Source of the DNA: Toxonevra muliebris
Taxonomy: Eukaryota; Arthropoda; Insecta; Diptera; Pallopteridae
Length of the DNA stretch: 64,000 nucleotides
Assembly: GCA_963691655.1 (NCBI GenBank)
Contig: OY829326.1
Span: forward strand, 75,571,235 to 75,635,234
Direction: 5' to 3'
The position numbers were made by a program, and so were the translations under genes. Positions 1-64,000 of the stretch are shown here, one piece after another (the first letter of the stretch is position 1; the number at the start of each line of letters is the position of its first letter). The notes beneath the pieces were generated by a model. It made no database searches, was not told where the DNA came from, and saw nothing but the letters and a program-made list of their open reading frames with translations.

Positions 1-1071
1 TCAAATCATTGCATTGTACCTCTAGATTTATGACAAGGCGCGTTGTCCTGCTGGAAAATTACTTGGCTATACAACGACAACGGCAAATCTTCGACATATG
101 GTATGAGGTGCTTTAACAACATTGTGCGATATGCCAATGCATCCAGGTTACCTTTTATACGGACTAAAGGTCCAACACCATGAGCACTAAAGCAGCCCAT
201 ACCATTATACTGCCTCCACCAAACTTCACAGTCTTTCTAGTGTACTTAGGATCTAATTCTTTGTTTGGAGGTCGTCGTACGTAAGTTCTACCATCAGGAC
301 CACACAGATTAAACTTCGACTCATCGCTCCAGATTATCGAATTCCAGAAAGATGAAGAAGAACCATTATTGCCTTTTGCGAATTCTAATCGCTTTTTCCT
401 ATTTCCATTTGTCACGCTCGGTTTCTTTATGCTCTGACATCCTCGAAGGTTTTTTTCCAAAAGCCGCTGTCTAACCGTCCTTGCCGCGATATTTACACTA
501 TATTCCGTCTCCAAGCGTGCCCTTATTTCAGAAGAAGAAGCAAAAGGATCTTTAAGAGCATGTCGGACCAATATGGAATCCTCTCTCTTGGATGTTTTTC
601 TGGGTCTGGATTTTCTTTTATTGGTAAACGTTCCATGGATTTATGCTACGTGCAATTTTGCTGATGTTTGGATCCTGTTGGTACATTCGCCATATTAGCC
701 TCCTTTCCCCCTCCGTAGAACTTTTTTGCCGTCCCATAACTATGTTTTTTGTACATTTACTCACTATACGATAATAGTTAAAATTTCCACACCACAATTA
801 AGCCCTCCAAAAATTTATAATTTTAATTTAAATGTACCATGAACAATAGGATGTGTCAAGTGGAATACCGACGAAAAACGAATATATATGAATTCAAAAG
901 TAAAACGTGGCTAAATGTTTACATTTATAATGAATATATATTTATTGATGATGGTAAATAATTTATATTATCAAATTTATTACAAATATTATTTTGAAAA
1001 TATTTTATGATATCAAATTAGGTAGTATAGAGAAGTTTCATGGGGGTGTGCTAATTAGCTTGCCAGGGCTG
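1..1071 (-). mobile_element. Tc1-like DNA transposon, 5' part, decayed, running off the window
   Basis: Seen: on the minus strand a transposase reading begins at an ATG at 737 (MGRQKSS..., helix-turn-helix region), is broken near 640, continues as 571-164 with the first catalytic aspartate in IIWSDESKF, shifts frame near 197 at the GGGSIMVW motif, and continues as 200-6 to the second aspartate in FQQDNAPCH. The glutamate of the DDE triad lies beyond the window edge. The outer end is CAGCCCTGGCAAGCTAATTA read on the minus strand, starting at 1071 and bordered by a TA at 1072-1073, as expected for Tc1 elements. The element sits in an intron of the coiled-coil gene at 1398-4680. At least two frame breaks make it non-functional. 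Confidence 0.9.
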
Positions 1072-1073
1072 TA

Positions 1074-1397
1074 TATACAAATGAATTTGATTTCAATTAA
1101 GAATAAAAATCGAATATAGTAGAATGTATAAATAAAACAATTAATATACATATGTAGTGTATGTTCTTCAATAAGTATAAGTTTAGGTTAAGTTTTAGTA
1201 TAATGTACATACTTCTGAAGAAATAAAGAATCATTACTACTACACCACTATATAACAGGTTTGATAAACGTTTTGTAGTCAAAACAATAGAAATGTAAAT
1301 AATCAATCCTCATCAGTGATCTTAATTACGTTTGCCATATTTTAAATTTATATTTACCCCAGAGACATTTTAGTCACATTTCGTTTGTTCGTTTTAG
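1074..1397. other. Intronic AT-rich spacer
   Basis: Between the Tc1 end and the splice acceptor at 1397. A pyrimidine-rich tract precedes the acceptor (gttcgttttag). I see no other feature; the minus-strand open frame at 1097-1306 is low-complexity AT-rich sequence. Confidence 0.6.
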
Positions 1398-4680
<3,283 letters not shown>

Positions 4681-4696
4681 GTAGTACATCGTGAAA

Positions 4697-4702
4697 AATA
4701 AA
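4697..4702 (+). terminator. Polyadenylation signal AATAAA
   Basis: Canonical hexamer 17 nt after the stop codon of the coiled-coil gene, followed by AT-rich sequence. It is the best candidate 3' end signal for that transcript. Confidence 0.5.
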
Positions 4703-5590
4703 ATATCAAATTGCAATTAAAATTGTTCATACTTAATTATTACTACTTATTGAAGACTATTATCCATTGAATATTCCATAAGTTTAAAAATTTTTTTGAA
4801 AAAATTCCATTCATTTTAGCGATATATTTACTTATATTCTAGCATGTATTTTGAGATTAATTGTAATTATATAGTAGAATTTAAGTGCTTATATTTCATA
4901 GTTGTATTTCTTTTTATATACCTACTCATAATATTAATGTAATAATAGTTTTAAAGGAGCATATACACTCTATGATGAGTATCACTTAAATGTATTTAAA
5001 AGTCAAAACCTTAAATTGCATAATGTCAAATCGTTCCTCCTTCATTGGCCGTTAATATCAGTGTTTCCTTACTTTTTTTTTTTTAAATAAGACAACAGTC
5101 TTTCAAAATTAATATTATTAGATAAATTATTAACTACATACATACATTCATAAATGCATATTTGGTCGGTTGGCCATGAGCCATGAATATTCTTCTTATT
5201 TTATTGGCTAAAGTTTTAAATATATCATGATAATTAGAATTGGTCTATGAATACTTAATCTGTACACATTCGTAGGTCTGGCTCTAAACAACGATATCGC
5301 ACATTGAACCCCAGACTGTCATGAGCATTTATAGTTTTAGAATGTCATGCATGGCAAAATAAACTTAAACTTTTTAAAATTGCATTTCAGTTCGTGGTAC
5401 ATAAAAATTGGTACAGGTGGGTTTAAAAGATTAGATTTGATAAATTGTTTATAGTGGAACTCTGGTTATCAATGTGCGATAACTGATAACTAGTTATAGC
5501 GTTTTGAAATATTTAAATGTATTACTATATAAGACTTAATGTGGAACAATTTACATATTCTGCTTACATATACAAAATATCACAATCACA
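4703..5590. other. Intergenic AT-rich DNA
   Basis: No open frame of note, no splice-consistent coding signal and no recognisable transposon ends were found here. Confidence 0.5.
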
Positions 5591-7290
5591 TCACATGTTG
5601 TTTCATAGTGCAACATTTTTAGAAAATTGTTGCTATTTAAGACTTGGCTATGATGGAACGAAAGTACCTCCATAGCCAAGTAAAACCCTCGCTGGGTTTG
5701 CAAAGTTGGGTGCTCAGTGAATTTTTCAAAAATCTGTCTCACCAGTTTTTGTTCATTGCTCGGCCATTAATGTTATTAGTGTCTTATAGCTTATAGCATA
5801 GTAGCTGAGAGTTCATCAAACAAATTTCATAAAAAAATGTTTCTGGTTTGTGTTTTGGAGGTAATTTAGTTAATATATTAATCTTGTTTAGTTACGGTAC
5901 TTAGGAAAAATGTAACCAGAGTAAAATTAAACAGCTCTCCTGAACACATAAAATCAAAAAAAAAAAAAAACCTTTCAGTATACTTTAATGGCTCAAAATC
6001 ACTATCAAAAATTTTCCGCGAAAAAAAAAACTTTCCTGCAAAAAAAATTTCTACACATTTTTTCATATACGGACAGATTTTATAACGCGACTTCCAGTAG
6101 CAACGTCATTTGGTAAACCCGTTCTACTTGCCGATTGCGTTGATAATTGCCAGATGAATTCTCAACGACATGTTTACATAATTTGTCTCATTTTATCTAC
6201 TGATTGTTTATAATTTTTTGATCAATCCTTTCCTAAAAATCTTCCGATGGGATTTGTTACTGCGTGTCTGACTCTGAATTCTTTGTCATCTAAAACTTCA
6301 TCAAATCTCGCCCTTCGCAAGCTTTCGAATATTCGCCTGGCAGAAAGAAGATGAATGATTGTTAATGATTGTATATCATCGATTAATTAAAAATGAGTAG
6401 CTTTGTCAAAGTTGTTTTTATGATTTTTTCTCAAACGTTCCAAAACTTCAATTCTATTGTTATTGCCAGCGACAGTTGTTATTAGATTTTGTTCATAGAT
6501 TTGTTTCTTATTCATGGCCTTTAAAGTTAATTATATTTCTAAAAATGCCAAAAAAACAAAAAAAAAAAACGGTAGTTTGGCTCTAAAACTCCTACCATTT
6601 TTTGCTCAGTCATTTCCGACCAGTGGTCGAAAAATCAGCCAGTGACTTTGTAATTTTTTGTAGGTTAGGTAGGAAATGGATATAACAACCCAGCAAATCA
6701 GTCATGTTCTGAATTTCACTTTTGAGTGAAATTGTAGCAGTACAAATTGTACTGTTTCGATTTCAATTCCACTCGAAAGTGAAATTCAGAACATGGCTGA
6801 ATATATTATTTTACCTTTGTAAACTTAAATTATGTTTGGTTTGGACCCTTTCGTATTTTATCTGTTTTTCTGCAGTCGCGTACATCGATTTGCATGAACA
6901 AAAATTCTTTAAATTTCAATTTGTCTTCTAATTATAATTTACACCCAAAATAAACGCATTCACGTTCACGTTTTCACCTGTACAAAGTTTCATTGATTTT
7001 TACCCAGCGGTTAAATAGCGGCTGAAAATGGGTGAATGTTTGTTCACGAAAATTATTTATTCTGCTCTTATCTACAGACAGTAAAAAACTATTAACAGTA
7101 AGAGTTATCTATCAAAAACTAAAGAGGTTAATTTTTGAAGAATCCATTGAATTACAAAAACTTCCTAGGTCTAAAAAATTAGCGGGGTCACCCAGTTTGC
7201 AAAACCCACGCGGGATTTACACAGTTATGGCAGTACTTTCATCCCAGTATAGCCAAGTTTTAAATCAGTATTGCATTGAGTTATTGATAT
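5590..7290. repeat. Two diverged repeat arms in inverted orientation
   Basis: The minus strand of 5590-5750 and the plus strand of 7120-7290 are related. Both read like PTLQTQRGFYLAMEVLS / PSLQNPRGIYTVMAVLS followed by SQVLN. They may be decayed ends of one element of about 1.7 kb or two insertions. No transposase can be read between them. Confidence 0.45.
6698..6800. repeat. Short near-perfect palindrome (hairpin)
   Basis: The left arm 6698-6735 and right arm 6764-6800 pair over about 37 bp (both read tgttctgaatttcact on opposite strands) with few mismatches. The loop contains a second palindrome (agtacaaattgtact). It could be a tiny MITE or a small-RNA-like hairpin. Confidence 0.7.
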
Positions 7291-8139
7291 GTGTACTATT
7301 TTTAAAGTGCAGGTGTATTTACGATCTAGTGCAAATAATATTGGACCGTTGCAAATGCAAAAACTATTTCTGCTATCAACAAAAAATATATGTAATAAAA
7401 ATTTGCATTTCCAACGTTGCAAAATCATTTGCGCCAGATCATGAATACACCTTATATAATATTAAATATATGTTGCTATGTATTAATACGAAAGACTACA
7501 CAGTTAATAAAATATAAAATTAAATAATTAACATTATTTTGTGTGTTTTTGTTCGATGTTTTTTTGTTTTTAATTTGAAATTTAAGGGAATGTAACGGGG
7601 TATTTAATGAACAAAAGAAATGGGGGATTTTAAGAAAAAGTGTTGAACTCCTGAATGTCAATGAAGAAAATTTAGATCAAGGAATGACAACGGGGCACAC
7701 GTCTATATAATTTGTATACACTGAGAACGATGAGACTCTCCGCTGTTTTCTTATGCGTTAATTTCTTTAAAGCCAAATTTGAAAATCTTAATTTTTAAAC
7801 TTTATAACCTTTATTTCTCACATTACCTTTATTGCTCTGAATGTGTTTGTTTACGAGTTATAAGCTCAGATAAAACTGACTGAGAATAATTCTTTATTCA
7901 GAATGTTGAAATGTACATAAAAAATTGAATAAAATAATGCAATTCTCTGCCACTTTGGAGGCTAACGTTTTTCGTGTAGAATCCACCGAAAAGAACTTAT
8001 CCATAAAAACGGATTTAAACATTTTGCGAATGTTTCAAACGAATTGAGAGATGTATTAGGAAATACGGATTTAATGAGAATGTACACAGTGGCGGTTCTA
8101 GGATTTGGATTTAGGGTAGGTTGATTTTACTAAATTAAA

Positions 8140-8890
8140 GGATAAATATCACTCAATATCGACCAAAACCTAAACCAAAAACTAAAAGATAACTGGAACA
8201 AAACTAAGAGCAAAATTCAAACTAAAATCCGATAGAAATTTAGACGGAATTTCGACCAAATTTTAAACTAAAATTCAAAAACTTTTTTTTCAGATCAAAG
8301 TCTAAACAAAGAAGAGGACCAAATTCAGATCGAAAATTCAGATCAAAATGAGACCAAATTCAGACCAAAACCTTTATTAAAAATAAACAATATTCAGACC
8401 ACGAATCAGACCAAAATTTCAACAAAACTTCAGACTAAAACTCAGATTTAATCCAAACCAAAATCGGTTCAAAATTAAAACCAAAATTTAGGCCAAAACT
8501 CAGACAAAGAGTTAGATTAAAACTGAGGCTAAAATGACGCCAAATACAAATTAAAACCAAACCAAAATTTAGACTAGAAGTCAGATCAAACCCTGAGTAA
8601 ACGCTGGTCTGAGTAAAATTTGGATTACAATTTAGATTAAGAGTTACACCAAAACTCAGACCAGAAGGATCTCATATACAGACTGAAAACAAATCAAAAT
8701 TTATACTAAACACGGATTAAAACTCAAACCAAATTCAAACTTAAAATCAAAACAAAATTCTGACATACAATCAAACCAGAATTCAGATTAAACGCGGATG
8801 AAAACAGAAAAGATAAACCAAATACCAGACTAAAACTCAGTGCAAAATTCAGCCCAAAAACAAGACCATTATCAAAAGTAAGACATCTAT
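8140..8890. repeat. Degenerate minisatellite (A-rich, AAATTCAGACCAAAA-like unit)
   Basis: About 750 bp of loosely repeated purine-rich units of the type aaaattcagaccaaaa and aaaactcagactaaaa, roughly 12-18 bp each, with many substitutions. No open frame persists. It resembles an old tandem repeat rather than coding sequence. Confidence 0.65.
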
Positions 8891-9239
8891 AAATTGCCGC
8901 TGAAATTGAAGATTCAATGTAGTCCTAAACATAATAAAAAAGATCAATGGAGAACTATTTTTATGCGAGTTACATATATTAGTACACGAATAAAAATAAC
9001 CTTACTATTACCAGCAAAACCTAGCCTAAAAAAAATTCATACAAAAGACGATTTTTAGAGGTTTTTTTCCGAAATATTTTAGGAGGAGGGACTGGCAAAA
9101 CTTTTCTTTTGGATGGGATATACATATGTTTGCTCAAGCGTTTAGCTTTTTAATATTTCTTTGATATTTCTATTTAGTTATTTTTCTTCAAATCTAGAAG
9201 ACTTAAGAGTGCACAATCTTTATTCTCTGACCATTAAAA

Positions 9240-9600
9240 ACACAGTGTGACAAAAAAAAGAACATAGTTTTTTCGAGGTTTGCATGTGTCGTAAATATAG
9301 TCAAGCAGAAAAAAACTGCATACTCAGAAGTTTGAATTCACCCTCAAAATCTGGACTTAGGGGCGAAACCTCCATTTTTAATAAGGTTAAAGCATATACT
9401 TGACCGTAATTTTATTTTTATTTATCCGTTATGTCAGTTTTTATATTTTATTCAAAAGAATGCTTGCAAAATTATATAAGTTGGTAATATATCTTAAGGA
9501 ATACCGGAGTTAGAGTTCAAAATATGCGGAAAATTTAAATTTTTATATATTTTCATTTTGAATGACGTTTTAAACGACTTTATTCAATTTTGCTTCCAAC
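9240..9600. mobile_element. Partial copy of the foldback element arm
   Basis: It matches the left arm of the 2829-4436 element: the block around gcatactcagaa, ccctcaaaatctggactta, and the block aaggaataccggagtta occur in the same order. Ends are not preserved. Confidence 0.7.
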
Positions 9601-10250
9601 GAAATGTTTAGGAAACAAAAAGCTAATAAATTTCAACTTAATTCTATTTCGGCATTAAAGAAGGTTAATGTGGACAGGCAATATCAAAATTAAACAGAAA
9701 TTTCGATCTCGAGAATGCCACAGTGCTTTATGCACGTATATATTGTTTTTATCATCTTCTTATTTTAGTTTGAAACAACTTAAAATTGGCTTGTGTCAGT
9801 CGTGAAAAAATAGGAACACTACACATTTTCAATAAATATTTTTGTAACCAAAAAGAAAGCAAAGGATGAGCCCCTGAAACCCCAAATTAAATATATGTTT
9901 CGTTTGTTTTGTGAACTTTTTTCTAATCAATATTTCTCAAGCCCTGTCTTTAACTCTTTCGACCCGAATTTTTCCCTGTGGTTCGAATTTTTTTTTTTTA
10001 AATTAGATCATGAAATACTTATTCTAGAAGTGTATGAGCCGAATTGGAACTCGCCACGCCCTACCGTTTACGCGCTAGCGGAAGTTGCTTTTTAGTGTGG
10101 AAAAAATTTTAAATCAATATTTTTGTTTTATGAAAATAGTTAATAATATTATTTAATGTTTATAGAAAAAATTTTTATAATTATTTTCGAATTTTATTTA
10201 ATTATAATTACGTGGTTTGTTTTGATTCATCTTCTCAAAACATTGACCTG
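9600..10250. other. Intergenic AT-rich DNA
   Basis: No supported gene. A 66-codon open frame at 9895-10095 shows no domain, no clear start context and no neighbour support. Confidence 0.4.
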
Positions 10251-10689
10251 TTAGGAGGTGAAGTTGATCTCAGGCAACTTTGGGGCTGAAAGGTTTAAAA
10301 TGTTAAAAAACATGAGCTTTAAAGAAATAATGAGCTTTCCACGCACAAGAAGTTTTACTTTTACTATGTATCCATTTGTGCTTTTTGTTATTATTTCCTC
10401 TACAGCATTTGCATTCTGTTCGTGTATGCTGAATTGCACGCCCTTTGTTATAAATTGTTTTTAAATGTTTTTTGGGATAAAGAGAAAAAAAGGATTCACA
10501 ATTATTTTGTATAATAAAATCCAATTTATTCAAACAATTTTTTAATAAAATAAATGGGTATGAATTTAGAATAAGAATTTTAAGTGCCAGTCGGCGACTT
10601 TCTTTAAAGAGATATGAAAGATCAATAATGGAGAAGTGATACACGGCGACTTTTCAAGTCGAGAGTTGAAAATGATCTGATCTTATTTT

Positions 10690-11600
10690 TATATTACAAA
10701 AATGGATATAAAATACAATACAATATTCTCATCAATAATACAAGAAATACCTAGTCAACATTGGACGAACAAGGTTGAAACCAAAGTTCGGAAATTTAAA
10801 GTTACAAAGTTCAGAAATACAATAAAAATGAAATATAAGCAAATTAATAAATACAATAATGCTGCTGAGTTGAACTCAATGAGGTTCATGTCCTCAACAT
10901 GCCGCGCCCCTTGCACCGGTGCAAGTTCTAGGAGCGAGTCTCGCAGCTGTTGTAGCGATGAGTAGGCAGCGTCCATAATAGCGCTGCTGAATAGCGGTCG
11001 TTCGAGCCCATTTTCTGGAATAAAGTGTAGTACTGTAAAGGGTGAAACATATCGCACAGTCGACTTCTAATGAATTCGGCCGAGTGATTTTGCTATTTTC
11101 TGTAAATAAAGAATTATTAGTGATTGCCAAAATAGAGTAATGAAGCATGACTTTGAAATTTTGTTGTATAAGGGGAGTCTACAGATTAGAGTTTGGAAGT
11201 AGAGGAGTCTATGGATAGTAGAGTTTGAAGATTGAGTTGGCTCTTACGCGAAAGATTTTATTATGCCAAGTAAAATGGAAATGGCTTCTTAGTGTTTGGG
11301 GGAGGCACTTGACCTTTGTCACCCAGGGATGAGAGAGAGTCCTTCCCTTGAGTGGGTATAAAAAGAAAAGTGGAAAATGATTTGCATGCTCGGCGTGAAC
11401 TGGAATCATCGAGGGAGTACGATGTTTTAACATAGACTTTTTTTTGGTGGCTAACCCCTAGAATTCTAGCTGGGGAAGTCTTATTGTATACAGGGGAGCA
11501 ACTTTATCTTTGCCACTCAGAGATGAGAGGATCGAAGGTGTCCTTCCCTTAAGTGTGTGTGCAAAGGTAAGGTAAGCGCAATAAGCTTATTCCCACGCAT
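10690..11600. repeat. Unclassified repeat region with an internal duplicated block
   Basis: The block at 11316-11350 (cacccagggatgagag ... gtccttcccttgagtg) is repeated in diverged form at 11515-11555 (cactcagagatgagag ... gtccttcccttaagtg). The preceding GC-richer stretch 10860-11060 stands out from its AT-rich surroundings. A solo LTR or other TE remnant is possible; I cannot define its ends. Confidence 0.35.
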
Positions 11601-12114
11601 AATTGCTGGATTAATTAATTTAAAAAAAAACACAAAAAATTTTGACTAAGATAGCAATCCAATTCTTAGGATATTTTACGAGCTAGAGATAGTTTTTCAA
11701 AAAACTTGTAATTTTATGATACACCAAATGCGTCTATGTAGAAGTGCAATCTTTTTCTGTTAACAGCGTATGAAGAATAGAAGAGAGACAGAGTAACATG
11801 TTAAGCAACGAGTTGCACTATGAAATATTCAACGAGTAATTATGGAACTTAATTTCGAATTATTTTGAGCCAAATCAGTTTCGGGTTAATGGACCGAATG
11901 GAATAGGAACATTCCATACAAGGGAGTGTACTATATACTGCAAAATTTGCGCCCAAATTTTGTATATGTATATGACGGGATTTACACATTCTATGATCGT
12001 TCTGTAATACTGTAGTATATACTTACTTAACTCGTGCTACACTCGACAACCTCCAGCTGGTAAGTTCAAGTACAGTCAGATTCTCTTAGATAGGTATAGT
12101 CTGAGTAAAAAATT

Positions 12115-12330
12115 AAAAGTGGATGTTGCACCTCCCATACAAACTATATACTTTATTGGGTATATATCTGTAACCATTTACGGTACAGTACTGAAATTTT
12201 GCACAAGGACGTCGATTAACAATGTCATACACAAGAAAAATGTGGGTGTGGCACCTTCCATATTATCTGAATATTCCTTATGGAGTATCCCAAGAACAAT
12301 TTGAAGTACTAAAATTTAGTATGTTATTGG
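12115..12330. repeat. Copy of the 'gtgtggcacctcccat' repeat family
   Basis: Two diverged units with tgcacctcccatacaa and gtggcaccttccatat, each followed by a ggtacagtactgaaattttg-like block. The same pattern is repeated at 44920-45300, and a short piece lies on the minus strand near 37090-37150. Confidence 0.6.
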
Positions 12331-12436
12331 CCCATGGCTTTCTGATCTAATAAAATTATATATAATATCTAACTGTGAATATAAATGAGAAATAACACCA
12401 GAAGAAAGATGTATTGTATACATATATGGAAGAGTG

Positions 12437-12479
12437 CGTCATCTGTATGCCAAATGCGCAGTTTGACATACAGATGGCG
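12437..12479. repeat. Short hairpin, 18-bp stem and 7-nt loop
   Basis: cgtcatctgtatgccaaa pairs with tttgacatacagatggcg, with one G-U and one mismatch. The loop is tgcgcag. It may be a MITE core or a small-RNA-like hairpin. Confidence 0.6.
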
Positions 12480-13399
12480 TTATTTTTAGCTATGTTTAAA
12501 ATCGAACAAACTTTTATGTGCAATTTTTTGATAATATTTGTGCAGTTTCTTAACATAAAAATTCATAAATTATACAACTTTCATTACGAATATTGAAACA
12601 TTTTGTTGATATAAGAATTTATAAATTGCAAAATTTTCATTCGAATACCAATGCTTAATAAAAGTGTGTATTAATGCGACCGAAAAGTAATACTAGCAGG
12701 CAAGATTAAAAGAAAGGAAGATCAGGTAATGAATGTTGCTATTTGAAATTGTTTTGCCATTATTATATTTCAATCTTAATTGTTGTACCTACCATCACAG
12801 AGTAAAAAAGAATGTATATGGTGTTATGGCATGGCATCTTAAGGAAACACTAAGGAAATGTTTGAGGTAAACCATATCGAAAAAATTATAAAGATTTGCT
12901 CCATATAGTATACGGTGCATATGTAGTTATGGTCATTTATCGGAAACCAGAGCAAAATTGAAAAAAAAATCTCCAAATAAAAATATTATAAAAAAATTAA
13001 TTTTTTTTAACTTTGCAATACTAAAAAAAAGCACCATTCATATTAGATATCAGAAAATTTGACCAATATGTACTGAGGTGTTAAAGAAGAATAGCAATAA
13101 GTATATAGAACACTAGTGGTAGTTCCTTTCAATAATACTATTCAGTGAAAGTATTATTTTGTAATTTTCATCTACTTTACAATATTTTCAGTTGTTGAAA
13201 TAAGGGAGCTTATTACAAATATCACTGATGAGGAACTGTAGCGGGCTAATCTTAATAACGCCGTAACAACAAAAAATTGTATACGCGAGATTTTTCAACG
13301 ATTTTATAATAATCGCAGACATTAAATTTGTATCTGTTAAAATAAATACACTTTTAATAGCCCCTGCACACCCCATTTTTCCGACTTCAAGTCCATTTT

Positions 13400-14600
13400 G
13401 TTGGAAAAATAGATATGAACCGTTGCATGCTAAAGTGGTGTAAGTCATTTTTTTATAATTTGGGTTTTCACCAGAAGGCACTAACTTTAACCTCATTCCG
13501 TTTTGTGCGAAAGTCTTGTAAGTTTAGATTCAACTGTTTGCCGGTAGATGGCATGAGAATGTTGAATGCTAGAACGGAATGGCGATTGTATTATGCACAA
13601 AAGTGTTGTAAGTCACTGATCAAGAAAGTTATGGGTTGAGAACGAAATGAGTGTTAAAAAAGGATATCGGGAACGAAAACAACGGTATACGAAACATCAT
13701 TTAACCTATAGGGAAAAGCTGTGAACTGGCTGCGAATTAAATGGTTGCGTTTTGAAAAAGACAATCTTTACATCATATTTTATAAGGAAACACTTTGTGA
13801 ATTTGAAGAATTTTCAGAGCTTACAAAATTTTTATGAAATACAGCAACGCCGTTTGGGTTCGTCCCCAAGAGCGGTAACAGTAGCAAAGAAGAGTGACAT
13901 GATAGACTTACTGTCTTATATTCTAACGACGATGTGGGGCCCTTAGACGATTAACAAATTTTTGAGGTTTACTATAAAATTTTGATTTTTATTTTTAATA
14001 GTTTTGTATTATTACACCTACTTACAAAAATTGTATTTAATATTGTTGTAAGTTTAAAAATAATTTGAAAAATTTTTTCGTTATATTTTGAATAAAAAAT
14101 TCTATAATAAATGCTATTTTTATTACAAAACTCACGATCCCCTAAAATGCGTCCGTCATAAATTTGATGTAAGTCATAATATACAACTTAACTTAATAAA
14201 TATGTTGCCTGCAAAAGTGGTGCAAGTCATTTTGAGGGTATATAAATGCTATATTTCAGTACATACTCAAGTAATAACAAGGATTATTAGTTGAAAATGT
14301 ATCCTATAAAGCTGCTTATGCAGTAGGAAAATAAATTTAACAAGTACTTCAATATTTACAACATTTCTACTAAACCAATGTATTGCTCAAAATCAAATTT
14401 TATGACTTACACCATGAATTATGAATTTTTTCCACCAGACTTTGAACTTGTAATTTAAAATGTCATTCACTGCAATTTTGTTGATGTCTACATCATGTAG
14501 ACAGTCCGGAAATGAAGTTCCGAATTGCTCCTCACCTCCTACTTCATCATCCTCAGCTTTAGGGAACTCCTCAAAAATGTCATCAAATGGTTTCATATTG
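13400..14600. mobile_element. Decayed TE with repeated TGTAAGTCA motifs
   Basis: The motif aaaagtggtgtaagtcat and variants recur near 13431, 13506, 13598, 14037, 14161, 14213 and, inverted, 14398. Between them, 13726-13830 has a short coding-like stretch (VNWLRIKWLRFEKDN, LCEFEEFSEL) with stops further on, and the minus strand at 14596-14480 is acidic (FDDIFEEFPKAEDDEVGGEE). I cannot name the family. The spacing of one motif through the region suggests binding sites of an element. Confidence 0.4.
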
Positions 14601-16700
14601 GTGTAAAAAGGATTTTTTTCGATATCCCACCCGATCCAAAAACATCGTTTCAGTTATCGAGCAATCTTCATGTAGCTCTGAAGCATCAAACATTTTTTTA
14701 TTTTTTTCTATTGAGGAGAATTTTCTATTCTTTCCTACAATTGCACTTCCGCTTCCTTTGACCTTTGACGGGTTTAAAAATTAAATTTTTTGGATATCAT
14801 ACTTCGGTTACTTTTTTAAAAACAAAGGGCGGAACAATTGTTCGCAAATGGACTATTGCCATAGTCCATATCACAGCGCTACTGATTAGGAAGAGAAGAG
14901 ATATATAAAAAAAATTATTGCACATATTGTACATATCTTCTATATAATCCGTCAACGTAAATTAAAAATGAAACACTATGATTTGCTCTTTAGTTCATCT
15001 TTGATTATTTGTTTTTAAAATTTATTCTATTGAATATTTATTAATGTAATAAATTTATGATACAAATTAGTAGTTACATATACATAATTATAATATAAGC
15101 TTTAGCACATTTTTAGAAGATATAAACTCTAATTTTTTGTTATTTTTTAATTACTAAATTACATGGTACTTTAGTTGACGTTATCGTATGAGTTATGTAC
15201 TTAATTTTGTTTTGCTTAAGTTTCATTTATAAACATATATGCATATATATATATATACATTTAGTTTTAAAGTTAATTCATAGAATAATTTTGTCCTTGT
15301 TGGTATGCTATAATAATTCTTTTGTAATTGTATTAGTATGTGAAGTATATGAGTGTGTGTATTAGCATATACATATACAAGTATATAGGTACAATTTATT
15401 AGGCAGAAACATTTTATTTTTCTGTAAGTTTCAGTTAAAATGTTAACAAAACTTAATAAAGAAATATAAATAAAAGCAAAAATTTTTTGCTGTAGTTATG
15501 AAAATTTGTCTAAGTGTACGAGTATATAACAGTTCATGTTTTTAAATCTTATAAAACTTGAATAAATTATCTAAGTGTCTCATTTGCAATGCAAAAAGTG
15601 ATTGTAGTGTAATTTTGTATATAGCTATATGTACATATGTATGTATGCATGTGAGTGGTCACACAGTCATGAACATAAAAATACCATATGGGTCATTCCA
15701 TAGAAGTCGTTGAAAAGAATTTTAGAAAACAAATTCAATTCGTCTAATTAACACAAGTAGCGAAATAAAGTCATGTTCTTTATTCCGAGCTTCTACACAA
15801 TGATTTGGTTCTCAATACGAAGTCTTTTTATGAGCACAAGGTTTTCATAATTTTTTAATGCATTACGAATTTATTCACAACGAATATATTTTACATCATT
15901 AACTCTGTTTTTTTTGCTGTGGATTTTATGTTGTTTAACAACTATAACCAATTGCCCAAACTTTTCGAGCGTGCACTCACGAAACATATATTGCCCATTT
16001 GCACAAATGGAAAACTTGCGCGTTTAGATGAATCCTCTCAATATATATCCAATTGGAGACAATTAAGAAAACAAAAAAAACTAGTTTGTTTGTTGTATTT
16101 GAGATTCTTACACACCCCGTAGGAGTTCTAGGGTCACGAACAAGATTGGTCGAAATTAATTAAATTTATTTTATTTATTATTAAAAAAAATTTATTTTAT
16201 TCCTACTTTAATTTCCAGAAATGTGATCCCACTGTATTATCAAATGTGGACTTCGCTATCAATTACTACTTTTTACTGGTGTTTGTACAAACTTCTAATT
16301 TTTTAAGCTCTCCCTCTCAGTACTGAGTTTTAGCTATGCCTTTGCGTTTAATCTTTGTGGATCATACCATAACAGGTAAAATTTTCATGAATTTTTAAGG
16401 ATACGGTCAATTTACGGAGAATGTCTTAGAACAAACAGTTTGTTTTTCAAAACTTGGTAAGCAAAAAGTTGTTTTCACACATTTTTACATATCATAGTAT
16501 ATTTTTTTCAGAAAATTGGAGTTCATGGGCATTTAAGGATTAAACCAACTGATATATAAATATTATATGGTGTAATACGCCTTTTGTTTAAACAAATTAA
16601 TAAAATCTGTATATTTTGGAAAAAAGTCTAGTTTGAAGGAGGTAACCGGGGTCTGTGTCGAGGATAAAATAGATTAGTAAACTTATCTAGTAGTTGAATA
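14600..16700. other. Intergenic AT-rich DNA with simple repeats
   Basis: It includes (TA)n near 15245 and ATGTATG-type microsatellite near 15635. No supported gene, RNA or transposon ends. Confidence 0.45.
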
Positions 16701-16710
16701 CTTCTTCGTT

Positions 16711-16732
16711 TTCACCATCCTAGGATGGTGAA
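16711..16732. repeat. Perfect 22-bp palindrome
   Basis: Centre CCTAGG flanked by perfectly complementary arms (ttcaccat / atggtgaa). It could be a protein dimer site, a transposon junction or chance. Confidence 0.6.
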
Positions 16733-17244
16733 GTTCTAGTAAGGTTTTAGGTGAAAAATCGCTATTAAAAACTAACCAAATAATTCAGAAATTGAGTCAT
16801 CGAACAAAGGAATTCCATCATGCATTATCTGATGTAATTCCTAATGCAAAAGATTGTGATGGATGGCAGTCAAGAAACCCACCAAAGGTTAGAAAAAGCT
16901 GTGAAGGAAAAGAATGATGATGGCTTGGAACAAATTGTGTAATTGTATAATATATATATAAAATTACTAGTGCCATGCTAATGCCTAGTCAGAGCCTAGT
17001 CTCTTGATCCAAAATGTTATACTATCAAACAAGGTTCTCATGAGTTAACTTAATTTACCCTGGACAGACCCACCTCAGGGGCACGAGTATAAGAAGAAAA
17101 ATAAAAGAAGATTGTTGATGAACAAAAGTGGAATATATTTTTAAATATCCGGATACTTAAAACTACTTTTACCTAAAATTCCAACAAATATTCTTTTTTG
17201 TACATGCAGTAATTCTCTACGCCAAATTTGAACAGTGCCATGAA

Positions 17245-17637
17245 GCTCCGAATGCAATGGATGCGACAGCAACATTGAAACAATTGTCTACCTTTAGACC
17301 GCATGTATTCTTACGAAGACAAAAACATTGGCTGCAACACTGCGACAATGCAACATAATGACAGTTGCCGCAGACATCGACTACAATCTATTTCTATTTT
17401 TGACGTGTGAAAAATTAGGAACCATAAAATAATTCCTTTTTTTTTGTTTCTTTTATTTTCGATTCTAAGTGATAGAAATGAGTTAAATTATGAAAAGTTT
17501 AAAAAATTTACTGTTTTAATTTTTATTCAGTGGAAAAATGAATATGGATGAGAAATTAATTGAAGTAGCGAGTTCTGTCGCTGCCGCGTTCATTGTGTTC
17601 AAGTCGCAGTCAATACGACGCATCCATTATGTTCAGA
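17245..17637. mobile_element. Non-autonomous DNA element, family shared with 32415-32820, copy 1
   Basis: Inverted ends ctccgaatgcaatggatgcg (left) and, reading inwards from the right, ttctgaacataatggatgcg. It encodes on the plus strand MNMDEKLIEVASSVAAAFIV and then FKSQS, nearly the same as copy 2. This is probably the first coding part of a transposase captured in a shortened element; I cannot assign the superfamily with certainty. Confidence 0.6.
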
Positions 17638-18674
17638 ACTTTGTAAGTGATTTAAACTTCTCATATGTAAAACATAAGAATCTAATAGCTCGAGTATAGT
17701 TCTGCACATCAGTGTGCCATAGTCATTTAAATCGTTGACTCCATTCAATTCAATTTTAGCATTCATGACTGCTCGCTCAGACATTAACAATTATAACTTA
17801 TTTATATATTTTTCCTATTAAATTGATAACAAAGTTTTTAAGCAAATATACAAAAGCTAATTTATTTTTAAAAATTAATAACACATAATATATTTCTAAC
17901 TATACTTGTATGCTTCCAAATCTTTTTAATTATTTGGTTTTGCAATTAATTAAAATTTTTATTTTAAATATCAATAGTACCACTATACACAATTTTAAAT
18001 GTAAATATGACAAGCAGAGCATATATGCTATTATTTTAGCCATAGACATTCTAATATTAACTGTTTCTACCTGTCTTAGGTTTTGACATCATACGTATAT
18101 GAACCCGCTCTCCTTCTCGGAGGTTCCATATTATTTATTCTGTATTAATTGGACCAGGCACTACTTACATACATACATAAATATTATATATTCTGATCCA
18201 ATAGTTATGAATGTAAATATTAGCTTTAATTGAAATTAGAAAAATATAAATTTAACTAAACACGATTCATATTTACATCAACTGATTGGAATAATGTTTT
18301 ACTATTGGAAACTAAAATCGCGTAATTTTTATATTAACTTTAAAATGAGTTATGTTTTCTATTAACAGTAAAGAAAAGTTATGTCAGATATCATAAAAAA
18401 GGCTCAAATGTCTATAAATACTGGAGGCATTTAAACGACATCATCGTTTTTTAATCTCAAAAAACGTTATAGCTCAACAATCAATTGCGCCACCTTTTAA
18501 ATAGGATTAATATAAAAAATTGCGATTTAAAAATTTTTGGACTGGATACGAAAACGGTAGTTTTTAAGTATATATTTCCAGCAATGTACATATAAAAATA
18601 TAATATTGAAGGAAAGAATGTATGAATTAATTAGTTCATACATCTTTACCTTTCTAATTTCAAAATAAATATTG
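17638..18674. other. DNA downstream of the alpha2/delta gene
   Basis: Presumed 3' flank or 3' UTR of alpha2/delta on the minus strand. No AATAAA was found immediately after its stop. A short coding-like minus-strand string near 18076-18125 (EPPRRRAGSYTYDVKT) was considered and rejected as the last exon. Confidence 0.4.
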
Positions 18675-18767
18675 TTAGAGATATCTACTAATAACTAAAC
18701 CAAATAATAATAAAGAGATATTGACAAAGATGCTGCCAGCATTACCACATAACTCTATTGAACTTTC
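18675..18767 (-). CDS. alpha2/delta exon 22 (GPI-anchor signal)
   Basis: Excellent acceptor (ttttttcttctctacag). Encodes [20 protein letters not shown] then [10 protein letters not shown] and TAA. The CGNAGS segment followed by a hydrophobic tail with no cytoplasmic extension is what a GPI-attachment signal looks like, as known for alpha2/delta proteins. Too short to show up as a conventional ORF. Confidence 0.88.
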   Translation of the reverse strand, partial: ESSIELCGNAGSIFVNISLLLFGLVISRYL

Positions 18768-21700
18768 CTGTAGAGAAGAAAAAACAAAAATTTCTTCGCA
18801 TTGTATCTCCTCAATATGAAGAAGATAAGATATCGTAGGTTTTCAAGCAGAAATCACTTGATCTAAATTGATTTTTTGATTGTGTTCGTAATAAATAGCT
18901 TTTAAAAATCATATGAGGTTCTAAATTAAATGAATTTTGATGATACATATCGCGCCATCCATTGTAAAAACTGACTTAATCTCAGAAATTAAAAAATGAT
19001 CTTAATAATTTATGCCTGAACGCCTACGATATGTTAGCTAGTACTTACATTAATATGTCTATTTATGCAGCTAACTGGACGAACCCTTGTGAATTCGTGT
19101 TCATGCTTAAAGCATGCAAATGTCTGATTTGGATCTAAATCATAAGTGATATCTATTGGATTGACAGTGAGCAGCTCTCTGTGATTGCTGGGACACATTT
19201 GGTCGATAACAAGCAATATTAAATTGCTAGCCGGAATTGGCAACACAACAAATGGCCGCTCACATGCATGTGCTGTCATATTGTAAGCAACATTGTCCCT
19301 TTCATTGTACATCGTATATAATATACGTTCCATGTCACATGATTTTAGTCGCTTTCGCTGCAACGTTATTGAACGTACCCAGTCGAAGGTTTTTGTATGT
19401 GAGGAGTAATCTGTCATATTATCATGCATATAAAGGTCGTTAATTTGAGCGGCTACTGTACTCAATTGCACAATATACCACAACAACGTATATAGCAGCC
19501 ATTTGAGTGTGCGAATAACGTGAAATAAAGGCTGAATGGAAACAGGAAACAAAGAGAAATTAGGAGTATGCGGTTAGCAAATGTTGCTAATTTTCAACTT
19601 ACCGAAAATAAGCTATTAGATGCATTATTATCGCCAGTGGATTCAAAACAAACTGCTTGATAATCATACACGTTTACCCTTTTATAGACTTTTTCAGCAA
19701 TCAAACGTTTCATAATGCCGCTATTAACCTCACCAAAGAATTTACCTGTCTCATAGCGATGCGGTGAAATAATAATGAAACCATTATTATCTAAAATATA
19801 ACAACCTTTATCGCCAAGCTTGCAACTCTAATTTAAAAAAGGAATTAAAGATTATAAGTCATATACCGTTTTTATTCCAATATTTCCGACATTTTTCTGC
19901 TTTAACTTACATTTCCGGTAATGTTTCGAAATAGTTTATAAAGGGCCGCATGTTGAAATTGAAAACCCACAACAGCAGCTGGTGCAGATTTGCCACCTTC
20001 ACTATGAAAAATGGCATGACTTGCAGTGACGATTGTTTCGGCGCCCGTTTCTATTCAAGCATAAAGTAACATTGATCAAAACAAGAGTTAAATAAATCTG
20101 CAAATTCTACTAACCTCCCACATCAAACGGAACCGAATAGACAAAACTTTCTTCACGCACGAAGTGCTGATCCACGGCGCGTTTATACCAAATTTCATCA
20201 ATGGCGCGTTTATTATGCTTGCTGAAAGTTTCGCTGCAAAGTTACGAAAGAGATTATATGTATTTATGTAAATGTGGAAAAATGGCCCGTAAATTGAATT
20301 TCTTATTTATGTGTTAAGGCACCTGCACGCAAATCGATCTGATTAACTTAAAATCCGTTACTCGGGGGTTTTCGGGGTCGCTGATTACGAACTTTGCATC
20401 AGATTTTAAAAATTCAAAATGACACAATATGGCGGAAGAATTTTTTTAAAAAATTGATCGGTTTCGCTTGAAACTCGTTACTAGGGGATACTGGAAGTCA
20501 CTGATTACGAATTTAATATCAAATTTGTAATTAGTGACTCTTATTCCTGAGTAGCGAGTTTCAAGCGAATCCGATGAATTTGAAAAATAGTTGGCAATAT
20601 TGGATCTAAAATTTTGAAAATCCAATGTCAGATTCGTAATTAGCGCCGTCGAAAGCCTCTGAGTGACGATTTTGAATCCAAATAATTTGTGCTTTAACAG
20701 CTTTTTTCTTGAAAACTTGTTTTTGGAAGTTAGTTCTCTTTTTTAGTACACCAAAGCATTATTATATGTATAACTTTCGTACGAATATTTCACTAATATT
20801 TAAGGAGAATCTTTTTGAAACTAAGAAAACCAAAAATCCAAAAAAAAAAAACAAACAAATTTATATTTTTCAAATTTTAAAATGTATCCTTAATCTGTTA
20901 ATCAGTATTTGGAGTAATCAAAAATTATGATTAGTTTCGAGTATCCTTACCCGGCACCCGCTTCTTCAGCAACATTCGAATGGAATTCCTGCCAACGTGT
21001 GAGACCGCTATGTGTTGCCAAAAATGCGACAGTGATGCCAAAACGTTGTTTGAATTCATTTCTGAGAAAATTGAGGTGAACAATTTGTTAAAATTTAATT
21101 TGAAAGAAATTCAAAACATAAAATTATTTTCTATCAATGTTGTTAATGTTGGTTTACTATAGTTTTTTTAACCAATATTTTACCTTGGCAACAAACCCAT
21201 TAAAACTGCAATTGGGCTTGAAGCACTTGTGCTATTCCATATATTAAATTATGCATTTTTTTATATTAGCAAATTAAAGTGTCATTTGAAATATTTTAAT
21301 AAATGTGCATTAGAAACAAAAATTTGAATGTATTTAAATAATAGAAAAAAACATTTCATAGACAAGAAAAAGAATAAAATAAATAAATGTGGAAGAAAAT
21401 TGAATACAATAAATAGAAAATAATGTGAATCTTCTTTTTGCTAGAACAAAGACTTCTTAATTTTCACGTATAGAATTTAAATACTAAGCAGTATAATTAA
21501 GTAGATGAATGATTGTCTCTGAATTCTTCAAAATGATAAACAATAGTTGGTTCGGAAAACAAAAATTTTAGACAATAACTTCTATTCTGATGAAATTTTA
21601 ATATATAACTTAAATAATAGCCGTTATTTTCTGACTCAATTTACTTTAAACTTTAGGGGCTTAAGCATACACGAAATTTTATTAGATAATTCACAACTTT

Positions 21701-24700
21701 CTCGTATTACGTAGGTGCATACAGTGGTGTTCATAGAAATAGGGAATTTCAGCTGATAAAATTAAACCGCATAAATTTATATTAGAATAACCACATATAA
21801 TTTTTTGTTGCCTGACGTTTTCAAGTCTACAGTTTAAGCTTAAAACTGGCAATCAAAATTTTGAAAAAATAAAAATTCTTATTATGCGGTATTATAATGG
21901 GCCGTGTGTCTCTAGACAGCTACCATAACTTAACCTAACCTATTCATAAACACAATTTACCTATATCGTCCCAAGGATTTTTTGAATTTTTGGATAAAAC
22001 TTGGTATTCTAGTATAATTTGGGGTAAAAAGCATGAATCTGAAGTTAAAAATTTTGTTTGACTTATAGTTTTAGCTAAAAATGGTGTTCGATTTATCGAC
22101 CACTGGGCATTATTTGGCATCGATGGAAAAAAACATGGTTTCTTTATGAGATTTTTCTTCTTCTTTCATTTTTAAGCCAAAATAGTACCTAAGGGTAGAA
22201 TATCAATCCATGAAAATAGACAAATGTATTTATTTATGAACTTTCATGATATTTTTCAAAGCAATGGGTATGTTATGGTTTGTTGCACCTTTTACACAAA
22301 AACGGAGCTGGCTTATGACATTATTTGCATCTCTTTTTCATATTCTCCTTTATTTTTATTATGATTTGCTGACCGCTAAATCGCGAAAGGTTTCGAGGAT
22401 GAGTATCTGAGATCTGAGACATCTGTAGGCGGAACAAACGAATCTGAGATGTAGTTGATTCGTCTTCTTCTTATGAAATGCTGTAGTTTTGGGCAGCATT
22501 GTCGCTAAGATCATATCCGCCCATTCCTTGATTGTAATTTTTCAGAAGCTGTTTGACATGAAACGACCCGGCTTTACAACTTTTCCTAAGGATTTTTTTC
22601 TCATCTCTTGGAGGAAACCATAGTATCAATGTGAAATTAGTTGTTGCCCTGTCAACGGCAAACCATTGTTTTATTTTTTACATCGAATTTGAAGTCGTGA
22701 TCTCCTCTTTTTAAATTAACTATTATATATGGTTTGTTTCGAAGATAACTAATGTGGCGTTTCGGAGAGTAGACATCTGCCAATAAATTCCAGTACAGTG
22801 CTGTCGTTTTGAAAATTTTATGGGGAGGAATTTTTCCTTTCGAGCGGAGGATTTCGCTTTAAAGGGGAGGCATTTTTCAAAATGTTTTAAAAGTTTTTAA
22901 GAAAATATAATTGCTAAAAGTTCCACTAATGGATAGAAATTGTTTGTTGAAAATGTAGTCATACTTAAAGCTTTTAAGTTATGAAAAATAAACCAATTCA
23001 TATAAAAACAAAATATTTCATCTTTGGAAACAAACGGTGCAATAATAATATTAGTAAATAATAATACAAAAAAAAAAAAACAATGAAGATTAAAAAACTA
23101 AAACAAACATTTTTTCGTTCTTCCCAAAACCGGGTATAAAAAACTAAGATGTTATTTGTGGTATTTTTGAACTCGCTCAATCGAAGGGACACAGTCGGAG
23201 ACATAATTTTTTTTTTTTTAGCATTTCCTGACCAACTATTACTGCATTAATAGTTGCAGTCAGCAAGCAGTTTATTGATATTTATTAAATATGCAAACTT
23301 CATTTTAAGCAGTTTTTCTGCTATTGATTTAGGTTGTCAAAAATTACAAACATTAAGACAAGCAACAAATTTCGGAAATGGAACGCGTAGTTTTGAAGTT
23401 GAGGAGATTTTTCTGAAATTTTGACAAGATGGTGCTCTACAGCTGATTACAAAACATAGTTGCTATCTTTCTTTTTCTTATGGGAAGTATAATTAGAAGT
23501 AGTTTTGTAAAAGCAAGGCAATAATATTACTTGTGGGGTGTCATCTTGTCAAAATTATTGAAAAATCCTCTCAGTTTCTTCTCATTTGCTCATTGCTTTT
23601 GAATTTTGGCAGTAAACCAGCGACAAATAAAACAGAGCTAGTAATTGTAACAAATATTTCACAGACAGAAACGAAAATAGCCCATCAGAAAACATTTAGT
23701 TTGATTTACGTTTTTTTTCTATACAACCCAAAAATTCATGAATATGAAATAGGAGGATTTTTTCCGTTTGGGGAGGACAGGAGGATTTAGATTTGAGCGG
23801 AGTACGAATACTTCGTTCGCAGTACCTTCGACAGCACTGCTCCAGTATGTCGAATTTATAACAGGTGATAGCAACGTCAACTCTGATTTCGTCTTCTTCT
23901 TTAATTTTTAATATGAAGAGACTCAAAACTGTTAAAATCCACGATTTGCTTTTTTTTTGTTCCCCATGCACTTGTTCTTGTGTCTGGCATTTCTGGGTTT
24001 TTGAAGCAAAGCTGTGTTTTGTTATTATTTTGTTGTAATGTAGCTACCACCTTATTAAATTAGTATTGTGAAAAAAATCACTTAAAGGTTGTATATGTAT
24101 TAGCAAAAAAAAAATGTCAAATATTGCCCAGCGTGTGCATAATTAAAAAAAAAAATTATTGTCGTTAATAGTTTGGCATTATAGCAACAAAATTGCATCA
24201 TTCAATTTTTAAAAATTGATTACATTTTAGTATACTTGACGACCTCGATAGCCTAGTGGATAGTGCACTAGACTTTCATCTGGGAGGTTCGGGTTCGATT
24301 CCCGTCTTCGTCTGGTGGTTAATTTTCATTACTTTCTTATATTCACTATCAATATGAAGTGTATGAGAATTATAAGATAGTGTACAAGTGCACACATTGG
24401 TTGGTAATGGCAAAACCACCAAGCCGATAAAAAATTGCCACACCGCCGTTCGGAATCGGCGTTAAACTGTAGGTCCAACTATGTGGTATCACAATGGGCC
24501 GTTCAGGCCTAAGTGTGTCTCTCGACAGCCACTCCAACCTAACCTAACCTAGTATACTTATATATATTTTTTAAAATATGGCTAAAAATTGGAGTTTTTT
24601 AAAATCTTTGTAGTTAAAAGAGGAGAATGGAGTGAATAGCGAAACATATATAGTTTTTTAATATTTCAAATAATCATATTGCACAAACAATTACATTCCA

Positions 24701-27700
24701 GATGTTACTGTTACAGTAAAAAAAAATGTTAAAGTAATGTAAAATCAGCTGTTCGATTAATCGAACGTTGGGACGATATGGGTTAATACATATCAATATC
24801 CTTATATGGACGAGCATTTACTTTTATTAAATAAATAAAATGCTTTCATCCAAGTATTCAAAACAATTTGAGCTACCCATAACAGTTATTGAGTAACCTA
24901 AAAGGTTCTGTTATGAAATAAAAGTTATGGGCAACTTAAAAACATTTGTTATGAAATAAAAGTTATGGGCAACCTAAAAATATTTCAGTTGCTCATAACA
25001 ATTATCGGGTAGTATAAGAGATATTTGTTATGAAATAAGAGTTATGGACAACCAAAAAAAAATATTAATTTGCGTATAACATTTACTTTTCAATTTGTTC
25101 GTTAAAAAGGTTATAACAGTTTAAATTTCAAGGTTATAACAGTTTCAGTTTCACTTACATAGTAGACCTAAATGTTTTAATTAAATAACTAAGTAGGGCC
25201 AAACATAAATCAAAGAAAAACATTAGAAAATATATATTGGTGTGAAGTGATAACCATTGCACCGCTTCCTATAAGAATTTCGATAATTTTAGAAAGCCGA
25301 TTCAAAATTTTTCCAAACGGAATTACTTTCCACTGCTACTCCAACTCTATACTCGTGTACTTGAAACCTTGAACCGCAAGCACACAAACTCTTGATGTGG
25401 ACTCTTCACACCTATTCTATTCTGTGTTTTTCCGATCAGTGAAATAAAGGGTAATTTAAAATCTTTCATTTGTATTTTGTATGTCGTGCATTTTCCTTTT
25501 GGAGAACCTATTTTGATTTTGGTATATAAATTTCCACTTACCCTTTATCATCCTTGGAGTTAAAGCTTGTATTTTTTGAGAACCATTCAGTGACTCTGGC
25601 ATCAAAAACAAGCGATTGCATCAACTCACGATCACCTGAAACCACAATAACAGAAATCATCAAATTAAAAGCTAAAAACTAAGTATAATAATCGGAATAC
25701 TATAAACTTGTAAATGCCTCCAAAACCTTGTAAACTGTATAAACACGTAAAATTACTATGAAATTTCATATAAATTTTGACAAGTTTACACACCGTACGA
25801 GTTTACGAGGCATTTCGTTTTTATGGAAATCCGCTTAATATTTCTTAATATAAAAATAACATTTTCAAGTACAATTAAAAGTGCAGGTGGTTATTATCAA
25901 TGGCAAATCTGCTTGTTTTTTCTTGCATATTAACATATCGATCAAATTATGTATAAACTGTATAAACTAGTGCTGCGCCATTTACCGATCTTTTGAATAA
26001 TCAAAGTTCTGATTAATTGATCAAAAATAACAGTTTTCTAACTTGATTATTAAAATTACTGTTTAATCGTTTAATTAAATTATTGATAAACAATTAATCA
26101 GAAGTCGAGAGTAATCATAAAATTACACAGTTCTAGGATAACCAAATAAGTGCACGTTGTATTTATTCTATGGATAAATGTATGTATGCATGTATGTATG
26201 TATATATATATATATATGCACATACAATTATACACCGCTATTTATTATTATTAGCACTTAACTAGCGTAGTTAAGGGCTAATTATGCTAAAATCACATTA
26301 TAAATTTAATCTCAATTCATGCAACAATTTTGAATACAGTAACTGATATTTTTTATTTATTTATTTAATGATAAAAATATAAAATTTATATGCAATTTGT
26401 GCAACTCCTCAGCTAACAATGCAATGTTATGTTTTAAATAAAATATTACAAATTAAATTATTGAAGGTGGTTTAAAAAATTAGAGATTTATATTCAAGTA
26501 AAGGTGAGACTAAAAATGATTTTCTGATTTTTACATAATAGAAGTAAGAAGTAATGCAAATATAACAGAAAAATACCTACTTAATGAATAAATAACACTG
26601 TTCTACAAATGGAAACTTTTGAAAACGAGCAAAGATGGAACAAATGCACTTAGAGTAATGGGGGTCGCTGAGTCCGAATCCGTAGTCTGTTTTGCTCTGC
26701 TATGTCACAATTTTTTTTTATCGACATAAAAATTTTTAAAATTGAAAAAAAAAAAAATTAAAAGTGCAGTTCAATTTTTTTTCATCAAAACATCTATTTT
26801 TACAAAAAAAAATTTTCGATTTTTTTTATTTTTTAACTTTAAAAATTAAAAAAAAAATTTTTTTTTTAATTAATTTATTTTTTTGTAATTTTTTGTATCC
26901 TCGTTATTGTGACGTAGCAGAGCAAAACGGACCGCGGATTCGGACTCAGCGACCCCCCATTACTCTAAATACACTTGTCCCGTCTCTGCTCATTTTTGGC
27001 TGTTGAACAGTGTAATAGATAGTAGTAAAAAATATGTTTATATATAACAAAAATAAAACTAACAAATAAAATATCATACACCCCACATACTGATTTTTAA
27101 GAAATTCAAGGATATGTGATAAGAGAAAGTAAACCGATGATGGAATTTTCAACAATGCTTACGAAAGTAAATAAAATCAGGAAATCGATAAGTAAAAGTA
27201 GCTTATATGTATAATATGTGACAAGAAATAGAGAAAGGATGTTAACAGCCAGAAAATGGGGAAATCTGGGAAGCGCACCATTGAAAAGCGCATTATTCAG
27301 TCAAAAATTTAAAGCCGGTTTTTTTGTTTGTTAATTTCCTTTCTTTTTATCTATCTGTAGATTTTACTCTTTATCACAGTTAAAATTTCGCTTAAATCAA
27401 TATGTACGATATACTTTAATTATTTTTTCTTAGGTGTCAAAAAATAAAAGGTAATGTGCTGACGAAATGATTAGCGTGTCGGTTGAATGAAATGAACGAG
27501 TTAAATAAGTGCATTTGAAGTGAATTTGAAATTACGAGTACTTGGATTTACCAATTTTCTTGTTCTCAAATTAATTTTTTTAAATTTTACTCACAATAAT
27601 AACTTTCTTTTTCAGTTACTGATGGAATGCGCCCGGAAGAAGTGTTAGCTGTGGCTTTGCATTTACAGTTTGTTATTGTTTTGTTTGAATGTCAATATGA

Positions 27701-30700
27701 AAAAATAATTTATGATTAACATTTTTCAATGATAGTCACAATAATAATAAAAATAATATTAAAGAAAAAAATAATAATAATAATATTAGCATTGATTTAT
27801 AGCCAATGGAAAATGCTTCTATCAAAAACTTATTTCGAATGATTTTTTATGATATACTCGTATATATGCGCAGATATTGCACAGGTTCATCAACTTATAA
27901 TTGATTATTTTTTTTTTTCAAAAATCATTATATTCGAGCTAAATATTTGGAAATAAAAAGTTTTTAAAAAATTTCGTTTGATAGTTTTAAACTTACATAA
28001 CATGGCAGCCGCATGTTCTGGAGGTACAGCACTCCGTGGCCATTTCCATCCTGGCTGTGACATTTTACGCAAGAACCACAATAGTTCACCTTCCGGTGTA
28101 GCAGTTTCATTGTCATTAATATTGTTGCGCTTGCAAAACAGCCTGGAATAAAAATATATTTGTAATTAAATTTTTCATAATTGCTAGAATACCTAGAAAT
28201 TTGATGTATCAAATGATCAAATATATATTTACTAATCTAAAATTTCATTAAGGGGTGAAATACATATATTTTATGTTTACTCATCAATTCCTCAATTTAT
28301 AAATTTTTTTTTAGGAAATCACTCAAGCTTTTTTTGTAAGAATTTTTTTGATATCTCCAACGGTTAACCAGTTATTAGTAAAAACAGTCTCTTTTTACAA
28401 AAGGGGAGGGGGGAGAGAGTTTGCGGTGGTCGCTCTACAACCCCACAACTGATTTTTGTGTTTTTTCCATCTATCATACCCCTGCTAACAATTACTGAAG
28501 AAAAATCTCAGATAAGTAAGAATTATTATGAACTTTTGGTGGATTTTTTACTCTACCGACTGGACTATAAAAGTGACCTAAAATAAATGATGAAATTTGG
28601 AAAACATGATTTCATTCTTTCTACCCGAAAAATCTCATTTTGTTTTTTTCTGCTCTTTTAATGCCTCTAAATGTATTTCCCCCCTAAATCAGAAATTTGA
28701 AAATATATTAAAACTAAACTTTCAATTACCAGTTTGGATGTATTCTCCATTGGTCACCACTGAAATAGCTTAGAGTATTGCTGCCTTTTATATTCATGCG
28801 ATGAATTTCATCTTGTGCACGTATTGCTAAGCGATTTACACCATACTGCTCGGGATATGTAATCACCAGAGTGAATGGTGTCTTCTCAATCGCCGTCCAA
28901 TAATATTGACGTTTAATGCGAGCAACACGTTTCTGCAACAGTTATAAATAGAAGAGATGTAAAACAGAGTTTTTTCTTCATAATGTTATTATGTTATTAC
29001 CATTTCATCAAAATGATTCTTGACTAACATCCATTTGCTACCAGTCGATTGATTTATTATCGAATCACGTATCTAGTTTATAAAGTAAAACAGAGTATAG
29101 TTTGAAATCCTAATTAATAATTTTTTAATATTTTACCGTAAGTAACACTGGATTAAAATCTCTCGCCGGGCGATCATCGTCCAATAATTCAACTTCAATC
29201 ATATCCACGCTATTGTAAGCGGGCTTAAGGATATTACCTTGAAACTATATAAAAAAACTATATTAATCGATTGTTTAGATAAAAATAAGTAAGTACATAT
29301 AGTAGAGATTAATTTACTTCATAATCATTGGCATACACATAGCCAAATACGAATCGTATAAAACGACTATGTATTTCTTCATAGAAAATTTATTAGAATT
29401 TTATAAGCTTCCACAACAAATTTAATTCAGGTTGTATTTAATTGCGAAGTAAAATAAATCTCATATATAGTACATAAACAAAACAATTACTTACAATTGG
29501 ACGAAAATCTGGATGGAATAAAATGTAACCGTTATTTGTTACAATAAATGCATAACCATTTACGCCAAGCTAAAATTAAACAAATATAAAATGTTTAATA
29601 AACTTATACTATGCCTATAATACGGTTCGAAATTCAAATTCAAAATCTACATAAAATGTTGAAAATTTCAAAAAGTATACGTAAAGAAAAAATGTACGTG
29701 CTTTGCCGTTTTTCTGTAGAACATCAAATTTGTTGTAATCCGATTTTAATGTTACATTAAAATTTTTTAAATCAAAAATTCGCAAAACATCTTGTACGAA
29801 AAAATAATTGGTAAGGTTAGGCTGGTTGTAGGGGAAGAGGGTGCGTTCTTTATTTTAATCAGAAAAACTGAAAAATTTTAACAAAAAATCGCACGACCGC
29901 GTATAGGCGTCTGATTCGGACTTAATCATCTGATATCTCGTAAGCCAAGATATAGATTTTTCTTGCCTTAATCTAGTGAGTATAGTGGAATATAGTGTTA
30001 AATCGGGAGGCCATAAGAGCTAAACGTGAGACCAATTTTTATTACTATGAAAAAGTATATATTTTGCCTTAATCAAATATGCTGGCCACTTGAACTAAAA
30101 ATTGTGCTAAAAAAACCCATTTTATTATGAAAACTTTTTTTTATTGAGCTTATTCGTTTTCTACTTAATTTGCGACTTATAAAAATTAATTTAATTACCT
30201 TTCCAACAAGCCCTTACGCATTAAAATCGGTTCTCTCTTTCGAAATTGCAGTGACCTTTTCACCTCATATTCATATTTTTTCTGGGTCGCTGATTAAAAA
30301 TCCAGGGTCGAATATTTAATATGGCAGTTGACGGCTAAATGAATTCATATTGGCTTGAATCATTACCTATGAAGGATTTTCAGGTTGCTGTTGCTAAATT
30401 TGATATCGAAAATGCCTTTCAAAAGTTTACAACATATCGGTGCCATCAATATGACGGAATAATCAAATGTGAAAATCGTAACGTGGATTCCCGCCATGGT
30501 TCTAAGTGTTAAAACCGTCAGCTGAGATCTACGGTAACAACTCCAAAATGCATTAAAAAAACATTTGGTGGTACAATAAAGCGGCGAGACATGTCAATTT
30601 TTTACGTATATTTTCAGAATTTTTCGTATTTTCAGATGGTTGTAAAAACCTTATCGAACCGGTCTATAAATCACACAATGATTACCAGACCCTCTCTAGC

Positions 30701-33700
30701 AAATAAAGTTGTTGAAATAAGGCAGCAAAATGTCAGTGAACAAGCCATGCACTGAGGAAACTAAATAATAACTTGTGATCGCTTAAAAGTGGTTATGGAG
30801 GACACAACCTGTAGGTCACAACACTGGCAGAAGCAGCATTCCAGCTAAAACAGTTGCTTCAATTGAAACACGTCGCAGTAGATAACAGAAAATTGAAAGA
30901 GTCTGTAGGCTCTATTGATAAATCAGGATTTTCACAGGCCGAGATTTTCCCGCCGATATTTTAAATTCATTTATTATTATTATTTAGGCCTTTAAAAATA
31001 CAACGTCCCCGAATTGACAGGGGTGATTTTTATAAAACTTGGTGCGTTGTGTTCGTTAATGTGTTTTACACCAAAGGAAAATTATCCAATAAACGGGCGT
31101 ATTTTAAAATTTTTTTTTTTTTTTTCAATTTACGATTTTTTTTCAAAAAAGTTGTGGATTCCTGTGGGAGAAAGCATTATTAATTAAACTTTTTTTTTAG
31201 TTTCAGATTTACTGTTTCGGAGTTTAACTGTCGGATATGAGACTATACTCTTTTTTAAGACTAGACTTTGGAGCCCTCTATAATTTAAATTTAAAATTGA
31301 AAAAATTTTTTTTGTTTTCTTGAAAATCTTACAAAAATTTTTGTTTTTTCACCTACCTTAAGAAATCAATTTGGTCACATGCTAGAACTTTACATCCACT
31401 TTGTGTTAATTTTTTGGGTTTATTTTCTTAGTTTTATATGAAGTTTTATTTGCCCTTATAACTAGGATCCTTCCAATTCAACTTTTTTAACCCGGCGTCA
31501 ATGAACATACTTTTTATTACACTATCAGTGAACTGTGTGTGAAAATAAAACTATATTTTTTTTTTAAGGTTTTCTTTTTTAATTTCATAAAACATTTTTT
31601 TAGTGTAACGTAAAAAAGAATGTACAAATATTCTCTTTTTCCTAAATATATTTTTTTGAAACAAAAAGATAAGATCAACAAAATTAACCTAAAATCACTG
31701 AACAGCTCGGGTGTAATACAGCCATGTTCATTGACACCGGGTTCAACTATTTTAAGAAATTTGAGCGTAGCGTTAACTCGCTATAGCTATATTCTCTATG
31801 CAACACTGAGGAAATGCGATTAATCATATACCTTATCGATTAATCAAAAAGCTTGATTGAGATTGATTGCACAGCTGTATTCAACATCATTCAAGACTTA
31901 TATTTATGTTTGAACAATATATATATATATGTAAACTTACCAAAAATGATGAAAGTAATTTTTTAATGTCTCTTATAGGTACATCTGTTCCAGCTACTCC
32001 TAATAAATTTGCAATTTTTGTCTGTGAAGGAAATATTTGGATATTTGTTAGAAGGTATAAAATATTTAAGATGTTCTTTTAAAACGGCAGGGGTTTATAT
32101 ATTTGGCATACTACTCATTACTTCAGCCTTCTATGGATATTATTTCTAAGCAGAATTAATACAATCGTTTTGTTATACGGAGAGAATGAAATCGTAACGA
32201 ATAGGATAATAGAAACAGTTTTTTCTCAATACTCATAAGCAATGTAATGAGAATATTGTAAATACCAGTACGGTCTCCGAATTAAATCGTGAGGCACTGG
32301 TAACTAGCGACTCCAGTTTCCCTTTCTGAACAGTTCTGCATATTGGAAAAAGAATTTCAGCTAATTCGATTTATTATATTTTTTTTTTGTATGTGCGAAG
32401 TCTTTTCCGATTATGCTCCAAACACAACGGATGCGGCAGCAATATTGCGGCAATTGTCAATATTGTCATGAAGACAAACATATTGGCTGCAACATTGCGA
32501 CAATTGCCACAGTCACCGACTACAACCTATTTCTATTTTTGACCTGCGACAGAATGAAATGTAAACAAATTATCAATCGTGAAGGTGATTTCGTTTTCTT
32601 TGTTTCTATTATTTTCGATTGTAAGTAATAAAAAAACAAAAAAGTTACTGTTTTGAATTTTTATAAAGTTAAGAATGAGTATGGATGAAAAACTAATTGA
32701 AGAAGCGAGTTCTGTCGTTGCCGCGTTCATTGTATTCAAGTCGCAGTCAACAGGACAACATTTGCTGCAGGCGCCATCTTGTCATCTCGTTGCAGTGTTT
32801 GCATCCATTGTGTTCGGAATATTATTCATGAGGAATATCGACCACTTGAGAAGAAGATATTTTTTGAGATAGGCAAAATAGCAGGGCAGAGAGTTTTAAA
32901 AATGAACTTGAATCTGTTTGCAGATCATTCTTCTGGGTATTTAGAGTTTTAATGCGTATCGCAATGCGAACTTCATACACACCGTTCGATAATGATTTCA
33001 TTCTCTGATGAAATGTAAGTATTATTTTAACAAATTTTACTGCTATATAGTCCCAGTTCCGTTTTTGAATACACAGATTTATATAATAATAAAATGTACG
33101 GTTATAACTTTTATAATAATATTAACGAAACACATTAATAAATTAAATAATAACATAATCGACTTAAATACTTTAAAATTTAGATATTTTTACCCAATTC
33201 TACAAAGTTCAATGAATTAAGTTAAAAGTTTTTACATTTTTATTTACGAAACTTTACGAATGTAAAGTTTCGTAAACGTAAATATTAAATAATTTTATTT
33301 AATATTGCAATTTTTTCAATTTCAAAATAACGAACTTCCTTTAAACCAAGGATTGCGATTGGTCGATAAAACGAGGCTTCAATTAAAATATATGTCGTAG
33401 TATGAAGAAAGAACATTGAATTTGGGGTAATTCAATAATTTTAACGTCACGTACTAATAGGGTAGCCAGATTTTTTATCTAAAAATCAGGACATTGAACT
33501 TGAATTGAATTAAAAAATCAGTCCTGGAATTTAATATAGTAATATAATTTTTTACTATAAGCTCACTTTAAAAATCTCCAGGGCAAATCTGGTTTTCACT
33601 CCTTCTTCTTAAAACATTAAACTGAAAGCTGTTTCATTGAATGTGCCACTACTCAAAAAAATTATTCAATTTTCTCGAAACCTAACAAATTATAGATTTC

Positions 33701-36700
33701 TAAGATATAGATTTAGAAAACTCAGTACAAAAATGTGGCAAAAAGCAAAAAATCAGTAGATTTACTGAATTAAAAATTTTGAAGTGAGTGTTTTAATAAA
33801 AAAAATCAAGAAAATCAAAACATGTACTGACAATATCATTACGTCTGGCTACCCTACGTTTTGACAACACTTGAGCGGAATCACAGCAGAGTGACAAATA
33901 AATGATGCTGGGAGAAAATCGAATCGAATGATATGAAAAATAGGAAAAATATACGCCATTCTCCGACATATATTTCCGATTAATCGAGTAACGAGAATTC
34001 TGTTAATTCAGAAAAACCGATTAATCGATTGATCTAGCATTGAGTATCAATAAATCTCACAGCCCTATTTAATTGTATAAATAAATTAGTAATTATTCAT
34101 TATTAATTCATTTTCGTTTATAAAATAAATATATATCAAATAAATGAATTTTGAAAACTATGGTTTAAAACGCTATAGTATTCGAATATATCGGATTATT
34201 TCTAGTTATAAGTGTTAATAAAACCTTAACTATGTATGTATATTTATGTATCAATGTGTGTATTTTAATGTACCAAATACACTTCTAAACTTTGTAAAAC
34301 TACTGCTTTGTATGGTAATAATATTATTTGTAGTATGTATTTGTATGGAATTACTAGAACATTTTCAATAGAAAGCCGCTATTATTAACGCTGTAATCAA
34401 AGTTTATAATATGTAAATTAAAATTATCAATGATATTTATAATTGTCATTATACATTTTAAGTACTTGCTATATAAATAATATGTTGATAGGTATCTATG
34501 TATGTAAGTATATGATATGATGCCATAGTTATATATGTATTCAACGCACAATTTTACACTAATCCATCACTAAATTTAATAGCGCAATTAACTAAATTTT
34601 TACGTTAAATCAGCAACTCGTTTTGTTTTTGATTTGATTTTTTGTATATTTGTACCTCTCGTGTTTGTAATTCCCAAAGCGCTTCATTTATTAAAACTTC
34701 TTCGGTGATATTCTGGTAAAAATTTGTGTGTGTAATATTATTATACAAAATATTATTATCATTGTTGTATAGAAGAGTAGTAGTTGATTGTGTTACAAAA
34801 AAAAAAAAAACGATTTAATCCATAAGAAATTTAGGGATTTCAATTGCATTGATTGATAGGAATTAATATATATGTAAGTGGATATTTTAATTTTGAGTCC
34901 TATATTCTTGAAAATTGCGAAACAAAATAATTTTAAGCTTAGTCATAGATCTTACCGCATTCTCACGACGATCATAAACTGGCATTGATACCGTTGTCAT
35001 AAAATGATAGTCATCGGATTCAGTAGGTTGATTCCAAGCCTTCGGATAAAATTAAATTAATAAAAATTTTTAGCAGAATAATATGTAAAGTTTAACTAAA
35101 ACATTCTGTCTGCTTTGCATAATATGGTATGTATTGCTTTTGACTCCTTGAGAAATATGTAGCCCAATCAATATTTGAATTTGAAAAAAAAAATAAGCAC
35201 AAACTTATATTTTTTGAACGTTTTGAATAGATAGTGACAGATTATAATATGGATTGCCCATAAGTATGTGTGCCTTAGGACTATGTATAGAACATAATGT
35301 TCTTTTTTTAATTTTAGGCCACTTAACTCAAATCTGATTTTTTAAAATACGTTTTATGCCCATATATTAGAAACTTGAAAACGCACAATATAATCGATTA
35401 ATCTCTCATCTATCCAATAAGTATGTATCTACCTCTTTTTCCCGTCGACTTTCACGTCGTTTTTTTTCTTCGTAGCTCAGCATGTGCACATTGACCCTAC
35501 GATATTCTAAGACATCTTGCCGTTGATCATCACATTGTTTCTGTTCCCAAAGCCAATCTGATAGTTTTGGATCCTAAATAAAAATATTTGTAAATAACTG
35601 TTTCATTACAAAAAAATAGCATAAATTCAGACAAATATATAACCGGAATTGTTAATTTAAAAATTTCGAGTTAAAGGTATGAACAAAGTTTTTTGCTGTA
35701 GGTTGATACTAATATACCTGATTGTTACACAGCTGTTGACTAGAATAGTACTAAGACCCCTTTTTCACACGGCAAGTTTTCTTGTTGCCAAGTTTCCAAG
35801 AAAAATACAATTTCAATTGAAAAATGTTTCTTTTTTCTAATAAGAAGCCAAAATCAATGTGCAGCCAACTTAAAATGATAATTAAGATAAGTCAATGAAC
35901 GATTTGCCGACAAGAAAACTTGGCGTGTGGAAAAGGGGATTAATATACAGTGTGGTCAACATTTGTTTTTCAAAATCCGCTAAAATGAAGAATAAAACGC
36001 ATATTTTTTTCCTTATAAAAGTGCGAGAAAACTCAATACATTTAAACTTTTTCACTAACACAGGCACACATCTGATACTTCTAATCAATGAAAATTTCTT
36101 CGATTTTTTGAAAATATTTTAAATTGAACAAACGCGCTAAGAGCTAAATCACTTTTTGAGAGTGCTGAGTTAGCCACACTGCTAATATACCTAATAAAAG
36201 AGTAAAGTGACAAGTGGCACGATGTTAGAGAACCTGCAAGATCTTACAGGATAAATTTTTACTTGTAAGAATTTGCAAGTAAGAAAACATCGCAACTAAT
36301 TATCCCAAACAAGAATATAAGAGCTCTAAACTGCGCTTTTTAATATCGGAGTCCTCTGATTTAGGAGTCTTAAAAGGTTCTTTTATGAGTCGAATAAGAA
36401 GCTTCCTAAACCTTACTTTTTGTGGTCCTAAAACGAACTCATGTTATGATAGTTTTAGATCCCAACAAATTTAAATTTAGTAGCTTTTTAGAGTTTTTTT
36501 GTTTTATTTCCTATTTCTGAACATTTTCGGATCTGTAGTCGTAATAAAAATATGAAATCGACCTGCATAGCTTGGAGAATTAAATTTTTTAAAATAAGAG
36601 CATTATAGGAGTCCCCCGAAAACACACATATGTAGAAGCCAAACGTGAGTTTTATAATCCTCCGCATTATAAGAGTCCTAAAGTACGCATATTTTGGAGT

Positions 36701-39700
36701 ACATTAAAAACCCCTTTGCTCATATTTAGGTGCAAACACAATCCGAAAATCATTCTGAATGAAAACATTTAGAAGCCGTATAAGAGTCCTAAAACCCTCC
36801 GCTATACGACTCCTACAAACGTTCCCTCGTTTATAGAAAAAAGCCATCCTAAAATACGCAATTAGGGGTCCTTACCCTCATTTGAACATCTCCCTTCAAG
36901 TTTCGCCTGATTTAATTTTTGATGTTCACAATCAGCTGTTTCTATTAACTTGCAAATTACTACAAATGCTATTCGTTTGCTTTTTGTGATATTTTTTCTG
37001 ACAGATAACTCTCTTACTCGGAAAAGGTGGCAAAAAATAGAATAGTTTTCGTAGATCTAAAAATTTTAAAGTGTTTATGAAACATCTATGTTCAAAAATG
37101 GTTAAAATCCACCCCCTGCCACGCCCACTTCCCATGCAACTAAAAAATAGAAGGAACCATTGCAGATCCACACATCTTGGTAGGCACAGGAGGTGCTTAT
37201 GTCAACACAACGTCTTTGTGCAAAAACAGGGAAGAATCGCCTACTGTCAATTAATAATTATTAAATGTGCTTTAGTAAAATCAACTGCAAAGAAATATTA
37301 TTGTTTGATTAAATTAAAACTTTTCATTAAAAGAAAGTGGAAAATTAATATAAGATACGTTCAATGATCAATCATTTTTTTAGTTGTATCATCCACTTCG
37401 AGAAATTTCTTATTAGGTTTGATGTCTAATATTTGCAATACATATAAATAAACTAATAAATGATTCCATTTGTATCATAAATTTATCCTAAAAGTATGCC
37501 GTAAAACTTTCTCTACAAAATTATCATCTTTTTATTGATTTTTTTTTGGCAAGCGTGAAGTGATTGTTATTAACAAATCTCAACTTTGGGCAGGTTAAGT
37601 TATGAAAGAATGGAAATAAAGAAGAATGAAAGAATTATTCCTATATGAGTTTTACTCTTTCAAAGTTTGAATGAAGATAATTTTCAATTACTTTTCAACA
37701 TTACTTATATCGCACTTATTACTTAGCCCAGCCAAATTATCCATTTTCCTAATTAATTAAGAAGCACTATTTTCGACAGCAGCTAAGAATCAAACCTCAA
37801 CAAACGAAAGGTTTTTCGGGGAAAAATCTGTCCATAAGGAATCAAAATCACGTGACTTTAACTGCTTTTTATAAAAAAACCAACTTATTTATACCAAATG
37901 TAAAAAAATGTAACATCATTTATATCTGGATATTAAGCTGTCAAGCTGTATCATTATTTTTTCGATAAAATAAATATGAGAAATGGAATTTTGTGCATTG
38001 TGAAGTTTTCTATCACTTTTGCGATTATGGTCCAGCCATTAAAAAGATTTTCACCATAAAAAATTGTATCTGAGATTTTTTTTCAGTAATTGTTAGAGGG
38101 GATTTTATAGATGGAACGACTCCCCCCAAACCCGTTTCCCCTTTTGTAAAAAGGAGGATGTATCATGGTATGTTATCCATCGCATTGGAGGTAAAATAAG
38201 AGCTGATGACTACGTTGGTATACTAAATAACGAGATGCTCCTCTTTGTCGATCAAAACATGCCACTTCGTGGAGCAAGATAATTATCCGAAATGCTCATC
38301 GAAGTGTGCTAAACAATGGTTTGAAGAGAAACACCTCAATCTTTCATGCAGGCGTTCTCAATCACCAAACCTCAAACCGAGTGACAATGTATGGTGGGAA
38401 GTGAAAGTAGCCTTAAGAGTTAAGAACCCATCAAACATTAATCAGCTTTGGTTATTTGTAAAAGGTCTATGGCAAGGTCTATGAGCAGTTGCCAGAAACT
38501 GCTTGATTCTGTGCTGCGGCATTGTTTGGCTGTAATCAACAATAAAGGATATTCAACACAATATTATAGTAATAATTCAATAGTTTATCATATGCTTAAA
38601 TGAAATCTTTAGCTTTTTCTTTATATTAAATCATTTTCAGTTTATATTCCAGTAAAGTTCATATGCTGTCCTTATTATTTTACACACACAATGTAAGCAG
38701 TATTTGAAATGTTTGATTACTATTAATTATTATAATTAATTATGAGTTCAAATATGACAATATGTTTTGTTTTTCGTTTAACTTTGTTTTAAGCAAGCTA
38801 ATAAAAATGTTATTGTATTATAAAAGTAAATATTTTTTTATTTAGGTAGTTTTGAAAGATAAACTACTCACTGCCCCTATTATTTTTCACATCTCTGTAG
38901 CTCGAAATTTTTTTTTTTCAGTTCACATATCTTTTAACAATATTTCCTAATAATTTAAAAGTTAAAAAACTGCATTAAAAAAAAAGAACATTAAATACAA
39001 TAAAAAATTCCCCAATATTTGGCTAACTTTAATATGCTGATAAAATTGCAAAACGTTAAGTTTTTTATTTCCAAATTTTCAGCATTTTCAGAAGTAATGT
39101 CTTAAACTAAAAGATAACAAATTTATAACATATAGTGAAACCAGTTTTTTTATTAGGCCTGCAAATAGTTAAAGTAGCAAAAATCAACTGGCAACTATAC
39201 TATATTGTTATGTTTTTATACTAAAACTTATCCGTAGTCAATGAAAATGACGGAGAATGTTATACTTTATATACACGCGAGAAATTTCATATAAACGAAA
39301 ATGCGCAAGCATCCAAAGTACAAAATTTGCAACCTTTTTTTGGATACCACTCAAGCTTTTTTTACATCTCCGACAGTTAACCAGTTATTAGTAAAAATAG
39401 TCTTTTTCACCAAAGGCGGGGTATTTTAGTGAAGTTGCTCTGTAATCCTAGAACTGATTTTTGTGGTTTTTCCATTTATCATACCCCCACTAACAATTAC
39501 TGAAGAAAAATCTCAGATACGATTTTTTATGAACTTTTGGTGCATTTTTTACTCTACCGACTGGACTATTAGCGCTTTTACACTTCTTTTTGGTGCATAG
39601 TCCCATATAAAATTAATGGGGAAACAGCAATAATTTTGTCTCTACTGCGTCAACTGGTAATAGTGTTATATGGGCCATATACAGCTTTTTGGTTTGAAAA

Positions 39701-42700
39701 AATTGACATCACTGCGATAAAGCAAATAAAAAAAAAAAAAAAAATTTGGCGATCACCTTGCATGTTGTATATTCCAGTCGATTTCAGTAATAATCAGGTT
39801 ATATTTATAGAAATTAACATTGCTAATGTATGGTAATTAAATAATATTACGCAATTCATCTATGTATGCTGATACAATATTCTTTGAGCATAACACATAA
39901 CATATTTATCAATGAATACAGGAAACACAACTTTTTCGTTTATTAGAAATGGTATTTTATTTTTCTCAGAGAATCACCTATATATACCCTATCCCCACAT
40001 TGAACGCATTCAGTACGATTTGATTTTCAATTGAATAAACATTAAAAAATGTTCAAAATTCAGATAAACGTAAGTAAATAACAGATTATTTCTCATGTTA
40101 TAGTTCTTATACCATAAGCTTTCAGCTTCTGCTGTGCACAATTTTAATTGTTGCAATTGTAAAAATTTCCGGACAGGAGTCAGTGCAGGGATTTCAAGGC
40201 CATCCATTATTTACTATCCCCCGTATACCTGAAAGACCACTACAACCACAGAACACGTATCTCCCACCAGCACCAGAAAAACCTCCAGGCATTGTTTATC
40301 TCCCCCCATCTTCATTGAAAAGTGCTGCTGGTTAAAACTTGAATAACACTGCAATAATTTTTAGCAAATTATTTCGGGCTTCAGAGGAACCTGTTTCATA
40401 TAAAAGTATTAGTTAGTACTCACGATTTTTTTTTTTTTAATTTTGGTCAAAAATAGCCTAAAATGATATGACAATCCATGTGTAAATTTACAATTAAGAT
40501 GAACCCTGTCTTCAAACCCCCATACTAAAATTTTACGAGAAATCTTTCCTGAGAGTATTTTTACCCATTCACTCGTACTTATATGCACGGTTGCCATTTA
40601 CTCATTTTATTTTGTACCAATATTTACAATAAAATGTACCAAATGGGGAAAATTGTACCAATTTTTTTTTATATGGAATAAATATATTTATTTAAAACTT
40701 TTTGTTTGTTTATTATATAAAACACTATTTATTAATTTAAACAAAATAAAAAGAAGAAAACATAACACATTGATTGAAATATATTTTGTATTTTAAAAGT
40801 AGTCTTTAGACGGCCGGAAATAATGAGACCCTTTACATCCGACACACAATTCTTTTGAAAGCATTGCATATTATAAATATTTAAATTTCACTTTTTTCAA
40901 CAAAAAGTATTTTGAAAATATGTTTGCAACTCTTAACTACTATAAAACTAAGTTATTTCACAGAATCTACCAAATTTTAAAAACATGTACCAAGCGCAGA
41001 AAAATTGAAAAAAATTTACCAGTTTTGGTAGAATTGTACCAAGTGGAAACCGTACTTAAATGAGTATTCAAAGGTTAAAGGGTTTCACGAAAATATTTTG
41101 CGAAAAATTTTACTAGGGGTAGATGCTTTTTATCTTTAGTGACTCCTAGTGAAATTTTTCTTAAATAAAAAGGAGACTTTCCTGGGATTTCACAAAAAAT
41201 GCCCAAAAATAATCATAAAGGTAGGAGTTGATGGGCTAAATATTCTGAGAAAGTAAAATTAAGTTTTCGTATCATTTGATTTGCTATTTTTGACTAAAAT
41301 TTGGAAATTTTAACCCACTGTGACAAAAAATTGCGAAGAAATGGACAAAAACCCAGCTAAGATTTTACGACTATTAACTAATATTTTCATATGACATAAT
41401 AAACAAAATTAAAGCAACGTTCCAAGCTAGTGTGATTTTAAAATTGGTTATGGAATACAAATAAAATAATTCATCAACTGCCAATAAACTGTTTGTTTTA
41501 TAAATCGTTAATACTCTAGTAGATAAAACTTTAATTAACGCTCTAATTCTCCACCGTGTATCTAGACAACTAAATAGGGATGCAAAAAATGAGTGTTTTT
41601 TTGTTGAAAAAAAAAACGGGTTTTACCGAGTACTTTTTCCAACGTTATTAAACCGGTATACCGGTGAGGAAAACTAAAAACCGACTACTCAGAAATGTTG
41701 TCGTTTCGAAATATTTAAAAATAAAAAATTTAAATACAAAAAAAATTTTAATATACCAAGTTTTTAAAACGGACTAAAAAGTATAAAATAATTTCTCCTA
41801 GCCCCATACAGATTTATAACCCCATACAGATTCATAATCCCATACAGATTGTCTTGAAAATATGTAATTATGAATTTTAGTAGGTCTGAAAATACTTGTA
41901 TGATTTAAAATGAAAAGCTTGGGACGCTTATGGATAGAGGTAAAATTGATAGCGACTTAAGTGAACTATGGTATTCATCTATCAATTTCATATTGCATGC
42001 GACCCACTATAATTCATTGTCATCCAGTTCTGAACTATATTTAAAATTTAAAGTCTCTATCTCATCGATTGCAAAATTCCGACCGAATAGACAGACTGAC
42101 AGACAGACACCATTGAAAGCGGGTTGATATAAACGTGGTAATAAAATAGCCATTTTTTACTACCGCCGAATGTTATTTCTGTTGCTCCGTATTTTACTTG
42201 GTTAACTCACGAACAGAATTTCTCGATATTAACAGGGGTTGAACGTGATTCAGAAAGGAATACAATTATTCCAAACGAATTAACGATATAAGCACATATC
42301 TTTGCCAAAAGATTTTACCGCGAAACAGGAAACCCTGTAAAATATTGCAGCGAGAACCAACACATTCCACATTCATCGGAAGTGGCATTCAAATTCTGAA
42401 CTATAGTTGACAGTTCAGTGGGACCCGAAAAACAAGAGTCGGCAATAAATTCTGTCGTAACAGATAATAGAAGCCGATTGTCAGACAATCACGTCACCAA
42501 AAGAGTTTTTCTCAGCTGTATCGATGATATATATTCGAGTAATTAATTAATACCTAAAATTACATTTTTATTTTATTATTATACTGTTAGTTTTGTTTGT
42601 TTTATACTGTAAACTAACTCACTCTATTTTATACTATTACTAATTGTTAATGAATTCTCACTGATATTAAAAATAGAACAATTATTAGTTTTTTTTTTTA

Positions 42701-45700
42701 ATTTTTATTTATTGATTAAAAAATATTAAAATTTTATTTGAGTTTTTCCGTTTTTTAAGTGAGATTTTTTTTAGGTTTTTTTTTTTTGTCATGCTTTAAA
42801 CAGAGGAAAAATACAGGTTAACCGAAATAGAGTTGTTTTCTCTTTAATCTGCATCCCTTTAGCCTTCATCAGAACGAGTGTAATTACTACCATAACAGAT
42901 TTCTATTGCTACATTTTTGGGGAGTCTCCCAAACTTTAAAAAAAATGTATCGGCTATGCAGTCAAAGTCAAAAATTTGTGTGAAACACGACAATAAATTA
43001 TTTGGATTGTATTCGACAATTTTAGTTAAGAATAAAAAAATATCAAAATATGTACCCCGTTATAGGTACTAGCAGAGTAAAACTGAGCTATCCGCAGGGT
43101 GCAAGCAAAAGTCAGTTAGAAAGAGTGCGCGCGAAACTGTATTGTTTGAGGTCGCGGGCAAAAACGAATTAGGTTTTGAGGTAATGAACAAACATATCTA
43201 TTCGGATCTTCAACCCTCTCAGGATTTTCGTACACATTTACATACCAACCAAAAAATTTGTTTTGTGTTCCCTTTTTTTTTTTTGTCGTCAAATTCAAAA
43301 AATTATTAAAAATAGAAAATAATAAAAAGATGTGTAAAAAAAGAATTTTGTATGTAGATAGAACCTTTCTCTGTCGATAGACCTAACGGGAAAATTGGAA
43401 GCGCTACCCAAAAAAGTTCTTTGAGAGCGCTCCTTTTGTGCTCTCGTGGAAGTCTGCCCCACAGTATCGCTTTGATTTGTATTTTCTTATTACGCTTCAA
43501 AAAACACTTCACTTTTTTAAAAATCACTTCTATTTTTTAAAAATTTCACTTCACAAAAAAATTTCAAAACGACGGTCATATTTTACGGATTTGCCTTTAA
43601 ATGCGATCAAACCCGTGTTACTTTGCGAAATTATTCGTAATAATGCACTTTTAGGAGCAAAATAGTACACTTTTAATGAAAGTGATACTTTTATCAATAT
43701 ATTTTATCTAGACTTATGATAAAATATACTTAGGTTGTAACAACTGAACTACATTGAGTTATCGACCTGTTATTCTTTGGAAATGGTCTGTAATCGTTCC
43801 GAGAATAGTTTCTCATACTTATCTCACATTCATTAAATTTTGGATTTGTTAAACTTTGGAATTGAGGTATCGATATGAAATTTAAAGAACTGAAAGAAAG
43901 GTATAAATAAAAAAGGACGGAAAAATACTAAAAGTATTTAAAAGGCGTACTAGTGATCGGCCATCAAATGATCGTCTGCATAACACAATTTAAAAAGAAA
44001 ATAGTCAAGATTTGTATTCAATTTATTAATTCTAAATGTTTTTAAAACGTATACCTATGTACATACTTTTCGTTATTTATTTTTTATTGCGTGATTTTCA
44101 AATTAACAATTCCTGGTATTTTATTTTTTAACGAAATGCATTAAGCAAGGCAGTTTGTTCTACTTACCTGAGCATCTGCATAAACTTGTGTCCAAATGAC
44201 AGGATGATCATGCCTACCTAATACTAAAGGTCTTGCCATAACTGGTATATAATTCAATACCATTTCCCGTACTTCTGCCATATCACTTAGGTGCACATAG
44301 TATCCTTGATTGGCACATGCCATCCATTTAATATCCTTGACATCGGCTACTTCTTTGCCAATCAAATACGTGAAGACGCGCACCGGCTTATAGGGTAATT
44401 CCCCTGAATTGTATTGATCAAAAACATACTCATAGCTAAAAGGTGCGCCATCGCTAATTATCATAATGGCCTGATTGCATTGTGCGCCACGTCCATCGCG
44501 TTTCACATCTTTCAAAACCTCAAATGCCCTTGAAATTGCCGCAGAAAAGTTGGCCATATTTTTCATTTTAATATTCCCAAGTCCCTCCTTAAGTTCTCGG
44601 ACGTTGAAGAGATTTGCCTGATTTGTGCGTTTCATTTTTCAATGTAGTGTAAAGTAAATCGGATAGATGTGTATTATGAGTGTATTTTTTAATGATATTT
44701 ATGAATTTCAATACGAAAAAATACTCAGAAAATATAATATAAACAAAACTAGACATGCTTTTTTTTAATTAATATTGGTATTTATTTCATTTCGCAAATT
44801 TCACCAATAAATAAAATATGGTATTTAATCTTCAACTATATAAAATTGGATGCAATAAGTTTGTTTATTGGTCTTTTAGAAGTTTCCACAATCTAAAGCT
44901 AAGAAAAAAAGTTTTGGCAAGTGGGCGTGGCATCTCCCATGCAGCTCAAGTTTTCTTTGGGTATACATATCTCCGCAATCAATTACAGAACAATACTAAA
45001 TCTTGGTACAATTTCATGCCACAGAAAAAAGATGAGTGAAATTGGAAATGAGGGCGTGGCACCTCCCATATAACTTGAACTAAGATTTGGTGTAAAAATA
45101 TGATTTGTCAATGGTATTCTGGCAGAAAAATATGGATGGGTGTGGAGTAGTGGGCATGGCCATCCCCATACAACTCGAATGTGTTTTTGGAGCCATTTAC
45201 ACCATACCACTGAAATTTGGTACAAGAACATTGGTTGAAACAGCTATGCTACAAGAAATATGTGGTTGGGATTGTAAAAGAGGGCGGGGTCCTATCTATC
45301 CATACTGAATTTTCATTATTAGATAACTCAGAACTATTTATGGTGCGGTAGTAAGGATTGGTATGAAAATAAGATTTTTTAATTAATTTAGTTGGGTAAA
45401 ATATGGGTAGGTTTGATTTAGTAGTTGTGACACCTTCTATGCAACTCTGATTTTTAATACGGTATATTTCCAAGATTATTTATATTAGCACGAGAACTTG
45501 AATTGCCAGTGGGATGCTGTAAGAAATAAGTGAATAGGTTAGAGGGAATGGGCTTCAATACAAAGGAAATGTTTGAAAAGGTATATCTTAGAAACCATAG
45601 CAAGTTAGACAATGAAAGTTAGTGTGTGGAGGGGATATATTGGTAATTGGGCACAATGTGATTGTTTTCGCGAAAGTAGGTATAATATCTCCAATACAAA

Positions 45701-48700
45701 AGAACTGCTTGAAAAGGCATATGTGGGGATCCTAGCAAGGAAAGCTTTAACTGTTTGTTCGTATATTGGTAGTTAGTAGTTATTAGGAGTCATTGCAAGA
45801 AAGGTGACGAGGGTTTGAATATTAAGATGGGATGTTAATAGCATTAATTGAGAAAAAGCCCATCTGGTCCAAAATTTTTTTAAAATTTATACTTATTCAA
45901 TTTTTGAATGGTTTAGTTTTTAACATGAAAGAGTGATCTTTTTATGTAGCCTTTATTTTCTTATGAAGTTTTACGAAATAAAATAAATTTAACCAAAAAT
46001 TTTATATTAAAATAATTTGTTCAACTCGAGACAATACCACTGTATTACAGTAAAATATAACATTGCAAGAAACATTGTGGAGCTAGTTGAGCTGGAAGAA
46101 AATGGTGGAATATAAGAGATGTTTTTTACTTTCCGTTTTTTATAATAATTTGCATACAATATTTTTAATTCTAAAGACATCTTTGGTACAAATATGTTTT
46201 CTTTGTTTTTTAATATCTTTAACTTTAACAAGAATTTATGTTCTGGTTTCGATCGAAAAGATTTCTTCTTCTGTACAAGTCTCATCTATTTGAAAAAGTC
46301 TCATCGCTACGAAAAGCTAAACTTTAAACTAACTAAGTTACCGATTTTTAAGTTCCTGTAGAAAAACAAATACTAATTTTACTTAGATCGAACAGAGATT
46401 ACAGAGATCGAACTACTGTTTACGGCGGACTTGTGTCAACTAAAAAAGAGTTACAGCGTTTGAGACAAAATGTAACTATTAACAATTATATATTCGAAAT
46501 CGTCAAAGATTTCACATATCTAGGATCCATTGTTAGCAGCAAAAACATAGTCAGCCTTGAGATCAAGCAAAGAAAAACTCTTACCTGCAATTCCTACTTC
46601 GGACTTATTAGGCAATTGAACAACAGAACATGAGCTATGAAACCATGAGTTGTACACCAACATAAAAATTCGGTGGCTTTTCTTGTTGGGTTTGGTTGAG
46701 TGAATAGCTAGTAAGGTATTCTATTTGAGTCACGGTGATGAACATACAGAAGAGGGCGACCTAATTTCCGTTGGAAAGACCGCGGTAAATGAAGCAGAGA
46801 CGACTGGCTTTATTGAGAAGCCAAAAAACCGGTACGTACGAACAAAATAAGCGAAAAATTAAAATTTGCTAAAAGTTGTTTATGTAAAATTTGAATCCAA
46901 GAATAAGAGAGAAACACCGACTGACGATAATATAGTTCCCTGAACTTGATTACCTTTTTTTTTTTAGAAATTAGCCGGTATTTGAAAATTTCAGATTTGT
47001 GTTTACGATATTTATTGTACACAATTGGTTTTTGTTTCACCAACCCTACAACCTCCATAATGTTTAAAAGTTTTGAAATATTCTATATATCTTGTAAAGC
47101 TGTGTTATTGTTAATATTTCCATTAAATATGACCGATAAAAAATTTAAACAAATTAAAATAATTCTAATTAAAATATTAAAAATTATATATACTTGAACA
47201 AGCGTATCCTCAAAACATGACACGACAGGCTTTACTTCGTCGCCAAAGGTGAAGATGTTCACAAAGTCATTTGTACCTAACGTATCGAGTATTGTGCTTA
47301 CAACATGCTTTGCGATATCTAGCCTATGTCCAGTCATAGAGCCTGAGCCATCCAAAAGGATAACTATATCCTTTGGACTAGTCGCTGCCTCCATATACCA
47401 TGAACGCAAACGGCAATCGTACAGGTCGACCGGATTCATTTTCCATTGCGCTGCAGGAAATTGACGCATAAATCCGGTCGAACTGCCATAGAATTGCCAT
47501 GAAAGTGTTGGATCGTTTTTATAATTATCACGAAATATTTGATCCAAATTTTCCGACCATTGAATTGCTTTTATGACTTCCGGTGCTGAACGTGGAAGCG
47601 GAAGTGTTTTATTTGTTTGATAATAATTTTAATAATAATGACGTTGTCGATGGTGTTGATATTAATGTGTTGTTGTATAAAGAAGATGCATATGTTGTTA
47701 TTGTGCAAAGAAAATAGAAAAGAAAATGTTTTTTTATTTTTTTAATTGTTTGCTTAAGTAAATTATTTCTTTTGAATTATGTAGCTAGGTATGCTAAAAA
47801 CTTCAAATATTGAAAATTAAACATAAGAAATATGTACTTTAGAATTGAATTGATTTAACCCTTTCGGCCCGAAAAAAAGCTGCTGGGTGTACAATATTTG
47901 TACTAAGTGAATCTTAAACACTAAGGGCCAATTTCACAGTATACATTTAAATTTAATTTAAGTTAATTGTAAATTAAAAATTAAATGCAATTTAACTTTT
48001 TGCGGTTTTCACAGTGTCTGCATTTAGATATTAAATATTAGTGGCAACACTGCGGTCTTCGCCATGAGTTGGTTGTCGTTAAACCTTTGCGAATACAGTA
48101 ATATCTCAATTTATGTTTCTCTACTGATATTGTCTTGTTTTACATCTTCAAAAAAATTGCACTATATTTTTATTTCGGCTCTCAAGTTACTCAATTTATA
48201 CTATAAATAATTGTTTTCTCCGAAATATGTCACTTCCGAAGTTTTTCACCCTCAATTAAGATTGAATGTTTTGCCGTCAAATACTTGTGTATCGAGTCAC
48301 TTAATTTGGGTAATACTGTAAACAAAAAGAAATAGATTGTTGGCATAAAACAATTGAAACAAACTTGAAATGGATAATTTAACAGATAAAAGATCCCTGT
48401 ATGGGACAGGAGGTGGCCCTCCACAGAAGCTGAAGCGCCACGAATTCGATGAAAAATTGTATGATGTTGTTCCTGAAAAGCTAATAAATGGCCTTGGTTC
48501 ACAATCAGTTGTTTACTTTTTTCTACACAGGGTTGCATGTACTTCATTTAAATGCCCATAATTGGCCATTTAAATTGCAATTAAATTTAAATTAACTTCG
48601 AACTATGAAAATGAAATTTCAGAAATTAAGTATCAATTGCAATTTAAATGACCACTGTGAAATTGGGCCTAAGAAATAGTAAGATTTTTTACCGTTCCAG

Positions 48701-51700
48701 AATTTAAATTTTCGTCGTCAGAGGTGCTGGGGACCCCCGTCAAAGTACGACTGGGACATACCTATAATCCTATGAACTAAAACACATAGCTTTATGAAAA
48801 ATAATTTTATATTCAAAATTGAATTATAAATGAATGGGACACGTACATAATAAACACACGGAAAAGAGTATAAAACATAACATTTACCGCTTCTTTCATA
48901 TTTTTTCAGATTTTTGAACACGACTTCACTAATAAACAGATTACAAATAACTAAAGAACGGAAACAGTTCATTCCCATGCATGGTCTTCAGCAAATTATT
49001 TCAGCAAATTATTTCAGGGTCGAAAAGGTTAAATGCTATTGAATCTTTTGTTTAATCAATATGAAACTGTTTGCAACTAGTTCTAAACAGAATACAGCTT
49101 TCCATAATTTGACTGGATGGCAGATTTTTGCTGGAGCTATTCGCACAGTAACTTTTTTGCAATTTTCTTTAAATTATAAGAAATGTACATTACTAGCACC
49201 AAAAATGTCTGTGTAATATTCTCTAGCAAAAATCATAATTAAAATATGAATATATGTATGTAAGTATGTATGCATGTAAAAATGTTGGTAGTGCTCAAAC
49301 CTCTATCAAAAACATTTGTTGGCACATGTACTGAACTAATGGTTAAATTAACTGAAATATTGAAAAATTCCAGATTCGGTGATAGAACTATCGTTTTGGG
49401 TATTACGAATATTTTCGGCTCGCCAGCATCATCTAGTTCACGTTTTGGTGCTGTTGGTACGGTGTCATTTGGTTTAATCATCTCTTTGGCATTATAATAT
49501 GAAAAATGTTGATCGGCTTTTTCATTTTGATGTGAGAGGGCGGTATTTTCTGCCGTATCCATAATTCGCTATCAATTAAAATGTTATTTATTTATTTATT
49601 TTTTTAAGATATTAACTAAAAATTTAAAACTAATATATACAGCTATGACAACAGAGACGTTGAGCTTAACTAAGTATACAATAAATATAATTTAATAGCA
49701 ATTGAAATGCTTCTTTTTCTTGTTTTTTTTTAATACATATGATTTTTATTTCTCTTTACTTACTCGTACAGCACTGATTTTTAACTCCATCATCATTTGT
49801 ACTTCATGTGCCATATTTTCAACAATTTTGCCACCAGATCTTGATACAACTTGTGCCTCCTTAAAACTCTGTTGGAGGAGACGGAAAATTCAAATTCTTT
49901 AATTAGGTTCATAAACATACTAATAAACATTTATTTGAAGCCTTCAAATAAAATTGAATTAAACCATTAACCAATAGGCTTTGGAGCCGAACCCTGAACC
50001 CATGTCTTCCGAAACTGAATCCAAACTCACAATTGGTTGGTTGAATGGTTTAGGTTCAAGCCTTCTTTAGGAGAATTTTAATCGACTAACTTGTAAATAA
50101 AAACGTGTAAGAAAATACAACATTGTTTCATTTTAACAATGGAAAAATAACTGTAATTAATTTGGTAGAGTTAGGATAAAATGTTTTGGAATTGTGGTAG
50201 CATCATAAAATTGATCTACCTTATTTGAAGCATTACCTCAAAAGAATAGGGTGACTCGCCCAATAAATGAACACTTCCCAGATTCCCAGATTGTGTAAAT
50301 ACCAATCATTTGTTTACTTCGAAATAATATTTTAAAAAAATTATCAAATTTTTGTTTCCAACAGTTGGGACCATATATAGTTCCTTGGGCAGTGTTTAAG
50401 GTTTGGTGAACTTTGGTGCATTTTCCAGTTTTTACTACAAATTCGAAATGGAGCGACTAATGGACGATGAGAAATGGAATAAACATGTGAATGATTATAG
50501 CTGGTGTGAAAGTGAAGATATTGCAGTTTTTTCGGAGGGTGATTTTTACAGCTTGAGGTCGTCCTTTTCATATTCCACCAACAGACATTAAACTGGATAA
50601 CATAGGGCACCTCCCGAAAATTAAGCCAGCCTCCGAGGGACGATTCAAATCCAAAGTTCCTGGTTGTGGTAAACGTACTATAACGTATTGTGCTAAATGT
50701 GATCTTCAAAGATGCTATAAAGGCGAACTACATACTGTTTCTACAAATTTCACACAGAATAATTGGTATAAATTTTCATTTTTGGTTATTTTTCTCAATA
50801 AAGAGATTTTTTTTTAAAAAAAGTTGTGCATTTCTATTTTACTTGATACTGCCCAACGAACCATATATGGTCCACAAGGTAATTTCCGATTTTAAGGTAT
50901 TGAAAAAGTCATAGAACAAAAGTTGTTTAGAATGAAGAATGCTATCCCTTAACATTTTTTTAAACAAAATTTGCCTTGTTGGGCAGGGAAAGGTTAAAAC
51001 CATTTTCAAAACCATTCGGTTTAGATTTTATGGCGGTTTTTATGTGTTAAGAGCCGGATCAGTGATGAGATCAGCTGGAACCTATCATTACACTGTGCGA
51101 CACCAAAAATATGAATCCAAATCTCTCAACGGGTTCTGAAAGCACTAGGCACAATTATATTGCCGATGCGTTTTGCTACTTTAGGTCAAATAAGCGATTT
51201 TTTCGTGCTCTTAACTCATAAACTACAAGGAATTTCGTATTGATGTTTTCGGCAAAATTCGGTCTCTTAAACAGGTCTACAATATTGCAGAGCACTGTAG
51301 CAGCAAAAAGTTAGTAAAGGGTATGGGATTTGAGACTAAATGCATGTAGCTACAAGTTTTTTATTATTTATTTATATTCTTTTACCTTGCTACAATTTTG
51401 CAGTATACATATATAGGTAGCCCCAAAAAATCAACTTAAAGCAGCCAATTTTGACCCAAAAGTGTAAAATTAAAAAATATTGAGCTTATATAGTGAGTCA
51501 CAAAACTGATCAGAAACCACGCAGGGCCTTTAGAAAAATAACTGTAATTTATTTGGTAGAGTTAGTATAAAATGTTTTGAAATTGTGGTAGCATCATAAA
51601 ATTGATCTACCTTTATTATTTGAAGCATCACCTCAAAAGAATAGAGTGACTCGCCCAATAAATGAACACGTCCCAGTTATTTATTACAGTAAGAAACCTT

Positions 51701-54660
51701 ATGGAAATAGAGGGGATAGTTTATATATGTACAATGAATTACAAAATTGATCAGGAACTACACAGGGCTTTTAGATTAAATTTGATTTCCTGCATTTATT
51801 TATCACGCAATTGGCAACAAAAAATATTGGAAACCGGATCCACGAACGCTCACATAACACGTTTTCCTCACATTAGAAATGCTATGATGTCTTTTGGAGT
51901 AGATATCCCAAGCATACAAGAACGTGCACCTCAATTTGCAGAGCGGTCCAATAGACCTTCATGCTAAATATTTGTGTCGTGAGCAGAACAATCATCAACG
52001 AAAAACCAGAGCTTTCTGCTGTAATTGTGAAAAAGTGGTTTGTATTAAACATTGAAAATAATTGCATACGTTGAATACTTGTACTTTAGCCCCAAGTATA
52101 GAGCAACAAGAATAATAATTCATTTTAAAATTTAATTTTTTTAATAAAATAAATAATGTATGAATACAATGACCAAATAAAAATATTCGTATTTTTATTG
52201 ATAATTCAATTGTCCGCAATGATTTAAGTGCTTTAAATGAGCATAAATCAATGTAGTCATATGAAATTTCCATCCAATTGCTCATAGGTCCCTACGGACC
52301 TTATCACTTTTTTAACGGAAAAATCTTACCACTAATCCGAGGGTTAAATGAACTGGAATATGTATAAAATTTCTTAATGTTTGTAGTCATTTCGCATAAG
52401 AAAAGTAGCGTTTTTTTAGCTTTAAAGTGAAACTGACTTCTTCCTAAAAATCAGTTACACTGCACAACTTCAAAATCATTTGTTCCTAGACGAAAACACA
52501 AAAAGTTGGAAACGTTTTTTGTTCCTAGAGACCATGAACACACCAACGCAGGCATGAATGTCATGGAAAGGACAGTCGTGCTCACACCAGCCCAACCATG
52601 ATGGTTTTTTTGTAACAAAGAGAAACGGTGGAATTGAAATTTTGACATTTGTCCATTCCTTTTTCTTATGCTCGCTAACAAAGGTTCTTTTCCCCCAAAA
52701 AATGCAAAATAAATTTCGATTATGAGCTTTGACACATTTAGTGGGCTTAAAATTAAAAACATAATAATAATAATAATAAAAACTGCAATCTATGAGGTTA
52801 TGAGAGAAACTACCACAATTGGAACAATATGAACATGAAACATTCATCTACGTGCCGATTTTTATTTTATTTTTAAATTTCTGTCTCATCCTTTCCATCT
52901 TTTTACTACTACTTAATTTTCTACTTGTCTCTTTCACACAGTCGTTCATGCTTGTCGATTTGCAAACCCGCAAACTCTAATCACTAAGTGGCTGTTCACA
53001 TGGGCGCAACCATGAACGCCTGTCTGAAAGAGAGAAATAGAAAGAGATAGAAACTCACTTGTCTTGTTCTAACTACCTATTTTTTCTAGCTCTCTCTTTC
53101 AGACAGGCGTTCATGCTTGCGCTCGTGTGAACAGCCACTAAAGCTATAAACAGAATTGCAGCAGCTGTTGACGATTTTATGCCGATGATTATTATCTGTT
53201 AACGAAACTTAACGTGATTCGATGAAAATTTTTACAGAATTGTGATCAGCAGCCAAAACAACTTGAGAAAAATCATACCATAAGCCAAATACTGAAGTCT
53301 TGTTTTGTTGTACAGTGTAATTGAAAGCAAGCCAGTTGAATACGTGGAAATGACCTGCTACATAGACAGCAGACGGTGGATCAGATGAGGATGTCAACAA
53401 CATACTTAACAAAGCCAGAGGTGCATTTGGACAAATACAGCCAATACCGAGAAGCTCACAAGTTGCCAGTAGAACAAAAATTTGAGCATTCAACGCAAGT
53501 GCAAAGTCAACCCTCACATATTGAAGTGCGATGTGATTAATTTCATACAAAATTGCTCAGAAACTGCAAGTATTTATTAACAAATTTCTGCGCATCACAT
53601 GCTGTAAGAAACAAGCCAAAAACAGCCCAGGTAAAAGATGAAATTTGAGGCGAATGGGACATATTCTAAGAAATCCAGTCATCAGCATAACGAGAATGAC
53701 GCTTAATTGAAGTCCACAAAGCAGTAAACGTCACAGGAGGCCAAATAATACGTGGAGACATTGCATTCATCAAGAACTATCAGCCAAAATTAAAGCGTGG
53801 TACAAAGTAGAAAAACACCCACGAAGAATAGAAGGAAAAAAAAAACAAATACGCATTTAAATACATTCAAGAGGGCAAGAAATGCTTTAGGTTTGCTGGT
53901 GTTATGAGTCTTATACATATGTATGCATTCTATTTTTAAACCAATTAAGATAACTTTTGCAGAAGGATATTTAAATAAATGATCTCACGTATTTGTAATT
54001 GTTCTACTATAATGCAATGACAAAAAAAGAGGAAATTTAAATATCGAAACGACAAGTAATGCTTTTAATTTCATTGCTTTTTCGACAGCCTTCAAAGAAA
54101 TGAAGAATGTGAATATTCTAGATCATTCCACGCATGCTACACTCAACAAGTACAATAAATGCAATAAAAACTGGCACATTTTACCATTCACACCATTACT
54201 TGAATAGATAAATCATAAATAACAAATAATGACTATAAATGAAATGCAACTAACCCCATTCAGCACCATAAAGCAACGCAGAATGCAAATTAACCTACAT
54301 ACATACATATGTACATATCTATTACACTTTATCACAACTTTCAGACAATTTGGGAAAAATCGATATTTGGTACTCCAATGACCGACTAATGTAACATTTT
54401 GATACTTACTTCTTGAACTTCTTTTCTACGAGTGATGAAATCACCCAAGTGAAATAATTCCATACCGAGTTTGTCGGCCCATGAGTGTACTCTGGAAAAA
54501 TAAATAATTTAATTAATTAACATATTTCCGCATATAAACTTATGGAATCTTACAAATTATAATTGATCTTTTCGCCTGGTACAAAATTGGCACTATTTGG
54601 ATAGAGTATGAAGAAGCATAGTAGGGCTTTGTAAATTGTAAAACTGCAGCGGCTCGTCAT
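18675..54660 (-). CDS. Voltage-gated calcium channel alpha2/delta subunit, complete 22-exon gene
   Basis: Extracellular, GPI-anchored auxiliary subunit that promotes surface delivery and synaptic placement of voltage-gated calcium channels (family knowledge). Seen: 22 exons on the minus strand with GT-AG borders and fully consistent phases, giving about 1211 residues, normal for the family. Order: signal peptide ([20 protein letters not shown]), N-terminal segment ([20 protein letters not shown]), VGCC N-terminal region, VWA domain with intact MIDAS DGSGSM near residue 266, Cache-like region ([37 protein letters not shown]), a second sensor-like half ([36 protein letters not shown]), a Cys-rich segment, and a hydrophobic GPI signal exon. 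CDS exons: 54554-54660, 54410-54491, 49764-49868, 49301-49568, 47194-47585, 44168-44617, 35433-35573, 34956-35039, 34656-34712, 31941-32021, 29495-29569, 29137-29244, 29001-29072, 28730-28932, 27997-28142, 25542-25635, 20951-21061, 20115-20233, 19911-20050, 19603-19827, 19049-19531, 18675-18767. Flies have several alpha2/delta paralogues; I do not assign one. Confidence 0.93.
19049..19531 (-). CDS. alpha2/delta exon 21 (delta region)
   Basis: 161 codons from [20 protein letters not shown] through [20 protein letters not shown] to [13 protein letters not shown]. The frame runs six codons into the intron before a stop, but a consensus donor GTAAGT at 19043-19048 and the quality of exon 22 show that it is spliced. 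Cys-rich, as expected for disulphide-linked delta. Confidence 0.92.
19603..19827 (-). CDS. alpha2/delta exon 20
   Basis: 75 codons: [20 protein letters not shown] then [20 protein letters not shown], ending SLFS. The CYxLDNNGFxxIS string is the second Cache-like signature. Confidence 0.95.
19911..20050 (-). CDS. alpha2/delta exon 19
   Basis: Encodes [20 protein letters not shown] then [20 protein letters not shown] and FRNITGN; donor GTAAGT. VTASxAIF and AAVVGFQ are family motifs. Confidence 0.94.
20115..20233 (-). CDS. alpha2/delta exon 18
   Basis: Encodes [20 protein letters not shown] then [19 protein letters not shown]; donor [17 protein letters not shown] is conserved in the family. 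Confidence 0.94.
20330..20700. repeat. Inverted repeat in alpha2/delta intron
   Basis: The block cgcttgaaactcgttact followed by agtcactgattacgaatt (20465-20512) recurs inverted at 20527-20575. Related pieces flank it at 20345-20400 and 20625-20690. This is a hairpin-forming, MITE-like repeat. Confidence 0.6.
20951..21061 (-). CDS. alpha2/delta exon 17
   Basis: Encodes [20 protein letters not shown] then [16 protein letters not shown]; donor GTAAGG. The [17 protein letters not shown] string is a family signature. Confidence 0.95.
21062..21860. other. Intron 16 DNA, AT-rich
   Basis: No gene or defined repeat recognised in this part of the alpha2/delta intron. Confidence 0.45.
21885..21950 (+). 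mobile_element. 3' fragment of a SINE
   Basis: gggccgtgtgtctctagaca then agctaccataacttaacctaa match the 3' end of the full SINE at 24238-24550 (gggccgttcaggcctaagtg, tgtctctcgacagccac, cctaacctaacct). Confidence 0.6.
22796..23839. mobile_element. Non-autonomous hAT-type element, 1044 bp
   Basis: Inverted ends CAGTGCTGTCG ... CGACAGCACTG, with target duplications ttccagta (22788-22795) and ctccagta (23840-23847), 7 of 8 matching. The 8-bp duplication and CAGTG ends suit hAT (P elements are a less likely alternative). No transposase frame is readable inside. Confidence 0.8.
24238..24550 (+). mobile_element. tRNA-derived SINE, full length
   Basis: The 5' 75 bp is tRNA-like: gatagcctagtggatagtgc resembles a D-arm/A box, and gggttcgattcccg a T-arm/B box. 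The acceptor and anticodon stems are imperfect, so it is not a functional tRNA. A tRNA-unrelated body follows, then the tail (aacct)n. Identical 9-bp target duplications agtatactt flank it (24229-24237 and 24551-24559), showing insertion by retroposition. It lies in the alpha2/delta intron between exons 16 and 17, and depends on an unknown LINE for mobility. Confidence 0.88.
24860..25125. repeat. Tandem/inverted repeat of gttatgaaataaaagttatg units
   Basis: The unit occurs directly near 24909, 24949 and 25028, and inverted as ctcataacaattat near 25000. Period about 40-80 bp. Confidence 0.6.
25542..25635 (-). CDS. alpha2/delta exon 16
   Basis: Encodes (C)[18 protein letters not shown] then [12 protein letters not shown]; ends in phase 2, donor [17 protein letters not shown] matches the second half of the ectodomain. 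Confidence 0.92.
26595..27013. mobile_element. MITE with long inverted ends, hAT-type, 419 bp
   Basis: Ends ACACTGTTCTACA and TGTTGAACAGTGT; long inner inverted blocks around ggggtcgctgagtccgaatc at 26660 and their complement near 26940. Target duplications aataaata (26587-26594) and aatagata (27014-27021), 7 of 8. Confidence 0.8.
27022..27990. other. Intron 15 DNA, AT-rich
   Basis: No defined gene. Near 27616 a strong-looking acceptor (ctttctttttcag) on the plus strand is followed by a short open stretch, but no donor or partner exon was found. Confidence 0.4.
27997..28142 (-). CDS. alpha2/delta exon 15
   Basis: Encodes [20 protein letters not shown] then [20 protein letters not shown] and PEHAAAML; donor GTAAGT in phase 1. 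The following intron carries a repeat-rich stretch. Confidence 0.9.
28305..28580. repeat. Solo arm of the Tc1-like element found at 38030-39567
   Basis: Shares ggttaaccagttattagtaa, ctaacaattactgaagaaaa, and ttttttactctaccgactgg with 39345-39567, in the same orientation. It has no internal transposase. Confidence 0.75.
28730..28932 (-). CDS. alpha2/delta exon 14
   Basis: Starts [20 protein letters not shown] and runs through [11 protein letters not shown] to [14 protein letters not shown]. YYWTAIxxTPFSLxxxxP is a family signature. Ends in phase 2. Confidence 0.93.
29001..29072 (-). CDS. alpha2/delta exon 13
   Basis: 24 codons: [20 protein letters not shown] then FDEM; donor GTAATA. Continues the alpha2 ectodomain. 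Confidence 0.88.
29137..29244 (-). CDS. alpha2/delta exon 12
   Basis: 36 codons: [20 protein letters not shown] then [16 protein letters not shown]; matches the YNSVDxxEVEL region after the sensor motif. Donor GTAAAA. Confidence 0.92.
29495..29569 (-). CDS. alpha2/delta exon 11 (Cache-like region)
   Basis: 25 codons: [20 protein letters not shown] then DFRPI, the diagnostic GYAFxVTNNGYxLxHPDLRP motif of the family. Donor GTAAGT. Confidence 0.96.
29640..31480. other. Intron 10 DNA with old TE debris
   Basis: Mostly featureless. Near 30790-30900 a plus-strand string reading [15 protein letters not shown] residues among stops may be a helix-turn-helix remnant of a Tc1-like transposase, but it is too decayed to call. 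Confidence 0.3.
31489..31743. mobile_element. Mutator-like (MULE-type) MITE, 255 bp
   Basis: Inverted ends AACCCGGCGTCAATGAACAT and, from the right, AACCCGGTGTCAATGAACAT; similarity continues inward for about 45 bp. Flanked by caactttttt (31479-31488) and caactatttt (31744-31753), a 10-bp duplication with one difference. A 9-10 bp duplication points to Mutator-like elements. Confidence 0.7.
31941..32021 (-). CDS. alpha2/delta exon 10 (Cache-like region)
   Basis: 27 codons: [20 protein letters not shown] then [17 protein letters not shown] is highly characteristic of alpha2/delta Cache-like regions. Donor GTAAGT. Confidence 0.95.
32415..32820. mobile_element. Non-autonomous DNA element, family shared with 17245-17637, copy 2
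   Basis: Inverted ends ctccaaacacaacggatgcg and, inward from the right, ttccgaacacaatggatgca. A plus-strand frame from 32675 starts [20 protein letters not shown] then FKSQS, matching copy 1, and stays open through the right end to 32872. Confidence 0.65.
33460..33854. mobile_element. MITE with TA target duplication, 395 bp
   Basis: Ends GGGTAGCCAGA and TCTGGCTACCC, bordered by TA at 33458-33459 and 33855-33856. Tc1/mariner-like by target site, AT-rich inside, no coding capacity. Confidence 0.7.
33857..34655. other. Intron 9 DNA, AT-rich
   Basis: Only microsatellite-like TATGTA tracts and short AT-rich frames; nothing supported. Confidence 0.45.
34656..34712 (-). CDS. alpha2/delta exon 9
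   Basis: 19 codons, [19 protein letters not shown], between acceptor tttttaccag and donor GTACAA. Small exon supported mainly by perfect phase agreement with exons 8 and 10. Confidence 0.75.
34956..35039 (-). CDS. alpha2/delta exon 8 (Cache-like start)
   Basis: 28 codons: [20 protein letters not shown] then [17 protein letters not shown] is the entry strand of the family's Cache-like region. Donor GTAAGA. Confidence 0.9.
35433..35573 (-). CDS. alpha2/delta exon 7
   Basis: 47 codons, [20 protein letters not shown] then [20 protein letters not shown] and ESRREKE. Very basic/acidic linker after the VWA domain; phase 0 both sides. Confidence 0.88.
35948..36181. mobile_element. hAT-type MITE (CAGTGTGG family), 234 bp
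   Basis: Ends CAGTGTGGTCAAC and GTTAGCCACACTG-like. Target duplications ttaatata (35940-35947) and ctaatata (36182-36189), 7 of 8. Internal block ttttcaaaatccgctaaaat is shared with the second copy at 56225-56494. Confidence 0.85.
36300..36880. repeat. Degenerate repeat of 'ataagagtcctaaaa' type
   Basis: gagtcctaaa-like words recur near 36350, 36625, 36685, 36785 and 36840 in both orientations in a poorly ordered stretch. Nature unknown. Confidence 0.35.
38030..39567 (+). mobile_element. Tc1-like element, decayed, with inverted arms
   Basis: The left arm (38030-38158) is the inverted counterpart of the right arm (39345-39567): tccagccattaaaaag versus ctctaccgactgga ends, sharing ctaacaattactga and aaaatctcagata. 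Between them, 38165-38570 reads a Tc1 transposase C-terminal half in two frames: [18 protein letters not shown], then frame-shifted [38 protein letters not shown]. The catalytic glutamate of SPDLNPIENLW is replaced by Asp (KPSDNVW), so it is dead. Confidence 0.75.
39900..40048 (+). promoter_or_regulatory. Core promoter and 5' UTR of plus-strand peptide gene
   Basis: TATATATA at 39979-39986; Inr TCAGT with A+1 at 40012, 33 nt from the first T of the TATA box; 37-nt leader to the ATG at 40049. A GATA-type site (TTATCA, 39906-39911) and gaaacacaact lie upstream. The whole stretch is closely matched at the minus-strand paralogue (59112-59254). Confidence 0.75.
40049..40335 (+). CDS. Small secreted proline-rich peptide gene (paralogue A), nested in alpha2/delta intron
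   Basis: Two exons: 40049-40069 (MFKIQIN, donor GTAAGT) and 40126-40335 (acceptor gctttcag), intron 56 nt, 76 residues. The precursor has a hydrophobic signal ([16 protein letters not shown]) and a mature part beginning near [15 protein letters not shown], then Pro-rich [30 protein letters not shown], ending SLKSAAG-stop. The terminal Gly could serve as an amidation donor. It lies on the strand opposite alpha2/delta, in intron 6. The promoter is well formed. I do not recognise the family; an antimicrobial, accessory-gland or other secreted peptide role is inference. The paralogue at 58861-59111 has the same intron position, intron length and promoter, which is strong evidence that both are genes. 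Confidence 0.8.
40420..41310. repeat. Outer inverted repeat enclosing a MITE
   Basis: ttggtcaaaaatagcctaaa (near 40442-40465) reappears inverted near 41270-41300 (gctatttttgactaaaattt). It flanks the 40586-41054 element, suggesting an older foldback element that received a later insertion. Confidence 0.5.
40586..41054. mobile_element. hAT-type MITE (ACGGTTGCCA family), 469 bp
   Basis: Ends cACGGTTGCCATTT and, inward from the right, tACGGTTTCCACTT; target duplications cttatatg (40578-40585) and cttaaatg (41055-41062), 7 of 8. 'gtaccaa' words recur inside. No coding capacity. Confidence 0.7.
41576..42858 (+). mobile_element. Decayed hAT transposon with transposase C-terminus
   Basis: Terminal AGGGATGC (41576-41583) and GCATCCCT (42851-42858); no clear 8-bp duplication remains. 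From about 42224 to 42546 a plus-strand frame with two premature stops reads [17 protein letters not shown]..., [18 protein letters not shown]..., ending [20 protein letters not shown]. The last block resembles the hAT dimerisation (hATC) end. An ACCGGTATACCGGT palindrome sits near 41653. Inside, ccccatacagat is tandemly repeated three times (41803-41850). Confidence 0.55.
43100..43660 (-). repeat. Member of the GAAGTGATTTTTAAAAAAGTGAAGTG repeat family
   Basis: The minus strand of 43485-43560 reads gaagtgatttttaaaaaagt then gaagtgttttttgaagcgta, shared with 56790-56880, 58360-58440 and (minus) 62440-62520. Boundaries of this copy are unclear. Confidence 0.55.
44168..44617 (-). CDS. alpha2/delta exon 6 (VWA domain)
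   Basis: Exactly 150 codons: [20 protein letters not shown] ... [15 protein letters not shown] ... [17 protein letters not shown] ... [11 protein letters not shown] ... [20 protein letters not shown]. The acceptor aaatcag at 44618-44624 is chosen because it restores VQ-ANL in phase; the upstream in-frame Met is intronic. The following intron (35574-44167) is the largest but one and hosts the plus-strand peptide gene. Confidence 0.95.
44920..45800. repeat. Tandem degenerate repeat, 'ggcgtggcacctcccat' family
   Basis: At least four units of roughly 100-140 bp begin gggcgtggcatctcccat / gggcgtggcacctcccat / gggcatggccatccccat / gggcggggtcctatctatc, each followed by a ttggtacaa-like block. Such GTGGGCGTGGC repeats are familiar from higher-fly genomes. 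It lies in alpha2/delta intron 5. Confidence 0.7.
46385..46830 (+). mobile_element. LINE (RTE-like) reverse transcriptase 3' fragment
   Basis: The frame at 46433-46633 reads [20 protein letters not shown] then [11 protein letters not shown]..., the segment after the RT catalytic core. About 140 bp later [14 protein letters not shown] and DDWLY follow in another frame, as in the C-terminus of these elements. Frames are broken. Confidence 0.75.
47194..47585 (-). CDS. alpha2/delta exon 5 (VGCC N-terminal and VWA start, MIDAS)
   Basis: Encodes [20 protein letters not shown], then [12 protein letters not shown] and [20 protein letters not shown], and [11 protein letters not shown]. The DxSxS MIDAS motif is intact, so metal coordination needed for channel trafficking is probably retained. 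Donor GTATAT. Confidence 0.95.
47925..48669. mobile_element. PIF/Harbinger-type element, non-autonomous, 745 bp
   Basis: Ends GGGCCAATTTCACAGT and, inward from the right, GGCCCAATTTCACAGT, flanked by TAA at 47922-47924 and 48670-48672. A 3-bp TAA duplication is the Harbinger hallmark. Inside, the frame from 48370 reads [20 protein letters not shown] then [16 protein letters not shown]; the TGGGPP motif is reminiscent of the Myb/SANT-like accessory protein of these elements. Truncated after 63 codons. Confidence 0.8.
49301..49568 (-). CDS. alpha2/delta exon 4
   Basis: Begins [20 protein letters not shown] and ends [10 protein letters not shown] with one extra base. It carries NxS/T sites ([10 protein letters not shown]) typical of the glycosylated alpha2 part. 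The donor GTTTGA is non-consensus; it is the only join that restores the PEVIKAIQW frame of exon 5. Confidence 0.85.
49764..49868 (-). CDS. alpha2/delta exon 3
   Basis: 35 codons, [20 protein letters not shown] then [15 protein letters not shown], in phase 0 on both sides, with donor GTAAGT. The helical, charged composition fits the segment before the VGCC N-terminal domain. Confidence 0.9.
50146..51677. repeat. Direct repeats flanking piggyBac-like debris
   Basis: About 140 bp at 50146-50282 (ggtagagttaggataaaatg, gtggtagcatcataaaattg, gtgactcgcccaataaatg) recurs at 51535-51677 with few changes and in the same orientation. Confidence 0.8.
50364..50876 (+). mobile_element. piggyBac-like element fragment with inverted ends
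   Basis: Left ttgggaccatatatagttcc then ttgggcagt; the right end, read inward, gives gtggaccatatatggttcgt then tgggcagt. Plus-strand coding includes [20 protein letters not shown] (50449 onwards) and, after a deletion, [20 protein letters not shown] then [10 protein letters not shown], a Cys-rich C-terminus like the zinc-binding domain of piggyBac transposases. Internal core missing. Confidence 0.6.
51660..52075 (+). mobile_element. Second piggyBac-like transposase C-terminal fragment
   Basis: The frame 51662-51967 includes [20 protein letters not shown] and [21 protein letters not shown] frameshift later [20 protein letters not shown] then CIKH gives the Cys-rich end. Stops and shifts make it a remnant. 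Confidence 0.5.
52988..53138. mobile_element. Palindromic MITE with TAA duplication, 151 bp
   Basis: Nearly complete inverted repeat: GTGGCTGTTCACATGGGCGC / (inward from right) GTGGCTGTTCACACGAGCGC, continuing through catgaacgcctgtctgaaag. TAA at 52985-52987 and 53139-53141 suggests PIF/Harbinger mobilisation. Confidence 0.8.
53370..53850 (+). mobile_element. LINE (RTE-like) 3' fragment
   Basis: Across shifting frames: [41 protein letters not shown], and [20 protein letters not shown]. These are the order and motifs of an RTE-type reverse transcriptase C-terminus. The long open minus-strand frame here is an artefact. Confidence 0.7.
54410..54491 (-). CDS. alpha2/delta exon 2
   Basis: Acceptor ttttccag; encodes [20 protein letters not shown] then RRKEVQE; donor GTAAGT. 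The SWAxKLGxELxxLGDxxTR pattern is the family's N-terminal signature. Confidence 0.92.
54554..54660 (-). CDS. alpha2/delta exon 1 (signal peptide)
   Basis: ATG at 54660. [20 protein letters not shown] then [15 protein letters not shown]; a hydrophobic core after a basic start makes this a secretion signal. Donor GTAAGA; ends in phase 2 (TT). This start was chosen because it is the first Met of a signal-peptide-like frame that joins exon 2 in phase. Confidence 0.85.
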
Positions 54661-55499
54661 GTTTCTTTTATGTGTATGTTACTCTAATTTAAACTAATAA
54701 ATTTAAATTAAAAATGTAACTTTAGTTATGTAAATATTAACATGTTTCGTATTTAGCTGCTGTGCTTTCACTTTCTAGTTATAATTAAATTAAACACTTT
54801 ATTTTATTGATTATTACATTAAATTACACTAGATTAAAAATTTTAACATATTTTTTATTATTTGTTTGTTTTCAATAAATTTTAAGATTTTAAGATTTTC
54901 ATTAATTTTCCTATGAATAAGAAAAATTTGTGTGTGTCTATACTGTTTTTCACAAATATAGTGGTGTATTTTCATATTACTCATTCATTATCAAATTGTT
55001 GTCGTATGTTACAAAGAGATAAATAGCTTTTTGTAAAAATTTTATATTCGTTACTCTTCTGGGGCTATGGTGCGTATGCGCAACAAAAATGTTAAGACTT
55101 GCGCATTTTGTTTGTTTATATTTTTGTACCGGCATTTCCGTACACGTAACAAGTGTTTGTTTATACACAACTGTGATTGTTAAAATGTAAACATAAACAA
55201 CAGCTTCATTGCTTACAATGCATACATATGTTGTTGTTGGTGCTTTATATGTAGTAGTATCTAATTTAGTTATTGCAAATTCATGAATGAATGTTGACGG
55301 ATACCCATGTGTATTATGTGAATAGTGAAAAAAGTGAAAATAATATGTAAGCTATGCACTTGTTGAATTTAAATGATGATACTGGTTGTTATGAAATCAA
55401 ACAATTTTTATAAAACTAGGGATGTTTTAACAGAATAGACCGTTTTGGGATGATCTTTCAAATGACAAAGTTTTGCTAGTATACATTTAAATTTCATGT

Positions 55500-55900
55500 A
55501 AATATAAAAATGAAAATTTTGAGTTGTGACGGTATAGTCACAAATCTTAATAAAATTATCGATTACTTTCCTTCGATGTTTTGTATATTTAGCGCAATTG
55601 AAATTAAGTGGCCATCTATTATATCAATAGGTTTACCAATGCTGGAAAAAAACAATTCAATAAAAATTGGTTTCAACTTTTCAACATGTTTTGAAAAAAT
55701 AGTTAATGCGTTATATTTCAAAACGGCAACATTCACAATAAAATACATCATTCGGTTTAACCTTTCGGTTTTTTGCAACCTAAAAGACAAATTACATTCA
55801 AAACTTTTTGCAAAAACAATAATAAACAATCTCTATTCAGTGAAGATATTTGGAATCAAATCTGTAATTCTGGGTTATGATTTCAAATATTAGTAGCTTA
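55500..55900. other. Unassigned open frames on both strands
   Basis: 127 open codons on the plus strand (55510-55893) overlap 88 on the minus strand (55563-55829, e.g. LIS-IALNIQNIEGK, FSKHVEKLKPIFIEL). Composition is coding-like on the minus strand, but no family, splice partners or promoter could be tied to it. Probably a TE remnant. Confidence 0.25.
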
Positions 55901-56129
55901 TATAGGATATTGAAAGATTAAGAACTATCACTAAGATCACTGATGAGGAATTGTGGCGGATTCCGAAACCGCCGTCTGATTTGCCCGTCTCTATATTCAT
56001 TGTTGTTGTGATGACTACATTTGTTCATTAACCTGTTTATATATAACTTCAAATAACGAAAGTGACATGAACTTAAGTCATGACTTTGAAAATTAACCTC
56101 TAGATTTAATTTTCATAGTCACCTAAAAA

Positions 56130-57035
56130 AACTAGCGTTTTTCTTTATTAGCTCTAAGCAGAACACGAGTTGTCAAAAAACGTAATCGTGTTGCTTTTTA
56201 GCTCTGAGCACTCAGAACAAATGTCAGTGTGGCCAACTTTTGTTTTTCAAAATCCGCTAAAATGAAGAATAAAACGTGTATTTTCTTTAAAAAAGTGTTA
56301 AATTTTTTCCCTGATATAAATGCAAGCAAACTCAATACATTTAAACTTTTTCACAAATAAAAATTTCTTCGATTTTTCGAAAAATATTTTAAATTGAAAA
56401 AAAAAACACACTGATCGCTAAATCACATTTTTCCGCGTTTTAATTTTCAAAAAGCACTAAAATCAGCGGGAAAAGATCTGAGTTGGCCACACTGGCAAAC
56501 ATAATTGTGTCTTTTTTTTGTGATCAGAGCGCGCTCAGAGCGTGCTCTACGTCCTCAGAAGAAATTGACTGAGCAGACAGAGCACGAAAATTTGAAACAA
56601 TACACAAAAATTTGAAGGGCTCAGAATAATTAATTCATACGTTTTGTACAAGAAAATCAAAACGATTGAAAAAAACTTTGTTGAAAAATAAACTTAGTTA
56701 TAAATAGTTGTTATCTGACAGTTCGTGCTCTATGGGTTTATTAAATTAAATCAGAGTTGTCAGAGCGTGCTCGGCACGGCTGTCGTTTTAAAATTTTTTT
56801 GTGAAGTGAAATTCTTAAAAAAACAAAGTGATTTTTAAAAAAGTGAAGTGTTTTTTGAAAACGACATAACTATTATCAAAATTCATCTGGTTTTATATGC
56901 TTAGTTTGCGAAAAAAAAAACTTACTTACTTACAGACACAATAAGGCTTTTTGAATGAGGGTACATAATTTGTTCTTAGGAATTTTTCACGCAAAAAAAA
57001 AAGCAAACTTATTCGAAACTATCGCCTTTTTGCAT
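56130..57035 (+). mobile_element. DNA repeat element, copy A, with nested MITE
   Basis: From cgtttttctttattagctct to cgaaactatcgcctttt, matched by the minus strand of 62266-62770 (copy B) over its whole length apart from an extra 270 bp MITE at 56225-56494. Repeated agagc(g)tgctc words give it a distinctive look. No coding frame. It carries the gaagtgatttttaaaaaagt block. Confidence 0.75.
56225..56494. mobile_element. hAT-type MITE (CAGTGTGG family) nested in copy A, 270 bp
   Basis: Ends CAGTGTGGCCAAC and GTTGGCCACACTG. Comparison with copy B shows the empty site; flanks acaaatgt and gcaaacat are a decayed 8-bp duplication (5 of 8). Same family as 35948-36181. Confidence 0.85.
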
Positions 57036-57242
57036 GAAATCATTTAGAAATAAAATCCTCTACTCCCCTTCTAAATCTTCTACCTCATTATTTTCAACCA
57101 AATTTTCATAAATTATACTAGTCGGTAAGGCCCCAGTAACTGGGGCTAGTTTTTTGAGAAAGAAATCTCTTCATGAAAAACAAATATCAAAAGAGAACCA
57201 AACTACTCGTTGGTGCTTGTTTTGTTATTTGTATATGCAGAT

Positions 57243-58291
57243 CAGGGATGCCAACTCATTTTTTCTTTCTCCCCGATAGTTCTCGAGAAATTCCCCGATT
57301 TTCGATCAAATTCTCCGCATCGGTATAATTTCATATTATAACAGCGCGACACTCACTTTCCATAAAAATATTTTACAAAAACCAAGAATACCTTAAAATT
57401 GATCTCGGTAAGTGTTATTTTAGGGCGACCCTGAACTTTGTCAGTCCAAAACTTAACCAAATTTTATAGCACTCGTAGATTAATAGAAATGTACTTTCTG
57501 AATCCGGCATTCTTTTGACACATGAGAGATTTCATTTCAAGGGAACCCACTCTTAAAATCGATTGGGCTCAAACTTGCACAAAGTTTAGTCATATTGGGT
57601 AGTAGTTACCATACCAAATTTAAACGATATGAGGTGAGTCGAGTTACTAGACGTTTATTGTAATAGATAAACAAGTCTCAGCCCACTTTTGGACATCAAA
57701 TTTATCAAAGGAAAAGACATGGGCTTTCTTTTGATTCAATTAAAAAATGGCAAAAACCTTGTTTTGAGAAAAAAGGGTTCCAAGTTTTGATTGTCGGTTT
57801 TTAACATATAAAATATATTTCATCTTCTTTGTGATGGGTGATCGTAATTTGTAAGTTTAAAGATTAGTCAGAAAGGATTAAAAGTTATTAATCAGGAGGT
57901 GCTGGACTAAGGCATAGCTTTCTGAACGGTCGAAAGGGAAGTTGAAGCGCCGCGCGACTGTTTTGGCCTGACTGACACTCGGCGCTATAATCGCCTATAT
58001 CTACGAAATCACTCCGAGTTTCTTTCTGAAATTTTTACAAAATACTTTTGAAATATAATACTTTCAAATAGCAATTTTTTTAAAAATCCATTTCTCAAAA
58101 CCAATAAAGTGCCCACTTAAGAAAAGATGAACATTTTAAGACCCAAAATATGAAATAAGGCATAAGTAAAACGTTTTACATTACATAAAATTTGATAAAA
58201 AAAAGCTGAACGACTTCAAATTCCCCGCAAAAAACAGCTCATTCCCCGATTCCCCGCTCTAAGTCAAATTTCCAGCAAGTTGGCATCGCTG
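57243..58291. mobile_element. Non-autonomous hAT-type element, 1049 bp
   Basis: Ends CAGGGATGCCAACT and, inward from right, CAGCGATGCCAACT; both ends also hold ccccgat runs. Target duplications atgcagat (57235-57242) and atgccgat (58292-58299), 7 of 8. No transposase frame found. Confidence 0.8.
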
Positions 58292-58349
58292 ATGCCGATA
58301 ATTCGTTAGATAATTCTGAGAGATGTCGTACTCATGTCTTCTCTCTCTC

Positions 58350-58480
58350 TCTTATTTTTTGTGAAGTGGAATTCTTAAAAAATCGAAGTGATTTTTAAAA
58401 AAGTGAAGTGTTTTTTGAAGCGTAATAAGATAATGACATATTTTCAAAATTTATCTGGTTTTTGTTTTATATATAGTATA
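58350..58480 (+). repeat. Fragment of the GAAGTGATTTTTAAAAAAGTGAAGTG family
   Basis: tttttgtgaagtggaattct, gaagtgatttttaaaaaagt, gaagtgttttttgaagcgta match 43485-43560 on the minus strand. Confidence 0.65.
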
Positions 58481-58860
58481 TTAAAGACGTTTAAAAAAAA
58501 AGCTTTAAATATGAGCTTTTCTTCCAAATCTGTTAAATATGCATGCTAAAACAAGAATTTGATGGAAAAAACTAGCCCTGCTAAAAACATATAAAAAAAA
58601 TTTAAATGTTATAATAAAAAATTCCCGAAATGACCTCCATAATCAGGCACACCAGACTACATCCTTAAACAATTCGTTGCCGAAAAAATAAATTTTAATC
58701 AAATCTCTGCTGGAAAGTTTAATTGTTTATAACAAATTGACAAATTAATATTTTACATTAAAATAAATGTGACATATTTTTCTCTACTAGAACTTTGTTT
58801 AGCAAATTTTCGTTGAATTATTCCGACACTGGGTAAATTCGATATCCGCCTTAGAAAGCC

Positions 58861-59111
58861 TTACCTACCAGCGCCGCTTTTCAATGCACTTTCTGACATA
58901 AAAATGTTGCCTGTTTCGTTAGCTGCTACTGGTCGAAGCAACATGAGAACTAATGGGCGACCTTGAAATCTCTGCAGTGACTCTTCGCCGGAAATTTGTA
59001 CAATTGCAACAATTAAAATTGTGCACAACAATAGCTGAAAAATTATGGTGTAAGCACTATAATATGTGAAATAAACTGTTATTTACTTACGTTTATCAGA
59101 TTTTTTAACAT
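58861..59111 (-). CDS. Small secreted peptide gene (paralogue B)
   Basis: Minus strand, two exons: 59091-59111 (MLKNLIN, donor GTAAGT) and 58861-59034 (acceptor aatttttcag), intron 56 nt, 64 residues. Signal [16 protein letters not shown] is almost identical to paralogue A. The mature part starts EESLQRFQGRPLVLM and ends ALKSGAGR-stop, but the middle (LLRPVAANETGNIFMSE) has lost the proline-rich core of A. The C-terminal Gly-Arg could also be an amidation site after trimming. It lies about 4.2 kb upstream of the alpha2/delta ATG on the same strand, with its own TATA/Inr promoter. Family and function unknown; a real but rapidly diverging gene is more likely than a pseudogene since the frame and splice sites are intact. 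Confidence 0.75.
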
Positions 59112-59254
59112 TTTTTAATGTTTATTCAATTGAAAATTAAATTTTACTGAATTCGTTAAATGTGGGTATAGGCTATATATAGGTGATTCCAAAAGAAAAA
59201 TAAAATGTAATTTTTAATGAACGAAGAAGTTGTGTTTCTTGTATTAATTGATAA
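59112..59254 (-). promoter_or_regulatory. Core promoter and 5' UTR of minus-strand peptide gene
   Basis: Read on the minus strand: TATATATA at 59181-59174, Inr TCAGT with A+1 at 59148, spacing 33 nt, leader 37 nt, all the same as paralogue A. A GATA-type TTATCA (59254-59249) and gaaacacaactt are also conserved. Confidence 0.75.
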
Positions 59255-59526
59255 ATATGTGTGACGATTTTATATGGTCTTGCTATGGTTTGCCATTTCA
59301 TTTATAGTTTTTTTTGTTTGGTACTAAAAGAAACATTATCGAGCAGAAAGGGTGGCACGTTTTCTTGTTCGCTCTTGCATCACTGAAAAAATATATTTGG
59401 TGCCATACTCTGGTCTCATTGACAATAAATGGGCCAATAGAAGGGATTGATGAAAAAACGGAAAATAAAAACAGAAGGAAATTACAGAAATACATAAAGG
59501 AGAAACCAAACAACACAACTACAAAC

Positions 59527-59688
59527 TTAAACTTCGATTTCAAACTCATCACATCCAGGGTACCAAGCTGTTTCGGCATTCAGGCGGCCCACCCTCTTTG
59601 TACGCCATTTCCGATACATTCTTACTGGCATCCATTTTCGGCGTAATATATTGTTATATACCAGTTGCCTCTTTAGTGGTCGTCCGTT
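59527..59688 (-). CDS. Possible terminal exon of an unidentified gene
   Basis: Acceptor aattttcag at 59689-59697 followed by 53 open codons: NGRPLKRQLVYNNILRRKWM, PVRMYRKWRTKRVGRLNAET, AWYPGCDEFEIEV, then TAA. Strongly basic with an acidic end. It looks more protein-like than the overlapping plus-strand frame. No upstream exon was found in this window, so it may belong to a gene starting beyond 64 kb, or be a TE fragment. Confidence 0.4.
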   Translation of the reverse strand, partial: NGRPLKRQLVYNNILRRKWMPVRMYRKWRTKRVGRLNAETAWYPGCDEFEIEV

Positions 59689-59949
59689 CTGAAAATTAAC
59701 AAAAATCTACTCCATCTTTACAAAAACGACATTTATTTATAAAACATTATGAACATTAGAACATTTTTATTGAAATACATTTAATATAGAAATTACAATA
59801 TACAATAATTTAATTACAAAATAGTACTATTTCAACATGAAATCGAAAATTAATTTGAAATGCACTGGAATATAGTGAAAATATTACATGAACCAAAGTA
59901 TGTTTTCTTAACTAATTCCAGGTTGGCTGATCACAAAAATCACATTCAT

Positions 59950-60490
59950 TTTTTTCTATGGGTAAGTTTTCGAGCGCAAGACCGCTATGCGTGGTGAAGA
60001 GCCACATCCTACACGAGGTGATCCTGTTTCGCGAAACATAGTGGATCTAGACCAGAGAAGATCGAAAAATAATCCCTTTGGACTAAACCAGCAATCTATC
60101 CAATTGACATAAACATAGGCTCAAAGAACAACAATAGCCTCGGATAATAAAACCTACAACATCGATGACAACCTGGAAATGAAAAGGAACTAACGATCAT
60201 GGAAACAACATATCAGAAAAAATACACTACGCATATCCTCTTGGAATAACACATCGCTGTCAAACAAAGACCAGGAACTCCTAATTGAGATGGAAAGGTA
60301 CAATATAGATATATGTGCTCTTTCTGAAGCAAAGAAAAAGGAGAAAGTCATATAGTCCAAGAGGGATTGTAATTTATAGCATTTTTGACAACTTGATCTC
60401 CAAGAAAATGTTAGTTGGACCAAAAACAATCAACTTCGGGAAATGAGTTATAAACCGAAACAAACAATATGCCAATTAATTTCCAGATTC
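59950..60490 (+). mobile_element. LINE (RTE-like) 5' endonuclease fragment
   Basis: Plus strand: MGKFSSARPLCVVKSHILHE and VILFRET near 59958-60040, then WNNTSLSNKDQELLIEMERY, NIDICALSEAKKKEKV and RGIVIYSIFDN (60230-60390). The LxxEMxxYxxDIxxLSExxxK pattern is the start of the RTE-type apurinic endonuclease domain. Frames broken. Confidence 0.75.
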
Positions 60491-61600
60491 GATTAACGCT
60501 AAAAGTCGTGCGAATCGCATATGTAAAGTGGAAAATGTAAAGGATTTAATTAAAACAAGAAATAGAATAAATAAAAAACAAATCTTTGCATTTTCATTCC
60601 TTGCAATGAAAAGAACTACATATATTTTATTGTAATAAAAAAAGTTTTTTCGGTTATACGGCTAAATATGCGCTAAAATACAATTAAACCTATATTATTT
60701 AACTTTTTCTGTAACTATGAAGTGTTTGCTTTAATAAAATAAATATTTTTTTTCTGATATTGTCATTACAACGAAACATTACGGTTGAACAACTAAACCG
60801 ATCTTCACACTTTCTTTTCGCGGTTGAAAAATAAATAATCGAACTAAGTATTTGCAAGGTTTCACAATTTAAAAAAAATATTTAGTATTATTTTTTTATC
60901 TTTAAATTAAAAAAATTCAAAATTAGCAAAAATGTCAAATAAGCCTCACTGTAATGGGCGTGGAAGTGTGTCGAAATAACCTATGGGCTAAAAAAAATCA
61001 ACAATACTTCTGAAAGGCGTATAGAACTAATATAATAATTGCATTGTCAATATCATTTACTGTTCTTCGTATAAAAATCTATAAAAATCACACTTTTAGT
61101 GGTGCGTTTTCGTACCATTGTCAATTAATGGGTTAAATAAAATCAAGCTTTTCTCCGCATTTCAACTTGTTGGCTCTTAGGGCATGCTCACTTTGAAAAC
61201 GGCAAAGTCAACTGGGCCGTGGTGTCAAAGGAACCCCACTTTACCCTACACTTTTCAAATTTAAATTGTTTCACATGTTTAACTAAATAATATAACAAAA
61301 ATAAAAATAATAAAAATTTAATCAAATTTTTTTTATTGAATAAAATGATAGAAAGTTTTATAACTTAATGAAAATATTCGGTTCTATTTTAATTGTGACA
61401 TTACACTGTATCAAATTAATACCTCAACGACTGATTCGATTGGAAAAAAGAACGACGAATGCGTGTCAAATAATTTTATACTAGTGTTCGGCTAAGCCAT
61501 GAATAAATAAAAATAATGGAAAAATTAGCTACACATGTGCCACTTGAGCAGGCTTGTTCTATTTCTACAAGCCTTTTCTAGAACCTATACCAATTTGATT
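60491..61600. other. AT-rich DNA without recognised features
   Basis: No coding signal or paired repeats found. Confidence 0.45.
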
Positions 61601-61609
61601 TAGAGTGCC

Positions 61610-62265
61610 TTAACGAAGGATTTTTTGTGCTATTTCATTTGCACTAAGCGTCTTCCATAACAGTTTGCAATCTAAGGTTACCCCTAAATATTTAACATTA
61701 GAAGACAACTGCAGTGTTACTCCCTTTATTTTTGGTAGTAACAGGCCATCCTTCTTGAGTTTCCCGGTGAAGAGCACTAAGATGCTTTTACCGGGATTCA
61801 CTGAAAGACCCTGCAGATTGCACCAAACCTCGATCTTGTTCAAGACTTCTTGCATTTTGATGCACACCGTCTGTAAGGACAGTCCCGAGATTAATAGTAC
61901 CCACACATCGTCAGTATACGCTTAAATGTGAACTCCAAAATTTTGCAAATCATTAAGAAGGGAGTCCACCACGAAGTACCATAGAAGAGAAGAGAGTACG
62001 CCCCCTTGAGGGCATCCTTTCTCAACCTCGACCATAACACTGTCATCGTTTTCTCCCCCCGTGATAAGCAGCCGTTTGAATAGCATGGTATGAATCCATC
62101 GAATGACGATTTCTTCAACACCATATTGTCTGGCCGAAGAGCACATCGAGTCGAAGGTAGCGTTGTCAAAAGCCCCTTCGAAATCGACAAACACTCCCGG
62201 GGTGTAGTTCCCTGCCTCCAGCCCTTGTTCAACTGTACTAACACAGTCGTGAAGAGCTGATAAAA
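61610..62265 (-). mobile_element. Non-LTR retrotransposon reverse transcriptase fragment (minus strand)
   Basis: Reads ALHDCVSTVEQGLEAGNYTP, VFVDFEGAFDNATFD, KGCPQGGVLSSLLWYFVVDS, LQNFGVHI-stop-AYTDDVWVLLISGLS, WCNLQGLSVNPGKSILVLFT, NVKYLGVTLD. RT motifs are in order; the catalytic FADD-type box is YTDD and is preceded by a nonsense codon. It resembles I/LOA/R1-type LINEs. Its 5' side is cut exactly where copy B (62266-62770) begins. Confidence 0.85.
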
Positions 62266-62772
62266 GGCGATAGTTTCGAATAAGTTTGCAATTTTGTTGT
62301 TGGCGTGAAAAATTCCTAAGAACAAATTATGTACCCATATCCATTCAAAAAGCCTTATTGTGTATACCACACAGTAGCGCTACCACCAAAAGTAAGTTGT
62401 TTTTTTTCGCAAACTAAACATATAAAACCAGATGAATTTTGATGATACTTATGTCGTTTTCAAAAAACATTGCACTTTTTTAAAAATCACTCCGTTTTTT
62501 TTAAGAATTTCAAAATTTGAAAACGGCTGCCATGCCGCGCACGCTCTAATCAGAGTACGCTCCGAGCACGCTCTTTCAAATTTTTGTGTATTGTTTCAAA
62601 TTTTCGTGCTCTGTCCGCTCAGTCAATTTCTTCTGAGCGGGCTCTGATCACAAAAAGAAACACAATTACGTTTGCTCTGAGTGCTCAGAGCAAAAAAGTA
62701 ACACGATTACGTTTTCTGACAAATCGTGCTCTGCTCTGAGCTAATAAAGAAAAACGCCTATGAAAAAAGTTT
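62266..62772 (-). mobile_element. DNA repeat element, copy B, abutting a LINE
   Basis: Reverse complement of copy A (56130-57035) without the nested MITE; the two differ by scattered substitutions and a small insertion (ggtggtagcgctactgtgtg) near 62370-62390. It provides the empty site for the MITE in copy A. Confidence 0.75.
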
Positions 62773-62920
62773 TGAATACTCCACTAACATAAAGAGCAGT
62801 TCACGCAAAATTGGCAGGCAGGAAAGTTCTGTATCTTTTTAACCAGAACACTCAGAATAACAAATAATGCATTAAATGATAAGTATAATATTGTTTTTTA
62901 ATACTATAATATTAAAAGAT

Positions 62921-63161
62921 TTAAATTTCTTTGTTGTGCAAAAAGTTCCGGGTATTCCTTTTAATGGACCCCATCAACCTTTGAACATCCGCTCTGGGTA
63001 CTTTTGCGGTTATTTGGTTCCATTTTAGTAACACTGAATTAACATTTTTGACAATACCTGCATTTTTCTTCAACTTGTATTTTGTAATAGCCCAGTATTT
63101 TTCGATAGGTCGAAGCTGGGGCAATTGGGTGGATTCATATATTTGGGCACTACATCTATTT
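62921..63161 (-). mobile_element. Mariner-superfamily transposase, C-terminal part (3' of a split copy)
   Basis: Reads KIDVVPKYMNPPN then, after a one-base shift, CPQLRPIEKYWAITKYKLKK, NAGIVKNVNSVLLKWNQITA. The PxLRPIExYWA box with the last catalytic acidic residue is present. Joined to 63769-64000 by removing the LINE at 63174-63768 and one duplicated target site. Confidence 0.8.
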
Positions 63162-63173
63162 TATTTGTCTGAT

Positions 63174-63768
63174 TATTATTTATTATTATTAGTATTAGAG
63201 GAGCCCAACCAGGCAGGCACTGCGACCTAAAAGATCTTTTGTGCCATTCCCCATTTTATGACAAAAGACGTTCGGCTGACCTAATAAAAGTCAAGACATC
63301 TTTCGTTGAAGAAGATTTCATGTGATCAGCCGTCAAAAACGAATAATCAAAGATTCTTCCTCTGAGCCGAGCCAAGGCCGGACACTCACACAGAATGTGA
63401 AGTGTCGTCTCGTCGTCTTCCATACATAGACGACATTCTGTCTCATTGGACAGACCTATTTTGCTTAGGTGATATCTGAGCCCATGGTGTCCAGACATGT
63501 AGCCCACCAATAGCCTAAGGTCAGGTTTGGAATAAGAGATGGGCTGATTTTGGGCAAGCGGAATGGTGAGAGCTTTTGCCTGTCTTAAACCCGGAATAGA
63601 GTTCCAATACTCTAGCCATTTTGCCTTAGACCACTCCTCAACGATAGATTTCGTAAAGGCCCAGCCGATTCCGCAAAACGGATCGGGGCCGAAGTGCTTG
63701 GTAGATGAACCTTGCCTAGCCAGTTCATCGGCGGCTTCATTACCAGCAATGTCACGGTGGCCGGGTAC
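63174..63768 (-). mobile_element. 5'-truncated LINE (RNase H end) inserted in the mariner copy
   Basis: Minus strand: PGHRDIAGNEAADELARQGS, WAFTKSIVEEWSKAKWLEYW, KPDLRLLVGYMSGHHGLRYH, CRLCMEDDETTLHILCECPA, ending SAERLLS-stop at 63256. GHxxxxGNExADxLA is the end of the RNase H domain and the CxxC..HxxxxC block is the usual 3' zinc knuckle. A (TAA)n-like tail precedes 63173. Both sides carry the identical 12 bp tatttgtctgat (63162-63173 and 63769-63780), proving insertion. Confidence 0.9.
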
Positions 63769-64000
63769 TATTTGTCTGATACCAATCCATGGTTTTCTTA
63801 GAGTAGTGGCAACTGGCTAAATAAGGCCAAAACTTCACTGGCGAATGGTGGTGAGGAACAAATAGCAATAGTGGTTTCGAAAGGCACTCTTTGATCTAAA
63901 TATCAGACGTCATAGAAGAGGATATCACAAATGCCCTGGATTTGAGACCACAGCTGCAAATAGCCTGCCACACCATTGATTTCTTTGCAAATTTATCCAT
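63769..64000 (-). mobile_element. Mariner-superfamily transposase, central part (5' of the split copy)
   Basis: Minus strand: MDKFAKKSMVWQAICSCGLK, SRAFVISSSMTSDI-stop, CLSKPLLLFVPHHHSPVKFW, PYLASCHYSKKTMDWYQTN. In related transposases I recall FWPDLASCHYS; here the Asp is Tyr and one stop is present, so it is inactive. It continues beyond the window. Confidence 0.8.

Follow-up and report, generated by a model that had tools for sequence, protein, structure and literature searches.

Two-exon genes for small, predicted secreted peptides in the fly Toxonevra muliebris: a putative family with a common 5′ cassette and divergent, probably amidated products

In the Hessian-fly SSSGP genes, as the available part of their description has it, the promoter, the 5′-UTR, the signal-peptide region and the intron are conserved and the mature coding region diverges; the intron lies inside the signal-peptide region or at its edge, and the SSSGPs are largely species-specific (PMC2955719). 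Among male accessory-gland peptides, Sex peptide/DUP99B, ovulin, head peptide-1 and maccessin appear phylogenetically restricted, according to the portion of the text at hand (PMC12077777), and three PRPs of Lucilia maggots are said, in the excerpt available, to resemble drosocin and metchnikowin (PMC7194015). Here, we analysed two loci, A and B, in a 64-kb stretch of DNA (the window, by which we mean the whole stretch), and their relatives in the genome. The initial annotation knew of no described family with this layout, a claim that is not supported, as the Hessian-fly SSSGP genes share the pattern in the part of that account available (PMC2955719). Since the combination of a conserved cassette and a variable product has already been published for the SSSGPs, we regard the fly genes as a new family within an already known type.

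The family itself appears to be undescribed as far as searched. A protein collection queried with A, with A and B and with the seven intact members gave no match, although its coverage of flies is uncertain and such an absence means little. In Pfam, none of the seven members reached a curated cut-off, the only match being PF02757 (YLP, E 1.3) in one of them, and PDB gave no meaningful match (best E 0.72, unrelated). The signal-core strings were not found in the main texts of the papers searched, and topic terms returned analogues only.

Structure of loci A and B and their place in the window

Both loci lie on opposite strands (A, 40049-40335, plus; B, 59111-58861, minus), correct to the base as first annotated, and each has the 56-nt phase-0 intron after codon 7 that had been proposed (Table 1). 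The predicted precursors are 76 (A) and 64 (B) residues long. An in-frame TAA is present in both introns, and the exon-2 frames, measured from stop to stop, comprise 85 codons in A and 73 in B. Upstream of the signal core, neither of these frames has an ATG; over its full length, that of A has none and that of B has two, both within the mature part. A donor-like sequence (AG/GTAAGG) overlaps the stop codon of B (58855-58870, minus), so that an additional B exon is possible; A and the distant member I stop at the corresponding place without it.

Table 1. Positions of features in the window
Feature	Position	Strand	Basis or remark
A 5′ cassette (upstream region and 5′-UTR), common to B	39900..40048	+	left edge of 87% BLASTN match
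A conserved upstream element AGGAAACACAACTTTTTCG, candidate regulatory site	39920..39938	+	by eye from cassette alignment
A TATA box TATATATA	39979..39986	+	−70 from ATG
A initiator TCAGT, likely transcription start	40010..40014	+	−39 from ATG
A exon 1, MFKIQIN, 21 nt	40049..40069	+	sequence read, BLASTN
A intron, 56 nt, phase 0, GTAAGT...TTTCAG	40070..40125	+	49/56 identical to B intron
A exon 2: remaining signal peptide, proline-rich mature part, LKSAAG, stop	40126..40335	+	
B 5′ cassette, common to A	59112..59260	-	BLASTN
B conserved upstream element AAGAAACACAACTTCTTCG	59222..59240	-	by eye
B TATA box	59174..59181	-	−70 from ATG
B initiator TCAGT	59146..59150	-	−39 from ATG
B exon 1, MLKNLIN, 21 nt	59091..59111	-	sequence read, BLASTN
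B intron, 56 nt, phase 0, GTAAGT...TTTCAG	59035..59090	-	sequence read, BLASTN
B exon 2: remaining signal peptide, variable mature part, LKSGAGR, stop	58861..59034	-	
Calcium-channel alpha-2/delta gene exons	49242-49568, 47086-47628, 44144-44638	-	Pfam, PDB
Further likely alpha-2/delta exon	19037-19573	-	VGCC_alpha2 below cut-off, E 0.012

By BLASTN, A and B are identical at 271 of 313 nt (87%, E 5e-107), from about −150 to the middle of exon 2. The identity amounts to 86% in the 5′ flank (90 of the 105 nt before the ATG), 86% in exon 1, 88% in the intron and 90% in the signal part of exon 2, and both loci have the same signal core, as noted at the outset. The likeness at the start of the mature part also holds (81% of the DNA over its first 12 codons), as does that of the ends, LKSAAG in A and LKSGAGR in B (LKSxAG; 64% over the last 15 codons), and between the two the alignment is barely above shuffled sequence (score reached by 16 of 500 shuffles). 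Outside the unit, beyond −150 and after the stop codon, we found no similarity in 300 nt on either side; for the 300 nt after the stop, the local score was 12.0 versus a shuffled mean of 13.3, and 164 of 200 shuffles reached it. Across the 15 pairs of six genes, the identity of the 150 nt on the 3′ side ranged from 0.34 to 0.53, a range given without a baseline.

The 5′ cassette has a regular core promoter. The TATA box lies at −70 from the ATG in A and B and at −69 in C, D, E and G, and the initiator at −39 in all six, with the version TTAGT in C, so that the TATA box is found 28-31 nt 5′ of the initiator in 6/6 genes checked (A-E and G). A further TATA-like match occurs at −50 or −46 in C, E and G; gene I, which was outside this six-gene check, has no clear TATA box at the usual place by eye. 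In the cassette alignment, stretches like the upstream element of A (AGAAAAATAACTTTTTC and variants) can be seen by eye in B, C, E, F and G, and in D a similar stretch sits nearer the TATA box. A tree of the 5′ cassettes of eight loci splits A and B from the remainder with a support of 97, the remainder being unresolved (41-63). Just 5′ of C there is also an orphan duplicated cassette (stretch L003, 1923-2067, minus; E 2.2e-27), which consists of the family promoter and start region and has no recognisable intron or second exon.

The window also contains exons of a calcium-channel alpha-2/delta gene, with Pfam matches to VWA_N and VWA at 49242-49568 and 47086-47628 and a match of the joined exons 47086-47628 and 44144-44638 to alpha-2/delta-1 in PDB (E 1e-57). 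B lies upstream of the first recognised exon of this gene and, if the exon at 19037-19573 is real, A would lie antisense within one of its introns. Elsewhere, transposase-like reading frames, of Tc1/mariner type by eye, occur at 9-797 (minus), and the frames at 61613-62379 and 63259-63816 (both minus) resemble, again by eye, the reverse transcriptase and RNase H of non-LTR retrotransposons. A coiled-coil frame like a myosin tail (1398-1607, plus; weak Pfam matches, all those listed being below cut-off) is followed by a Q/H/N-rich frame at 1672-2535.

Extent of the family in the genome

The proposal of a real two-exon secreted-peptide family was upheld, its restriction to two members was not, since at least nine loci were found in the 491-Mb genome (96 contigs), all on one contig (C1). 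Seven of them are intact (A, B, C, D, E, G and I), F has an early stop after 29 codons, and H is a remnant without promoter or first exon. On this contig, A and B lie near 75.6 Mb, D at 138.90 Mb, and C, H, G, E, I and F at 139.39-139.46 Mb.

A genome-wide DNA search with A returned B and the third locus, C, and a search with the C protein returned D (E 0.006), E (E 0.24) and F (E 0.24), in which the same layout was found on reading. A pattern of the signal exon matched seven places genome-wide, all of them family loci (7/7) and including the new locus G, and its reversed control matched none. A pattern of exon 1 and its donor matched five places, all already-known family loci (5/5; control 0), and missed G as well as C, the latter having a 3-nt insertion. 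The profile of the A-G 5′ cassette, run on fetched DNA, returned H (E 3e-27) and the distant gene I (E 2.4e-14). The I protein matched nothing else in the genome at E 10, and genome protein searches with E and A gave no further locus. Nine is thus a lower bound, the protein queries being those with A, C, E and I, with only the best candidates scored. By E-value the links between members are weak at the protein level, and homology is carried by the DNA cassette.

In all seven intact genes, a short phase-0 intron is predicted inside the signal peptide after a first exon of 21-24 nt. The predicted introns measure 56 nt in A and B, 73 in C, 74 in D, 71 in E, 76 in G and 71 in I, and the predicted products have 53-116 residues. 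A layout scanner that contained no family sequence (a start, a first exon of 12-40 nt, a GT[AG]AG[TA] donor, a short intron, a hydrophobic stretch and at least 40 codons) recovered these seven genes and no others from 24 stretches (293,701 bases). On 20 dinucleotide shuffles it gave six hits (mean 0.3, maximum 2), none with an amidation-type end. As the thresholds were set post hoc and the stretches picked around members, this shows coherence but gives no unbiased rate of discovery. For the 346 post-signal codons of the seven intact genes, the probability of remaining open by chance is 2.6e-10; this figure assumes that the genes are independent, an assumption that does not hold for A and B, and it excludes the two broken copies F and H. 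In summary, architecture, homology, open frames, amidation-type ends and mature-part diversity are legible in the DNA itself, and we are highly confident that this is a real coding family.

Divergence of the mature part and the C-terminal tail

Between A and B, the signal part has a dN of 0.08 and a dS of 0.296 (ratio 0.27), and the mature part, over 40 aligned codons, a dN of 0.445 and a dS of 0.49 (ratio about 0.9). The mature part is therefore far less constrained than the signal, and its divergence exceeds that of the intron (7 of 56 nt). A ratio of about 0.9 is compatible with weak constraint and with adaptive change, and taken alone it does not demonstrate positive selection. Mature dS is mostly high or saturated in the remaining 14 pairs, and dN slightly exceeds dS only in D/E and E/G. 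In C, D, E and G, the mature part begins with a mostly acidic segment (such as EESPELEAE in G), after which the sequences differ. Predicted mature charges range from −9 to +5 (C −8.2, D −9.1, E −2.2, G −6.1, I +5), and proline makes up 23% of the mature part in A, 5% in B and 3% in G.

A C-terminal Gly, Gly-Lys or Gly-Arg is a signal for C-terminal amidation. Such an end is found in five of the seven intact products (LKSAAG in A, LKSGAGR in B, LRGLGK in C, LKSIIG in E and CLKSSCGR in I) and is absent in D and G. The chance of an end of the form G[KR]{0,2} is 0.06 for each protein, and that of LKSxxG[KR]?, which occurs in 4/7 including the otherwise very distant I, is 3e-5 per protein; as A and B are close duplicates, their LKSxxG ends count as one event. 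The end common to A and B is better read as a putative amidation signal, and amidated products are probable in most members.

Possible roles and comparison with known peptides

We tentatively favour the reading that these genes make fast-evolving secreted peptides, probably amidated and perhaps seminal, a statement that, taken as a whole, we would place just short of an even call. Each gene joins a fixed cassette, made of the upstream element, TATA box, initiator, 5′-UTR of about 37 nt, exon 1 of 7-8 codons, short phase-0 intron and signal peptide, to a mature peptide whose length and composition have diversified. We infer that the genes are expressed and spliced and that, after secretion and removal of the signal, trimming of most members at the C-terminal Gly, Gly-Lys or Gly-Arg would give amides, with an LKSxx-amide tail common to A, B, E and the distant I. 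The early-stop copy and the remnant make birth and death in the family visible. As for tissue and role, the products may act as effectors from a gland whose secretion contains many fast-changing peptides, the male reproductive tract being the most likely source. Seminal-fluid, immune and salivary peptides would all be consistent with the small size, the predicted secretion and the rapid change. A reproductive (seminal-type) role, the case for which draws on general base rates and the weakness of the immune alternative, is possible without being probable.

That alternative holds that the peptides are host-defence products made on infection, like the Drosophila Bomanins or Daisho. According to the part of the source at hand, small amidated peptides include Daisho1 and, judged by prediction and mass, BomS5, and the daisho genes were found only in the genus Drosophila (PMC6989431). 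The proline content of A and the cationic character of I would suit such a function. However, kappaB, GATA and forkhead matches were at chance level in the promoters, where no tissue motif was identified. In six genes, the 180 nt that precede the TATA region contained one kappaB-like site of the Rel type (in B; 2.0 expected by shuffling) and none of the Dif type, and five GATA sites versus 4.9 expected. The scan was confined to these proximal 180 nt, and the six genes did not include I. Together with the acidic mature parts of four of the seven members (C, D, E and G), this lack of enrichment lowers the immune reading, which we judge unlikely.

Alternatively, the peptides could be salivary, gut or other exocrine effectors directed at hosts, food or microbes and evolving like the gall-midge SSSGPs, whose pattern of a retained promoter, 5′-UTR, intron and signal with a diverged mature part is the one seen here, as far as the available text goes (PMC2955719). 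In that same text, however, the SSSGP 3′-UTRs are described as conserved and the SSSGP-1 genes as spaced 0.2-1 kb apart, whereas the 3′ flanks of A and B have no similarity and the family loci are about 4 kb to 64 Mb apart, and we consider this origin rather unlikely too.

The amidation-type ends, and the LKS tail that A, B and E have in common with the otherwise very distant I, could also point to precursors of neuropeptides or hormones whose conserved C-terminal ligand would be an LKSxx-amide. Neuropeptides usually evolve slowly and have dibasic cleavage sites. Such sites are absent from five of the seven mature parts, and two of the seven lack any amidation end; we judge this possibility improbable. 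Similarly low is our estimate for a diversification system, in which gene conversion, or selection acting on promoter, intron and signal, would keep the cassette uniform, the middle would be free to vary under positive selection and the conserved LKSxx-amide tail would let one receptor or binding partner still recognise the products; the A/B mature ratio makes it less likely. That the loci are non-functional relics, which segmental duplication or mobile elements would have scattered through repeat-rich DNA, is very unlikely, for although many listed reading frames near the 139-Mb members resemble transposon genes by eye, one copy has an early stop, another is a remnant and the A/B flanks share nothing in 300 nt on either side, seven frames are intact with splice signals and signal peptides, the core-promoter spacing is constant in six intact genes, and the retained introns show that the loci are not retrocopies.

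If expressed, genes of this kind, with a first exon of 7-8 codons and products of 53-116 residues, would easily be missed by ORF-based annotation, and they would show that a fly lineage can use one cassette to bring out new secreted peptides again and again. Because the amidation-type tail recurs, the predicted amides could be assayed directly for activity.

Among described systems, the fly family can be likened by description to the Daisho peptides and short Bomanins, which are also tiny and secreted, Daisho1 being amidated and BomS5 predicted to be so in the available part of the source (PMC6989431), but its promoters have no kappaB enrichment in the 180 nt covered in six genes. It is likened to the accessory-gland peptides by description as well, although maccessin is cysteine-rich and without an amidation signal. 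With the proline-rich AMPs metchnikowin, drosocin and the Lucilia PRPs, A has its high proline share in common, a trait that does not extend to the family (5% in B, 3% in G). The likeness to the SSSGPs is one of pattern. From the 5′ flank to the signal part of exon 2, A and B are 86-90% identical and their mature part is diversified, as in the SSSGP genes. The differences, judged against the available part of that description (PMC2955719), lie in the unrelated 3′ flanks of A and B, in the loose group of about 63 kb (139.39-139.46 Mb), with other members 0.5 and 64 Mb away, in place of the single 15-kb array of SSSGP-1, and in the recurring LKSxxG amidation-type tail, which is a feature of the fly family.
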